A DNA stretch of 44,058 nucleotides from Armatimonadota bacterium (GTDB lineage: Bacteria; Armatimonadota; HRBIN16), in contig BPGU01000006.1 in NCBI GenBank assembly GCA_026003195.1, positions 1 through 44,058 of the forward strand. The letters run 5' to 3'. The position numbers and the translations under genes were made by a program. Of this stretch, positions 1-44,058 are shown in pieces (the stretch's first letter is position 1; each line of letters opens with the position of its first letter). The notes under the pieces were generated by a model. The model was given only the letters and a program-made list of their open reading frames with translations. It was not told the DNA's origin and did no database searches.

Positions 1-708
1 GGTGATGTACGGGCTTACGAGCAAGCGCAAAGACCCGGCCATCACATTCTTGTAGTCCGTATACGTGTTCGAACCGCCCTTGATAACCACAACCGGAGAT
101 TCAAGAACCTCCCGGACGGTCCACATCAGCGCAGGCGGCACAAGGATTGTGTCAGGCACAATGCCGAGAGGCTCGCCCTGGTCGTCCTTGAAGTTCATCA
201 TAGCGATAATCGCCGCCTGCAGCGCAGATACGCTAAAGGCTGCGGTCACGCTGTTGGACTGAGTGCCGGACTTTCCGGACGAGTGGTTCGCGGAGAAGAA
301 CGGCTGTCCGTCGTAACACAGGCCGGTCGTGCCATCCACGAGTGTCTGAATGACGAGCTTCTCCTTGTGCCTGCGCGCGGCCCAGGCCAACTGCTGTACA
401 CGGAGTCTGATTTGGCCGTACTGGTCGGCATCCACGTCCTCACGCTTGATTTCGAGGGTGGACTCCCACTTCCGGTTCTTGATGACGTACTCGTACTCAT
501 CAGGCCTGCCGGAGGTGCGCTCGTCTAGCCACTCGCGTACAGCGGGGTTGTTGCCAAGGAAGCCGTAAGTCTCGGACATACGGCCGCGGCCCGACTCCAC
601 GACTGTAACAAGCTCGGGGTAGATGCCGTCAGGCTCGTTGTTGTAAGCCTCGAAGAACGTACTCTTGATAGCGTCCTTGAGGATTTTCGGATAATCGGTT
701 CCAGGCAT
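1..708 (-). CDS. Major capsid protein, N-terminal part (Mu gpT-like)
   Basis: This encodes the first 236 residues of a major head subunit and runs off the left edge. It starts at ATG 708 behind AAGGAG. Residues such as MPGTDYPKILKDAIKS, the ExWLDER segment and the SPYIT end resemble Mu gpT-type capsid proteins, usually about 300 residues. The C-terminal remainder appears to be at 43854..44058. The position, after terminase, portal, protease and decoration genes, fits capsid assembly. The codon phase at position 1 does not continue directly into 44058, so 3n+2 bases seem to be missing between the window ends. The family assignment is by motif and gene order only. Confidence 0.85.
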   Translation of the reverse strand, partial: MPGTDYPKILKDAIKSTFFEAYNNEPDGIYPELVTVVESGRGRMSETYGFLGNNPAVREWLDERTSGRPDEYEYVIKNRKWESTLEIKREDVDADQYGQIRLRVQQLAWAARRHKEKLVIQTLVDGTTGLCYDGQPFFSANHSSGKSGTQSNSVTAAFSVSALQAAIIAMMNFKDDQGEPLGIVPDTILVPPALMWTVREVLESPVVVIKGGSNTYTDYKNVMAGSLRLLVSPYIT

Positions 709-718
709 CTTATACTCC

Positions 719-1168
719 TTACGGGTTCACCGACACAGTCTCTCTCAGGGCATGGCCGTCTATGCGGACCTGAGATACACTTGTGCCCGTCTTGACGCAT
801 CGCCCCGCCTTCAAGACACGTTTACCGGTCCCTGCAGGGGCCGCAAGACGCACCTGCTGCGTGCTCGTTTCGTAGTCCACATGGACCTCCGCACCGAGCG
901 TCGGAGCGGAACCGCTGTTATGCGGCACCTCGAACACACCTGAGCACCAAACGAGCACCTGTTCTGCGCCAAGCGCCCCCGCAGAGTTATCTACGGACTC
1001 TGCAGCGATTCCGACGTAGACAGCACCGGAGGAGGTGCTTGCCGTGAGAGGACTCGCTCCGCTGTCGAGCACGACGAAGTCCCCTTCGTAAATCTTTGTG
1101 GAAGCCTTGACAGGGTAGGCGATTAGCCTGCCTTCTTTCCTTCTAAGTCTGAGCGGTGCAGTCGCCAT
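719..1168 (-). CDS. Head decoration / capsid cement-like protein
   Basis: A 149-residue protein with a good AAGGAG site before ATG 1168. It is small, rich in Ala, Ser, Val and Gly, and has the LIAYPVKAST and GDFVVLDSG patterns seen in capsid-stabilising decoration proteins encoded just before the major capsid gene. It lies directly between the protease/scaffold gene and the capsid gene in the same orientation. Such proteins bind the capsid exterior after expansion. No transmembrane or enzymatic motif is visible. The function rests mainly on position and composition. Confidence 0.65.
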   Translation of the reverse strand: MATAPLRLRRKEGRLIAYPVKASTKIYEGDFVVLDSGASPLTASTSSGAVYVGIAAESVDNSAGALGAEQVLVWCSGVFEVPHNSGSAPTLGAEVHVDYETSTQQVRLAAPAGTGKRVLKAGRCVKTGTSVSQVRIDGHALRETVSVNP

Positions 1169-1172
1169 ATCC

Positions 1173-1670
1173 TTACTCCTTGTTCAGCTTGTCGAGGCTA
1201 AGCTTGAACCCTTCGAGAATCTTGCGGCTCTTCTCGTCGAGCACAGGCTCACGCCCGTCGGACCCCTGCGCATGCTCCGAGAAGAGTGTGGCAGACACCG
1301 CAGCAATCTCCTCCAGAAGCTCGACAACCGCAGGGCGCGCGTCCGTCCCGTCCGCGAAAACAACACGGTCGAGAAGAGGTTTCGCCTTCTCCAGGATGGC
1401 CGGAGGGCACTTGTCGAACTTGGAGCGCAAAGCCTCTAAACGAGCCTCGAACGCTGCCTGACGCACACGCTCAAGCTCCCTCTCAAGCTCTTCCTTAGCC
1501 TTCCTGACAGACTCCATCTCGCTGCGGAACTGCGCAAGCTCGTCGCTCTCCTTGCGGGTGAACAACGAGGCTATCTGCGACAGGAACCCCGCAGCCTCAG
1601 GCTGCTCGGCAGCAGCCTCTCTGACGTCACGAACGTCCTTTGCTTCCTTCGTAGCAATGTTCTTTTCCAT
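1173..1670 (-). CDS. Possible internally initiated scaffold protein
   Basis: An in-frame ATG at 1670 (residue 143 of the protease) follows a GAGGG-like site about 7 bases upstream. It would give a 165-residue protein made only of the linker and coiled-coil half. Mu expresses its scaffold Z from an internal start inside I, so the same arrangement is likely here. The sequence shows the start and weak ribosome site; expression is inferred. Confidence 0.45.
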   Translation of the reverse strand: MEKNIATKEAKDVRDVREAAAEQPEAAGFLSQIASLFTRKESDELAQFRSEMESVRKAKEELERELERVRQAAFEARLEALRSKFDKCPPAILEKAKPLLDRVVFADGTDARPAVVELLEEIAAVSATLFSEHAQGSDGREPVLDEKSRKILEGFKLSLDKLNKE

Positions 1671-2096
1671 ACAACTGCCCTCTTCGGACGAATCTACGGA
1701 GAACATCATAGCTCCAGGGCACGCGGGCGAAGAGACGATAGACACCTCGAACAGGCGCATATCATCCCCGGACCCCTCTATGCCTACAGAAAGCCATCTG
1801 GCCCCCGAAGAAACTACTAAATCCCACGCCTCAGGCGTGAAGTTGAGCGTTCCCCACAACTCCTCCCCGACTGCGCTGTAATCCGATACATAGCCGAGCT
1901 GCAACGGAGTGCGCACATGTTCGACCATAATCGGGACAGCTCCCGAGTTGGATGCAAGGACCGCTATGTCGTCTGCCGTGAATTCACGGTCTACGTGAGG
2001 ATAGTAGCCCGCACGGAACAAACGCGCCATACGTGTGACAACGTCACCCGTTATCACCGTCTGAAACTGTACCTGCGGGTTCTCCCTCAGATGCAT
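1173..2096 (-). CDS. Head maturation protease / scaffold (Mu I-like)
   Basis: A 307-residue protein whose N-terminal half resembles Mu-I-type prohead proteases. It has VEH around residue 60, the GARWLSVGIEG stretch near 98-108 (candidate Ser 103) and FEVSIVSSPAC near 116-126. The C-terminal half is a long charged coiled coil (about 180-235), as expected for scaffold. It starts at ATG 2096 with AGGAG upstream and overlaps the portal gene by 53 bp. In the Mu family the protease cleaves the internal scaffold during head maturation, and both can come from one reading frame. The catalytic residues are assigned by pattern only. Confidence 0.75.
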   Translation of the reverse strand: MHLRENPQVQFQTVITGDVVTRMARLFRAGYYPHVDREFTADDIAVLASNSGAVPIMVEHVRTPLQLGYVSDYSAVGEELWGTLNFTPEAWDLVVSSGARWLSVGIEGSGDDMRLFEVSIVSSPACPGAMMFSVDSSEEGSCMEKNIATKEAKDVRDVREAAAEQPEAAGFLSQIASLFTRKESDELAQFRSEMESVRKAKEELERELERVRQAAFEARLEALRSKFDKCPPAILEKAKPLLDRVVFADGTDARPAVVELLEEIAAVSATLFSEHAQGSDGREPVLDEKSRKILEGFKLSLDKLNKE

Positions 2097-3378
2097 CGCT
2101 ATTCTCCTGTGTATTCTGTTCCACAGCCAATCTACGCATTACATCCGCAGGCATAGGCGGAAGCCCGAGATTTTCGCGGATAAACGGCTCGTCGGGCAAA
2201 ATCACACCCGAATCTATAAGCTGCCTGTACGCCTCTACCATCGTAGACACCATCTTGTCCTCGACAGGACCGAGAGATACCTTCGGAGGATATGCGTTCG
2301 AACCGAAGTTGTAAACGCATAGAGGCGTAACAACCTGCTCGCGGAACGCGTCGGCGATTTGATGCCTCGCCGCATATACCGAAAGCAGGAACACGTCGTA
2401 ATGCAGGTTCCCTAACGCCTGCGAACCGCGCTCCTTTACGTTCCCGTCCGTAGCCATAAAGCTTCCGAGGATTGCCTTCGCAATCGCACGGTCTGCATGC
2501 TCGAACGCTTCTATGAACGTCTTGTCTCCCCCACGGTTTGCTTCGAGCAGGTCAACCTCCGCCTCGTCCGGGTATACAATCGCGTTCTGCACACGGAACG
2601 AATCCAGGCTCTTGAGAAGCGCGTCCACATCCTCCTGCTGCCACCCCTTGGGATACTTTCCGCGCGGCGTAGGCGCTGCGAACTTAGACAGATATACCGC
2701 GAAGTCACGCGCGGCCTGAACCTTGAGCTTCCACCACTTCCATGCGCCTACGAGCAGACTCTGCCCGTAAGGCTTCTGATACTTACGGTGCAGCACAAAG
2801 TGCAGAAACTTATCGTAAGGAACAGGGATGTAGTCGAGAGACCCTTTGGCACGCACCGACATCTCTGCGATGTTGTCGTACTCGTCTAGCTTGAAGCGCA
2901 CCGTCGAAGGGTCCTTGTGCTTGAGCTTGCGGACACGCCACAGACCTGTAGCAGGCTTGCCCCTGTAATAGATGTTGTCCTGCTCCCCTATCCGGTCCCA
3001 TATAATCTCGTGGATAGAGAAACCTTTCGCAGCCGCGTCGAGCATCTCGCAGAAGACTTCGCGGATGCTCTGCGAGTCTAGCTCTTGGAACACATGCTCG
3101 CAGAACAGACGCTGCTCCTCCGCCTCCTCGTAACGCGGGTCCGTCTCGTCCTCTATAAGCGCGGAGAACTCGACACCCTTTGACACGGTCGCGAACTTGA
3201 GAAGACGCAGGCACAAGGCAACCTGCCCGTCCGCCTGCATCCTGTCGAACTCGTCTATGCCCGCAGTCTCTAGAAGCTCGTCTACGTCCTCTAGCGTGCA
3301 TTCGAGAAACTGCAGAAGACGCCTGTCGGTAGATATGCCGACTTCACGCTGTAAAGGCGTTTTACCGTTGCGGCGCAT
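2044..3378 (-). CDS. Portal protein (Mu gp29-like, DUF935)
   Basis: A 444-residue protein forming the ring through which DNA enters the head. The sequence has the DUF935 pattern: RLLKFATVSKGVEFS near the N terminus, KGFSIHEIIWDR in the middle, HRKYQKPYGQSLLVGAWKWW, and an acidic, flexible C-terminal tail. Its length fits the family. It follows the large terminase gene by 42 bp and overlaps the protease gene, the usual Mu-type order. The start is ATG 3378 with AGGAG about 7 bases upstream. Confidence 0.88.
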   Translation of the reverse strand: MRRNGKTPLQREVGISTDRRLLQFLECTLEDVDELLETAGIDEFDRMQADGQVALCLRLLKFATVSKGVEFSALIEDETDPRYEEAEEQRLFCEHVFQELDSQSIREVFCEMLDAAAKGFSIHEIIWDRIGEQDNIYYRGKPATGLWRVRKLKHKDPSTVRFKLDEYDNIAEMSVRAKGSLDYIPVPYDKFLHFVLHRKYQKPYGQSLLVGAWKWWKLKVQAARDFAVYLSKFAAPTPRGKYPKGWQQEDVDALLKSLDSFRVQNAIVYPDEAEVDLLEANRGGDKTFIEAFEHADRAIAKAILGSFMATDGNVKERGSQALGNLHYDVFLLSVYAARHQIADAFREQVVTPLCVYNFGSNAYPPKVSLGPVEDKMVSTMVEAYRQLIDSGVILPDEPFIRENLGLPPMPADVMRRLAVEQNTQENSDASEGEPAGTVSDGDNG

Positions 3379-3420
3379 GGTATACTCCTGAAACCTATGT
3401 ACTACCGGACGACTCTACGC

Positions 3421-4860
3421 CTACCCTATAGGCGCAATGTCTAACGTGGAGCCGAAACGTATGTCCCCCGCCTTCCAGGTCTTGACCTCGCGAAGCATAA
3501 TCGCGGCAAGAAACGCAGCCACAGCAAGGTCGTCGTGATAGCCCGAAGGCGCTCCGTACTTGCCGTTGCCCTCGTCCTGATACACAAGAAGCTCCTCGCG
3601 CAACTCCGCGCAGCGTATCCGCACAAGACCCGCACGAAGCAACTCGTCGAACGTGTCTACAAGCAACGGCTTCGTAGCCGAAGTCGTAAGCCACCCGACA
3701 CGCCGGGGGTCGCGATACCCCGTAAGCGGGTCACGCTGCGCATACAGGTTCGGAGTCCCCATCTCCTTTAGCTTGAGCACGGTCGCGTAACCGTGATTGT
3801 TGCGCTCGACACCGTGCACCGCAACCCTGTAAATACGCGCAACCGTGTCTATGACACGCGCGAACTGCTCCGGAGATATCTTCGCACGGAACGATAACAC
3901 CTGCTCCCCCGTCTGCTTGCAAAAGCCGACCCCGGCGCAGAAGTCACCCCCGGCAAAGCCCTGCGCACTGTCCCAGCCGAACGCATACGCATACCCCGGC
4001 TCCGGCAACGCATAAACCTTCATCCCCTCTATGCGCAACTCCTCCGGAACATCCCGCAAAGGCTCGTCGCATACCTCGGGAAGATACGCCGGGTCGAATA
4101 CCGGACTGCCGGACGTGAGAAACGCCTCCTCCGGCGTCTCCGGATACTCCTGCTTGACCTTGCGGCCTAAGTCACGCGCCTGCTCCTCGTACCACGCAAG
4201 GTCGCGGTCCGGCTTCGCATGCCAGGGAAGAAAGACGGGAACAAGCGTGTTCTCCCCACGCTGCGCCTGAACATACTGCTGATGGAAGAGATTGCCTACC
4301 CCGTAAGCAGTCGAAACTATCATCAACTCACACTGGTCTACAGACGGACGCACAGACGCCCACACCTCGTCCGCAAACTTGTGCTTCGCCCACTCGTCAA
4401 GCAATATAATTGAATACGTGCCGCCGGTACCCGCAGTCGTAGAAGACGTCTCCGCCTCTATGACCGAATCCAACTCAGGCCACTCTATACGCCCCATAGA
4501 CTCCGGACGACGCACAGGAACCTGAAGGAACTCCGGCAGATGACGGTACATGAATTTGATGCGCCCGACTAACTCGACGGCAAACCGCTCGTCTATCGCA
4601 ATTACAAGCCCGTGCTCGTAAGGATGCAACATGCACTTCCACAACATACGCGCAAGCGCAAGCCAGGTAATCCCGAGCTGACGGCTCTTGAGGGTGATAG
4701 TGCGAGGGTTCTCCTGCCAGATGCGCAACAAACGGCGCTGCTCAGGCCACAAACGAAACGGCAAAGCACTCTGCGTACGGTAATCGAGAATCCGGATATA
4801 CTTCTCGACGAAATACGCGCAATCCTCGGAACAACGTATTATCTCGCGGACATCCGACAT
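3421..4860 (-). CDS. Terminase large subunit (Mu gp28-like)
   Basis: A 479-residue ATPase-nuclease that pumps DNA into the prohead. A deviant Walker A is seen as LKSRQLGITW (57-66) and a Walker B as IILLDEW (151-157). The C-terminal nuclease part shows FGWDSAQG and GYHDDLAVA acidic motifs. It is the first gene of the leftward late operon. Its ATG at 4860 overlaps the start codon of the divergent small-terminase gene, so any promoter must lie inside that neighbour. Only a weak GGGG-like ribosome site precedes it. Confidence 0.9.
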   Translation of the reverse strand: MSDVREIIRCSEDCAYFVEKYIRILDYRTQSALPFRLWPEQRRLLRIWQENPRTITLKSRQLGITWLALARMLWKCMLHPYEHGLVIAIDERFAVELVGRIKFMYRHLPEFLQVPVRRPESMGRIEWPELDSVIEAETSSTTAGTGGTYSIILLDEWAKHKFADEVWASVRPSVDQCELMIVSTAYGVGNLFHQQYVQAQRGENTLVPVFLPWHAKPDRDLAWYEEQARDLGRKVKQEYPETPEEAFLTSGSPVFDPAYLPEVCDEPLRDVPEELRIEGMKVYALPEPGYAYAFGWDSAQGFAGGDFCAGVGFCKQTGEQVLSFRAKISPEQFARVIDTVARIYRVAVHGVERNNHGYATVLKLKEMGTPNLYAQRDPLTGYRDPRRVGWLTTSATKPLLVDTFDELLRAGLVRIRCAELREELLVYQDEGNGKYGAPSGYHDDLAVAAFLAAIMLREVKTWKAGDIRFGSTLDIAPIG

Positions 4861-5374
4861 GAATAACCCCGATGCAGGTAAACACCTGCCGCTCGCAAAA
4901 CGCGCGGCAGTAGACGAAAGAAGACTGCGTGCACTCGAAATCTACCGGGCAACCGGCTCGCTACACGATACCGCTAAAGCAATGCAGGCCGAAGGCTTCC
5001 AGGCCTACACGGATAAAACCGCATACAAAGATATCCGAGCCTGCCTCCAGGAATACGCACGCCTGCGCAAAGACCTGACGGAAGAACTCGTAGACCTCGA
5101 ACTCCTACACCTGAACAATATACAACGCGAAATCGAATCTACAATGCAACTGCACAGACCGAAAGCCGAAGACCCGCAGTCCGCATACATCGTGATAAAC
5201 GGAGCACAGGCACTCCTGAAAGTCTCCGCAGCACGAAGAAGACTCCTCGGCCTCGACAAACCGGCTGAAAAGACCGTACACATACAACAAAATATAACAG
5301 CCGCCGTGCTGAAAGCACACAAAGAACTAACCGATACAGTAGATGCTACCTTCTACGAAGACGATGCCACCTGA
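4859..5374 (+). CDS. Terminase small subunit-like DNA-binding protein
   Basis: A 171-residue protein with an N-terminal helix-turn-helix-like region (LEIYRATGSLHDTAKAMQ, about residues 24-41), a helical central segment and the RRLLGLDKPAEK pattern common near the C terminus of small terminases. It would recognise phage DNA for packaging by the divergently encoded large subunit. Small and large subunits usually lie in the same orientation, so the head-to-head arrangement with overlapping starts is unusual. No clear Shine-Dalgarno site precedes ATG 4859, so a leaderless transcript or another start is possible. The coding strand is A/C-rich, unlike other rightward genes. Confidence 0.65.
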   Translation: MNNPDAGKHLPLAKRAAVDERRLRALEIYRATGSLHDTAKAMQAEGFQAYTDKTAYKDIRACLQEYARLRKDLTEELVDLELLHLNNIQREIESTMQLHRPKAEDPQSAYIVINGAQALLKVSAARRRLLGLDKPAEKTVHIQQNITAAVLKAHKELTDTVDATFYEDDAT

Positions 5375-5810
5375 CGCCGAAAGATACTTCCGACTCTGGA
5401 AACAAACAAACCGGAAAATCTATAAGGAGCGATGCTGTAAAGCCCTGCAAACACACCTCTATACAATCTGTATCCGAACACTCGGAAGATACGACCCCGA
5501 TGTCGCCGCCGCAGGAAATAAAGGCATCGCACACGCAATCAACACATACTCCCCCGGCAAAGGAGCCAAACTCACAACCTACGCTTCACACTGCGCACGA
5601 TGCGAAATGCTGAAATACCTCTATAACAACTTCCACCACATCCGCGAACCCGCATACGTCCACACCCTCCGCAACAAAGCACGAAAACTAAACGCCTCTA
5701 CCCCGGAAGAAGCACAAACACTACTCCATATCCCCAAATGGCTCGCTATACTCATAACCTCCCCAAGACCCGAAATCATACCCATCGACGCCACAACACC
5801 CCACGACTAA
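5343..5810 (+). CDS. Short sigma-70-like factor lacking region 4
   Basis: Up to 155 residues. Residues about 52-112 match sigma region 2 and the start of region 3: DVAAAGNKGIAHAINTY, PGKGAKLTTYASH and HIREPAYVH, the last aligning with the RIP-x-H segment of primary sigmas. No region 4 helix-turn-helix follows. Such a protein could bind core RNA polymerase and contact the -10 element but would need a partner for the -35. The gene overlaps the small-terminase gene by 32 bp; an ATG at 5364 that overlaps the upstream stop is an alternative start. It may direct late transcription. Confidence 0.65.
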   Translation: MLPSTKTMPPDAERYFRLWKQTNRKIYKERCCKALQTHLYTICIRTLGRYDPDVAAAGNKGIAHAINTYSPGKGAKLTTYASHCARCEMLKYLYNNFHHIREPAYVHTLRNKARKLNASTPEEAQTLLHIPKWLAILITSPRPEIIPIDATTPHD

Positions 5811-5997
5811 CAACACCACCCCCTCCACGAGACAACAACAACCGGCGATACTCTATCCATAACCGTAACCAACTCTCCGCCCACACAGGCCCAACCCCAG
5901 ACTCAACCCAACCCTCTACCTCCCACTCACCTACACCCCACAACCGGGCAACACGCGACACCCCTAACCCACTACGACGCAACAAATCACCAAACAT
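5776..5997 (-). CDS. Small HTH regulator, convergent to the sigma gene
   Basis: A 73-residue basic protein starting at ATG 5997 behind a perfect AGGAGG nine bases upstream. Residues about 4-30 read as a helix-turn-helix (LLRRSGLGVSRVARLWGVG), similar to small phage or toxin-antitoxin regulators. It overlaps the 3' end of the sigma gene on the opposite strand, and a plausible promoter lies at 6031..6058. It may control the rightward early promoter. It has no identified DNA target. Confidence 0.5.
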   Translation of the reverse strand: MFGDLLRRSGLGVSRVARLWGVGEWEVEGWVESGVGPVWAESWLRLWIEYRRLLLSRGGGGVVSRGVLWRRWV

Positions 5998-6030
5998 TAC
6001 GCAAAACCTCCTAACCCCGGGGGTATACAC

Positions 6031-6058
6031 ATTCTATATATCCCGCCAGGAAGGGCAA
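6031..6058 (-). promoter_or_regulatory. Candidate leftward promoter for the HTH gene
   Basis: On the minus strand a TTGCCC (6058..6053), 16 bases and TAGAAT (6036..6031) precede the AGGAGG of the HTH gene. The match to sigma-70 consensus is moderate. Confidence 0.4.
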
Positions 6059-6061
6059 ATC

Positions 6062-6130
6062 TGTTGCCCCCCTCCGCCGCCTAGTCCCGTAGGGGGGCGC
6101 GCCCCCTACGGCTGGCAGGAATCCTCCTGT
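6062..6130 (+). other. GC-rich hairpin and repeated CCTCCTG tracts
   Basis: CCGTAGGGGG (6087..6096) pairs with CCCCCTACGG (6102..6111), a 10-bp stem with a very small loop. The AATCCTCCTG motif is present twice just downstream (about 6119 and 6136). The surrounding 5998-6157 holds no convincing gene. This marks the left edge of the hairpin-dense region. Confidence 0.5.
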
Positions 6131-6157
6131 GTGGCAATCCTCCTGCGCGTAAACAGG

Positions 6158-6546
6158 ATGGGCTGGATTCGCCTCGGGGGCGAATTCGCCAAGGGCAAGA
6201 TCAAGGGCAAGTGGGGCGTGCTGCTGTACGATTTGGGCGGCCCGGCGGCATCCTGGGCGCCGGTGACAACGATGAAGCCCAAGCAATAATCACCCCCGCG
6301 GCGATCGTATACGGGCCGGAAGGTGTAACGGCCATCGCGGAGTCCGTACGCCGCGCGATGGACTGGGCTTCAGGGATGTTGGGGCCCGCGGGGGCTTTTC
6401 GCCTGCCGGGCCCAGTGAAAGCGCGACCGGGAGTTTCAATCCTCACCGGCCTCGAAAGGCCGGTGCAACTGACGCCGGTGGGCGCGTTGGTCGCTGGCGG
6501 ATTGCTTCTTGCAATCCTGAACCCGGGCCTATCCTATCACCGATAA
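6158..6546 (+). CDS. Unknown ORF pair joined by an apparent -1 shift
   Basis: ATG 6158 opens a frame reading MGWIRLGGEFAKGKIKGKWG and onward, ending at TAA 6287..6289. An overlapping frame one base back stays open to 6546 (GPEGVTAIAESVRRAMDWAS, and a hydrophobic GALVAGGLLLAILNP stretch near its end). Both halves have coding-like GC-rich third positions, with the switch near GTGACAACG at 6263..6271. The same nonamer sits in the same phase at the frame switch of the next locus. No good ribosome site is seen. This may be a broken gene, a recoded gene or two small genes. Confidence 0.3.
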
Positions 6547-6575
6547 AAAATCTATAAATGTTTTCTCGGGAGGGG

Positions 6576-6603
6576 TTGACACACGCCACAACTGTGGTAT
6601 GAT
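6576..6603 (+). promoter_or_regulatory. Rightward sigma-70-type promoter
   Basis: TTGACA (6576..6581), 16 bases, then TATGAT (6598..6603) form a near-consensus promoter 34 bases before ATG 6637. The spacer holds the small inverted repeat CCACA-AC-TGTGG (6586..6597), a possible operator. It is a good candidate for the main early rightward promoter. Confidence 0.75.
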
Positions 6604-6636
6604 AATAATGTAAATACATCGAGCTGAGGATACGCG

Positions 6637-6929
6637 ATGAAACGGGCGATTATTCCAATCGGTGGCGCGGCGGCTGAAGGCCGCGCCCCATCACACGATG
6701 GGGAGTACGTGGAGGTATTCTACCGCCCGGATGGGCGGTGGGTGGCCGTGACAACGGTGGCCTCATCGCCACCGACCGCACGGCGGAGGACGCCATTGCC
6801 GCGGCGGACGACCCCGCCTGGGCGCGGGGTCTGATTGACCAAATCGCCGCCGCAGTTGCCAGCGGCGACGGGGAGCCAGTCGCCGCTGGCGAAGTGGGAT
6901 CGGCGGCTGCGCGGGAGTACCTGGGATGA
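6637..6929 (+). CDS. Unknown early gene with apparent -1 frameshift
   Basis: The first gene after the 6576 promoter starts at ATG 6637 with a GAGG site. The first frame (MKRAIIPIGGAAAEG to the GRWVAVTT segment) looks coding to about 6756. From there the frame one base back (DNGGLIATDRTAEDAIAAAD to EYLG) is coding-like up to TGA 6927..6929, while the first frame degrades into Pro/Arg-rich sequence ending at 6834. The switch coincides with GTGACAACG (6748..6756). Several perfect inverted repeats lie inside, including a 12-bp stem at 6858..6869/6879..6890. No known family is recognised. Confidence 0.45.
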
Positions 6930-7058
6930 CCCGCATCGCGGAAGGTGCGGGTCAGTTGGAGGGGATGCCGCCCTGCGGGGCGGCATCCTGCCGGATAGGG
7001 CGGCCGCAGGGGGCGGCCGCAGAGCGGCCGTAGGGCGGCCGCCGGGCAGCAGGGAGGC
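6927..7058 (+). other. Hairpin cluster between early genes
   Basis: The stop codon opens a 9-bp stem TGACCCGCA (6927..6935) / TGCGGGTCA (6946..6954). A 10-bp stem GGATGCCGCC (6963..6972) / GGCGGCATCC (6979..6988) follows, then several GCGGCCGC-type palindromes up to about 7043. No gene is seen. It could attenuate transcription or stabilise mRNA. Confidence 0.55.
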
Positions 7059-7114
7059 GATGTAAACGCGTGGAAAAAATTTCGCGGGCGATGCAGCCCG
7101 GCGGAAAAAATTTC
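7059..7114 (+). repeat. 25-bp GGAAAAAATTTC motif, copies 1 and 2
   Basis: Copy 1 (7059..7083) and copy 2 (7090..7114) share GATG, a GC-rich middle and the 12-base end GGAAAAAATTTC, with starts 31 bp apart. They lie directly upstream of the gene at 7193. Related copies are at 7900, 8735 and 8770. Confidence 0.7.
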
Positions 7115-7192
7115 GAGCCGAAACGGGAGACAGCCGTCCTCCGCAGGTGCCCGCTGCGGGGCTGAAGAGGCAGGGCAAAAGGAGGTGTCACG

Positions 7193-7789
7193 ATGGACGC
7201 AATCTACACAGCATCGCAGTCCGTTCGCCTGCTGCACCGTGTGGCCGGGTGGGCCGGACACACGTGGGGACGGCTGCCGGAGGACGACGTAATCAACGCC
7301 GTCCTCCGGGCGGCGGACCGGGGTGAGTTCACCCCGGAGGGAATCCAGGCGGCGATAATCGCCGCCTGCGAGGCCCGGCTCACGCCGGGCGTGATGGGAT
7401 GGGGGATTTGCTGCCCGGACGCGAATCCGGGCGGAGATAACCCCGACGTGTTGGCGGTGCCGATAGGCAGCGCCGTTGTTGTCCACGTGCGCATCACCGA
7501 TGCGCGTGGACAGTACACGTACTGGTACAACACGGACGGCTATTACGCCGTCCGCTTCGCGCTGGAGGATTACGGATACTGGCGCGTGTACCAGTCATTT
7601 GCCACCTCGGGCACTGCCCGGAAGCGCGATATCTTCCGGGCAGGTGTTATCCTCGCGCAGGCGGGCATCCACATGCCAGCCTGCGACGACAACCTCCGCC
7701 AGGCTGTGGCGGAGGAGTACAACTGGCCAGAGCTAGCCACCCGAGCTCTGACCGATATCGGGCCCGGTATCCTCGCTGCGCCGGGCTAG
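7193..7789 (+). CDS. Unknown protein, exceptionally hairpin-rich gene
   Basis: A 198-residue protein with a strong AAAGGAGGT site before ATG 7193. I recognise no family. It is neutral to acidic, has no obvious transmembrane segment, and holds a Tyr/Trp-rich middle (QYTYWYNTDGYYAVRFALED). The DNA is remarkable: at least ten near-perfect inverted repeats are nested in the coding sequence, e.g. 7277..7286/7300..7309, 7318..7337, 7348..7366, 7616..7624/7633..7641 and 7693..7701/7707..7715. A terminator follows eight bases after the stop, so it probably ends its own transcription unit. Its mRNA should fold strongly. Confidence 0.7.
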   Translation: MDAIYTASQSVRLLHRVAGWAGHTWGRLPEDDVINAVLRAADRGEFTPEGIQAAIIAACEARLTPGVMGWGICCPDANPGGDNPDVLAVPIGSAVVVHVRITDARGQYTYWYNTDGYYAVRFALEDYGYWRVYQSFATSGTARKRDIFRAGVILAQAGIHMPACDDNLRQAVAEEYNWPELATRALTDIGPGILAAPG

Positions 7790-7797
7790 AATTCCCC

Positions 7798-7829
7798 AAG
7801 GGGCTGCCTGGCAGACAGCCCCTTTTTTC
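7798..7829 (+). terminator. Rho-independent terminator
   Basis: AAGGGGCTG (7798..7806) pairs with CAGCCCCTT (7816..7824), followed by a run of T. It closes the unit containing the 7193 gene. Confidence 0.85.
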
Positions 7830-7899
7830 TTACCTCGACAGCGCATTCCGGCAGCACAGGGAAGGCCAGGTCCAAACCAATGCTTTCAGCAACCGCCGC

Positions 7900-7924
7900 A
7901 ATGCAGCGTCGCGGAAAAAATTTC
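7900..7924 (+). repeat. 25-bp GGAAAAAATTTC motif, copy 3
   Basis: Reads AATGCAGCGTCG then CGGAAAAAATTTC. It lies 90 bases upstream of the gene at 8014, in an otherwise gene-free stretch (7830-8013). Confidence 0.7.
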
Positions 7925-8013
7925 TGCGTCCTTCCCGCGTTGCCCTCCGTAGAGAGCAACGCGGGGCGGATGCCCCGGACGGGTTACTCCCGGAAACTTC
8001 TTGGAGGTGTAGA

Positions 8014-8403
8014 ATGAAGGCTACGCAAGTCATAGCACAGCACATGGCGGAACTCGTATCGGACCGAAAGGTGCGGCCCTACCATCCGCTGCACGACAAC
8101 GCACGCGGGGATGCGCACTTCGGGTATACGCGGTACAACACGGCAATCTACGCCGTGACGGTGGACAAGGTTCCTGACAGTAAGGAAGCTGTCTTACTCT
8201 CTATCGTCTCGCATGTCGCAGTGTCCGCGGTACCGTCCGATTATCCGGACACACTTCCGGCAGCCTGCTGCAGCATATTCGGCAGCACGTTCGGAATAAG
8301 ACCGTGGCATACGCTGCCCGGCATCTCGGACGCGTTCGCAAGAGTGCAAGAGCCAATTGTGTGGGACGTAGAGCTGCCCAGGGAATGGACTTCAAACGTT
8401 TGA
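8014..8403 (+). CDS. Unknown early phage protein
   Basis: A 129-residue protein with TTGGAGGTG before ATG 8014. The N-terminal part is basic and polar (VSDRKVRPYHPLHDNARGD); the middle is predicted beta-rich (NTAIYAVTVDKV). No family is recognised. It lies downstream of motif copy 3, and its last codons fall in an 18-bp perfect palindrome. Inverted repeats are again frequent in the gene (CACGGC/GCCGTG near 8137), though fewer than in the 7193 gene. Confidence 0.65.
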   Translation: MKATQVIAQHMAELVSDRKVRPYHPLHDNARGDAHFGYTRYNTAIYAVTVDKVPDSKEAVLLSIVSHVAVSAVPSDYPDTLPAACCSIFGSTFGIRPWHTLPGISDAFARVQEPIVWDVELPREWTSNV

Positions 8404-8406
8404 AGT
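8389..8406. promoter_or_regulatory. ACTTCA-N6-TGAAGT palindrome 1 (perfect)
   Basis: ACTTCAAACGTTTGAAGT is an 18-bp perfect palindrome spanning the stop codon of the 8014 gene. Relatives sharing ACTTCA-N6-TGAAG are at 9900, 14786, 16553 and, with one mismatch, 23720. It looks like a binding site for a dimeric regulator. Confidence 0.55.
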
Positions 8407-8493
8407 AGAGCAGTCTCTACGGTCTGCCGCTTCTCTGCGGAGAGGCGGCAGCACGGAGCGGCTGGCTCCAAAACAAACAACAGGAGGTACTCT

Positions 8494-8613
8494 ATGTTCC
8501 AAGGCAGCGGATTCTCTCTCTTCGGGCTGCTCGCGGACATAACGTCCGCAATCGCACGCGCGATGCTAAAAGCATTCGCCCGCGCAGCCGGAGTCTCGTG
8601 TTGGTGGAGGTAG
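8494..8613 (+). CDS. Small amphipathic peptide (39 aa)
   Basis: AGGAGG lies seven bases before ATG 8494. The product has two hydrophobic/amphipathic stretches (FSLFGLLADITSAIARAML and KAFARAAG) and ends in CWWR. It resembles a membrane-active or regulatory small peptide but matches nothing I know. A GCGGAC/GTCCGC hairpin is inside. The gene at 8615 follows after one base. Confidence 0.5.
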   Translation: MFQGSGFSLFGLLADITSAIARAMLKAFARAAGVSCWWR

Positions 8614-8614
8614 C

Positions 8615-8827
8615 ATGGAAACACACAGGACCGAAGAGTACAGATGGTGGCACAGGGATGATGCCGCCAGGCAGCGCGGGCGCGCTGCAAAAGGGACGGA
8701 GAAGGCAGCGGGGGCTGCGACACGCGGAAAGTCCGGTGCAGCCTCGTGGGAAAATCCGCCGGGACGCCCGGTGCAAACCTGTAGAAAAAATCTTCGGGAT
8801 TTTTTCCGCTGCGGCCAAAAGTGTTGA
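8615..8827 (+). CDS. Small basic unknown protein
   Basis: A 70-residue reading frame starting at ATG 8615 with GGTGGAGG just upstream. It is rich in Arg, Lys, Ala and Gly (WWHRDDAARQRGRAAKG). Its second half overlaps motif copies 4 and 5 and a terminator-like hairpin, so the C-terminal part may not be under coding constraint. The good ribosome site is the main support. Confidence 0.35.
   Translation: METHRTEEYRWWHRDDAARQRGRAAKGTEKAAGAATRGKSGAASWENPPGRPVQTCRKNLRDFFRCGQKC
8735..8794 (+). repeat. 25-bp GGAAAAAATTTC motif, copies 4 and 5
   Basis: Copy 4 (8735..8759) and copy 5 (8770..8794) start 35 bp apart. They are more diverged: GGTGCAGCC followed by GGGAAAATCC, and GGTGCAAACC followed by GAAAAAATC. 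They lie just before the promoter at 8824. Confidence 0.5.
8784..8807 (+). terminator. A/T stem-loop before promoter
   Basis: GAAAAAATC (8784..8792) pairs with GATTTTTTC. The stem is A/T-rich and ends in a T run, so it could terminate upstream transcription, but it has few G:C pairs. Confidence 0.35.
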
Positions 8828-8851
8828 CATTACTTCTAGATGTGCTATAAT
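8824..8851 (+). promoter_or_regulatory. Consensus sigma-70 promoter
   Basis: TTGACA (8824..8829), 16 bases and TATAAT (8846..8851) match both consensus hexamers exactly. Transcription should begin near 8858, at the edge of a perfect inverted repeat. It would drive the 8934 gene and those downstream. Confidence 0.88.
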
Positions 8852-8858
8852 GTATACA

Positions 8859-8925
8859 GTGCAAGGAGAAAACAAACTTTTTGGCTCCTTGCACCCATTT
8901 TCGTGGCAGCGTGGTCTGCAAGGAG
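8859..8925 (+). promoter_or_regulatory. 5' UTR with two mutually exclusive stems
   Basis: GTGCAAGGAG (8859..8868) is perfectly complementary to CTCCTTGCAC (8885..8894). The same 3' arm is also complementary over nine bases to TGCAAGGAG (8917..8925), the ribosome site of the gene at 8934. Only one stem can form at a time: the first leaves the ribosome site free and the second covers it. This is a candidate translational switch. Confidence 0.6.
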
Positions 8926-8933
8926 GACTTGTA

Positions 8934-9305
8934 ATGGATTACAGGGACATGTGTTTGCGGGTGTACGACGAGGCGAACGAGGCGATATCGCAGCTCGACT
9001 CGCTCGCGGAGGAACTGGTGCAGCTTCGTAGAAAAAAAGAGGAGCTTGTGTCACAACTCGCTTCGAGGAAGGCCGAGATATCGCTGTCCATCGCTTCGAA
9101 CCCGGACATGAAGAACGACACGATGCGTAAGGCGGCGATAGAGCTTCAGCTGCAGAGCGATTCCGTCCAGGCCGAGCTTAGCGCGACAGAGCTTGCGATA
9201 GACGCAGTGCAACTGCAGATGGAGACGGTCAGACACCGCATCTCCGTCAGGAAAGCGCTGCTTTATGCGGCGGGAGGCATGTTTGGCGAACCGGCGGCCA
9301 GATAA
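8934..9305 (+). CDS. Coiled-coil protein of unknown function
   Basis: A 123-residue protein starting at ATG 8934, eight bases after AAGGAGG. It is almost entirely helical with heptad patterns (ISQLDSLAEELVQLRRKKEE, and LQSDSVQAELSATELAIDAV). It may be a structural or nucleic-acid-associated early factor. It is the first gene after the best promoter in the window, and its 3' end overlaps the start of the HNH gene. No family is recognised. Confidence 0.7.
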   Translation: MDYRDMCLRVYDEANEAISQLDSLAEELVQLRRKKEELVSQLASRKAEISLSIASNPDMKNDTMRKAAIELQLQSDSVQAELSATELAIDAVQLQMETVRHRISVRKALLYAAGGMFGEPAAR

Positions 9306-10179
9306 GCTTGCACGGACGCAGGACGGGTGCTTTCTATGCGGCTACAACCGCGTGGAGATGCACCACGTAGTTCCGAAAAGGATGGGGGGCAGCAAGGAGG
9401 CTGACACCCCGTCCAACCTTATGCCTCTATGCCCGAAGCATCACAGGATGGTAACGGAGAACATCATCCAGCTGCGCATAGAGGACGACCATGTGCACGT
9501 GATTCAGGGAGGAGCGATAGTCGCGTCCAGACCGCTCAAGACGGTCATGCCGGAACAGATAGGGCGATGGACACACGTGCTGCGCAACTCGCTGGACACG
9601 GTCGCGCAGAACATCGAATACCTTCCGGACGAGACGCTCAAGGAGCTGTACCACGCATGCTCCGAACTAGGAAAGCATGCGTTCGCAATGCAATGCGAGG
9701 TGGCGTACACGCTGTTCAACCGCGCAATCGGGACATACGAGAGCAAAGTCAATCAGGTAGCACAGATTCTCGGACTCAAAAGCACGAGTATCTTCTACCG
9801 CGTAAAGGCAAGGCTCGCGTTCGGACCGATGCTGCAGAACGCATGCGTTCCAGAGGCGACACCGTCACACCTGATGGTGGCAGCGTCTACGCCGGACCCA
9901 CTTCAATCAATTGAAGTGCTCAAGAAGATGGGGGACGACGGCCCAGTATCCGTCGCAAAGTACAAACAGGCCCTGCAGGATTTGAAGCAGCAGGACTCAA
10001 ACAGTGTGAGCCAGCCATACTCACACAAGTGCGGACTCTGCGAAAAATCCTGCCCACACAGGCGTATCGTAGAGGTGTGCGAGAAACATTCTCGCATCGT
10101 GAAGCCGGGGGAGTGCCCGGAAGGAGGACAATGTGCTTACACAGAAAGATGCAAGCATCGAGAGACAATGCGCAGCTAA
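9265..10179 (+). CDS. HNH endonuclease-like protein with Cys-rich tail
   Basis: Up to 304 residues. The N-terminal domain has CFLCG (22-26), EMHHVVPK (31-38), the Asn of SNLMPLCPKHH (50-60) and thus a canonical zinc-containing HNH fold. A helix-turn-helix-like segment lies near residues 155-185 (VNQVAQILGLKSTSIFYRVK), and the C terminus holds a second Cys/His cluster (CGLCEKSCPH). It probably nicks or cleaves DNA as a homing-type or packaging-linked nuclease. ATG 9265 is the outer start; TTG 9283, five bases after GGGAGG, may be the true one. A regulatory-looking palindrome lies in the coding sequence at 9900. Confidence 0.75.
   Translation: MRREACLANRRPDKLARTQDGCFLCGYNRVEMHHVVPKRMGGSKEADTPSNLMPLCPKHHRMVTENIIQLRIEDDHVHVIQGGAIVASRPLKTVMPEQIGRWTHVLRNSLDTVAQNIEYLPDETLKELYHACSELGKHAFAMQCEVAYTLFNRAIGTYESKVNQVAQILGLKSTSIFYRVKARLAFGPMLQNACVPEATPSHLMVAASTPDPLQSIEVLKKMGDDGPVSVAKYKQALQDLKQQDSNSVSQPYSHKCGLCEKSCPHRRIVEVCEKHSRIVKPGECPEGGQCAYTERCKHRETMRS
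9900..9917. promoter_or_regulatory. ACTTCA-N6-TGAAGT palindrome 2
   Basis: ACTTCAATCAATTGAAGT lies inside the HNH gene. With one flanking base each side the arms CACTTCAAT/ATTGAAGTG are perfect. Confidence 0.5.
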
Positions 10180-10513
10180 GTGTGCGTCCGAGATTGTGTC
10201 CGCGATGATGCAAGCGGGCAAGCTCGCGCCCGAGGACATCTGTTCGGTGTATCCGAGCATCTACGACTGCGTGTTCTCCTGCATCCACGTCGAACAGGCT
10301 GCGCCCGCGCCGCAACAGAGCACGGGCAAGGTCACAGAGAAGCAGATAGCGCTTCTGCGCAGGCTCGCCGACGACGTCGGGCAGGAGACGTTCGGCAAGC
10401 TGCTCGCGAAGCAGGGCGTGACGAAGGTATCGGAACTCACGCTCAAGCAAGCCTCCGGCCTGATTACGGAGCTGAAAGGAGTCAAGGATGCGGACCCGTT
10501 CAAGGGCGAATAA
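10133..10513 (+). CDS. Unknown protein, possible recombination accessory
   Basis: A 126-residue protein starting at GTG 10133 behind AAGGAGG. The C-terminal half (TEKQIALLRRLADDVGQETF, then SELTLKQASGLITELKG) resembles a helical module attached to some phage single-strand annealing or DNA-binding proteins. That resemblance is weak. The N terminus has three Cys residues without clear metal spacing. It overlaps the next gene by 26 bp. Confidence 0.55.
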   Translation: MLTQKDASIERQCAAKCASEIVSAMMQAGKLAPEDICSVYPSIYDCVFSCIHVEQAAPAPQQSTGKVTEKQIALLRRLADDVGQETFGKLLAKQGVTKVSELTLKQASGLITELKGVKDADPFKGE

Positions 10514-10787
10514 CGCTGTCACGGAGAAGACAGCCCCCGCCGTGCTCAACCGCATCAACGACGTGATGGGGCACAGGGAAGGAATCCCGTTCGAAAGCGA
10601 AGAGCAGGTGCGAGAATACTTCTCCGTGCAGTCGCTGCTCGAGATGAAGCCGGGCTTCTACGCGATTCAGGACTCACGCGGGCATGTCACTGTCTACGAC
10701 CTGGACGGCATGCCCTATGTCACGGAAGAATGGCTCAGGTGGGCTGCGGAAGTCGTAATCACGCACCGCGACCACTGCGCGTTCTGA
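10488..10787 (+). CDS. Unknown early protein
   Basis: A 99-residue protein starting at ATG 10488, preceded by GGAG within the upstream gene. It has a basic N terminus and a compact alpha/beta-looking core (VREYFSVQSLLEMKPGFYAI, then GHVTVYDLDGMPYV). No family is recognised. Its last codons (DHCAF) are the first unit of a tandem repeat that continues past the stop. Confidence 0.55.
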   Translation: MRTRSRANNAVTEKTAPAVLNRINDVMGHREGIPFESEEQVREYFSVQSLLEMKPGFYAIQDSRGHVTVYDLDGMPYVTEEWLRWAAEVVITHRDHCAF

Positions 10788-10865
10788 CCACTGCGCGTTC
10801 TGACGACTGCGCGTTCTGACCACTGCGCGTTCTGACGACTGCGCGTTCTGACCACTGCGCGTTCT
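10770..10865 (+). repeat. Six tandem 16-bp repeats
   Basis: Six contiguous copies of GACCACTGCGCGTTCT. Copies 3 and 5 read GACG instead of GACC; otherwise all are identical. The array begins in the last codons of the 10488 gene and ends directly at the ribosome site of the 10878 gene. It resembles an iteron array, or a recent slippage expansion. It is not a CRISPR array: no spacers are present. Confidence 0.9.
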
Positions 10866-10877
10866 AAGGAGGACACG

Positions 10878-11060
10878 ATGCTAAGGTGCAACAACTGCGG
10901 GACCGCGTTCCCTCGCGGGCAGTACCGCAGGGACGAGGACGGCTACGAGACTATCGGAAAAGGCTGGAGCTTCGGATTCGGGTGCAGCTTCTGCGGATGC
11001 ACGAGCGAGTTCGAGGAGGAAGAAGAGGAGGAATACTATGAGGACGAGGTTTACGCTTGA
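10878..11060 (+). CDS. Small zinc-ribbon protein with acidic tail
   Basis: A 60-residue protein with AAGGAGG before ATG 10878. It has CNNCG near the N terminus and CSFCGC near residues 36-41, two CxxC knuckles of a zinc ribbon, followed by a run of Glu. The codons for the Glu-rich tail also form the ribosome site of the next gene, which starts inside it at 11038. The partner is unknown. Confidence 0.65.
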   Translation: MLRCNNCGTAFPRGQYRRDEDGYETIGKGWSFGFGCSFCGCTSEFEEEEEEEYYEDEVYA

Positions 11061-11238
11061 CGACCAGATATACACGCTGCGTCTTACGACGGAGCATCCG
11101 GCATCTTCGCACGGAGTGCCGGTGCTCGTCACGCAGGACGGAGAGGCTGTAGACCCGTTCTCCTTCCTCGCGCATGTCGTGCTCGAAGCGTCCCCGGAGG
11201 AGCTTCAGGCGGCGCGTGAGGCGGGCTATATCGTGTAG
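11038..11238 (+). CDS. Small unknown protein
   Basis: A 66-residue acidic protein starting at ATG 11038, preceded by GAGGAGGAA within the upstream gene. It overlaps that gene by 23 bp in another frame. It reads MRTRFTLDDQIYTLRLTTEH and ends with a helical segment (SPEELQAAREAGYIV). It is the last gene before a large structured intergenic element. No family is recognised. Confidence 0.6.
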   Translation: MRTRFTLDDQIYTLRLTTEHPASSHGVPVLVTQDGEAVDPFSFLAHVVLEASPEELQAAREAGYIV

Positions 11239-11245
11239 GCTCAAT

Positions 11246-11393
11246 CCCCGGCGGGAAAGGGGCGTTTCTACAATGCCTCTAAAACGCGTCAGATTGGCTC
11301 TACAGCGCGTCTGTGGGTATGGGTGGACTTCCTATACCCCCCGGCGATTTTGACGCGCTCTCAGGGCATTCTAGAGGCCTTTTTCCGCCGGGG
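11246..11393 (+). repeat. Structured element A (21-bp-period family)
   Basis: The outer arms CCCCGGCGG (11246..11254) and CCGCCGGGG (11385..11393) enclose further pairings: CGCGTCA (11285..11291) with TGACGCG (11351..11357), and GGGTAT/ATACCC around the centre. The sequence AATGCC...AGATTGGCTCTACAGCGCG has a 21-bp period shared with elements at 11674 and 22977. It follows the last gene of a unit and ends in TTTT, so it may be a terminator or processing signal. Confidence 0.65.
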
Positions 11394-11403
11394 TTTTCGA
11401 TGG

Positions 11404-11441
11404 ATGCGCCGCGCAAAAAAGTTTTTTGGCGCGCGGTGCAT
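11404..11441 (+). terminator. GC/AT hairpin, possible terminator
   Basis: ATGCGCCGCGC with AAAAAA pairs with TTTTTT and GGCGCGCGGTGCAT to form a long near-perfect stem-loop just downstream of element A. It may act in either direction. Confidence 0.5.
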
Positions 11442-11480
11442 TCTGTCTAAGCAAGACTTTCGAGTACGGAGATGTACCGG

Positions 11481-11687
11481 ATGAATGCAGATGTGTACGT
11501 CGCAGCGCGAATCGCTTCTTCCCTTCGCGACGGACATGCAAGCGAAGGCACGCAGCTTCTGGCTTACGCCCTGTGGCGTCTGGCACGGGCGATAAGCACG
11601 GAAGATGCGGAAAGAGCCGTGGACGAAGTCCTCGGCGAAACACGGGTTTCGGGCACGGTCTCGGGGGACGTGCCAGAATGCCCGTAA
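11481..11687 (+). CDS. Small unknown protein
   Basis: A 68-residue frame starting at ATG 11481, eight bases after GGAG; an ATG at 11472 is too close to that site. It reads MNADVYVAARIASSLRDGHA with a helical middle (LLAYALWRLARAISTEDAER). The stop TAA lies inside repeated element C. No family is recognised. It is a plausible gene in a mostly non-coding stretch. Confidence 0.45.
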   Translation: MNADVYVAARIASSLRDGHASEGTQLLAYALWRLARAISTEDAERAVDEVLGETRVSGTVSGDVPECP

Positions 11688-11769
11688 ATGGCCCTAGAAT
11701 GCCCGTACAGCGCACGCAGAAGCGAAGAGGTCTTCTGATACCTCTGAGCGAAATTCGTGCGCTGTACGG
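11674..11769 (+). repeat. Structured element C (21-bp-period family)
   Basis: AGAATGCCCGTA is present at 11675 and again 21 bp later at 11696. CCGTACAGCGCACG (11703..11716) pairs perfectly with CGTGCGCTGTACGG (11756..11769), and an AGAGGT/ACCTCT stem lies inside. About 40 bases match element B at 22977 with few differences. Confidence 0.65.
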
Positions 11770-12245
11770 CCTTCCGGCAATATTCCTGAATGCTGGGGAA
11801 GCTGTTGCTGCCCACGCATTCGGGAAGAAGGGAAGCAGGAGATTGAAAAATCTCCTCGCTTCCGTAAGGGTGGTGGGTGGGGGTACGCTGCCGTGGAGGG
11901 AGGATAACACGCATCTCTTCCCTGGAGGGCTGCCTAAGGGCTGTCCACGGGAGCGCGTAGCGTGGCCCTCCCAAGGCCTTGAAGCGAAGCGCGACCCGTG
12001 GACAGCAGCAGTCCACGGTCTCCCTCCCCTTTGGGGGGGGGAGAGAATTAAAGAGAGGGGGGGGTACTAAAAGAACCCTTCGGGTTCATGCTTTTCTTTT
12101 TATCTTTTAGTACAGAGTACCGTTTTAGGTACCCCCCTCTTTTGGGGAGAGGGGGGATTATAGGGGGGAGAGGGGGATAGAGGGTTCCTAAGGGAGGAAG
12201 GGGGAGAGGGGACCTACAAAGGGGGGGGAGGGGTTTTCGGAGGAG
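11770..12245 (+). other. Structured G-rich non-coding region upstream of dnaB unit
   Basis: No convincing gene is seen. The stretch holds several perfect stems: 11831..11863 (closed by a GAAA loop), 11940..11951/11995..12006 (12 bp), 12064..12073/12104..12113 enclosing an AACCC/GGGTT hairpin, 12117..12132, and 12132..12140/12148..12156. Runs of four to nine G repeat from 12026 to 12233 on the plus strand and could form G-quadruplexes. It leads into the helicase unit and may be a replication origin or a regulatory leader. Confidence 0.55.
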
Positions 12246-12252
12246 GTTTGCC

Positions 12253-12513
12253 TTGGAGGCGCATAAGTTCCGCCGCAGGTATGCCGTGCGGCTCAAGCTG
12301 CTTTTCGAACGGATGTGGAAGAAGAGATTTGCGGTGCCGCCTCCGGACGTGAGCCGGACGATGTACAGCCTGGTCTACAGGTTCGACCCGGGATTCGTCG
12401 AGTCCGTGCTCGTCGCGTGGTTCCGGGACGAGGAGTACGGGGCAGCTGCCGCGCATTACGACCCGGAACACTTCAAGAGGTGCGTATACCGGGAAGCGCA
12501 AGGAGGAGAATAG
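12253..12513 (+). CDS. Unknown basic protein upstream of dnaB
   Basis: An 86-residue protein starting at TTG 12253, seven bases after GGAGGAGG. The N-terminal half is highly basic (KFRRRYAVRLKLLFERMWKK), the rest aromatic and acidic. It may be a DNA-binding or helicase-loading accessory because it lies 11 bp before the DnaB-like gene, but no family is recognised. Confidence 0.55.
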   Translation: MEAHKFRRRYAVRLKLLFERMWKKRFAVPPPDVSRTMYSLVYRFDPGFVESVLVAWFRDEEYGAAAAHYDPEHFKRCVYREAQGGE

Positions 12514-12524
12514 AGGCAAAAGCG

Positions 12525-13790
12525 ATGAGCGAACACATACGCAACGTCCACGTAGAAGACGCTGTTATCGCGCTGCTGCTTCGTGACCCTGAGGCTATGC
12601 TCCGCTACGAGATGGACGCGGAGATGTTCACGCAACCGGCAGCGCTATCCGTGTACGAACGGATACGCGCCTGCATAGAGCAGGGCATCGTCCCGGACAG
12701 GGCGATGCTTGCGACAGACTTGAAGATGCAGGAGGAGTATGTCGAAAAGGTTTCGAGCATAGTGCTGCAGAATCCTGCGGAGACATACGTCGAGAAAGCG
12801 CGTGAGTACATGCTGCGCAGACGCCTGCTCCGTGCGTCCGAAGAGCTTGCACGCGCAGCGACGAGCCTGCAGGAGATGGACCCGGACGACTTGGCCGGGT
12901 TCGCTCAGACAGTAGCGGACAGCGTTTCGAAAGGAGCTGCGAAGGCACGCAGGGCAATCTCAAGACACGAACTTGCTTGCGTGCTTTTCGACGCACTTTC
13001 GACTACGCAACCGAGAGAAGTTGCATATACGGGAATACACGCAATAGATGCGATACTCGAAGGAATAGAACCGAAGACACTTGTTGTTATAGCTGCTACG
13101 CCTAGTACCGGGAAGACTGTTTTGATGGAGCAGATTGCGAACAATCTTGCGAAAACGGGTGAGATTTGCGGCGTAATGTCAATCGAGACAGCGGCAGACA
13201 GGCTCGCAAGACGCGCTATTGCTGCGCAAACCGGGATATCTACCGTCAAGATGAAGTCGGGAGAGCTGTCCGAGGATGACTTCGCCGTGCTCGCGGACAT
13301 TGCGAACATACAGCACTACGGGCGTATCTGGTATGACGACAGGAGCGACGTCACGGACGCGAACTTCGCGATGCGCGTCCGTGCGCTTGTTTCTCAGACC
13401 GGCGCGAAGAACGTGTTCGTGGACTATCTGCAGCTCATCGGAGGACAGATGTCTGATAACAGACGGTTGCAGATAGATAGTGTCGTGAATGCTGCGAAAG
13501 AGCTTGCGAAGGAGTTAGGCCTTCGTGTGTTCCTGATAAGTCAACTCTCACGACAGGCGTCGGAATACGACGATACGAAGAAGAGGCGTCCGCGAATGTA
13601 TCACCTGAAAGAGAGTTCAGGTATAGAACAGGCTGCGGATGTGATTATTCTTCTTGAGCGTGACACGTCTATCGGAGAGCGTGAGACACGGTTCTATATA
13701 GACAAGAACCGTGACGGAAGAGTAGGTTCCGGTCTGTTATGGTTCGACCCTGTCAGGATGATATTCAACAGTAACGACTATACAGACTAG
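12525..13790 (+). CDS. Replicative DNA helicase (DnaB-like)
   Basis: A 421-residue hexameric helicase. The N-terminal domain (1-100) resembles DnaB (VEDAVIALLLRDPEAM). The RecA-like motor has Walker A ATPSTGKT (191-198), Walker B VFVDYLQLI, the SQLSRQ motif and a C-terminal FYIDKNRDGR segment. It unwinds phage DNA and works with the primase encoded downstream. The start at ATG 12525 is set by the MSEHIRN N terminus and an AGAGG site; upstream in-frame sequence belongs to the previous gene in another frame. A tnpB relic follows its stop. Confidence 0.9.
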   Translation: MSEHIRNVHVEDAVIALLLRDPEAMLRYEMDAEMFTQPAALSVYERIRACIEQGIVPDRAMLATDLKMQEEYVEKVSSIVLQNPAETYVEKAREYMLRRRLLRASEELARAATSLQEMDPDDLAGFAQTVADSVSKGAAKARRAISRHELACVLFDALSTTQPREVAYTGIHAIDAILEGIEPKTLVVIAATPSTGKTVLMEQIANNLAKTGEICGVMSIETAADRLARRAIAAQTGISTVKMKSGELSEDDFAVLADIANIQHYGRIWYDDRSDVTDANFAMRVRALVSQTGAKNVFVDYLQLIGGQMSDNRRLQIDSVVNAAKELAKELGLRVFLISQLSRQASEYDDTKKRRPRMYHLKESSGIEQAADVIILLERDTSIGERETRFYIDKNRDGRVGSGLLWFDPVRMIFNSNDYTD

Positions 13791-13833
13791 GACTATCGTC
13801 ATGAACCCCATGGCTAAAGCCAGGGGCTTGCAG

Positions 13834-14421
13834 CTAGGCCGGTTGGCCCGCCGCGTACGGCTGCATGACGGCAGCCCTGCTCGCAACATTGCGAGCAGCG
13901 ATGGTATCAGCCGGCCCAGCGAAGCCGCAGCCGATACACCGGAAATGCGCCTGCGACGGACGGTTGGCTTTTGCCACATGCCCGCAGGCGGGGCAGGTCC
14001 GGGAGGTGTTCCGGGGATCGACAAGGATCACCGGAATGCCTGCCAGACGAGCCTTATACTCGACGAAGGAGCGAAGCTGATGGAACGCCCAACTGTGCTG
14101 GACGCGACGCTGAGCCTTCTCAACCGAGAGCCGTTCGCGGATGCCCTTGAGGTTTTCCGGGGCGATGCCGCGACCGGTGCCTTTGGCCTTCGCGACCAGC
14201 TGCTTGCTGATGACGTGGACGGCCATCTGAGCAGGCAGGCCAAACCGTTCCCGGATGTCGTAGTAGACGAGTTTCTGGAGCCTGATCTTGTTGGCCGTCT
14301 GCTCCCGGAAGGCGACTTCGGCAACAGCGTTACACGCCGCGTTGAACCGCTCCATCGTCTCCAGAAGGGCGGCGGCCTGCTCGGGCGTCGGTTGAAGCTT
14401 GACCATCAGCGTCAGGTTCAT
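13834..14421 (-). pseudogene. TnpB with in-frame loss of the centre
   Basis: About 195 residues from ATG 14421 (the frame extends up to 14448), against about 380-400 for TnpB. The N terminus (MVKLQPTPEQAAALLETMER) is intact. After HVISKQLVAKAKG the frame passes straight into RuvC-II (IAPENLKGIRERL), the zinc finger (CPACG...CIGCG) and RuvC-III (GPADTIAARN). RuvC-I with its Asp and much of the central region are missing, yet the frame is kept. It cannot be a normal nuclease. Either it is a decaying relic or a nuclease-dead RNA-guided protein. Confidence 0.7.
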
Positions 14422-14427
14422 GTTCTG

Positions 14428-14456
14428 ATTATAACACGAAACCCTCAATCTCGCAA
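14428..14456 (-). promoter_or_regulatory. Promoter of the deleted tnpB
   Basis: TTGCGA (14456..14451), 17 bases and TATAAT (14433..14428) on the minus strand. The start point would fall about at ATG 14421, suggesting a leaderless transcript. Confidence 0.6.
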
Positions 14457-14538
14457 GTGCGGGAGCCGCCCTTCCTCCCCTCGCCTAAAGGCGGGGGCTT
14501 CCGGGCGGCGATCTCTGTGAATACAAACGGAGGACACT

Positions 14539-15234
14539 ATGAAAGTAAAGGGTTCATCGTCTTGGCAGAAGCGTGAACGCCCAGGAAGCCTGACGCAACA
14601 GCAGCGGGAGTTCATAGAGAAGAACTGTCTCTCTATGTCGAACGAGGAGTTGCAGCAGGCTTTGAATGTCGGCAAGAAGACGATACAGTATCACGCCTCC
14701 AGGGCTAGACGCAAGCTTCGGAGCGGCGCTGTCAGGCAGTGCGACCTCAGGTCTTTGCTCGGCATATCATACGTGCGGCTGCGCGACTTCACACGTGTGA
14801 AGCCTGTTGCCGGTATGTGGCGTGCGGAGGATATGGACTCGCTTATCGAAGACCTGTGGTGGATGTGCTCTGTGGACCGGGCTGCTCCAGAGTATCGCGC
14901 CAAGATTCTCGAATGCGCGAAGGGCTGGGTGCACACGAAGGACCTTGCGAGCATCGGGATGCCGCGCGAAGTCGCGGTGTCTCTTTGTAACGCAGGAATA
15001 GGGGAGCATAAAGGCAAGTACTTCCGCATCCCGCAGGATGTAGTCGAGCGTTATCTGCGGTTCAAGGAGGAACGTGGTCTAAGAGACTGGAGGCACCGTG
15101 GATATCCCGGGCAGCACGCAGCCGGGTTCGTGCAGGAGGTGATACGTGAACGGTACGGAAAGGATTCTGCGCTACACGCTGTATCCGAACCTGTACACGA
15201 AGAGCGGGAAGACGCTGCAGGGAACGTGGGATGA
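14539..15234 (+). CDS. HTH DNA-binding protein
   Basis: A 231-residue protein with GGAGG before ATG 14539. Residues about 18-60 form a helix-turn-helix (LTQQQREFIEKNCLSMSNEE then KKTIQYHASRARRKL) like those in terminase- or sigma-associated phage regulators. A second DNA-binding-like segment lies near 135-175 (HTKDLASIGMPREVAVSL). It may regulate the replication operon. Its end overlaps the primase start by 89 bp, and an ACTTCA palindrome lies inside the gene. Confidence 0.6.
   Translation: MKVKGSSSWQKRERPGSLTQQQREFIEKNCLSMSNEELQQALNVGKKTIQYHASRARRKLRSGAVRQCDLRSLLGISYVRLRDFTRVKPVAGMWRAEDMDSLIEDLWWMCSVDRAAPEYRAKILECAKGWVHTKDLASIGMPREVAVSLCNAGIGEHKGKYFRIPQDVVERYLRFKEERGLRDWRHRGYPGQHAAGFVQEVIRERYGKDSALHAVSEPVHEEREDAAGNVG
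14786..14803. promoter_or_regulatory. ACTTCA-N6-TGAAG palindrome 3
   Basis: ACTTCACACGTGTGAAGC contains the perfect 16-bp palindrome CTTCACACGTGTGAAG. It lies inside the HTH gene. Confidence 0.5.
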
Positions 15235-16000
15235 GTTCACGCGGTGGCTGGAATCCGTCCGGTGCGAGACTGCGGAAAAATTCTCCTGCCCGGCCTGGGT
15301 TCCAGCTGCCGTGCTCGGAGACAGGTGTTCGGCTAACGTGCAGTCCATCTGCATGTTCGCCGCCGATGTGGACTCTGCGGCGATACGCATAGAGGACGCG
15401 TTCCGGTTGCTGTCCGGGATTGCGTGCGCGATGCATACGACATGGAGCGACGACGGCAACGGTATGCGCTATCGCATAATCGTGCCTCTTATGCAGGACT
15501 GTCCGGCTGATGTATGGAGAGGCGTCTGGAGGAGGATGTGTAAGTGGCTCGACAGACGCGGCATCCCTGCAGACAGGCAGTGCAGCGATGTTTCGAGAGC
15601 ATATCTCGTGCCTTCGCATAAGCCGGGCACGCCCTGCGTATTCCTTAGCCGCTCAGGCATCGCGTACGACTGTACGGACGCAATCGCGGCGGAGACTTTG
15701 CAACTAGAAAAAAATCGCCAGCAGCAAAAAAACGTCTTGACATCAAGATGTTTTTGTGATAGAATGAGTCTAAGCCCGGAGAGGCTTGTGGACATTGCTG
15801 TAAGAAAGGCTGCGCGAGGCAGGAACAATGCAGGGTTCTGGCTGTGCGCAGCACTGTGTGATTCAGGATGCTCTGAGGACGAAGCTGCACTTGTGTTGCA
15901 GGAGTATGTGACCAGAGTCAGTTCGTGTGGCGGGCATATATACACGATTGCGGAGGCAATGCGTACTCTGCGGTCTGTGTACAGGAGGAACAGGTGGTAA
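15146..16000 (+). CDS. Primase of archaeo-eukaryotic type (PrimPol-like)
   Basis: A 284-residue protein starting at GTG 15146 behind AGGAGGTG. The catalytic part shows FAADVDSA with a DxD (Asp 74 and 76), AMHTTWSDDG (His 97), YRIIVPL, and CSDVSRAYLVPSHKPG near 147-161, the pattern of AEP primases of phages and plasmids. A Gln/Lys linker (about 190-205) leads to a helical C-terminal domain (ARGRNNAGFWLCAALCDSG) like primase C-terminal modules. It makes primers behind the DnaB-like helicase. A strong promoter lies in the linker DNA. Confidence 0.7.
   Translation: MNGTERILRYTLYPNLYTKSGKTLQGTWDEFTRWLESVRCETAEKFSCPAWVPAAVLGDRCSANVQSICMFAADVDSAAIRIEDAFRLLSGIACAMHTTWSDDGNGMRYRIIVPLMQDCPADVWRGVWRRMCKWLDRRGIPADRQCSDVSRAYLVPSHKPGTPCVFLSRSGIAYDCTDAIAAETLQLEKNRQQQKNVLTSRCFCDRMSLSPERLVDIAVRKAARGRNNAGFWLCAALCDSGCSEDEAALVLQEYVTRVSSCGGHIYTIAEAMRTLRSVYRRNRW
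15728..15765 (+). promoter_or_regulatory. Promoter plus operator inside the primase gene
   Basis: TTGACA (15737..15742), 17 bases and TAGAAT (15760..15765) form a near-consensus promoter. A palindrome with 14-base arms and one mismatch (15728..15755, AAAAAC-TCTTGA mirrored by TCAAGA-GTTTTT) is centred on the -35. It could drive the genes from 16000 onward, or a separate C-terminal primase fragment. Confidence 0.7.
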
Positions 16001-16419
16001 TGGAATCTGCTGTGAACGCGGAGCAGTCTGAGCGGTGGCTGTCGGAGTTCCTCGAACGCGCTCCTATCGGGATTTATTACGAGTGCGGAGACGAGGACTA
16101 TGTCGTAGTCAAGGAGAGCGGGGGCGAGGAGATTTGGAGATGCAGGCTCGCGAAGAAGACGCCGCGACATAAAGGGCAGTTGTATCTCGACAGGCTTGCG
16201 GTGCAGGTCGTAGGCTTTGCGTGTACCGCGATTTCGGAGACTCCGATGTTCGTGATGCTTACGCGCTGCCTTGAGACGGGCGTGAGCGTGGAGTCCGCAC
16301 GCAAGCTGGTGGAGCTTGTGATGGAGCTTGGCGAGCGTTACGGGGACAAAATCCTCGAAGACCTTGAAAAGGCCGCGTTCGCTGTCACGGATATACAGGA
16401 GGACCTGGAGGAGCTGTGA
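16000..16419 (+). CDS. Unknown acidic protein
   Basis: A 139-residue protein whose ATG at 16000 overlaps the primase stop (TAATG) and follows AGGAGG by about 13 bases. It starts MESAVNAEQSERWLSEFLER, has a beta-rich middle (IYYECGDEDYVVVKESGG) and a helical acidic end. No family is recognised. Translational coupling to the primase gene is likely, and the promoter at 15737 could also serve it. Confidence 0.6.
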   Translation: MESAVNAEQSERWLSEFLERAPIGIYYECGDEDYVVVKESGGEEIWRCRLAKKTPRHKGQLYLDRLAVQVVGFACTAISETPMFVMLTRCLETGVSVESARKLVELVMELGERYGDKILEDLEKAAFAVTDIQEDLEEL

Positions 16420-16973
16420 GAATCTGCGGGGTCTACATAGACCCTGTGGAAGTCTACTGCGTCGTGTGGGGGCTTGCGGAGCAGAGCGTGCTTGAGACAA
16501 AGAGAGCGGGTTACGACGCATTCGCCTGCTGGATAGCGGACAGCGTGGACGCACTTCAAACATCTGAAGAGCTTCCGCCTGTTCTAGGACTGTGGCAACC
16601 GCATCCGCATTACCCCGGAGCTATGCGGAGAGCGTTTTATGCGGGGTTGATATCGGCAGCGTTCCGGGGCGACAGGGTTCTTATGCTGCCCCCGAGCGTT
16701 GTTATGGCGAGTCTCTGCTCACGCGCTCCGGTATCTCATAGCGCAATCAAGCATGCGCTCGAAGACAGGTTCGGCAAGAAAAGCGTGACTCGTGTTCTCA
16801 AGGATGTGAACGGGCTTGCGTGGTACGCAGCCGGAGTCGCAATCACGATTGCCGATATGATAGAGGCTTTCGGGTTCGCCCGTACCTGCGAGATGTTCTC
16901 AGGTTACGGGGACGAGGATTACTGGAAGGACGACTGGAAAGACGATTGGAAGGTGAGTGCAGACGATGTCTGA
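16416..16973 (+). CDS. Possible degenerate RuvC-fold protein
   Basis: A 185-residue protein starting at GTG 16416 behind GGAGGAG and overlapping the previous stop. The start (RICGVYIDPVEVYCVVWGL), the central PPSVVMASLC region and the NGLAWYAAGVAITIADMIEA end recall the layout of RuvC-like nucleases, but the acidic residues are incomplete. The C terminus carries a small repeat, WKDDWKDDWK. The true RuvC candidate of this phage is at 21881. The assignment is tentative. Confidence 0.5.
   Translation: MRICGVYIDPVEVYCVVWGLAEQSVLETKRAGYDAFACWIADSVDALQTSEELPPVLGLWQPHPHYPGAMRRAFYAGLISAAFRGDRVLMLPPSVVMASLCSRAPVSHSAIKHALEDRFGKKSVTRVLKDVNGLAWYAAGVAITIADMIEAFGFARTCEMFSGYGDEDYWKDDWKDDWKVSADDV
16553..16570. 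promoter_or_regulatory. ACTTCA-N6-TGAAG palindrome 4
   Basis: ACTTCAAACATCTGAAGA lies inside the 16416 gene; it keeps the ACTTCA and TGAAG half-sites of the family. Confidence 0.4.
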
Positions 16974-17490
16974 GAAGGATGTAAAAGAGCTTGCATCTCA
17001 AGCCGAGGACGTTCTGGACAGCACACTTGAGGCTGTAAAGGAAATCAGGGACAGGATTCTAGAGCTTCCTGTCAAGCCGTGGTTCGAAGTCGTGCTTACA
17101 GGGAGGGTGAACGATTCGCTTACGCGCAGCTGGAGCGTGAACTGCCATTTCGTGGACTTCAAGAGAAACAGGCGCGACGAGTTCCTGAACCTGCACACGG
17201 AGCTTTCTAACGGCGTAGGGCTGGGATGCTCGGTCGAGTTCGTTCCCGAGGGTGTGAATATTTTGAACGTCTCCTTTACAAAGAAGGGAGCTCCGCTGTG
17301 TATTTCCGGGATTGCGGAGGAGGCCGAGGCGTTCCTTCAGGCTGTCAGGAATAGCTGGAGCGTACTGGACGAAGCGTATTCCAAGGCCTGGGTTAGCGAG
17401 GCATGCAGAAAGCTTCGCAGAGCGAATGTGAACCTGTATCACATCGAGAAAGACTTGGCGAGCTGCGAGGACGAGGATGACTTGGACTAA
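16966..17490 (+). CDS. Unknown protein, possible nucleic-acid-binding role
   Basis: A 174-residue protein starting at ATG 16966, nine bases after an AAGGTGAG site; GTG 16957 is an alternative. It has an N-terminal helix (VKELASQAEDVLDSTLEAVK), a beta-rich middle (FEVVLTGRVNDS, WSVNCHFVDFKRNRRDEF) and a very acidic tail (CEDEDDLD). The acidic tail is reminiscent of single-strand-binding proteins, but no OB-fold signature is certain. Confidence 0.5.
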   Translation: MSEKDVKELASQAEDVLDSTLEAVKEIRDRILELPVKPWFEVVLTGRVNDSLTRSWSVNCHFVDFKRNRRDEFLNLHTELSNGVGLGCSVEFVPEGVNILNVSFTKKGAPLCISGIAEEAEAFLQAVRNSWSVLDEAYSKAWVSEACRKLRRANVNLYHIEKDLASCEDEDDLD

Positions 17491-17493
17491 GGT

Positions 17494-18276
17494 ATGCCGT
17501 CCTGCTCCCCCCTTATGCTCGTATCCGATGTCGCGTTCGTGCGTAGAGCGGACGGATACTGCATAGAGGTGTGCAGGTTCAGGCCGGACGTTTACATCCC
17601 TCCTGTCTCCCTTCCGGAGTACGCGACGCTGTATGACATAAGGGATTCGATGCTTATGCGGGAGAGGATGTTGTCCGAATGCGGATGTGAGTCTGTGCCT
17701 AGGGGCGGGGAGTCTTGGGACGGTCTGAGCTCTTACGAGCTGCTGTGTGTGTTAGCGGAGCTTGCGTCGGACGGCGTAATCGTCCCGGAAGAGGCTGTAT
17801 TAGCTGTGTGCGAAGAGGTAGAGTTTCCCGAATTCACGCCTGTCGAGTACCGGAGCCGCGACTACTCTGGCTACGGAATGGACTGGACAAATACTTGGTC
17901 GGTAGATGCCGACGGAGTGTGGAGGGACAGCTACGGCGTTGTTCTCAGGCCTGTGCGGGGAACGCGAGAAGCTACAGACGAAGAGATTCTCCGGTACACG
18001 GAGAGCGTGAAGCGGGCGAAGGATGCTCCTGTAAAGGAAAAGCTTGAGATATCCTCAAAGCTAAGAAGGCACAACCTGTACTACGAGGACTTCGTAGCTC
18101 CGAAGGAGGTGGTGTGTATCGGGGACAGGGTGTATGTATTGACCCGCGAGGGAGCTACGTATGCGCGTAGCAGTCCCGAGCATATAGAGGGATACATAAG
18201 CAGCCACACCGACGACTTCGACAAGAACGCAGTGTGGCACGTGTTCGACGCGGAAAAACTAAGGCGGAGGGGGTAG
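17494..18276 (+). CDS. Unknown protein
   Basis: A 260-residue acidic protein starting at ATG 17494, three bases after the previous stop. It has Tyr/Trp-rich stretches (YRSRDYSGYGMDWTNTWSVD) and a basic C terminus (LRRRG). No motif identifies an enzyme. Its stop lies in the loop of a strong terminator-like hairpin, so it ends a transcription unit. Confidence 0.6.
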   Translation: MPSCSPLMLVSDVAFVRRADGYCIEVCRFRPDVYIPPVSLPEYATLYDIRDSMLMRERMLSECGCESVPRGGESWDGLSSYELLCVLAELASDGVIVPEEAVLAVCEEVEFPEFTPVEYRSRDYSGYGMDWTNTWSVDADGVWRDSYGVVLRPVRGTREATDEEILRYTESVKRAKDAPVKEKLEISSKLRRHNLYYEDFVAPKEVVCIGDRVYVLTREGATYARSSPEHIEGYISSHTDDFDKNAVWHVFDAEKLRRRG

Positions 18277-18289
18277 ACCCCTCCGCCTT
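18261..18289 (+). terminator. Strong hairpin, likely terminator
   Basis: AAGGCGGAGGGG (18261..18272) pairs perfectly with CCCCTCCGCCTT (18278..18289). The T run afterwards is short, so termination may be partial. Confidence 0.6.
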
Positions 18290-18394
18290 CCTGCTTGCTG
18301 TCTGGCGAGTTAGCCGTGTGGCGTCTAGGGAGGCCACCAGGAGGACACTACGAGCAGGGCTGTCTTGTATGTACGACACAATCAGGAGGATGCT

Positions 18395-18748
18395 ATGACT
18401 TGGAAGAAGGTGGATATCAAGCGCGCGGGCCGCGCCAAGTATGACAGGGGCTTCTGCACGTGCCTGTCGAGAGGCCGGAACATCGTGCTGTCTTTCCACG
18501 AAGACGATATTCCTAAGAGCGACAGCGTGAGCATGTATTACAACGAGGACACGAAGCAGATAGCTATCACGGAAGGCGAGGGCTACAGGTTAGGCAAGAT
18601 GCGCAAGTCTGCCCGCAGGTATATCACGGTTACCTGCGTTCTACGGCTCCTCGGTGTGCAGCGCAGGAAAGGCGCAAGGTACCCAGTCACTCATGGAGAA
18701 GTTGACGGCAAGCCTGCTACGATTGTTGACCTTGGGGTTCAGGAATGA
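18395..18748 (+). CDS. Unknown basic protein
   Basis: A 117-residue protein with AGGAGG before ATG 18395. It is basic (KKVDIKRAGRAKYDRGF, KMRKSARRYITV) with predicted beta strands; a link to AbrB-like DNA-binding proteins is possible but unproven. The stop overlaps the next start (ATGA), indicating translational coupling. Confidence 0.55.
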   Translation: MTWKKVDIKRAGRAKYDRGFCTCLSRGRNIVLSFHEDDIPKSDSVSMYYNEDTKQIAITEGEGYRLGKMRKSARRYITVTCVLRLLGVQRRKGARYPVTHGEVDGKPATIVDLGVQE

Positions 18749-18951
18749 AAGTAAGAATCATTGCCGACGGTACTCCAAACGGGACCCGCGTATACGATGC
18801 GGAGACCGGAAAAGAGATAGGCAATGTGCGGAGGGTAGTGTTCGAGCATGAAGTCGGGCGCCCTCCGCAGGTATCTCTCGCCCTCACGTCTCGTGGGGAC
18901 GAATGCCTGCAGATTTCTACGGAGGAGCTTTGGGCAGATGTCGGGACGTGA
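18745..18951 (+). CDS. Small phage protein with IIADGTP start
   Basis: A 68-residue protein beginning MKVRIIADGTPNGTRVYDAE, a pattern I associate with small conserved phage proteins of unknown function. It is coupled to both neighbours by short overlaps. The predicted fold is a small beta sheet. No catalytic motif is visible. Confidence 0.55.
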   Translation: MKVRIIADGTPNGTRVYDAETGKEIGNVRRVVFEHEVGRPPQVSLALTSRGDECLQISTEELWADVGT

Positions 18952-19138
18952 CGGCTGGACTATCGCGACAGGCAATCCGGAGGTGTCGAAGCTTGCTGTT
19001 CTCGCGCTGTCGGACCTGAGCCGCGTAGCGGGAAGGCTCGATGCAATCCTGTCGGCAGGCTACGACGTGGAGAAGGCTTCGGAGGCTGTATGGAGTGCGG
19101 TGCACGAGATGCGCAGGTTGTTAGGAGTAGACAAATGA
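18938..19138 (+). CDS. Small helical unknown protein
   Basis: A 66-residue protein starting at ATG 18938, with GGAGGAG in the upstream gene. It is mostly helical (VSKLAVLALSDLSRVAGRLD) with an Ala-rich amphipathic middle. It overlaps the genes on both sides. No family is recognised. Confidence 0.5.
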   Translation: MSGRDGWTIATGNPEVSKLAVLALSDLSRVAGRLDAILSAGYDVEKASEAVWSAVHEMRRLLGVDK

Positions 19139-19467
19139 AAGCGCTTCGCGCAGTGTTGCTCGCAATCGTGCTTGCAGCGTGCCTGTGGTTTGCGTTGCTT
19201 GTCTGTGTCCTAGGTCTTTGCCGCAGCGCATGGGGGTCTGGCTTCTCGTGCGCTGCGGAGTTTGTGCAGGCAAGCTACGACGCTGGGTATGCGGCAGGCT
19301 ACGCTGCTGGGATGAACACAAAAGGGACGAAAGCGTATTACGACGGCGTGATAGAGGGCGCGATTCAGATGCTTTGCATCTACGACGCCGAAGGCGGAGA
19401 GGCTATGCGCCGTCAGGTGCGGATTCTGCAGGGTAAGGAGCCAGTCAAGTCAACCACCCCCGACTAA
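19135..19467 (+). CDS. Membrane or lipoprotein-like protein, 3' end altered by insertion
   Basis: A 110-residue protein starting at ATG 19135. The N terminus (MKALRAVLLAIVLAACLWFA) is a signal anchor or a lipoprotein signal with LAAC. A Tyr/Gly/Ala segment follows (YDAGYAAGYAAGM). After GKEPVKS the last residues TTPD and the stop are encoded by the hairpin of an inserted element. Removing 19450..20154 would extend the frame to 20286. The native C terminus has therefore probably been lost. It may be an early envelope-acting protein. Confidence 0.5.
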   Translation: MKALRAVLLAIVLAACLWFALLVCVLGLCRSAWGSGFSCAAEFVQASYDAGYAAGYAAGMNTKGTKAYYDGVIEGAIQMLCIYDAEGGEAMRRQVRILQGKEPVKSTTPD

Positions 19468-19660
19468 AGTCGGGGGCTTGCGAAGACCCGCAAGCCAAGC
19501 GGGTTCAGCGAGACAAAACGGTTGACTAGCCACAGATGCTGAACTGGCTTCCGTGGCAGGGAGAGCGATACCGGAGATGCCGCCCTAGTCCCCGGTCCCT
19601 CGGCCAGTCAGCGGCGAAGGGCTAAATAGCCGCCGCAAGGCGAGAGAGAGGTAACAATGC
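19457..19660 (+). ncRNA. Probable orphan IscB omega RNA (HEARO-like)
   Basis: The stretch has the features I recall for IscB guide RNAs: a 5' hairpin at the element edge, a GATGCCGCC segment (about 19576) and the core GGCGAAGGGCTAAATAGCCG with strong local pairing (about 19613..19633). The IscB reading frame expected directly downstream is absent; only a seven-codon ATG frame follows. In IscB systems the guide is the sequence just upstream of the element, here the 3' part of the 19135 gene. The identification is from memory of the family. Confidence 0.5.
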
Positions 19661-19737
19661 TTTACCCAAAAGCGCCGTAAAGCCCCGTCCTTTAGGGCGG
19701 GGATATGAGGCGCGTTTCTCGAAGATTTAGTGTATAA

Positions 19738-20004
19738 ATGGCAACGCTCACCAAGACACTCAAACTTCCATTCCTGCGGCTGAATCGCTCAAAAGCGGAA
19801 CTCTTTGCGCGTCTTGAAAAGCTAAACACCGAGGTTGCCAACCGAATTCTTGCAATGCCAAAAGAGCAACGCCGCGTCTTGACGTCTAAGGCGTTTGCCG
19901 ATATCGAAATCGGCTCGGCCTGGATAAACCAAACCATTCGCAATGCCAACGCCCGCGATGAACATTCGCGACTGGCATGGGCTGTGCTGCCAGCTGGAGC
20001 TTGA
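19738..20004 (+). pseudogene. TnpB N-terminal fragment
   Basis: The first about 80 residues (ATLTKTLKLPFLRLNRSKAE to SAWINQTIRNANARDEHSR) match the start of a TnpB subgroup. The frame then runs into unrelated residues and stops at 20004. The RuvC domain, zinc finger and catalytic residues are missing. It is non-functional as a nuclease. Confidence 0.75.
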
Positions 20005-20221
20005 GGTTTCAGCGGGCGGGCCGTATGACCCGGCCCTGAAGCGTGTACGCAAAACCGCTGCGCAAGCGGCGGTGTAGCAAGAAGCGCAACCTCTTGCGCT
20101 TTGGCGGGAAGATGGAATGGAATCTCCCGCCTTCAGGCGGGGGAGGAGGTCAAGCGTCTTTGTGTAATCAAAGGCTGTCTGCGTTTCTGGCGCAGCGGGA
20201 GCTTGGAATTGAGGAGTGACG

Positions 20222-21388
20222 ATGGCGACTGTAAGCAGGGAAGAGATTCAGAAGGCTGTAGAGCTGGTCTCTGTGGCTATGTCTAAGAGGCCGACGGCTG
20301 TGTTTCACGAGAGCGCAAGGATAGAAGTGTCCGGAGGGAGGCTACGGATAACAGGCACGGATGGGGCTGTGTTTGCGTCGAGAAGCATAGACTGCACCGT
20401 GGGAGACGAGTGGCTGCGGTGCGTGGAGACGGACGCGCTCACCTCTTCAATCCTCCAAGGCAACGCTGACAGCGTGTCTTTCGAAGTACAGAAGAATGCC
20501 GTTGTAGTCCGATGCGGAGGAGCGCGTGTAGAGCTTCCGACGCTGAACGACGATGCTGTGCCGGACGTTCCCGAGATATCCGGGAGGAAAATAACAGCAG
20601 ACCCGCAGAAGCTCCTTGATGCGATAGAGCGGACGGAGTTTGCGACAAACGTAGCGGAGCTGGCGAATATCCGCGGGTCCGTGTGGATTGGATGCGGGGA
20701 CGACCCTGCATCTGTAGCAGCTACGGATTCCTACATCCTCGCTGTATACCGGATGCCACTCGAAGGCGAGTGCCCTGGCGTTCTTGTCCCGAGGTCTATG
20801 TGTGGAATCGTCAAAAAAATCTGCGCTTTGTCTACCGGAAGCATTGAGATAACAGTCGCTGAGTCGGGGACTGCGAAGATAGAAAGCGCGGACAGCGTAG
20901 TCGTCATCTCCACGCATGGGACGCAGTACTGCAAATACTCGAAGGTCATAGAATCAGCTCCAGATAAATGGGTGTGTGTGAGCGCGGGAGAACTGCTTCA
21001 GGCTTTGGACGGATGCCTGCCATTCGCGAGGAAGGACTTGGACCGCGTGCGGCTGGAGTGCAGGAATGCAGGAAACGCGCTCAAGCTTTGTGTGGCCGCC
21101 TGCGGGCATACAGGAAGTTCCTTCGCAACAGGCTTTGATGTGGAGCCTGAAGGCTCCGGGGGGTTCGCGATAATCCTGAACAGGCGTTATCTACACGACG
21201 CTGTGAAGGGATGCAGAACAGATAAGGTGAATCTCTACATTGAGAAAGAGATGCAGCCTGTAGCTGTGCGCCCACACGGAGACGCGGAATCCTACGTATG
21301 CGTGATAGCGCCTATGGAGTTCTCGGAATGGGCAGAGCAAGCTGTGAACAGTTGGTTCGAAGATGCGAAGGATGCGGTGGAGAAGTGA
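20222..21388 (+). CDS. DNA polymerase sliding clamp (DnaN-like)
   Basis: A 388-residue protein, slightly longer than the usual 366. It starts at ATG 20222 seven bases after GAGGAG. The N terminus (VSREEIQKAVELVSVAMSKR), SGGRLRITGTDGAVFASRSI and the VAATDSYILAVYRMPL segment, equivalent to the conserved ATDxxRL of beta clamps, identify the three-domain clamp. It would tether DNA polymerase and other clamp-binding factors. The phage carries no visible polymerase, so it probably recruits the host enzyme. The C-terminal end overlaps a small zinc-ribbon frame. Confidence 0.8.
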   Translation: MATVSREEIQKAVELVSVAMSKRPTAVFHESARIEVSGGRLRITGTDGAVFASRSIDCTVGDEWLRCVETDALTSSILQGNADSVSFEVQKNAVVVRCGGARVELPTLNDDAVPDVPEISGRKITADPQKLLDAIERTEFATNVAELANIRGSVWIGCGDDPASVAATDSYILAVYRMPLEGECPGVLVPRSMCGIVKKICALSTGSIEITVAESGTAKIESADSVVVISTHGTQYCKYSKVIESAPDKWVCVSAGELLQALDGCLPFARKDLDRVRLECRNAGNALKLCVAACGHTGSSFATGFDVEPEGSGGFAIILNRRYLHDAVKGCRTDKVNLYIEKEMQPVAVRPHGDAESYVCVIAPMEFSEWAEQAVNSWFEDAKDAVEK

Positions 21389-21528
21389 AGCCTCCGTACA
21401 CACGGGCAATCAAGTGGCTGCCGCACGGCAGGATGAAAGTATTCCTGTTCTGCGACGACTGCAACGCAGCTCTTACTAAGTGGAAGAAGAAGAACCCCGC
21501 AGGATGCGAGGTAAAGCGGATTGATTGA
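21328..21528 (+). CDS. Zinc-ribbon protein overlapping the clamp gene
   Basis: A 66-residue frame starting at ATG 21328, eight bases after GGAG. CEGCG is encoded in the part that overlaps the clamp gene in another frame, and CDDC follows about 23 residues later, giving two CxxC knuckles. The rest is basic (LTKWKKKNPAGCEVKR). A shorter GTG start at 21385 would lose the first knuckle, so the longer start is preferred. Confidence 0.5.
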   Translation: MGRASCEQLVRRCEGCGGEVKPPYTRAIKWLPHGRMKVFLFCDDCNAALTKWKKKNPAGCEVKRID

Positions 21529-21896
21529 ACACGGGGTTTTGCAGGGGGACTGCAGGGAGATTCTGAAGACGCTTGACCCTGAGAGCGTGCAGTGCATAGT
21601 GACAAGTCCTCCGTACTACGGACTCAGGTCATACGGATACGACGACATAGGGCATGAGGAGACTCCTGAGAGTAGACGGGCATACGGCTGCGTTTCCGGA
21701 AGAGCTTCCGTTGCGGTGCATAAAGGCGAGTACAAAGCCGGGAGATATTGTGCTTGACCCGTTCTGCGGCACGGGGACGACAGGCGTAGCCTGCAAAAGG
21801 CTAGGCAGGAAGTTCGTGGGAATAGAAATCAATCCGCAGTACATCGGGATTGCAAGGGACAGGATAGAAGGTGCGGCTCCGTGCCTAGAGTTATAG
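21521..21896 (+). pseudogene. DNA methyltransferase remnant, centre deleted and frameshifted
   Basis: The first frame starts at TTG 21521 and holds motif IV (IVTSPPYYGLRSYG) of a beta-type amino-methyltransferase. It departs from the family after about HEETPE. The rest continues in the next frame (21654..21896) with [12 protein letters not shown] and motif I ([12 protein letters not shown]). Family members have more than 100 residues between these blocks, including target recognition; here they are nearly adjacent. It is probably inactive, unless the two halves act as separate subunits. Confidence 0.7.
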
Positions 21897-22435
21897 ACCT
21901 TGAGACAAAGCGTGCCTCTGACAGGGCAATCATAGTAGGGATAGACCCTGGGCCGCTCGAAAGCGCAGCTGTCGCCGTCGTGTTCTACAAGGACGGCAAG
22001 GTGGAGGTGCTGGAGCACGCGATTGCGCCGAACACGTCTGTCCTGAAGAGCATAGAGCGCGTGATAAACACAATCGTGCTAGAGCGCGTGTGGGTTGCTG
22101 TTGAAGTCCCGCATAGCATGGGGATGCCGATAGGCAACGAGGTTCTCGAAACAGCCTACTGGGCTGGATTCTTCGCCGGGAAGCTAGCCTCACTTACAGA
22201 GAGCAGGTACGGAGTAAGCGGGGTAAAGCAGTACAAGAGGTGGATGGTGAAGCGGAACCTTTGCGGAACCGTGCGGGCGAACGATTCCGCTATCAGAGCA
22301 AAGATGATAGAGCTGTACGGGCCAGTCGGGACGTCTAAGGAGCCAGGGCCGCTGTACGGGTTGAAGAACGACGAATGGCAAGCGCTTGCCGTAGCATCCT
22401 GCATGGCGCAGGACATATTAGAGGCATCGGAATGA
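21881..22435 (+). CDS. RuvC-like Holliday junction resolvase
   Basis: A 184-residue protein starting at GTG 21881. The RNase H-like fold is marked by [14 protein letters not shown] (Asp 22), [11 protein letters not shown] (Glu 75) and the C-terminal [12 protein letters not shown] (about 165-176), the positions of the three acidic groups in RuvC. It would resolve branched DNA before packaging. It overlaps the methylase remnant and is coupled to the next gene by ATGA. Confidence 0.7.
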
Positions 22436-22857
22436 GTCTGACACGAAAAGCAAAAGGGCCTAGCAAATACAGCATACGCGAGCTTGTAGAGAAGCACGGG
22501 TTGGCCTACGTCCTTCGAAAAGCGTGCAACTTCTACTGTGGCCCGCACACGAACGTATCGGAGCGGCTACACACATTGCTCGAAGAGGGCAAGCTAGACG
22601 GCGTGCTGCTGGAGCTTCTCCGGAGACGCCTCGGGCATCCCGCGTATCCCCTGCCTGTCTTCCTGAAGGTATGGGAAGAATATATGAGAGACGTGAAAAG
22701 CCCACGGGAAGACAGATGGGGAGACCGCAGGTTCGTGCGCTACGGCGGATATGACCCTGCGATGTTTCTCGACGAGATGTGGCTTGACCTGTCGGACGAC
22801 GAGATGGAAGAGCTTGAACGGAAGGGGTATGTTGACGCATCGCCCTGTGTAGTGTAA
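22432..22857 (+). CDS. Unknown protein, last rightward gene
   Basis: A 141-residue protein starting at ATG 22432, overlapping the resolvase stop. The N-terminal region (YSIRELVEKHGLAYVLRKA) and the helical middle suggest a DNA-binding or regulatory protein; the C terminus is acidic (DLSDDEMEELERKG). No family is recognised. Strong terminators follow. Confidence 0.55.
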   Translation: MSLTRKAKGPSKYSIRELVEKHGLAYVLRKACNFYCGPHTNVSERLHTLLEEGKLDGVLLELLRRRLGHPAYPLPVFLKVWEEYMRDVKSPREDRWGDRRFVRYGGYDPAMFLDEMWLDLSDDEMEELERKGYVDASPCVV

Positions 22858-22936
22858 CATATAACCAGACAGTCCTCGGTACCTCCTTGTAGATAGCGTC
22901 TGGTTCACTACACCTCCAGCAACGCGAGCCTACCCC

Positions 22937-22976
22937 AAGGAGGGAGCGTAGCCAGCCGCGCTCCCTCCTTCTTTTT
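22937..22976 (+). terminator. Rho-independent terminator of the rightward operon
   Basis: AAGGAGGGAGCG (22937..22948) pairs with CGCTCCCTCCTT (22959..22970), followed by CTTTTTC. Upstream, an AACCAGAC/GTCTGGTT stem inside GTAGTG/CACTAC (about 22853..22915) adds another hairpin. Confidence 0.85.
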
Positions 22977-23095
22977 CTAGAATGCCCGCAAATGCCCCTA
23001 GATTGACCGTACAGCGCGTCTAGATGCCTGGGGGTATTCCGGTGCCTCCCCGCGTTTTTCACGCGCTGTGAGGGCAACGTAGAGGCGTTTTGTGG
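22977..23095 (+). repeat. Structured element B (21-bp-period family)
   Basis: AGAATGCCCGCAAATGCCCC (from 22979) and AGATTGACCGTACAGCGCG (from 23000) are 21 bp apart, as in elements A and C. ACAGCGCGT (23011..23019) pairs with ACGCGCTGT (23061..23069). The 3' part (ACGCGCT-T-AGGGCA, TAGAGGC, TTTT) matches element A. Confidence 0.65.
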
Positions 23096-23112
23096 TACAA
23101 CTGAAATAGCAA

Positions 23113-23170
23113 ACCGGCCTTGCCTAGGCCCGCTACGCGGCGGGAACTGCACACTAGGCCGGTCTTTTTT
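23113..23170. terminator. Terminator between convergent operons
   Basis: ACCGGCCT (23113..23120) pairs with AGGCCGGT (23156..23163), followed by CTTTTTT on the plus strand. An inner CCCGC/GCGGG hairpin is present. It sits where the rightward and leftward operons meet. Confidence 0.75.
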
Positions 23171-24203
23171 ACAGCCGGTCCGGGAGGCGTGCCCAACCGA
23201 GATGCACGCTCCGTGACTCCGTAAGGTCTATCTTCCCCTTGCTGTCGAACACCGCGATGCCGTAGCCGACTGCCATCCTATAGCTCGTCCAGGCCCCGCC
23301 CTTGGCATGGTCGAGGGCGTAAGGCGGGATGTAGCAGGAGCATCCGACTTCGTACAGGTATCCCTTTCCGCCGGGCATAGGGGTCTGAACGACGCGGTGA
23401 TTGTGGCCGGTGAAGACTGCGGCTATCTTGTCCTCACCCCAACCGAAGACGTCGCAGTACGCGTTTATCCTATCCCAGGCGCGTTCCGGGGTCTTGCCGG
23501 GAGATATGAGCGCACGGTCGTAATGGCAGAAGATTGCATTGCCGATGCGGATGATTTGATTGTCTATGTGCTCAACCCCGGCGTCCTGAATCGCCTTTGC
23601 GAGCGTCTTGACACGGGAGAGGAAGTACTCGTGCTGCTCAGGACGTAGACTCCTGATAAGGGCCTTGAGAGGCCTCTCCACATGGTTCGACGTTCCGAAT
23701 ACGATTCGCCCGAACGCGGACTTCAAATGTTCGAAGAGGGAGATGGTGGAGGAATCCTCTGCGTCTGCATCAGAAAGATACGTCTGGTCGAACCGGGCGA
23801 AAGAGTCGTAATTTATCGCCTCGAAGGTAACAAGTATGTCCGCGCCGTTCTCGCGCTGCACTACTTCGCGTATGACATCGAAGTCCGTGAACGGGATGTG
23901 GATGTCGTCTAAAAATATCACGCGGCACGGGAACTTTGTCTTTATAACGGCGTTGCGCGAAGGACGCCTGTAAGCCTTGCGGATGATTGACAGGCATTCC
24001 TCTTCGAGCTGCGCAGCTGCTTCCTCCCATGTCTCCGGAAGGACGTACAGTCCCCTCCGGAATTCAGAAAGGCGGCCTGTGGAGATTCCGCACTCCGTGG
24101 CCGCCTGCAGTATCGTCATTCCTTTGTCTACGAGCTCAGATGCGCGTCTGAGCCTCTCCCCGTAATCCGGGGGGCGTCTCACCTTCCTTGTTCGTGCTGT
24201 CAA
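23169..24203 (-). CDS. HTH plus phosphoesterase-like protein with altered motifs
   Basis: A 344-residue protein starting at TTG 24203. Residues about 25-50 are helix-turn-helix-like (GMTILQAATECGISTGRLSE). A calcineurin-like phosphoesterase fold follows: FLDDIHIPF (98-105), FEAINYD where GDxxD is expected (127-133), GTSNHVE for GNHE (170-176), and FTGHNHRV. Several metal ligands differ from the norm. It is the last gene of the leftward operon. A variant ACTTCA palindrome lies in the gene. It could be a DNA-binding nuclease. Confidence 0.65.
   Translation of the reverse strand: MTARTRKVRRPPDYGERLRRASELVDKGMTILQAATECGISTGRLSEFRRGLYVLPETWEEAAAQLEEECLSIIRKAYRRPSRNAVIKTKFPCRVIFLDDIHIPFTDFDVIREVVQRENGADILVTFEAINYDSFARFDQTYLSDADAEDSSTISLFEHLKSAFGRIVFGTSNHVERPLKALIRSLRPEQHEYFLSRVKTLAKAIQDAGVEHIDNQIIRIGNAIFCHYDRALISPGKTPERAWDRINAYCDVFGWGEDKIAAVFTGHNHRVVQTPMPGGKGYLYEVGCSCYIPPYALDHAKGGAWTSYRMAVGYGIAVFDSKGKIDLTESRSVHLGWARLPDRL
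23720..23737. promoter_or_regulatory. ACTTCA-N6-CGAAG site 5 (diverged)
   Basis: ACTTCAAATGTTCGAAGA keeps the left half-site and has one mismatch in the right one. It lies in the phosphoesterase gene and may be chance. Confidence 0.25.
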
Positions 24204-24215
24204 CCTTGCCCTTAC

Positions 24216-24584
24216 CTATCCTCGCCATTCTACGTGCGCACGGTCCCAGGAATAGGGGACTGACATACCCTCTTCTTCCGCAACCTTTTTGAGCGCGTCG
24301 AAGAACTTCGGGTCACTCCATCCCTTGCTCCGGCTTACTATGTCTACAGCCTTCCCCACGAGATGGCGGCTGTTCCGTGTGAAGGTAACAGGCTGTCTAT
24401 GCTTGGAGTGCGTGCGCCCGATGCCGTAGAGCCATTCTTGCCGCTCCGGCGTGCGCCGTGCCTCTACCACAACAGGGTCCAAACCCATCCGTTGCAGACG
24501 CGCAAGAATGCGGCGCACACGCCCGGCAACGTATGGCTCCAGGCTGTCTATATCCGTTATCCGCGGCGGTTCGCGTAAGCTCAT
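24216..24584 (-). CDS. Endolysin, M15-type peptidase
   Basis: A 122-residue enzyme that would cut peptidoglycan cross-bridge peptides at lysis. The zinc site is seen as SRHLVGKAVDIV (His 74, Asp 81) and AHVEW (His 117), the SxHxxGxAxD...HxEW signature of VanY/endolysin-type carboxypeptidases. No signal peptide is present, so it needs the holin for release. It lies next to holin-like genes, completing a lysis cassette. Confidence 0.88.
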   Translation of the reverse strand: MSLREPPRITDIDSLEPYVAGRVRRILARLQRMGLDPVVVEARRTPERQEWLYGIGRTHSKHRQPVTFTRNSRHLVGKAVDIVSRSKGWSDPKFFDALKKVAEEEGMSVPYSWDRAHVEWRG

Positions 24585-24585
24585 T

Positions 24586-24735
24586 CTATTTCACCCGCTT
24601 CGCCGTAAGATGCAGTTCGTATTCCTTGCCGCCAAGCCTCAGCCCCTTGATTGTGGTGGAGCCTTCGGAGCCGACGAGCTTGATGGAGGCAAGAAACACT
24701 GCAATCTTCAGACCGAGGCTGAGCGCAGAGAACAT
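24586..24735 (-). CDS. Small lysis-cassette protein (49 aa)
   Basis: AAGGAG lies seven bases before ATG 24735. The product starts MFSALSLGLKIAVFLASIKL, a hydrophobic segment, and ends basic. It sits exactly between the holin and endolysin genes with almost no spacing, so it is probably real, perhaps an accessory holin or antiholin. No family is recognised. Confidence 0.55.
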   Translation of the reverse strand: MFSALSLGLKIAVFLASIKLVGSEGSTTIKGLRLGGKEYELHLTAKRVK

Positions 24736-24739
24736 CTTT

Positions 24740-25012
24740 CTACTCCTTCTTGATTCCGACCGTAGCCTGATGCAGGCCTACGGACGATGCGGCAGCGAGC
24801 ACGGACTTGAAGATGATTTCAATCCAGTCGGACTGGATTCCTCCGAAGAACTTCGAGGCTACGGCGAGCAGAAACGCTACAGCGAGCGCAAGCGCATGCG
24901 TCCCCCTTCCGGATACTCCGAGCACTGGCTTGAGAAGCGCGACGACAAGCGTTGTAGCTGTAGCAAGCCCGCCGACAGTCGCAAGGTCTGTAAGAGTTGT
25001 GACTCCTTCCAT
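24740..25012 (-). CDS. Holin-like membrane protein
   Basis: A 90-residue protein with two or three hydrophobic segments (LATVGGLATATTLVVALLKP, HALALAVAFLLAVASKFFGG, and a weaker C-terminal one). Size and position upstream of the endolysin fit a holin that opens the cytoplasmic membrane. Confidence 0.65.
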   Translation of the reverse strand: MEGVTTLTDLATVGGLATATTLVVALLKPVLGVSGRGTHALALAVAFLLAVASKFFGGIQSDWIEIIFKSVLAAASSVGLHQATVGIKKE

Positions 25013-25018
25013 ATCAGC

Positions 25019-25465
25019 TCACTTTCTTATGCAGATGTCCTCCAGAAGCTTGGTGACTGTGTCATGGTGTTTGGTCATAAGCTCCAATAGAGGGGTGATG
25101 TCCGTCTTCTGAGAAAGAGTGGCGACCTGTACTTCTAACGCCGTCCTTTTCTCCCTTTCTTCCGACAGCGAAACTTCAAGAGCAGCACATCTAGCCTCCA
25201 ATGCCTGCGCTGTCTCGCGCCATATCGCGAGAGCGCGTGTTTTGTAAGCGATGTAAGCACCGCAGATGGAAATTATCGCAACGGATAACGTCTGCCACGT
25301 ACGGGCAAACGAGTCCGTCATAGCTTCCCCGATTTCAGACCCGTCTGCGCTTACGGACGCGCGGCCTAAGAACGTCGCGATGAGCAATACGATACAGGCA
25401 AGCTCAAGCAGACGCGTCGCTGTTATTATGCCCGTCAGGCGTGTCTTGCCCATATCGTCATGCAT
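25019..25465 (-). CDS. Membrane protein with coiled coil, lysis-associated
   Basis: Up to 148 residues. It has two transmembrane segments (LLELACIVLLIATFLG and TLSVAIISICGAYIAY) followed by a long coiled coil (LEARCAALEVSLSEEREKRT). It may be a second holin, antiholin or spanin-like protein. It overlaps the upstream tail gene by 31 bp; ATG 25465 is used, with ATG 25453 an alternative. Confidence 0.6.
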   Translation of the reverse strand: MHDDMGKTRLTGIITATRLLELACIVLLIATFLGRASVSADGSEIGEAMTDSFARTWQTLSVAIISICGAYIAYKTRALAIWRETAQALEARCAALEVSLSEEREKRTALEVQVATLSQKTDITPLLELMTKHHDTVTKLLEDICIRK

Positions 25466-25881
25466 CCGCCTGTCCAGTTCGTTGAGACTGTAGTAGCGCT
25501 AAGCTCAACGTAAATCGCGTCGTTGGCCGCAACAGAAGCATTAGAGGAGTTCACGCTCCCCTCCGACGGCGTCAATGCCGTAAGCGTTGTAGGGTCAATC
25601 GCGCTGCTCAATACATCCACAGCACTCTGCCCGTTCGGCTTCTTGCGCAGCATCACGCTCATCCCTGTCCCGGAAGGCACAGTGTCACACGCAACTGCGA
25701 CATGTGTTATGACAATGGGATGCGTGGTAGCCATTCCAACAATCGCACTACGCACGGTAGAGCCCCCCGTGAATGCAGGAAGCGGAATCACGATACACGT
25801 GTATTCCGCCTTGTCCTTGACTTCGTTGAGCCAGGACGACGTGACTACGCTCTGATATTCAAGTGTCTGTGTTAGTGGCAT
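25435..25881 (-). CDS. Tail appendage protein
   Basis: A 148-residue beta-rich protein (VPSGTGMSVMLRKKPNGQSA, Thr/Ser/Val-rich) starting at ATG 25881 behind AGGAGG. It resembles short fibre or tip proteins and follows other distal tail genes. Confidence 0.5.
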   Translation of the reverse strand: MPLTQTLEYQSVVTSSWLNEVKDKAEYTCIVIPLPAFTGGSTVRSAIVGMATTHPIVITHVAVACDTVPSGTGMSVMLRKKPNGQSAVDVLSSAIDPTTLTALTPSEGSVNSSNASVAANDAIYVELSATTVSTNWTGGCMTIWARHA

Positions 25882-25890
25882 GAAGTCCTC

Positions 25891-26481
25891 CTAGGCCGCC
25901 CAGGCACTTGCATCTGCCCGCGACATGTCAGCGGTAAAAGCTCCTGTGCGCCGTTCTATCTCAGAAAAACAGTCGTCTGGCTGTGGAGCATACGCCGTGA
26001 TTGTGTCAACCTTGCCGCCCAGGACTGTAAAGTAAGCGATGCAGGCGGCGTTGTGCTCCGCGGGGGGTGTCGCTCCGGTCCGGGCGAAGAGAGTAGGCGT
26101 CGAGGAGTATGTGTACCCAGCGAACAGCCAGTACTTTCCGTTGTTGAGTATCGAGACGCTGTAAGACACGTCCTGGTCCGTCCGGAAGATGACGCGCCGC
26201 AGGTTCGGGTCTCCCTGCACGTTGCGTGGAAGGCACAGGACAGTGCCCTGCGGGAGCTTGATTGTAGAGCCGTTCCCGGTTACTTCAATGTCAGGGCTTC
26301 CAGCTAGTCTGCCCGGTTTGACCGAGAACCGCGTCGTGTAATCCCCGTGGATTTCGAGGATTAGGTCGTTTGCCCTGGCCTGCTGTAGCGCTGTGTTGTA
26401 CTTCTCTTTGACGTTGTAGAAGTACTCGCGCGTGCCGAGCTGAAGCGCGTTGGTCTGTAGATTGTAAAGCTCTTCAGGCAT
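25891..26481 (-). CDS. Tail appendage protein
   Basis: A 196-residue protein with an N-terminal helix that may trimerise (LQLGTREYFYNVKEKYNTAL) and a beta-rich body (GNGSTIKLPQGTVLCLPRN). It is probably part of the tail tip or fibre. It starts immediately after the 942-residue tail protein gene ends. Confidence 0.5.
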   Translation of the reverse strand: MPEELYNLQTNALQLGTREYFYNVKEKYNTALQQARANDLILEIHGDYTTRFSVKPGRLAGSPDIEVTGNGSTIKLPQGTVLCLPRNVQGDPNLRRVIFRTDQDVSYSVSILNNGKYWLFAGYTYSSTPTLFARTGATPPAEHNAACIAYFTVLGGKVDTITAYAPQPDDCFSEIERRTGAFTADMSRADASAWAA

Positions 26482-29310
26482 CTATTCCGTCCACGTGTGG
26501 CCGTTGTCGGAAGACTTGACGTATCTAAGATTCCCGCTACCGTCTTGATACACAAGCGAGATGGAGCCGTCCGGCATGAACTCGTATGTGAATGCTACAG
26601 GCTGTGCTTGTGTCTGGACGGCACGCTCGCTCCCGAAACCGGATGCGTCCGACTGTCTCATATAGATTGTTCCACCACGTATGTAGCCTAAGGCAAGCAC
26701 CCCTAAGTGGCGGTTCAGACGCAGGACCGGCTTTGTTCCTGTCGCTATCTGCATCGGGTTACCCCACGTCTCCCCCCTGTTCTGTGATTTGATATAGTAG
26801 ACAGAGCCGCTACTTTCGTAAGCAAGATGCAACACTCCGTCCTTTGTGTCGCCCGTCTCTATGGATGCACTCTCTCCTTGAAACTGCACCCCGCGCGATG
26901 CGGACAGACCGTAACGCGCATCAAGAAACCGTGTCTGCTTAGCAGGAGTAAGCAGAACCATTTCGGTCGTCCCATAGTCCGAGCTAGCAAGAATCTGCGA
27001 TTCTTGAGGCTCTACCTCTACCCCGTGCGATACACGGTGGAAAAGCTCCTGTCTCGCCTCCTGCTCTGTTACCTGCTGGCTCTCGAAGCGGTATTTGAAC
27101 TTCCGCGTATGCCTGTAGAACCCCGAGATAGACGGGAGGCGGTATGTGCCCCCCGACCCTGTCTGCACTGTGTCTACTGTTGATTGATAGACCGCTGACA
27201 CGTTGACCCCTGGTACCCCTTCGGTCTCCGAGGCCGCGATTCCTATCGCGCTTCCGCCGAATACGAGACTGCATCTAAGGTCGAGAGACACCCCAGTGTC
27301 GAGATATACCCTGTCGAATGTTAGCGCAGCCGGGATGATTATCCTGTCTTCGCTTACTCCGTAGATTCCCGGAAGCATCATATACGCTGGAAGCGCATTC
27401 GTGCAGTACTTTTCGTAGAACGTCATGCCACCATAGGACCGTGTGACACGGTTCTCGGATATGGGCTCAAGGTATATAAGCCCGTCCCTTAGCTTCCTGT
27501 TGTCTATCGCGTCTTGCCACATAGATGACAGGGTCACGGCCCTCGCCTCATCTTTGAGTGCCCGCTTGATTGTTCCTGCAGGCTCGTCTACAGCTACTTT
27601 CCCGTTTGCAATGACCGCTACGGCGCGCTGTGCGTAGACTTCGAAGATGTCCTCGTCCTCTACGCGGAATGGCTCTTCGACCGTTGCCACTGTGTTCACC
27701 AGCGCAACAGGGTTCTCTTGGTTCTGCACCCAGCCAAGAAACTCTATTTCGACGTTTGATTCGAATGTGAGCTGCAGGTTTGCTCCCGGCTCAAGGCCCC
27801 ACGCCCAATCGCCCTGAGACGCGGACTGCTGACCTCCGGAATACTCGCGTTGATAGCGGGTGTAGTCCAGGGCCAATCCCTTTGACCCGTGAGGACAGCA
27901 GGTGTCTATGACGCAGTATCTTTTACCATCAGATTCCTGCGTTTGAACGCTCCAGCTCTTCCCGGCGTATTGCGCTGTGACCGTTCCTGTGTAGTAAGAG
28001 TAGAAAACTATTCTGAGGAAGCGGCCTTGCCTGATGCTATCTTGCAGCGAAAGCGAACGGCTGATAGTGCACGTGCCTCCGGATACCTGCATTCTCCCGG
28101 AGGCGTATGTGACCGTGGTGCCTCCAACCCCACTCCACCCATGCAGAATGTAGTACTGCCCGCGCGTAAAGACTCTGCAGGACGCAAACTCAAGCTCCTG
28201 AATGTGGAGCGGGCATCTGTATATGTCAGGATTGAGATTGCGCTCTTCTAGAGATGCCTTTGGCAGGATAAAGCCTACTCCCGGATTCTCTATCTCGTTC
28301 ACGCTGTCGTATACAGGAGTCAGCGCGACACCGTGTATCCTCCCGCCGACGGCCAGAAAATACGATGATGCCCTGCGGGTCATTGTGCCTGGTGCTGTAG
28401 GATACAGAGGTTGACCGTCAGGCCAATCCCGTGCCACAGTGAGGTCGTGTCCGTACACTTGCGGGCCATCGGCGGGAGTCATTGGGACGGTATAGGGGAT
28501 TGAGCGCCCGAGCTGGTCTGTCGCTGTTGTCGTAACCTTCAGCGTCCTTGCAGGCTCCGCCTCAATGGAAACAGTGATGTACTCAACCCACTGCTCACCT
28601 TCGCAGTACGCTGTGACCTGGTCGGAATCTACGATGCACACGAACTTCTTGTTCGGGTCGTTGGGGTGAGCGCGTTCCTCCACGCGTTGCCTGAAATGAG
28701 GGTTGCCCGCGCACCAAAGCCGTGCTGTAACGGGACTGTCTGAATCAACGCTCGCGAGCGAGTGCGCGCCGAGGTGCATCCGCGTCAGCGGCCTGACGAG
28801 CGATGAGGCCTGCGTTTCGAACGGAAACTGTTGCGAGCCTATGCGAAAATAGCCCTTGACAGGCTCCTCTTCCGGCCATATCAGCCAGTAGAAGTGGCCG
28901 TTGTGGTAGTCGCGGAGGTCTATCGTCTCTACAGGCTCACGCGCCCAAGTCCTCCCGTCGTCGTGATACCGCGTGAAGACGGTATGCGAACAAAAGAGTC
29001 TACACGGCAGCGTGCACGCAAGTTCTATGGTGACTCCGGGGGGATACGGCCACTGCGTTATCTCGACGCTCGACTCTACGTATTCCAGATTCCCGCCGAC
29101 TCCAAGGTAACCCCCTAATGTGAGCGGTCCGGGAACGCCGTACCACCCCCCCGTCCTGTAAAGGGCTGCCGTTATCGGGCCGCAGGAGAACGTGAAGTGA
29201 GGCCAATCCCATGGCTCAGGATTGAACGCGTGAAAGGTGACAAGGGCCTGGACCTGAAGCTTTTGCGTCGGAGTCAGGGCGATGTGATACGGGCCAGCTT
29301 TGAGTCCCAT
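26482..29310 (-). CDS. Large tail tip protein with BNR-like repeats
   Basis: A 942-residue beta-rich protein. The C-terminal about 130 residues hold sialidase-type Asp-box units (SQNRGETWG, SSDNGHTW) in a beta-propeller pattern; another DDGRTWA unit lies near residue 120. Such proteins often bind host surface glycans. It lies downstream of the hub-like gene and upstream of the small appendage genes. No catalytic residues of a glycosidase are evident. Confidence 0.65.
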   Translation of the reverse strand: MGLKAGPYHIALTPTQKLQVQALVTFHAFNPEPWDWPHFTFSCGPITAALYRTGGWYGVPGPLTLGGYLGVGGNLEYVESSVEITQWPYPPGVTIELACTLPCRLFCSHTVFTRYHDDGRTWAREPVETIDLRDYHNGHFYWLIWPEEEPVKGYFRIGSQQFPFETQASSLVRPLTRMHLGAHSLASVDSDSPVTARLWCAGNPHFRQRVEERAHPNDPNKKFVCIVDSDQVTAYCEGEQWVEYITVSIEAEPARTLKVTTTATDQLGRSIPYTVPMTPADGPQVYGHDLTVARDWPDGQPLYPTAPGTMTRRASSYFLAVGGRIHGVALTPVYDSVNEIENPGVGFILPKASLEERNLNPDIYRCPLHIQELEFASCRVFTRGQYYILHGWSGVGGTTVTYASGRMQVSGGTCTISRSLSLQDSIRQGRFLRIVFYSYYTGTVTAQYAGKSWSVQTQESDGKRYCVIDTCCPHGSKGLALDYTRYQREYSGGQQSASQGDWAWGLEPGANLQLTFESNVEIEFLGWVQNQENPVALVNTVATVEEPFRVEDEDIFEVYAQRAVAVIANGKVAVDEPAGTIKRALKDEARAVTLSSMWQDAIDNRKLRDGLIYLEPISENRVTRSYGGMTFYEKYCTNALPAYMMLPGIYGVSEDRIIIPAALTFDRVYLDTGVSLDLRCSLVFGGSAIGIAASETEGVPGVNVSAVYQSTVDTVQTGSGGTYRLPSISGFYRHTRKFKYRFESQQVTEQEARQELFHRVSHGVEVEPQESQILASSDYGTTEMVLLTPAKQTRFLDARYGLSASRGVQFQGESASIETGDTKDGVLHLAYESSGSVYYIKSQNRGETWGNPMQIATGTKPVLRLNRHLGVLALGYIRGGTIYMRQSDASGFGSERAVQTQAQPVAFTYEFMPDGSISLVYQDGSGNLRYVKSSDNGHTWTE

Positions 29311-29312
29311 GG

Positions 29313-29783
29313 CTATATCTGGTCGTTGTCGTCGAGCACATAGTACGGTGTGACTATGTCCTTGAAATCGTAAAGCTTGATTGCTATTGCTGTCCCGTCA
29401 CACTTCCCGCGATTCGGATTTTCGGAATCCTGGGCTTGTACCTTCTTTTCAGCTTGAGGCTCAGGCTTATTCGCAGATGTAGGCGAATGCTTCCCGAACA
29501 TGGACCCAGGAATGTACTCTCCCCTGCTGTGGATATTGAGCGGAATAAACGGGACGTTAGGTGTCACGTCGAACGCCCTGAGCATCGGGTACACTTCCGG
29601 AATCGTATACTTACGCCGGACCACACTTGTTTGTGTCAGGTTCGAAGGGTCTACGGCGTACGATATGGAAGTTGCGTTCCATCCCATGCCACGGCGGGAG
29701 TGCCACCATTCGCTCAGCTGCTTCGTGATATTGTAATACGTCCTTACGGTGAACGCGTATGGGACGAAAAGCGGTAGCGGCAT
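29313..29783 (-). CDS. Tail protein, unknown
   Basis: A 156-residue protein with a basic, aromatic N-terminal half (FTVRTYYNITKQLSEWWHSR) and a charged Pro/Gln linker (KPEPQAEKKVQAQDSENP) leading to a short C-terminal segment. Position suggests a tail-tip connector. No family is recognised. Confidence 0.5.
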   Translation of the reverse strand: MPLPLFVPYAFTVRTYYNITKQLSEWWHSRRGMGWNATSISYAVDPSNLTQTSVVRRKYTIPEVYPMLRAFDVTPNVPFIPLNIHSRGEYIPGSMFGKHSPTSANKPEPQAEKKVQAQDSENPNRGKCDGTAIAIKLYDFKDIVTPYYVLDDNDQI

Positions 29784-31994
29784 TTACTCCTCCTCCGTAA
29801 GTCTGCGGTAAAGCTCTACAAGCCTGTAGTCCCTGTAGCATGTTAGCGTAGAGATGGAACGGGCGTACTGAGAATCAGGTGTCGCGCGCTCAAAGTCCGT
29901 CTCAACAGAGAAGACTTGCCAAATCCCGGCTGTCTGGTCGTCAGGGTCGTTTGACTCTACGATTATTGTGTCTAGCGGGTTGATGTCAGGGCAGTAGAGG
30001 CTAGAGAACTTGCACAGTTCAAGCTCCGTCATTACACCGGGACGGGCAGCCCTTGATATAGCACGTGCGAGCATCGTGTCGAACGCCATAGTCCTTTCGT
30101 CGTAGACTATGCTTCTGCGGACCTCGCCGACCCAGTTCGGCTTCCTCTGGTCAACTGGAAGCAGTGGGTTTTGAGCATCTTCGTCCTTGATGCGTATGAG
30201 GGTGTTCTGATATGTTGTTCCGTCGCAGAACAGGACATTCAGCTCATTGCATATTGGCGGAAGCTTCTCGTAGCTCCAGTCCATAATCGGAAGCGCTGTC
30301 TCCTTCGTTACCTTGCTATACGTTAGCTTGGGGAGTGAGAAGTAAAGCGGGTCCGCTATTATGAGCATCCACTTCCCGTTGACCGGAGCCTCCATTATCA
30401 CATACCCGGTCTCTTCCACAATCGCCTGAACGATGTCTGTGACAGAGGCCCCGTAGTCTATAGTCTTGAGATACTTTCCTGCCTCCTCGGAGACAGAGTA
30501 TGAGCCTGACAGGTCTACGTAGCCGTGCGTCGCAACCCTGTTGTCGTCTATCCCGCATCCGTAGGTGACGTACTTGAAGACATCTGCGTACTTCTTGCCG
30601 TCGAGCACGATGGGGGACGGAAGTATCGTCATTCGGGATGTATGCGATACCCAGCCGGAAAGCGTATAAGTGAGCCTGCGCGTTTCCGGGTCTGGAGAAT
30701 CGGACATCTTGGGTTCCGTGCCAAATCCGTAGAAGATTTCCTCCCCGTCCGCAGTGACCCGAACGGCGCACACGTTCTGAGGCCCGCCCCCGGCGTCGTT
30801 GAAGTAATACTCCCCGAACTTGAAAGTAATCGTGCCCTTTGCCTCAAGTGTGGCAGCTGTAGCTATGGACAAGGCTACGATGTCCGATGTGACCTCTTTG
30901 AGAATCTTTTCTTGATACTGCTGAGTCTCACGGCTGATTCTTAGCTCAGCGCCGTAGACGAAAGGTGTGCGGCTGTTTCCGTGCGCTCCTCCATACTGCG
31001 TGCTGATGAGAATGTATTTGAGCTGATAGGCGGAGGTCTGCGTGGTAATCGGTCCTCCGGTTGCGTCCACAAGATTCTTCGCCACGCCTGTCCCCGGCAA
31101 TGTGTGCGCTAGACTGTATGCCGCAGCGACTTCCGAGTCCCTGAGTTTTCTCGGCATCGGCCTCGCAGGAGCTTCTATCTCGCAGTAGGACGGGAACAGC
31201 GTGTGACAGGCCTGCACATAGGCCTGAGACACCGGGAACTTGACCGTGAGAGGCCCAGGGGCAGTAATCTGCTGCATTTCCGAGGCTTCGGTTTCGGCCT
31301 CGCGCGTCTGATACTCTGTTACTGTTGCGAACCATCCGTGTCCGAGCGAGGAATAGATGAGTATCCCCGTATCCTTGCACGGCAGGATAAGCAGGCTGAA
31401 CTGTGCGGAAGAGATGAACCTGTCAGATATGTAGCCGCCGCCTATCAGCTTCTTTTTCGGGTCATTCTCGCCCTCGCGGTACAAAACAGACAGACCGCTA
31501 CCCCACACGACGAGCTTGAATCCGCCAAAGTATATCTCTACAAGTCTGTCGGAATCAGACTCATACCGGAAGTTGCGAAGCGATACGACGAAGCCTTGAT
31601 TGGCAGGATAAGTAGTCGCGGTCTGGATACCTACGGAGGCGGCTTCTTGCCCTCGGGACACAAGCCAGTAATCGCCGGAGGATGCAATCTCGACTTCGTC
31701 CCATTGTAGCTGCGCCTGCGGGTCATCCGGATTTACGAACGCATCCTTCCGGAGCCTCCTGTAATCACGCTCCGTATCCCCGTCTATAACTATGCCTGTG
31801 TTCCTCGCCCAGTCAGCACGGAACTGGAGAGGGCGAAGCATAAGTGTGTGCGTTATAGGGTCAATCCAGTAATCCGTAAGGCCGCTCTGCTGCTTGAGGA
31901 GCATAGGGGCAGCCTGAGACCAGTCCCACGTGTCCGTATACAGGTCGTAGAACCGCCTGCTTTCCGGAATGTCCGCGTAGACCTTGATTTCCAC
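29784..31994 (-). CDS. Tail hub-like protein
   Basis: A 736-residue protein directly after the tape measure gene, where phage tails encode distal-tail or hub proteins. The C-terminal half (YGASVTDIVQAIVEETGYV, ELNVLFCDGTTYQ, LCKFSSLYCPDINPLDTI) resembles gp27-type hub folds; the N-terminal half is beta-rich. The assignment relies on order and length. Confidence 0.6.
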   Translation of the reverse strand: MEIKVYADIPESRRFYDLYTDTWDWSQAAPMLLKQQSGLTDYWIDPITHTLMLRPLQFRADWARNTGIVIDGDTERDYRRLRKDAFVNPDDPQAQLQWDEVEIASSGDYWLVSRGQEAASVGIQTATTYPANQGFVVSLRNFRYESDSDRLVEIYFGGFKLVVWGSGLSVLYREGENDPKKKLIGGGYISDRFISSAQFSLLILPCKDTGILIYSSLGHGWFATVTEYQTREAETEASEMQQITAPGPLTVKFPVSQAYVQACHTLFPSYCEIEAPARPMPRKLRDSEVAAAYSLAHTLPGTGVAKNLVDATGGPITTQTSAYQLKYILISTQYGGAHGNSRTPFVYGAELRISRETQQYQEKILKEVTSDIVALSIATAATLEAKGTITFKFGEYYFNDAGGGPQNVCAVRVTADGEEIFYGFGTEPKMSDSPDPETRRLTYTLSGWVSHTSRMTILPSPIVLDGKKYADVFKYVTYGCGIDDNRVATHGYVDLSGSYSVSEEAGKYLKTIDYGASVTDIVQAIVEETGYVIMEAPVNGKWMLIIADPLYFSLPKLTYSKVTKETALPIMDWSYEKLPPICNELNVLFCDGTTYQNTLIRIKDEDAQNPLLPVDQRKPNWVGEVRRSIVYDERTMAFDTMLARAISRAARPGVMTELELCKFSSLYCPDINPLDTIIVESNDPDDQTAGIWQVFSVETDFERATPDSQYARSISTLTCYRDYRLVELYRRLTEEE

Positions 31995-32003
31995 CGCGTC
32001 CCC

Positions 32004-34151
32004 TTACATTCTCCTTGAGCCTAGAAGCCCGCCGATAGCGTCGTTTATCGCGCTAGCGACTACGTTGCGGATGTAATCCTCAATCGGGCCTCCGCCCATC
32101 GGAGGGATTTTGATTGTGATGTTGCCACTGGGATACAGGCCTGGCATCCTCTGGGCATACGTATACGCCAGCTCTCCGGCTGTGACCTGCCGCTGAAGAG
32201 CAGGTCCTGCGAGGCCAAGGAACTGCTCCATCTGCTCCTTGAGGGACCGGGTGTTCTCTGCTGTCTCTTCAGCCGGAGGGAGCAGGTCGCGCATGGTCTC
32301 CCGTATCTCTTTGTCTACCTCTTTTGTAATCTCATCTATTGAGCCGCGAAGCTCCTTGATTTTTTCCTCTATGTCTTTCTTGAGCTTAGAGAAGAATCCG
32401 CCGTCCTCATCTTCTTCCGCATCGCCGCCGACACCGAACAGCTTGGATATCTCGTCGTTGATTGACTTTATCGTGTCCTTGATTTTTTCCCAGTTGCCGT
32501 AAATCAGGGCTACAAGGCCCGCAACGACAGCGAGCATGATGATAAAGGTGACAAGCGATGAGACATCGAAGAACGCCCGCACGGCGGTGACGATTGTGCG
32601 CCAGAGGTCAATCCAGAACTGCTTTGTCATTATCGCAGTTATAGCCTTCTGGAGAGTCTCCACCGTTATGAGGGCGGCAACGTGCGCCTTGTAAGCCGCG
32701 TGGAGTTTTTTGGCTACAAGGTAAGCTTCCTTGAGAGCTGATACACCGAGCATGATGGCGAACGCCCACTGCCACCACGTCGAAGGTGTAAACGCCTTCT
32801 TGAAGTCACCCTCAAGCAACGCTGTGAGCCGCGCGAACGCATCCTTGATTGTGAAGACGATGAATCGCCACAAGAAGGAGTTTGTGACTATCGTGTAGAT
32901 TGTGGTGGCTATCTTGTAAAGCATGCTCCCGGCCATGAGTATCCACGGCCACACCTGGTTTTTCCATATATCAGCTAGCACGAGGACGTAGGCGATGACG
33001 CGCGTGACCGCATCGGTAAGGCCGCGCGTAATCTCGCCCTTCTTGGCCTTCTCTGCCCACTCGACGAACCTGGGGGACCGCTGGATGATGGCGGTGAGAA
33101 TCTCTATGATTTGACGCCCGCCGTCTACGAGGGCGATGAGCACCGGACTAATCGCCTTGAACAGGGCGTGATATCCACGCGTCAATGCGTCGAGAAGGTT
33201 TGACCACCGGATAAGGAGCGTCTCGCTTGTGCGCTCCATCGTCCCTGCAGTCCTGTCACGCATATACTTGAGGATTGCAGCAAGGGCACGCGCACGGTCT
33301 GCGACCTTTTCTCCGGTAAAAGCTTGAGGGTCTATCGCCTTGATTGCAGCCTTTGGAACACCTAGCTCGATAAGCCTGTCGAACTGACCTCCACCTACCG
33401 CCGCCCTGACGGCGTCTGCAACACGGGTGATAGGCTGAGCTAACGCCGCAGCGTAGTCACCTATGACTGTAAGACGCTCTGCGGTCGGAGCAATACCTAC
33501 CTGTGCAAGGGATACAAACGCAGCCGTGACCTCGTCTAGTTCGAACGGCGTGCGCTTGGCGAACTGCGATATCTTCTCCATTTCAATCGCAGCCTTGTTC
33601 GCATCCCCGGTGAACGTCCGTATCTGCTGAGCGAATCGCTCGAACGCAATACCCGTTTGGATAACACCCTTAGCCGTCAAGCCTGCAAACAGACCGGCTG
33701 CGACTAAGCCGCCGAAACCGAGGAGCGTAGCAAACCCTGTGGCCTGCACAAAACCGCGTGCGATTTGCCTGAAGGGATATGTCGCTTTTGCGAGACCTTC
33801 GTAGAACTTGTGGATTTTTACATCAAGCGCATCTAGCCAGTCATCAAGATTTTTCGCCCAGTCGTTCGTACCGGCCTTGGCTGTCTGCGTCGCCATGCGG
33901 TATCTACGCGACATTATGTCAATCAGCTGGTTCATCTGGTACGACTGCATCACGACGAAGTTGTCGAAGTTGCGTGCAAAGTCGTACGTGCCACTCCTGG
34001 CGGCAGCAAGAGCAGGCCCGAGTGCTCCTATCCTGGCTGCGGCGGACGCCGCGTGAACGTCAATTGCCCGCAGAGTGTTGGCTATGTTGTTGAGGCCGGT
34101 CACAAGGCTCTGGTCTATCTGCCCTATGACCTGTAGATGCGCTTGAGCCAT
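32004..34151 (-). CDS. Tail tape measure protein
   Basis: A 715-residue helical protein. The N-terminal third is coiled; a Gly/Ala-rich hydrophobic stretch follows (TGFATLLGFGGLVAAGLFAG) and a TMP-type segment (GIAFERFAQQIRTFTGDANK, ISQFAKRTPFELDEVTAAF). Transmembrane-like segments lie in the second half (SLVTFIIMLAVVAGLVALIY). Length sets tail length, here about 100 nm at the usual ratio. It follows the frameshifted chaperone gene. Confidence 0.88.
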   Translation of the reverse strand: MAQAHLQVIGQIDQSLVTGLNNIANTLRAIDVHAASAAARIGALGPALAAARSGTYDFARNFDNFVVMQSYQMNQLIDIMSRRYRMATQTAKAGTNDWAKNLDDWLDALDVKIHKFYEGLAKATYPFRQIARGFVQATGFATLLGFGGLVAAGLFAGLTAKGVIQTGIAFERFAQQIRTFTGDANKAAIEMEKISQFAKRTPFELDEVTAAFVSLAQVGIAPTAERLTVIGDYAAALAQPITRVADAVRAAVGGGQFDRLIELGVPKAAIKAIDPQAFTGEKVADRARALAAILKYMRDRTAGTMERTSETLLIRWSNLLDALTRGYHALFKAISPVLIALVDGGRQIIEILTAIIQRSPRFVEWAEKAKKGEITRGLTDAVTRVIAYVLVLADIWKNQVWPWILMAGSMLYKIATTIYTIVTNSFLWRFIVFTIKDAFARLTALLEGDFKKAFTPSTWWQWAFAIMLGVSALKEAYLVAKKLHAAYKAHVAALITVETLQKAITAIMTKQFWIDLWRTIVTAVRAFFDVSSLVTFIIMLAVVAGLVALIYGNWEKIKDTIKSINDEISKLFGVGGDAEEDEDGGFFSKLKKDIEEKIKELRGSIDEITKEVDKEIRETMRDLLPPAEETAENTRSLKEQMEQFLGLAGPALQRQVTAGELAYTYAQRMPGLYPSGNITIKIPPMGGGPIEDYIRNVVASAINDAIGGLLGSRRM

Positions 34152-34175
34152 GTCCTACTCCTGAAAAACGGCGCG

Positions 34176-34747
34176 TCAGGTTCGTGCCCGCCGCGCCGCC
34201 TCATGTTCCTCTTCTCTTGTTACTATCTCAAGAGCCATGTACTCAAGCAGATGCCGGGGGTTGACCTCGTCCGGATGCTTGTGAAAGTACTTGGCTGATG
34301 CTTCGAGCCTCAGGCGGTGGAGGCTGATTCTCCCTCCTGAGGCTCGAAGACGTTTTTTAGGGCTTCAAGGTCACCCATCGCAATGTCGTTCACAGCTTTG
34401 GCTATCCTTACAAACGCAGGATAGTTGGCTTCAGAGACGGCTACCCACTGGCTAAAGGTAAGCTTCGGCTCCGCTACGAGGTGCTCCATCATTGTAGCCA
34501 TCGCAATCGTCTCTTCGTGCAGGATTATCTCCTGCTTTCCTTCGCCGACAGCTACCTCGTACGGCTTGCCTTTGGACACAAGACTGCGGGCCTCCGTGTC
34601 TTCCGCAATCTTGCGGGCGCGTGACTGTGTAACAGGATAGACCTTGACTACTTTCCCGTTGCCGATGTCCACGGACTCAAGACCGTCATGCAAAGGCTTG
34701 AGTATCTCGTCCGCTGTGATGACGTTCTCTTCGCTCATTTCAGACAT
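34176..34747 (-). CDS. Tail assembly chaperone, -1 frameshift product
   Basis: The fused product shares the first about 131 residues with the 34310..34747 protein, slips at A-AAA-AAC (34358..34352) and continues in the -1 frame to TGA 34178..34176. The added tail includes RLRLEASAKYFHKHPDEVNP and EYMALEIVTREEEHEAARRA. In lambda (gpG-T) and many siphoviruses this longer form binds the tape measure. The slippery site, a 6-base spacer and a 10-bp stem are all present. Confidence 0.8.
34305..34358 (-). promoter_or_regulatory. -1 ribosomal frameshift signal
   Basis: On the minus strand AAAAAAC (34358..34352) is phased as A AAA AAC. Six bases later GAGCCTCAGG (34345..34336) pairs perfectly with CCTGAGGCTC (34314..34305), and a GGAG/CTCC pairing lies in the loop. 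The zero-frame stop is inside the 3' arm. Confidence 0.85.
34310..34747 (-). CDS. Tail assembly chaperone, short form (gpG-like)
   Basis: A 145-residue protein (MSEMSEENVITADEILKPLH start; VVKVYPVTQSRARKIAED) ending in QEGESASTA. Position before the tape measure gene and the frameshift signal identify it as the short chaperone. A GGAGGG ribosome site precedes ATG 34747. Confidence 0.8.
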   Translation of the reverse strand: MSEMSEENVITADEILKPLHDGLESVDIGNGKVVKVYPVTQSRARKIAEDTEARSLVSKGKPYEVAVGEGKQEIILHEETIAMATMMEHLVAEPKLTFSQWVAVSEANYPAFVRIAKAVNDIAMGDLEALKNVFEPQEGESASTA

Positions 34748-34789
34748 GTGCCCTCCTGCGGCTTGTCTAACGGCAGTCTACTCCGCTAC

Positions 34790-35176
34790 CTAGTTCATCG
34801 AAACAGGCCCGACGCTGATAGCTTCAAGCTGAATCTCGTGCCCTTCACGCGTCGCCCTGTAGGATGCCTGCGTCAGGATAAACAACCCCTGCATAACAGG
34901 GCTGTTGTCATACGGCTGGAAGGTTATATACACCCTCTGCCCACGGTTGAGGAAGGAAGAAAGCCCCGCAAGCGCGGCATCTTCTACAGCCTCTGTGCAG
35001 CTGAATCTCCAGCTCTCCCCGATGGCCTGAGGGTAGTGGTAGTAGTCGCGGATAGCCATGTTTTCCGCAGTGTCTACGGTGCACTCCATCGTAGCCTCTT
35101 TGAGCCGGAGGACGATGTCAATGTTGCCGATTTGGCAAAGAGCCGCGCGGCCTATGACTCTGTCAAGCTGTGCCAT
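34790..35176 (-). CDS. Tail tube or tail completion protein
   Basis: A 128-residue beta-rich protein (GNIDIVLRLKEATMECTVDT, QRVYITFQPYDNSPVMQGLF). The gene sits where major tail or tube subunits are usually encoded, directly before the chaperone. A small tail tube protein is the best guess. Confidence 0.5.
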   Translation of the reverse strand: MAQLDRVIGRAALCQIGNIDIVLRLKEATMECTVDTAENMAIRDYYHYPQAIGESWRFSCTEAVEDAALAGLSSFLNRGQRVYITFQPYDNSPVMQGLFILTQASYRATREGHEIQLEAISVGPVSMN

Positions 35177-35188
35177 TGATTCTCTCCG

Positions 35189-36199
35189 TTACGCGCCGGT
35201 GGGAGCGCCGACATTCTTGAACTTGATGTAAAACGTCTTTCCGTTGCACGCGGTGCCGTTACCCGCATCGTTGCGCGTGAACACCGCGTAGAAACCGTAA
35301 CCTACGGACTGTGAGTCCGTGTTCTTCTCAAAGGACCAGAGTATCTTGTTGTTCGCGTCAGGCGCAGGAAAGTCAACGGACTGGTTGCTCTCTATCGTAG
35401 CAGTCAGTCCCGTGTTGTTCATCGTCCCGCTCTCGTCCTTGAAGTACACCGTAATAGTCGGCCTGTTAGTCTGCAAGCCGGTGATTGTCGGGCACACAAG
35501 CTGCATCTGCAGACCTGTCCACTGGTGCACGGCGGAGGGCCCGACATAGGATGCCGCGGGAAGCACAATGAAGTTAGATGCGCCAAGTCCTGTCTGTGCG
35601 GCCCCCTCCAGCGTGCTCGGCATGTTTATCTGCGCGATGTTTCCGGGCCATCCGGTCTCGGAGATAGGCATGACATTGCGCCCGCTGATGGTGTAGCCGT
35701 TGAGGCGGGCAAGGAGCGCGAATTCAGGTCTATACCAGAACCGGTTCCCGAAAGCTCCGTCGCTGTAAGCGATTGTGTCGAAACTGTAGCTTGCGAATGT
35801 CCCGTCGGCAAGACGCACCCTGGACAGATACTGTGCAATAGCCGCGATTTCAGACGAGAACAGAAGCGCAAGCGGATGCTTCCTGCGAGCACTGTCGAGA
35901 GAAAGGACACGCTCAATATCGTAGAAGGACACACGTCCCTCATCCGCAGTAGCGCTAAGCAGCCGCGACTGCATGAACTCGACGTCAATCGCGGAGGTGA
36001 GCCCTGTCGGATATTGCGTGTCAGGAGTCTTGCCGGTCCTGCCGAAAATCCGGTTGACCTGCCACTCAAGAGAACCGGACAACAGCTGCGGGTTCGAAGA
36101 CTCCGAGCCTGTGCCAAGGATGGTCCGCAGTCTGTTATACCGCCAAGCGATGTTGTCCGTAAGAGACTTTACGTAATTCTGAAGCGGTGTCGTAGGCAT
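35189..36199 (-). CDS. Structural tail protein, unknown type
   Basis: A 336-residue protein. The N-terminal half is helical (PLQNYVKSLTDNIAWRYNRL) and the C-terminal half beta-rich (TGLQMQLVCPTITGLQTNRP, FKDESGTMNNTG). It could be the major tail protein. It has its own leader with a GGCGGG/CCCGCC hairpin upstream (36211..36227), suggesting differential expression. Confidence 0.5.
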   Translation of the reverse strand: MPTTPLQNYVKSLTDNIAWRYNRLRTILGTGSESSNPQLLSGSLEWQVNRIFGRTGKTPDTQYPTGLTSAIDVEFMQSRLLSATADEGRVSFYDIERVLSLDSARRKHPLALLFSSEIAAIAQYLSRVRLADGTFASYSFDTIAYSDGAFGNRFWYRPEFALLARLNGYTISGRNVMPISETGWPGNIAQINMPSTLEGAAQTGLGASNFIVLPAASYVGPSAVHQWTGLQMQLVCPTITGLQTNRPTITVYFKDESGTMNNTGLTATIESNQSVDFPAPDANNKILWSFEKNTDSQSVGYGFYAVFTRNDAGNGTACNGKTFYIKFKNVGAPTGA

Positions 36200-36263
36200 T
36201 TACATCTCCCGGCGGGCACATCCCGCCAAAACCTCAGTACTCATAACATTGGTACAACACGTG
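36200..36263 (-). other. Intergenic leader with hairpin
   Basis: GGCGGG/CCCGCC (36211..36216 and 36222..36227) forms a short stem between two tail genes, followed on the minus strand by GGGAGATG and the ATG at 36199. It is one of the few gaps in the late operon. Confidence 0.5.
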
Positions 36264-36854
36264 TCACGGTTGCCCCGTGCCAAGGAACTGAGCATACCAT
36301 TCCGCAAGGCGCTCAGCGAGATTTTCCCCGCTCCTGGCACCCGGAAAGTCATGCAGCTGCATCGGGGCCTGGGTGGCTTCAGCCACACGGGTCCACACGG
36401 GACGGCCTATCATATTATTCGTCCCAATCTCCGTCAGCGCATCTGAATACGGCGCGTCAGACGTAAACCTAAGCTCGAATATGGCCGAATCGCCAGACTG
36501 AGCAAACTTTGCGGTGTCATGGAACAGACCTGTTTGCCTGTTGATTACATAAGGCTGTGAGCGAAGCTGTAGCCCCAACTCTATCATAGCGGTCCGCTCA
36601 GAACCTTCTATGTAGAACGGAGGATACTCTGCACGTCTGTAAGGGTTCAGCGCATAGTCAAGCTCTTCCTGGCTCATAATCCGGGTTCCCGCCAGGTCAG
36701 AGAACATCTCCATGACGAACCTCCCGACTCGCTCCCCGGACTTGCGCATAAACTCCTCGTGTGCCCGCTGTGCGTCGTCGCACGCCAGTACGCCGGTAGT
36801 CTCCACCTCGATGCGCATGAACCTGTTGATGTGAGTCCTGTTCTTGCGAAGCAC
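36264..36854 (-). CDS. Tail completion protein, unknown
   Basis: A 196-residue protein starting ATG 36854 (MLRKNRTHINRFMRIEVETT). It has a helical region (DDAQRAHEEFMRKSGERVGR) and a C-terminal helical segment. Its place between the tail terminator-like gene and the main tail protein gene suggests a neck or tail-completion role. Confidence 0.45.
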   Translation of the reverse strand: MLRKNRTHINRFMRIEVETTGVLACDDAQRAHEEFMRKSGERVGRFVMEMFSDLAGTRIMSQEELDYALNPYRRAEYPPFYIEGSERTAMIELGLQLRSQPYVINRQTGLFHDTAKFAQSGDSAIFELRFTSDAPYSDALTEIGTNNMIGRPVWTRVAEATQAPMQLHDFPGARSGENLAERLAEWYAQFLGTGQP

Positions 36855-37310
36855 TTACCGCTCCTGAACGCTGTAGCGGATGCCGAGCCTTCCTACGGCT
36901 ACACGCATCCCAGCATCCCTGTAGACACGAGCAACGTCTGAGGAGAACCAGTCGAACTCGACTATCTCTATCCCCGGTCTAAGAAGCAGGCCGTCAAGCC
37001 TGTTCCCGTTTAGTTCTTCGGCAAGGTGAGAAAGCATTTGGCGCATGTGCGCAACGTGATTTTCCCCAGGCGTAATCAGGTCAAGAAGGTAGATGCTCGT
37101 GCGGAACTGAGACAGATAGCTTCCTACAGGGTCGTTTGACGGCTGCACGCTTACAGCCGTATCGAGTATGACGTAAGGGAAAAGGGACGGGTCCGATGCC
37201 TCCGTAGCGTCAAACCCTGTTTCGAAGACTCGAAAGTCGTCCCAGAACATGGCCAGGGCCGACATAACAGAGTCTGTAAGAGCTTCTGCTACAGGGTTGT
37301 AGTTGAACAT
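36855..37310 (-). CDS. Tail terminator-like protein
   Basis: A 151-residue protein with the alternating helix-strand pattern of tail terminators (ALTDSVMSALAMFWDD, then LFPYVILDTAVSV and FRTSIYLLDLITPGEN). It is encoded between the head-tail stopper and tail genes, as expected for the ring that ends tail growth. Confidence 0.55.
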   Translation of the reverse strand: MFNYNPVAEALTDSVMSALAMFWDDFRVFETGFDATEASDPSLFPYVILDTAVSVQPSNDPVGSYLSQFRTSIYLLDLITPGENHVAHMRQMLSHLAEELNGNRLDGLLLRPGIEIVEFDWFSSDVARVYRDAGMRVAVGRLGIRYSVQER

Positions 37311-37660
37311 CAGACACCCTTCTCCTGTTCACATCCTACCTCTACGTGAGGCAGTGCGTACGCGTACGAGTCTACAGACCTTGCTGTGAACCACACGCCC
37401 TGGAACTGCCCTGACGTCACCTTTATACTATCCCCCGGCTTCACCTTCGTCCCGAACGGCAGGTATATGACCGCCTGAAGCCCGTCTGCGACAACACCTG
37501 TTATCTTTACAGCCTCTTCCTTGTCTAGAGGCTCTACAAGACAGCTCGACACCACATACTCCGCACGGTTGTCGTTTACACGCCGCTTCCCCGCAACCTC
37601 TGCGGTCACAACAGGCTTCCTTGCATATATCTCGCATGTCTCCGGAAACGTGTGAAGCAT
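37310..37660 (-). CDS. Head-tail stopper-like protein
   Basis: A 116-residue beta-barrel-like protein (GTKVKPGDSIKVTSGQFQGV) in the position of head closure proteins that seal the portal channel. It abuts the adaptor gene and overlaps the next gene by one base. Confidence 0.55.
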   Translation of the reverse strand: MLHTFPETCEIYARKPVVTAEVAGKRRVNDNRAEYVVSSCLVEPLDKEEAVKITGVVADGLQAVIYLPFGTKVKPGDSIKVTSGQFQGVWFTARSVDSYAYALPHVEVGCEQEKGV

Positions 37661-38074
37661 CTACCTGTCCCACCCGGCCACGTCACCCTCACGCAGAAGC
37701 CTGCCCGCAAGGTCGGAGATATCAGGTGTGAACGGAACAATGCCTCCCGGCACCGACGTAGTAGGCCTGACCTTCTTCAGGTAAGGGGTGAGAAGCCGCA
37801 TCCCGCTGTCTCTGTAAGCGTTCTGCGTGTCTCCGGAATACTGAATCTCCATCCGCCCCGCACGGACGGTTTTGATTGCCCCTCCCTCTTGCCGCACCTC
37901 GTTCGCGATGAGATACGCAACCCCTAGCTTGACTACGGCCAAATCGTAGTAAGCGGGGTCTATCAGGTCCATCGCCGCCTGCGTGAACGCGTTGATAAGC
38001 GCCTGTATGCGCTCATCCTGCGTGTTGTCCTTTAGCCCTATCAGATTCTTGATTTCGTCTACCGTGATTTCCAT
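37661..38074 (-). CDS. Head-tail adaptor-like protein
   Basis: A 137-residue helical protein (VDEIKNLIGLKDNTQDERIQ, VKLGVAYLIANEVRQEGGA) with the layout of gp6/gp36-type adaptors that bind the portal ring. It precedes the stopper gene in the standard order. Confidence 0.6.
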   Translation of the reverse strand: MEITVDEIKNLIGLKDNTQDERIQALINAFTQAAMDLIDPAYYDLAVVKLGVAYLIANEVRQEGGAIKTVRAGRMEIQYSGDTQNAYRDSGMRLLTPYLKKVRPTTSVPGGIVPFTPDISDLAGRLLREGDVAGWDR

Positions 38075-38075
38075 C

Positions 38076-39506
38076 TTAGAGCGGGACCGTCTTCACAACC
38101 ACGAGACCGCTAACAGGCGTGCGCTCGAACCCGTCATCCTTAGTAACCCGCACGCTGTACTCCCACGTCTTTCCGCGAAGCTGTCTTGTAAGCGATGCGG
38201 GGATGTTCGCTGTAACAGTCGTTTCGGATGCAGAGCACGAAACGGTAAAACGTTGTGAGCCAGACTGCAGTATAAGCGTGATTGTCGCGTTCGTAAGGTC
38301 AGGCCAACCTGAACGGGACCATGACAGGGAGTAAGAGTCCCCTGCAACAAGGTTGATTGTAGTTCCGCTTCCGAACGGACTTATAACGGTTATCTGACCC
38401 GCTGTCACCGACTGAACGCGTGTGAATATGTCGTTTAGACGTTCCCTGTCGTCCGTCGTGAACCCGCCAGTGCCGACCGGGGAATTCTGCAGCGCCGCAG
38501 CCGTGAACACCCCGTTCACCACCATACCGTCCCACTCCGTGGCCATCGCGTCTGCGTTCGCCAGCTGCGCCGCCTGCTGCGGTGTCAGGCCGCCAGTCGG
38601 GGCGGTCTCCAACGCGTTCTGTTTGTAGCGCCGGTATTCCGGTGTCCCTGTGGTCTCGGTCATGCCGACGATTTTTTGCACCTCGGCGTTGACGTTGGAG
38701 ACGTCCGTGGACGAGGCGATTCCGCTGGTGCCTATTCCCGTCAGCGTCCGGGTGGCCGCGCTCCAGATATCGCTGATGAGCGTCCCGAAACTAGTCAGCG
38801 TCCTGCTGCCGGACGACCAGACGGCAGTAGCGGCATCAGCCGCCAGCGTCCCGAACGACGTCAGCGTCCTCGTCGTCGCAGACCAGACTGCGCTGGCGGT
38901 ATCGCTGGCCAGAGACCCGAAACTGGTGAGCGTCCGGGTGGTAGCGCTCCAGACCGCATTTGCGACGTCCGTCAGCGCGCTGGACGACAGGCCGTATCCC
39001 GATTTGTCGCTGTTCGTCCCGACCGTTACCTGACCGGAGTTCAGCAGTATCTGGTTCGCCCCGGAGCCGCTCTGCAGTTTCACGGCGTTGTTTGCGTCCA
39101 CCGTCGGCAGGCCGCCGCTGGAACCGGCGGCCGCATTCGGCAGGGCGGACAGACCGAGCCGCGTGGCATCCCTGAGGTTGGCGTTGATGAGCCCGATGCG
39201 AAGACAGCGGGGGATGCAGCCTCCGGCAGAGAGAAACAGGGTAACCGCGTTAGTGCCTGATGCTATGGCTGCGTCTGGAACAGTCAGGCGGTACAGGCCC
39301 GGAGCGTACGTGGAACTCAACTCCTGCCACGTGCTGGACGATAACTGATACCACCCCGACGGGGCTGTACCGCCTGCACGCACATACGAAAACTGCACGT
39401 CGGCGGCGTCAATGCCCGTTTTAGGCAGCCCAGCCGAGCTATCCCGCATCAGGACGTCTATGGTCCATCCGGTCGTTCCTGCGACTACAGTCTCGTCGAA
39501 TGCCAT
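38076..39506 (-). CDS. Head-proximal fibre protein with WSATTRTLTSFG repeats
   Basis: A 476-residue protein starting at ATG 39506 (MAFDETVVAGTTGWTIDVLM); the frame extends further upstream only through a neighbouring gene. The N-terminal domain is Ig-like. Residues about 184-262 hold four imperfect repeats of AVWSATTRTLTSFGxLASD (DNA 38721..38957). The C terminus is a beta-rich domain (LVAGDSYSLSWSRSGWPDLT). It is probably a fibre or decoration on the head or neck, since it lies between capsid and connector genes. Confidence 0.6.
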   Translation of the reverse strand: MAFDETVVAGTTGWTIDVLMRDSSAGLPKTGIDAADVQFSYVRAGGTAPSGWYQLSSSTWQELSSTYAPGLYRLTVPDAAIASGTNAVTLFLSAGGCIPRCLRIGLINANLRDATRLGLSALPNAAAGSSGGLPTVDANNAVKLQSGSGANQILLNSGQVTVGTNSDKSGYGLSSSALTDVANAVWSATTRTLTSFGSLASDTASAVWSATTRTLTSFGTLAADAATAVWSSGSRTLTSFGTLISDIWSAATRTLTGIGTSGIASSTDVSNVNAEVQKIVGMTETTGTPEYRRYKQNALETAPTGGLTPQQAAQLANADAMATEWDGMVVNGVFTAAALQNSPVGTGGFTTDDRERLNDIFTRVQSVTAGQITVISPFGSGTTINLVAGDSYSLSWSRSGWPDLTNATITLILQSGSQRFTVSCSASETTVTANIPASLTRQLRGKTWEYSVRVTKDDGFERTPVSGLVVVKTVPL

Positions 39507-39507
39507 G

Positions 39508-40953
39508 TCAGTCGTCCTCGAGCACAAAAATCTTGGGAGGGTCCTCGAATGTTCTTTCCAGCCCCAGGTCAGGGTTGTACAGGTTGCCGAACGCTGTCTC
39601 CTTGTCACCACGGCAGAGCATCCCGCCGCCGGGCCCGTTGTTCAGGCGGAGGTCGCCGAGGGGCACGCTTTCAAACGGCGTTTGCGTCAGGTCTATCAGA
39701 GACTCCGTGAAGATCTGGCGCAGGCCCGGCGTGAAGCCCCATGTGGTCGAAATGTTGCCGTAGTTGCCGGATGTATTGGCATATCCGGCAAGGCGCGCGG
39801 CAAGCATCGAGTGCATGTTGCTATCTCCCGGCTCGAAGTAGAACCCGTACTGACTGCAGTTTGTCGCGATGCAGTTATAAGTAAAATGGCTTCTTGAATG
39901 GGCCCGGAAACCATGCCCCCCGCAACTGACAGCCACACAGTTTATAAAAGCACCGCCACGCGAGTTGTTGCCGTCAAATCCAATACCAGTACAGTTTCTG
40001 GCAACGCAGTTGATAAATGTGCCATTGCCATATAGTACAGACCTGAACCCTACCGCGCACCCTATCGCTGTGCAACAATATGCAAAGTGCGCCTCAATGC
40101 CGACGGTGGAGCAATTTACAGCGCTGCAACAAACCACGCGCCCGCCTCTGACCCCCGTAGAGCAATTGATGAACGTACACGCTACCGCGAAGCCGGAGCT
40201 GGTAGCGTAATACCCTAACGACAGGCCCTCAAACACACACTTGTACATCATGTGCTGGTTGGCAGGCTGCCCTCCAAGTCCGGTAACACCTGCATAACCA
40301 CCACCCGAAAACTTTATATTCCATATGCCGGAGAAAGTTTCGTAGGGACTTGTTGTATGCAGCAGGGTAATTGACGCCGCCCCGGCCTGAAAAACAGGCG
40401 GCGTGCCCATATCAAGCCGTGACTGCGAATATCCTCGAATGTGCAAACTCAGCCAGTTCCAGTCTCTGGACACCGTGCTCGTGAATATATACGTCCCGGA
40501 CTTCACCCAGACGAAATTGGCGGAGGTTGCATTCAGTATGGCCTCCGACGGATGCGCCACAGCGCCGCCGAGGCGCGCCACCGCCTCAGAGCCGCTGGTG
40601 CTGGTCCAGCAGTTGGCGTCCAGTGTGGCAACGCCGCTACTCACACTGGTTATCTCGTAGCGCCCCGGCGTTACATTGACGCCCCCGGTAATCTTGATGA
40701 CGTGCCCCACGTCGGCCTGCACAAACGCCCGCCCGCCGTCGCAGCGGACCTGATTCAGGGCAGTGCCGTTCGGTGTGAGCTTCGGCTCGTTGCCCGGCTG
40801 CCCGTCGTAAATAACAACCATGTAAGACGGGCCGTACGTATAGTTGTCGTCCCATGTCTTGGTCGCACCGGACCGCGTCGGGTTGAAGCAGCCACCGTTA
40901 TCGTTGTGGCCGTCGGTCCGGACTTCCCAGTGGGCATACCACGGGACTGCCAT
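39508..40953 (-). CDS. Parallel beta-helix appendage protein
   Basis: A 481-residue protein. Its central part repeats units such as FINCVARNCTGIGF and YNCIATNCSQYGF with stacked Cys and Asn, the mark of a right-handed parallel beta-helix like those in pectate lyases and phage tailspikes. It may be a spike that binds or degrades a surface polysaccharide. No catalytic residues can be assigned. It is followed directly by the fibre gene. Confidence 0.65.
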   Translation of the reverse strand: MAVPWYAHWEVRTDGHNDNGGCFNPTRSGATKTWDDNYTYGPSYMVVIYDGQPGNEPKLTPNGTALNQVRCDGGRAFVQADVGHVIKITGGVNVTPGRYEITSVSSGVATLDANCWTSTSGSEAVARLGGAVAHPSEAILNATSANFVWVKSGTYIFTSTVSRDWNWLSLHIRGYSQSRLDMGTPPVFQAGAASITLLHTTSPYETFSGIWNIKFSGGGYAGVTGLGGQPANQHMMYKCVFEGLSLGYYATSSGFAVACTFINCSTGVRGGRVVCCSAVNCSTVGIEAHFAYCCTAIGCAVGFRSVLYGNGTFINCVARNCTGIGFDGNNSRGGAFINCVAVSCGGHGFRAHSRSHFTYNCIATNCSQYGFYFEPGDSNMHSMLAARLAGYANTSGNYGNISTTWGFTPGLRQIFTESLIDLTQTPFESVPLGDLRLNNGPGGGMLCRGDKETAFGNLYNPDLGLERTFEDPPKIFVLEDD

Positions 40954-41280
40954 TTACACCCTCGACTGCCCGTTCACGGCCGCCCGCAGCACCGTGTTCA
41001 ATTTGGCGTTGCTGTTAGCCTGATAGTCCGCCACCAGTTCGTCGGCCCGCGTGATTAGCGCGAGGACGTCGTTCCCGGTCATCCTCGGGCGCCCGTCGGT
41101 GGCGGACCCGTCCTCGACGAGTTCGCTGCTATTCTGGTAAAACAGCGTCCCCAGGTCCGGGTGAGCATAGTAGAACTCGCGGACGGCCTGCGCCGTCCGG
41201 TATGCGGACAGCAGCATGTCCACCAGGGTTCGCACCTGCTCGTTGCAGAACCTCACGGCCTGCGGATTGTCAATCGCCAT
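40954..41280 (-). CDS. Unknown structural-region protein
   Basis: A 108-residue helical protein (NEQVRTLVDMLLSAYRTAQA; LITRADELVADYQANSNAKL) starting at ATG 41280. Similar short proteins are common in appendage cassettes, possibly chaperones or adaptors. No family name can be given. Confidence 0.5.
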   Translation of the reverse strand: MAIDNPQAVRFCNEQVRTLVDMLLSAYRTAQAVREFYYAHPDLGTLFYQNSSELVEDGSATDGRPRMTGNDVLALITRADELVADYQANSNAKLNTVLRAAVNGQSRV

Positions 41281-41401
41281 CGTCCGTCTCCTCTGTTATC
41301 CAACCGTTCTCAACGAGAACCCGCTCCAGCGCTGGCCACTCCTCGTCAGCGCTGTCATCAGCGGCCCACTGCTCCAGCAACTCGATGAGCGGATCTGTCA
41401 C
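41270..41401 (-). CDS. Small acidic protein (43 aa)
   Basis: GTG 41401 overlaps the upstream stop (GTGA), and the end overlaps the next start. The product (MTDPLIELLEQWAADDSADE, ...) is acidic and helical. The tight overlaps with both neighbours support it as a real coupled gene. Confidence 0.5.
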   Translation of the reverse strand: MTDPLIELLEQWAADDSADEEWPALERVLVENGWITEETDDGD

Positions 41402-41826
41402 CTCGTCAGTATCATCCTGAACCTGAACTCGTGCTGCTGCCCGTCGTTCGGGCAGTTGACCCATGCGGCCACACGCTCCCCGCGCAGCTCCAGACCTCCC
41501 TCGCCTGCGCCGGAGTCCATCGCCACAGAGAACGCCCTCGGCAGCGTGTAGACCCATTCCCGTTTCCAGACCGTCTGCCCGACGGTTATCGTCAGCGGCT
41601 CGGACGCCGCCTCTCCTACCTGCCGCCCGGTCTCGTCGTAGTAGGTCGCCGTGGCCTGCAGGACAAACTCCGTCCCCGCCACCGTGGCCGGGTTCGTCGC
41701 CCGCAGCGTGATCTCGTAACCCTGCCCCGGCACCAGCCGCCATGACGCTCCGTCCGGAGCGCTGGTAGTGGCCAGCGCAATGACAGCTAAAATAGCCGTC
41801 ATTGCCTGAACCGCATCCAGACCCAC
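41398..41826 (-). CDS. Appendage-region protein with hydrophobic N terminus
   Basis: A 142-residue protein. The N terminus (AMTAILAVIALATTSAPDG) is signal-like. The remainder is beta-rich and Ig-like (YEITLRATNPATVAGTEFVL). It overlaps the beta-propeller gene by 28 bp. It may be a membrane-inserted or virion surface protein. Confidence 0.5.
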   Translation of the reverse strand: MGLDAVQAMTAILAVIALATTSAPDGASWRLVPGQGYEITLRATNPATVAGTEFVLQATATYYDETGRQVGEAASEPLTITVGQTVWKREWVYTLPRAFSVAMDSGAGEGGLELRGERVAAWVNCPNDGQQHEFRFRMILTR

Positions 41827-43178
41827 GCCGGACTCGTCGGATAAAGAGCGCCCTGATCGATTATGATGTGTTCGCCGTGAAGCCTCCGGGTTTCATGGCA
41901 CCCGCCTATGAAAGCCGGTGTGAACGTGCCAAGCGGCGCTCGGAATACCGTCCGCCATGACTTGCCCCAATCCAGCGATGCCATTACCGAACCGATTCTT
42001 GTCGTGGAGCCATCTTGCCTGAAGGTCGCCCATACTTCCCCATCATCGCACGCCCATATGTCCCACACCATGGCGGCATGCCATTCTGGCAAGCGCAGGA
42101 CTATCTCGTGTGTGCCGTTCGCCCGGAACCGCGTGATGTGCCCACTCCGCACATCATCGTTCCCCGCCAGGAAGCTACCGTCGGGCAGCCAAGTTATACC
42201 GATACTCGCTCCGCTCGCCTGCCCGGTATTATGGTATATGCCATCCGCCACCTGCTGCCATTGCTGTAAATCGGGCGAAACTAAGTAATTTCGTCGAATA
42301 TGGTCGCCGATGCTGATAAAATAGCATTGCGATTCCGGATTCCAGCATATGGCGTGCACATGCTTTGTGTATATGCCGCCACCCGGTGGCGCAATCATTG
42401 ATTGCCGTGTGTGCCAATAATCGTTTGTGTAATAGATGCGGTTGTTGCAGTTACTCTCGTTGAATGCAGTCTCGCCGCCGCCCGGAATCCAGTTTCCATC
42501 CGCGCCCACAATCCAGAACGGCCCACGCGGTTCAAAAGCCCACGGGTAAATATCTACGCGATTAGATGATGGGTCGGGATTGAACATCGGGTCGGCCATT
42601 ACCGCTATCGTCGGACCATCATAGTCGGGTTGGACAGGAGTGTAAAAGAGTTTATCCCTCTGCGATGGCCAGCCGGCCCAGGTGGTGCCGAATAACTTGT
42701 TGTCGTAGTAGTAAATCCGGTTGTGGATGGTGGAGTAGATGTACATTCGGACCCAGTTCTGCCCACCATCTTCCGATCGGCGCAAGTACCACTGGGTACC
42801 ATCGTTTGCACCTTTGGTCGTTGCGTACAGCCGGCCTTGCGGATCTTGCGCGACGGCATAGCCCAAAAATGTATTATCGCTCCCATTGCGGATTCTGCGC
42901 GGTAGGTGTAGCGGCACATCCCAGGTCCGGCCGGCCCGGTTTACCGCGCGGACGGTATACAGCCCCCCCTCCTGCAGTCCGGATAATCGCACCAGCCCTG
43001 CGGTTTGCCAATCGGACTTCTGAACGTAGGAACCTTCGGGCTGGCTCCGCTCTTTTGTGAAGATTCGGAGCGGGCCCCAGCCCCGCGATGCCCACAGTAT
43101 CTCAGCTGTGGTCAGCCCGGTGCCGTAGGCCTCCAGCATCGGCCTGGACCTGTCCACAGGGCTGCGGTTCAGGCTCAT
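41799..43178 (-). CDS. Beta-propeller (sialidase-like) appendage protein
   Basis: A 459-residue protein with Asp-box-like motifs (RSEDGGQNWVR and SLDWGKSWRTV) and many Trp/Tyr-rich strands, indicating a sialidase-type propeller after an Ig-like N-terminal domain. It is probably a receptor-binding or glycan-binding appendage on the head. Base composition is more A/T-rich than the adjoining fibre genes, consistent with modular exchange. Confidence 0.6.
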   Translation of the reverse strand: MSLNRSPVDRSRPMLEAYGTGLTTAEILWASRGWGPLRIFTKERSQPEGSYVQKSDWQTAGLVRLSGLQEGGLYTVRAVNRAGRTWDVPLHLPRRIRNGSDNTFLGYAVAQDPQGRLYATTKGANDGTQWYLRRSEDGGQNWVRMYIYSTIHNRIYYYDNKLFGTTWAGWPSQRDKLFYTPVQPDYDGPTIAVMADPMFNPDPSSNRVDIYPWAFEPRGPFWIVGADGNWIPGGGETAFNESNCNNRIYYTNDYWHTRQSMIAPPGGGIYTKHVHAICWNPESQCYFISIGDHIRRNYLVSPDLQQWQQVADGIYHNTGQASGASIGITWLPDGSFLAGNDDVRSGHITRFRANGTHEIVLRLPEWHAAMVWDIWACDDGEVWATFRQDGSTTRIGSVMASLDWGKSWRTVFRAPLGTFTPAFIGGCHETRRLHGEHIIIDQGALYPTSPAWVWMRFRQ

Positions 43179-43181
43179 CTC

Positions 43182-43580
43182 TCACCTCCAGACGACAGCA
43201 AACGACAGGCCCGTGCTGCTCGGCGTCACACGGATGTCGGTGCTGTGATCGAATCCCAGCTCATAGATGACCGTCGTGGACGTCTGAGGGACGTTGATGG
43301 TGGCCAGCGTGGTGGACTCCCCGCTATTGATCGTGATGCTGGCCGCAGCAGAGGCGCTGCCGACGACGATGCGCAGCAGTTTGCCCGGAGAGGATTTGAT
43401 AATCTGCTGCGACGTCGTGTTCGTGACCCACGTGACCTGCCCCGTGGCTGCCGTGCGGATAATGTCCGCGTCCAAATCCTCCCCCGCCAGGCCAGTACCG
43501 AGCGTCGTGGACAGGTTGCCGGAAGAGTCTGACCTGATATCGCGGACTAGGCCGTTGGGGTCAATCGCCTTGACTGTCAC
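43182..43580 (-). CDS. Small beta-rich structural protein
   Basis: A 132-residue Ser/Thr-rich beta protein (ASAAASITINSGESTTLATI; VIYELGFDHSTDIRVTPS) like small decoration or connector proteins. It follows the gene at 43561 and starts the appendage cassette. Confidence 0.5.
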   Translation of the reverse strand: MTVKAIDPNGLVRDIRSDSSGNLSTTLGTGLAGEDLDADIIRTAATGQVTWVTNTTSQQIIKSSPGKLLRIVVGSASAAASITINSGESTTLATINVPQTSTTVIYELGFDHSTDIRVTPSSTGLSFAVVWR

Positions 43581-43791
43581 CGGACTCCTCCTTCTTCTGC
43601 CGCTTCTTAGGAGCCTCCTCAGACACCTCTTCTATGCGAACGTAATCCCGGAGATGCGGAGGCACAACCGCAAGGGCGTCTTCGTAACTACCCTCAAGTT
43701 CGGCGTATTCCCCTGTCAGAACTATCCACCCGTTAGACAGCTGTACGCCGATATGCCCCTCACGCTCAAGGGCATAAATCCTGTGCTTCAT
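43561..43791 (-). CDS. Small unknown protein downstream of the capsid gene
   Basis: A 76-residue protein starting at ATG 43791 with GGAGGACAGGC upstream. The N-terminal two thirds are compact (MKHRIYALEREGHIGVQLSN), the C terminus highly charged (KKRQKKEESG). In many phages a small charged gene follows the capsid gene. Function unknown. Confidence 0.55.
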   Translation of the reverse strand: MKHRIYALEREGHIGVQLSNGWIVLTGEYAELEGSYEDALAVVPPHLRDYVRIEEVSEEAPKKRQKKEESGDSQGD

Positions 43792-43816
43792 GCCTGTCCT
43801 CCAGAAAGGGTTGTGC

Positions 43817-43843
43817 AAGGGGGAGGGTACTCCCCTCCCCCTT
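43817..43843 (-). terminator. Hairpin after the capsid gene
   Basis: AAGGGGGAGGG and CCCTCCCCCTT (43817..43827 and 43833..43843) form an 11-bp stem just after the capsid stop. The T run is poor, so it may only attenuate and thus favour capsid protein synthesis. Confidence 0.6.
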
Positions 43844-43853
43844 TACAGGGCTA

Positions 43854-44058
43854 TTAGCTGGTACCGGAGCTGTAATAAGCGGTGAACCACGGGCCATACC
43901 CGACGTTGTAACGCTCCCGGATACCGTACAGATACCGGTCACGCCAGAAGACGTCGGCAGACGACCCAGGCTCTTCCAGGGCAACGAACTCCAGCGGGTC
44001 AGACTGCTGCAGGATGAGCGGTCTGAGAGGATGATTCAGGCGGAGCAGATACCACGCG
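43854..44058 (-). CDS. Major capsid protein, C-terminal part
   Basis: From 44057 the frame reads AWYLLRLNHPLRPLILQQSD and ends GYGPWFTAYYSSGTS at TAA 43856..43854. The sequence WYLL...PLILQQ...W...YG is typical of the C terminus of gpT-like capsid proteins, so it completes the gene cut at position 1. The phase requires 3n+2 bases between 1 and 44058. Confidence 0.75.
   Translation of the reverse strand, partial: AWYLLRLNHPLRPLILQQSDPLEFVALEEPGSSADVFWRDRYLYGIRERYNVGYGPWFTAYYSSGTS

Follow-up and report, generated by a model that had tools for sequence, protein, structure and literature searches.

Does the leader of a short phage gene control translation of that gene by offering one of its segments two mutually exclusive pairing partners? 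The gene in question starts at position 8934 of a 44,058-bp stretch of DNA (hereafter, the window), which is one entire contig of a 4.58-Mb bacterial assembly. Judging from its gene content, the window is the phage genome of an uncharacterized bacterial virus: it encodes the terminase large subunit, portal, head and tape-measure proteins, a DnaB-like helicase, an HNH protein, a homologue of the DNA polymerase III beta-clamp, and a pair of proteins bearing partial sigma-factor domains. An overlap between the two ends of the contig was looked for, and none was found. The minus strand carries the structural genes and the plus strand carries the replication and early-type genes; the leader upstream of the 8934 gene stands at the start of one plus-strand unit. 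The next gene downstream, which has the same direction and encodes the HNH-domain protein, probably shares an early operon with the 8934 gene. The features of the locus are as follows.

8824..8851, plus strand: sigma-70-type promoter TTGACA-16-TATAAT with an extended -10 TG, a 12/12 match
8859..8868, plus strand: arm 1, GTGCAAGGAG, a mimic of the Shine-Dalgarno (SD) sequence and the 5' strand of hairpin A, a perfect complement of 8885-8894
8869..8884, plus strand: loop of hairpin A, 16 nt, A/U-rich, from the folding of the growing transcript
8885..8894, plus strand: arm 2, CTCCTTGCAC, the shared anti-SD arm, from the sequence and the folding
8917..8925, plus strand: arm 3, TGCAAGGAG, which repeats 9 bases of arm 1 and holds most of the SD AAGGAGG (8920-8926)
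8881..8934, plus strand: possible leader ORF of 17 codons with a TTG start, read from the sequence
8934..9305, plus strand: controlled gene, an orphan of 123 aa, predicted to form a two-helix hairpin (helices 3-55 and 62-118)
9265..10179, plus strand: gene of the HNH-domain protein (PHROG HNH, 7e-9; Pfam HNH, 1.3e-4)

Several other elements of the phage genome deserve mention. Two separate plus-strand genes encode proteins with different parts of a sigma factor, a 155-aa protein with sigma-70 region 2 only (5343-5810; Pfam 6e-5) and a 231-aa protein with a region-4-like sigma domain only (14539-15234; Pfam 1.3e-4), both just below the Pfam cut-off; together, they could be a single sigma factor split over two genes. 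The minus strand carries a 204-aa ORF (13834-14448) whose translation, judged by eye, resembles a TnpB, with a start and a zinc-ribbon end, and is far shorter than usual; it has its own 10/12 promoter at 14456. A 16-bp unit (GACCACTGCGCGTTCT/GACGACTGCGCGTTCT) is repeated in tandem over positions 10754-10881, beginning where the 10488 gene ends and continuing up to the SD of the 10878 gene. Small interspersed repeats, mostly intergenic, are found at 7056-7115, 7897-7925, 8784-8806, 11265-11312, 11670-11717, and 22974-23021 and belong to two families, one with GGAAAAAATTTC and the other with AGAATGCCCGTA.

The original prediction described a perfect-consensus promoter followed by three arms, and both descriptions hold to the exact coordinate, with perfect pairings. 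The promoter is the sole promoter-like site between positions 8000 and 10000 and the sole 12/12 site in the window. The position of its -10 element predicts an RNA start at ~8858, with arm 1 beginning at the predicted +2. Arm 2 can pair either with arm 1 (10 bp) or with the SD copy (9 bp, 8885-8893 with 8917-8925, again perfect), and arm 3 matches arm 1 for three bases (TGC) past the AAGGAG core. On both strands of the window taken together, TGCAAGGAG occurs 3 times, always inside the leader of the 8934 gene. The host 16S rRNA ends in GGATCACCTCCTTTCT, complementary to the SD, which makes AAGGAGG a good SD. It lies 7 nt from the ATG at 8934, and third-position GC is 0.73 in the gene versus 0.40 in the leader, so this ATG is the likely start codon. 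Elsewhere in the window, at 15737-15795, a strong 11/12 promoter has a short hairpin (AAGCC-CGGAGA-GGCTT) close after its predicted start.

The rarity of the three-arm arrangement was assessed in several ways. When the entire window was scanned for 9-base hairpins with a third copy of the arm within 60 bases, exactly one such triple was found; 0.01 are expected over both strands, and 0.7% of dinucleotide shuffles of the window contain a triple. Shuffling underestimates hairpins, of which the actual window has far more (57 nine-base hairpins versus 5.8), and the leader itself was therefore also tested, by shuffling it 40,000 times with the SD held fixed. An anti-SD of at least 9 bases appeared in 0.045% of these shuffled leaders, and the full triple appeared in none of the 40,000, even at 7 bases. 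Among the 57 SD-bearing starts in the window (those with ORFs of at least 60 aa), only the one at 8934 has the triple. An upstream anti-SD longer than 6 bases is likewise limited to this start, the one exception being its own palindrome when read on the opposite strand. Because the arrangement is so rare in the window and in the shuffled leaders and is the sole one among the 57 starts, it is unlikely to be an accident, albeit with some selection effect, as a single unusual leader was picked out of the many features scanned.

Folding was computed for two competing states: state A, in which arm 1 pairs with arm 2, and state B, in which arm 2 pairs with the SD copy and the SD is hidden. In the growing RNA, a transient early hairpin comes first, formed by weak pairing of the loop with arm 1 (8862-8868 with 8877-8883; -4.5 kcal/mol at 8884). 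It is supplanted at 8892-8896 by hairpin A (-17.5 kcal/mol), which is complete before the SD has been transcribed. The probability of state A in the intact RNA is about 0.997, being at least 0.99 at all tested 3' ends from 8936 to 9200 and 0.98 to 1.0 in the read-through RNAs, and the occupancy of state B is about 0. State B combined with the early hairpin reaches -32.0 kcal/mol versus -39.1 kcal/mol for state A, which makes it 7.1 kcal/mol worse, and the computed path from A to B has a barrier of about 21 kcal/mol. The mutually exclusive pairing behind the proposed RNA switch is real, but with this dominance, energy gap, and barrier the leader is not a poised two-state device. The fold of the 105-nt leader is modestly more stable than those of shuffled sequences (z-score, -2.4).

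The role of anti-sequester assigned to arm 1 in the original prediction is borne out by these computations: when arm 1 is absent or changed, the probability of the SD-hiding helix moves from about 0 to 0.90-0.99 in RNAs that end at 8936-8970. In longer RNAs without arm 1, the probability of state B is variable, from 0.0 to 0.96 (e.g., with 3' ends at 9000 and 9050). Opening the SD costs ~5 kcal/mol in state A versus 6 to 9 kcal/mol without arm 1 (RNAs ending at 8962-8970). In state A, the SD and the start codon are still within local structure, with G8923, G8926, and A8927 free, and opening the whole ribosome footprint takes 11 to 16 kcal/mol (RNAs ending at 8962-9000). Since the SD sits in its own small local structure in state A, it is easier, not free, to open, and the word “open” is used here in this relative sense.

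The signals that the switch had been proposed to sense fare less well. Temperature is contradicted: between 10 and 80°C, the probability of state A is 0.86 to 1.0 and the difference between A and B goes from 7.8 to 6.0 kcal/mol with no crossover, so an RNA thermometer was rejected. A plain sensor of the transcription rate is unlikely because state A is both the earlier to form and the more stable. Sensing of a ligand or a protein is unsupported, there being no match to an Rfam family and no homologue showing conserved loops. A transcription attenuator was rejected, as there is no terminator-like site on the plus strand between 8000 and 10000, and a known riboswitch class is not indicated, as an Rfam search of the window gave no match at the gathering score.

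The product of the 8934 gene was modeled by AlphaFold2 with good confidence (mean pLDDT, 88.5). The family search with this 123-aa protein gave no match above the cut-off, comparison of its fold with viral proteins gave no significant match, and its features contain no hint of RNA binding or autoregulation. No relative of the 8934 gene was detected in 151 related genomes or in phage and plasmid records. Neither the HNH protein nor the hairpin pattern brought up anything usable in 291 genomes of the phylum, and searches of viral contigs with the 8934 product and the HNH, DnaB, TerL, and portal proteins returned no usable homologous locus; the exact hairpin is likewise absent from the viral contigs. 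In the collections searched, no homologous leader was found for covariation.

Look-alike patterns do occur elsewhere. In 257 Gb of genomes, AAGGAG/CTCCTTGC/GCAAGGAG had 17 matches versus ~8 expected by a rough estimate from base counts only, and few of these 17 precede a start codon with a long ORF. The SD-anchored pattern had 36 matches in viral contigs versus 23 for a control with scrambled arms (31 versus 15 when non-redundant), many of them U-tailed and of the terminator type. These look-alikes appear to be mostly terminators or near the chance level. The AAGGAG-CTCCTT-AAGGAG pattern alone predicts switches poorly, because many look-alikes are terminators ahead of the next gene. The only other AAGGAG/CTCCTT/AAGGAG pattern in the entire host genome is in the same contig (22883-22970, plus strand), where a 12-bp hairpin is followed by CTTTTTCT; it looks like the terminator of the early unit. 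Two matches are without a U-tract. One, in a viral contig (L055, 6338-6397), has GTCAAGGAG/CTCCTTGAC/TCAAGGAGG ahead of a 55-aa ORF and a leader fold z-score of -3.8; relatives of the genes of this contig were searched for, and none were found. The other, in Cohnella (L019, near 1248), has a 13-bp hairpin with GCAAGGAG ahead of a 522-codon ORF. These two loci share the three-part anatomy, are unrelated in sequence, and are too few to define a class.

We tentatively suggest, with somewhat less than even confidence, that the leader serves as a guard on translation, placed at the 5' end of a phage mRNA and open by default. That the guard would be open by default is the natural reading because state A forms first and is more stable. 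The RNA from ~8858 would fold arm 1 onto arm 2 immediately, by 10 bp, capping the 5' end. The same fold would hide arm 2, the anti-SD arm, and would thereby leave the ribosome site ahead of the 8934 gene available. If arm 1 were lost by 5' trimming or by cleavage within the A/U-rich loop (8869-8884), or were held by a protein or another RNA, the freed arm 2 could pair with the SD copy, and translation would be lowered. Here we infer both that the RNA folds in the cell as it does in the computation and that some event removes or occupies arm 1. In other RNAs, secondary structure at the 5' end slows 5'-end-dependent decay and shields 5' ends from pyrophosphate removal (PMC3997798). The guard is consistent with a triple beyond chance, an SD copy longer than the core, a hairpin A that is complete before the SD, the dominance of state A at all RNA lengths, the shift to state B in RNAs without arm 1 that end at 8936-8970, and the lower cost of opening the SD in state A; it is at odds with a closed state that is not robust in longer RNAs and with an “open” SD that is still partly structured. 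Switching by the leader is hypothetical, as is any nuclease, protein, or RNA that would act on arm 1.

The strongest rival to the guard, which we nevertheless consider unlikely, is stabilization without translational regulation: a plain 5'-terminal hairpin whose 10-bp stem guards the early mRNA from 5'-end-dependent decay, its likeness to the SD being incidental. The stem would start one base after the predicted 5' end, at -17.5 kcal/mol, and mRNAs are indeed stabilized by 5' structures (PMC3997798). Purine-rich AAGGAG arms are common, and the window is generally enriched in hairpins, as the excess of nine-base ones over shuffles indicates. What argues against an incidental likeness is the third copy, 9 bases long and thus three beyond the AAGGAG core, together with the lack of the triple in all 40,000 shuffled leaders. 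Another reading, distinctly improbable in our estimate, is a checkpoint of 5' integrity, in which ribosomes could use their site only as long as the mRNA kept its original 5' end, where the SD copy would hold the anti-SD arm. Once a host or phage nuclease cut or trimmed the 5' end, arm 2 would flip onto the SD and the decaying message would be silenced. If true, this would be a cis-encoded coupling of 5' decay to translational shut-off.

A true sensing switch, in which a ligand, a protein, or the speed of transcription stabilizes the early hairpin (8862-8868/8877-8883) or a signal binds arm 1, with the SD becoming hidden, is slightly more doubtful again. Together with the early hairpin, state B makes a coherent alternative fold at the energy given above, but it would cost about 7 kcal/mol across the barrier of about 21 kcal/mol; Rfam offers no match and temperature is excluded; and the early hairpin, which is weak, G-U rich, and closed by a loop of 8 nt, does not resemble known aptamers. 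The arms might instead act as a DNA operator, with the inverted repeat at +2 to +37 binding a repressor of the early promoter and the SD copy serving as a third half-site. Phage early promoters are usually repressed, which is in favor of such an operator, as are the perfect 10-bp arms just downstream of the strongest promoter. The half-site centers are, however, about 25 and 32 bp apart, a poor fit for a single dimer, an operator does not need a third copy exactly on the SD, and the window has no matching sites elsewhere, so we give this explanation little credence. We give still less to an attenuator (of the erm type) or coupler based on a leader peptide, in which arm 1 would be the SD of the 17-codon ORF, at a 12-nt gap, and the ribosomes on that ORF would unfold hairpin A and supply the main gene. 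AAGGAG, the open frame, and the overlap of the TAA stop (8932-8934) with the ATG of the main gene (TAATG) are all in the sequence. However, TTG at a 12-nt gap makes a weak start, the SD of this ORF (arm 1) is predicted to be paired with a probability of about 1, and the open frame is not evidence because the leader is free of stops in all three forward frames.

If the default-open guard holds, an SD copy at the 5' end suffices to tie translation to an intact mRNA start, an idea that is easily testable. If it fails, the locus is still a clean and experimentally tractable leader in an unstudied phage.

Translational riboswitch platforms use a three-strand logic of SD, anti-SD, and anti-anti-SD, i.e., a sequester and an anti-sequester. 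The phage leader has the same logic, but, unlike these riboswitches, it has no aptamer domain or Rfam match and its arm 1 is at the extreme 5' end. It resembles the cIII mRNA of phage lambda in that an early phage gene has two alternative mRNA folds, one exposing and the other hiding the ribosome site; cIII, however, is a two-state thermosensor whose folds are shifted by temperature (PMC8346122), whereas state A dominates here from 10 to 80°C. As in the type I toxin mRNA aapA3 of Helicobacter pylori, the anti-SD that competes for the SD while the RNA is being transcribed lies upstream (PMC6733600). In aapA3, hairpins transiently close the SD (PMC6733600), whereas in the phage an SD mimic has already captured the upstream arm; the phage leader showed no features of a toxin-antitoxin system. 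In the maturation-gene leader of MS2, as reported in the work cited there (van Meerten 2001, cited in PMC6733600), the fold that allows translation is short-lived, and the stable one is the closed cloverleaf. To the extent of that account, the two leaders are alike in that the SD can be covered by a sequence upstream of it, with which a rival leader structure competes, and differ in that the stable fold here is the open one; MS2 is an RNA phage, and its sequence is unrelated. Bacterial 5'-terminal stabilizing hairpins (reviewed in PMC3997798) likewise have a strong stem, here within a base or two of the predicted 5' end, but they need no SD-related sequence. Among the known SD/anti-SD leaders, this one is best described as a real structure that is most likely a default-open 5' hairpin guard.
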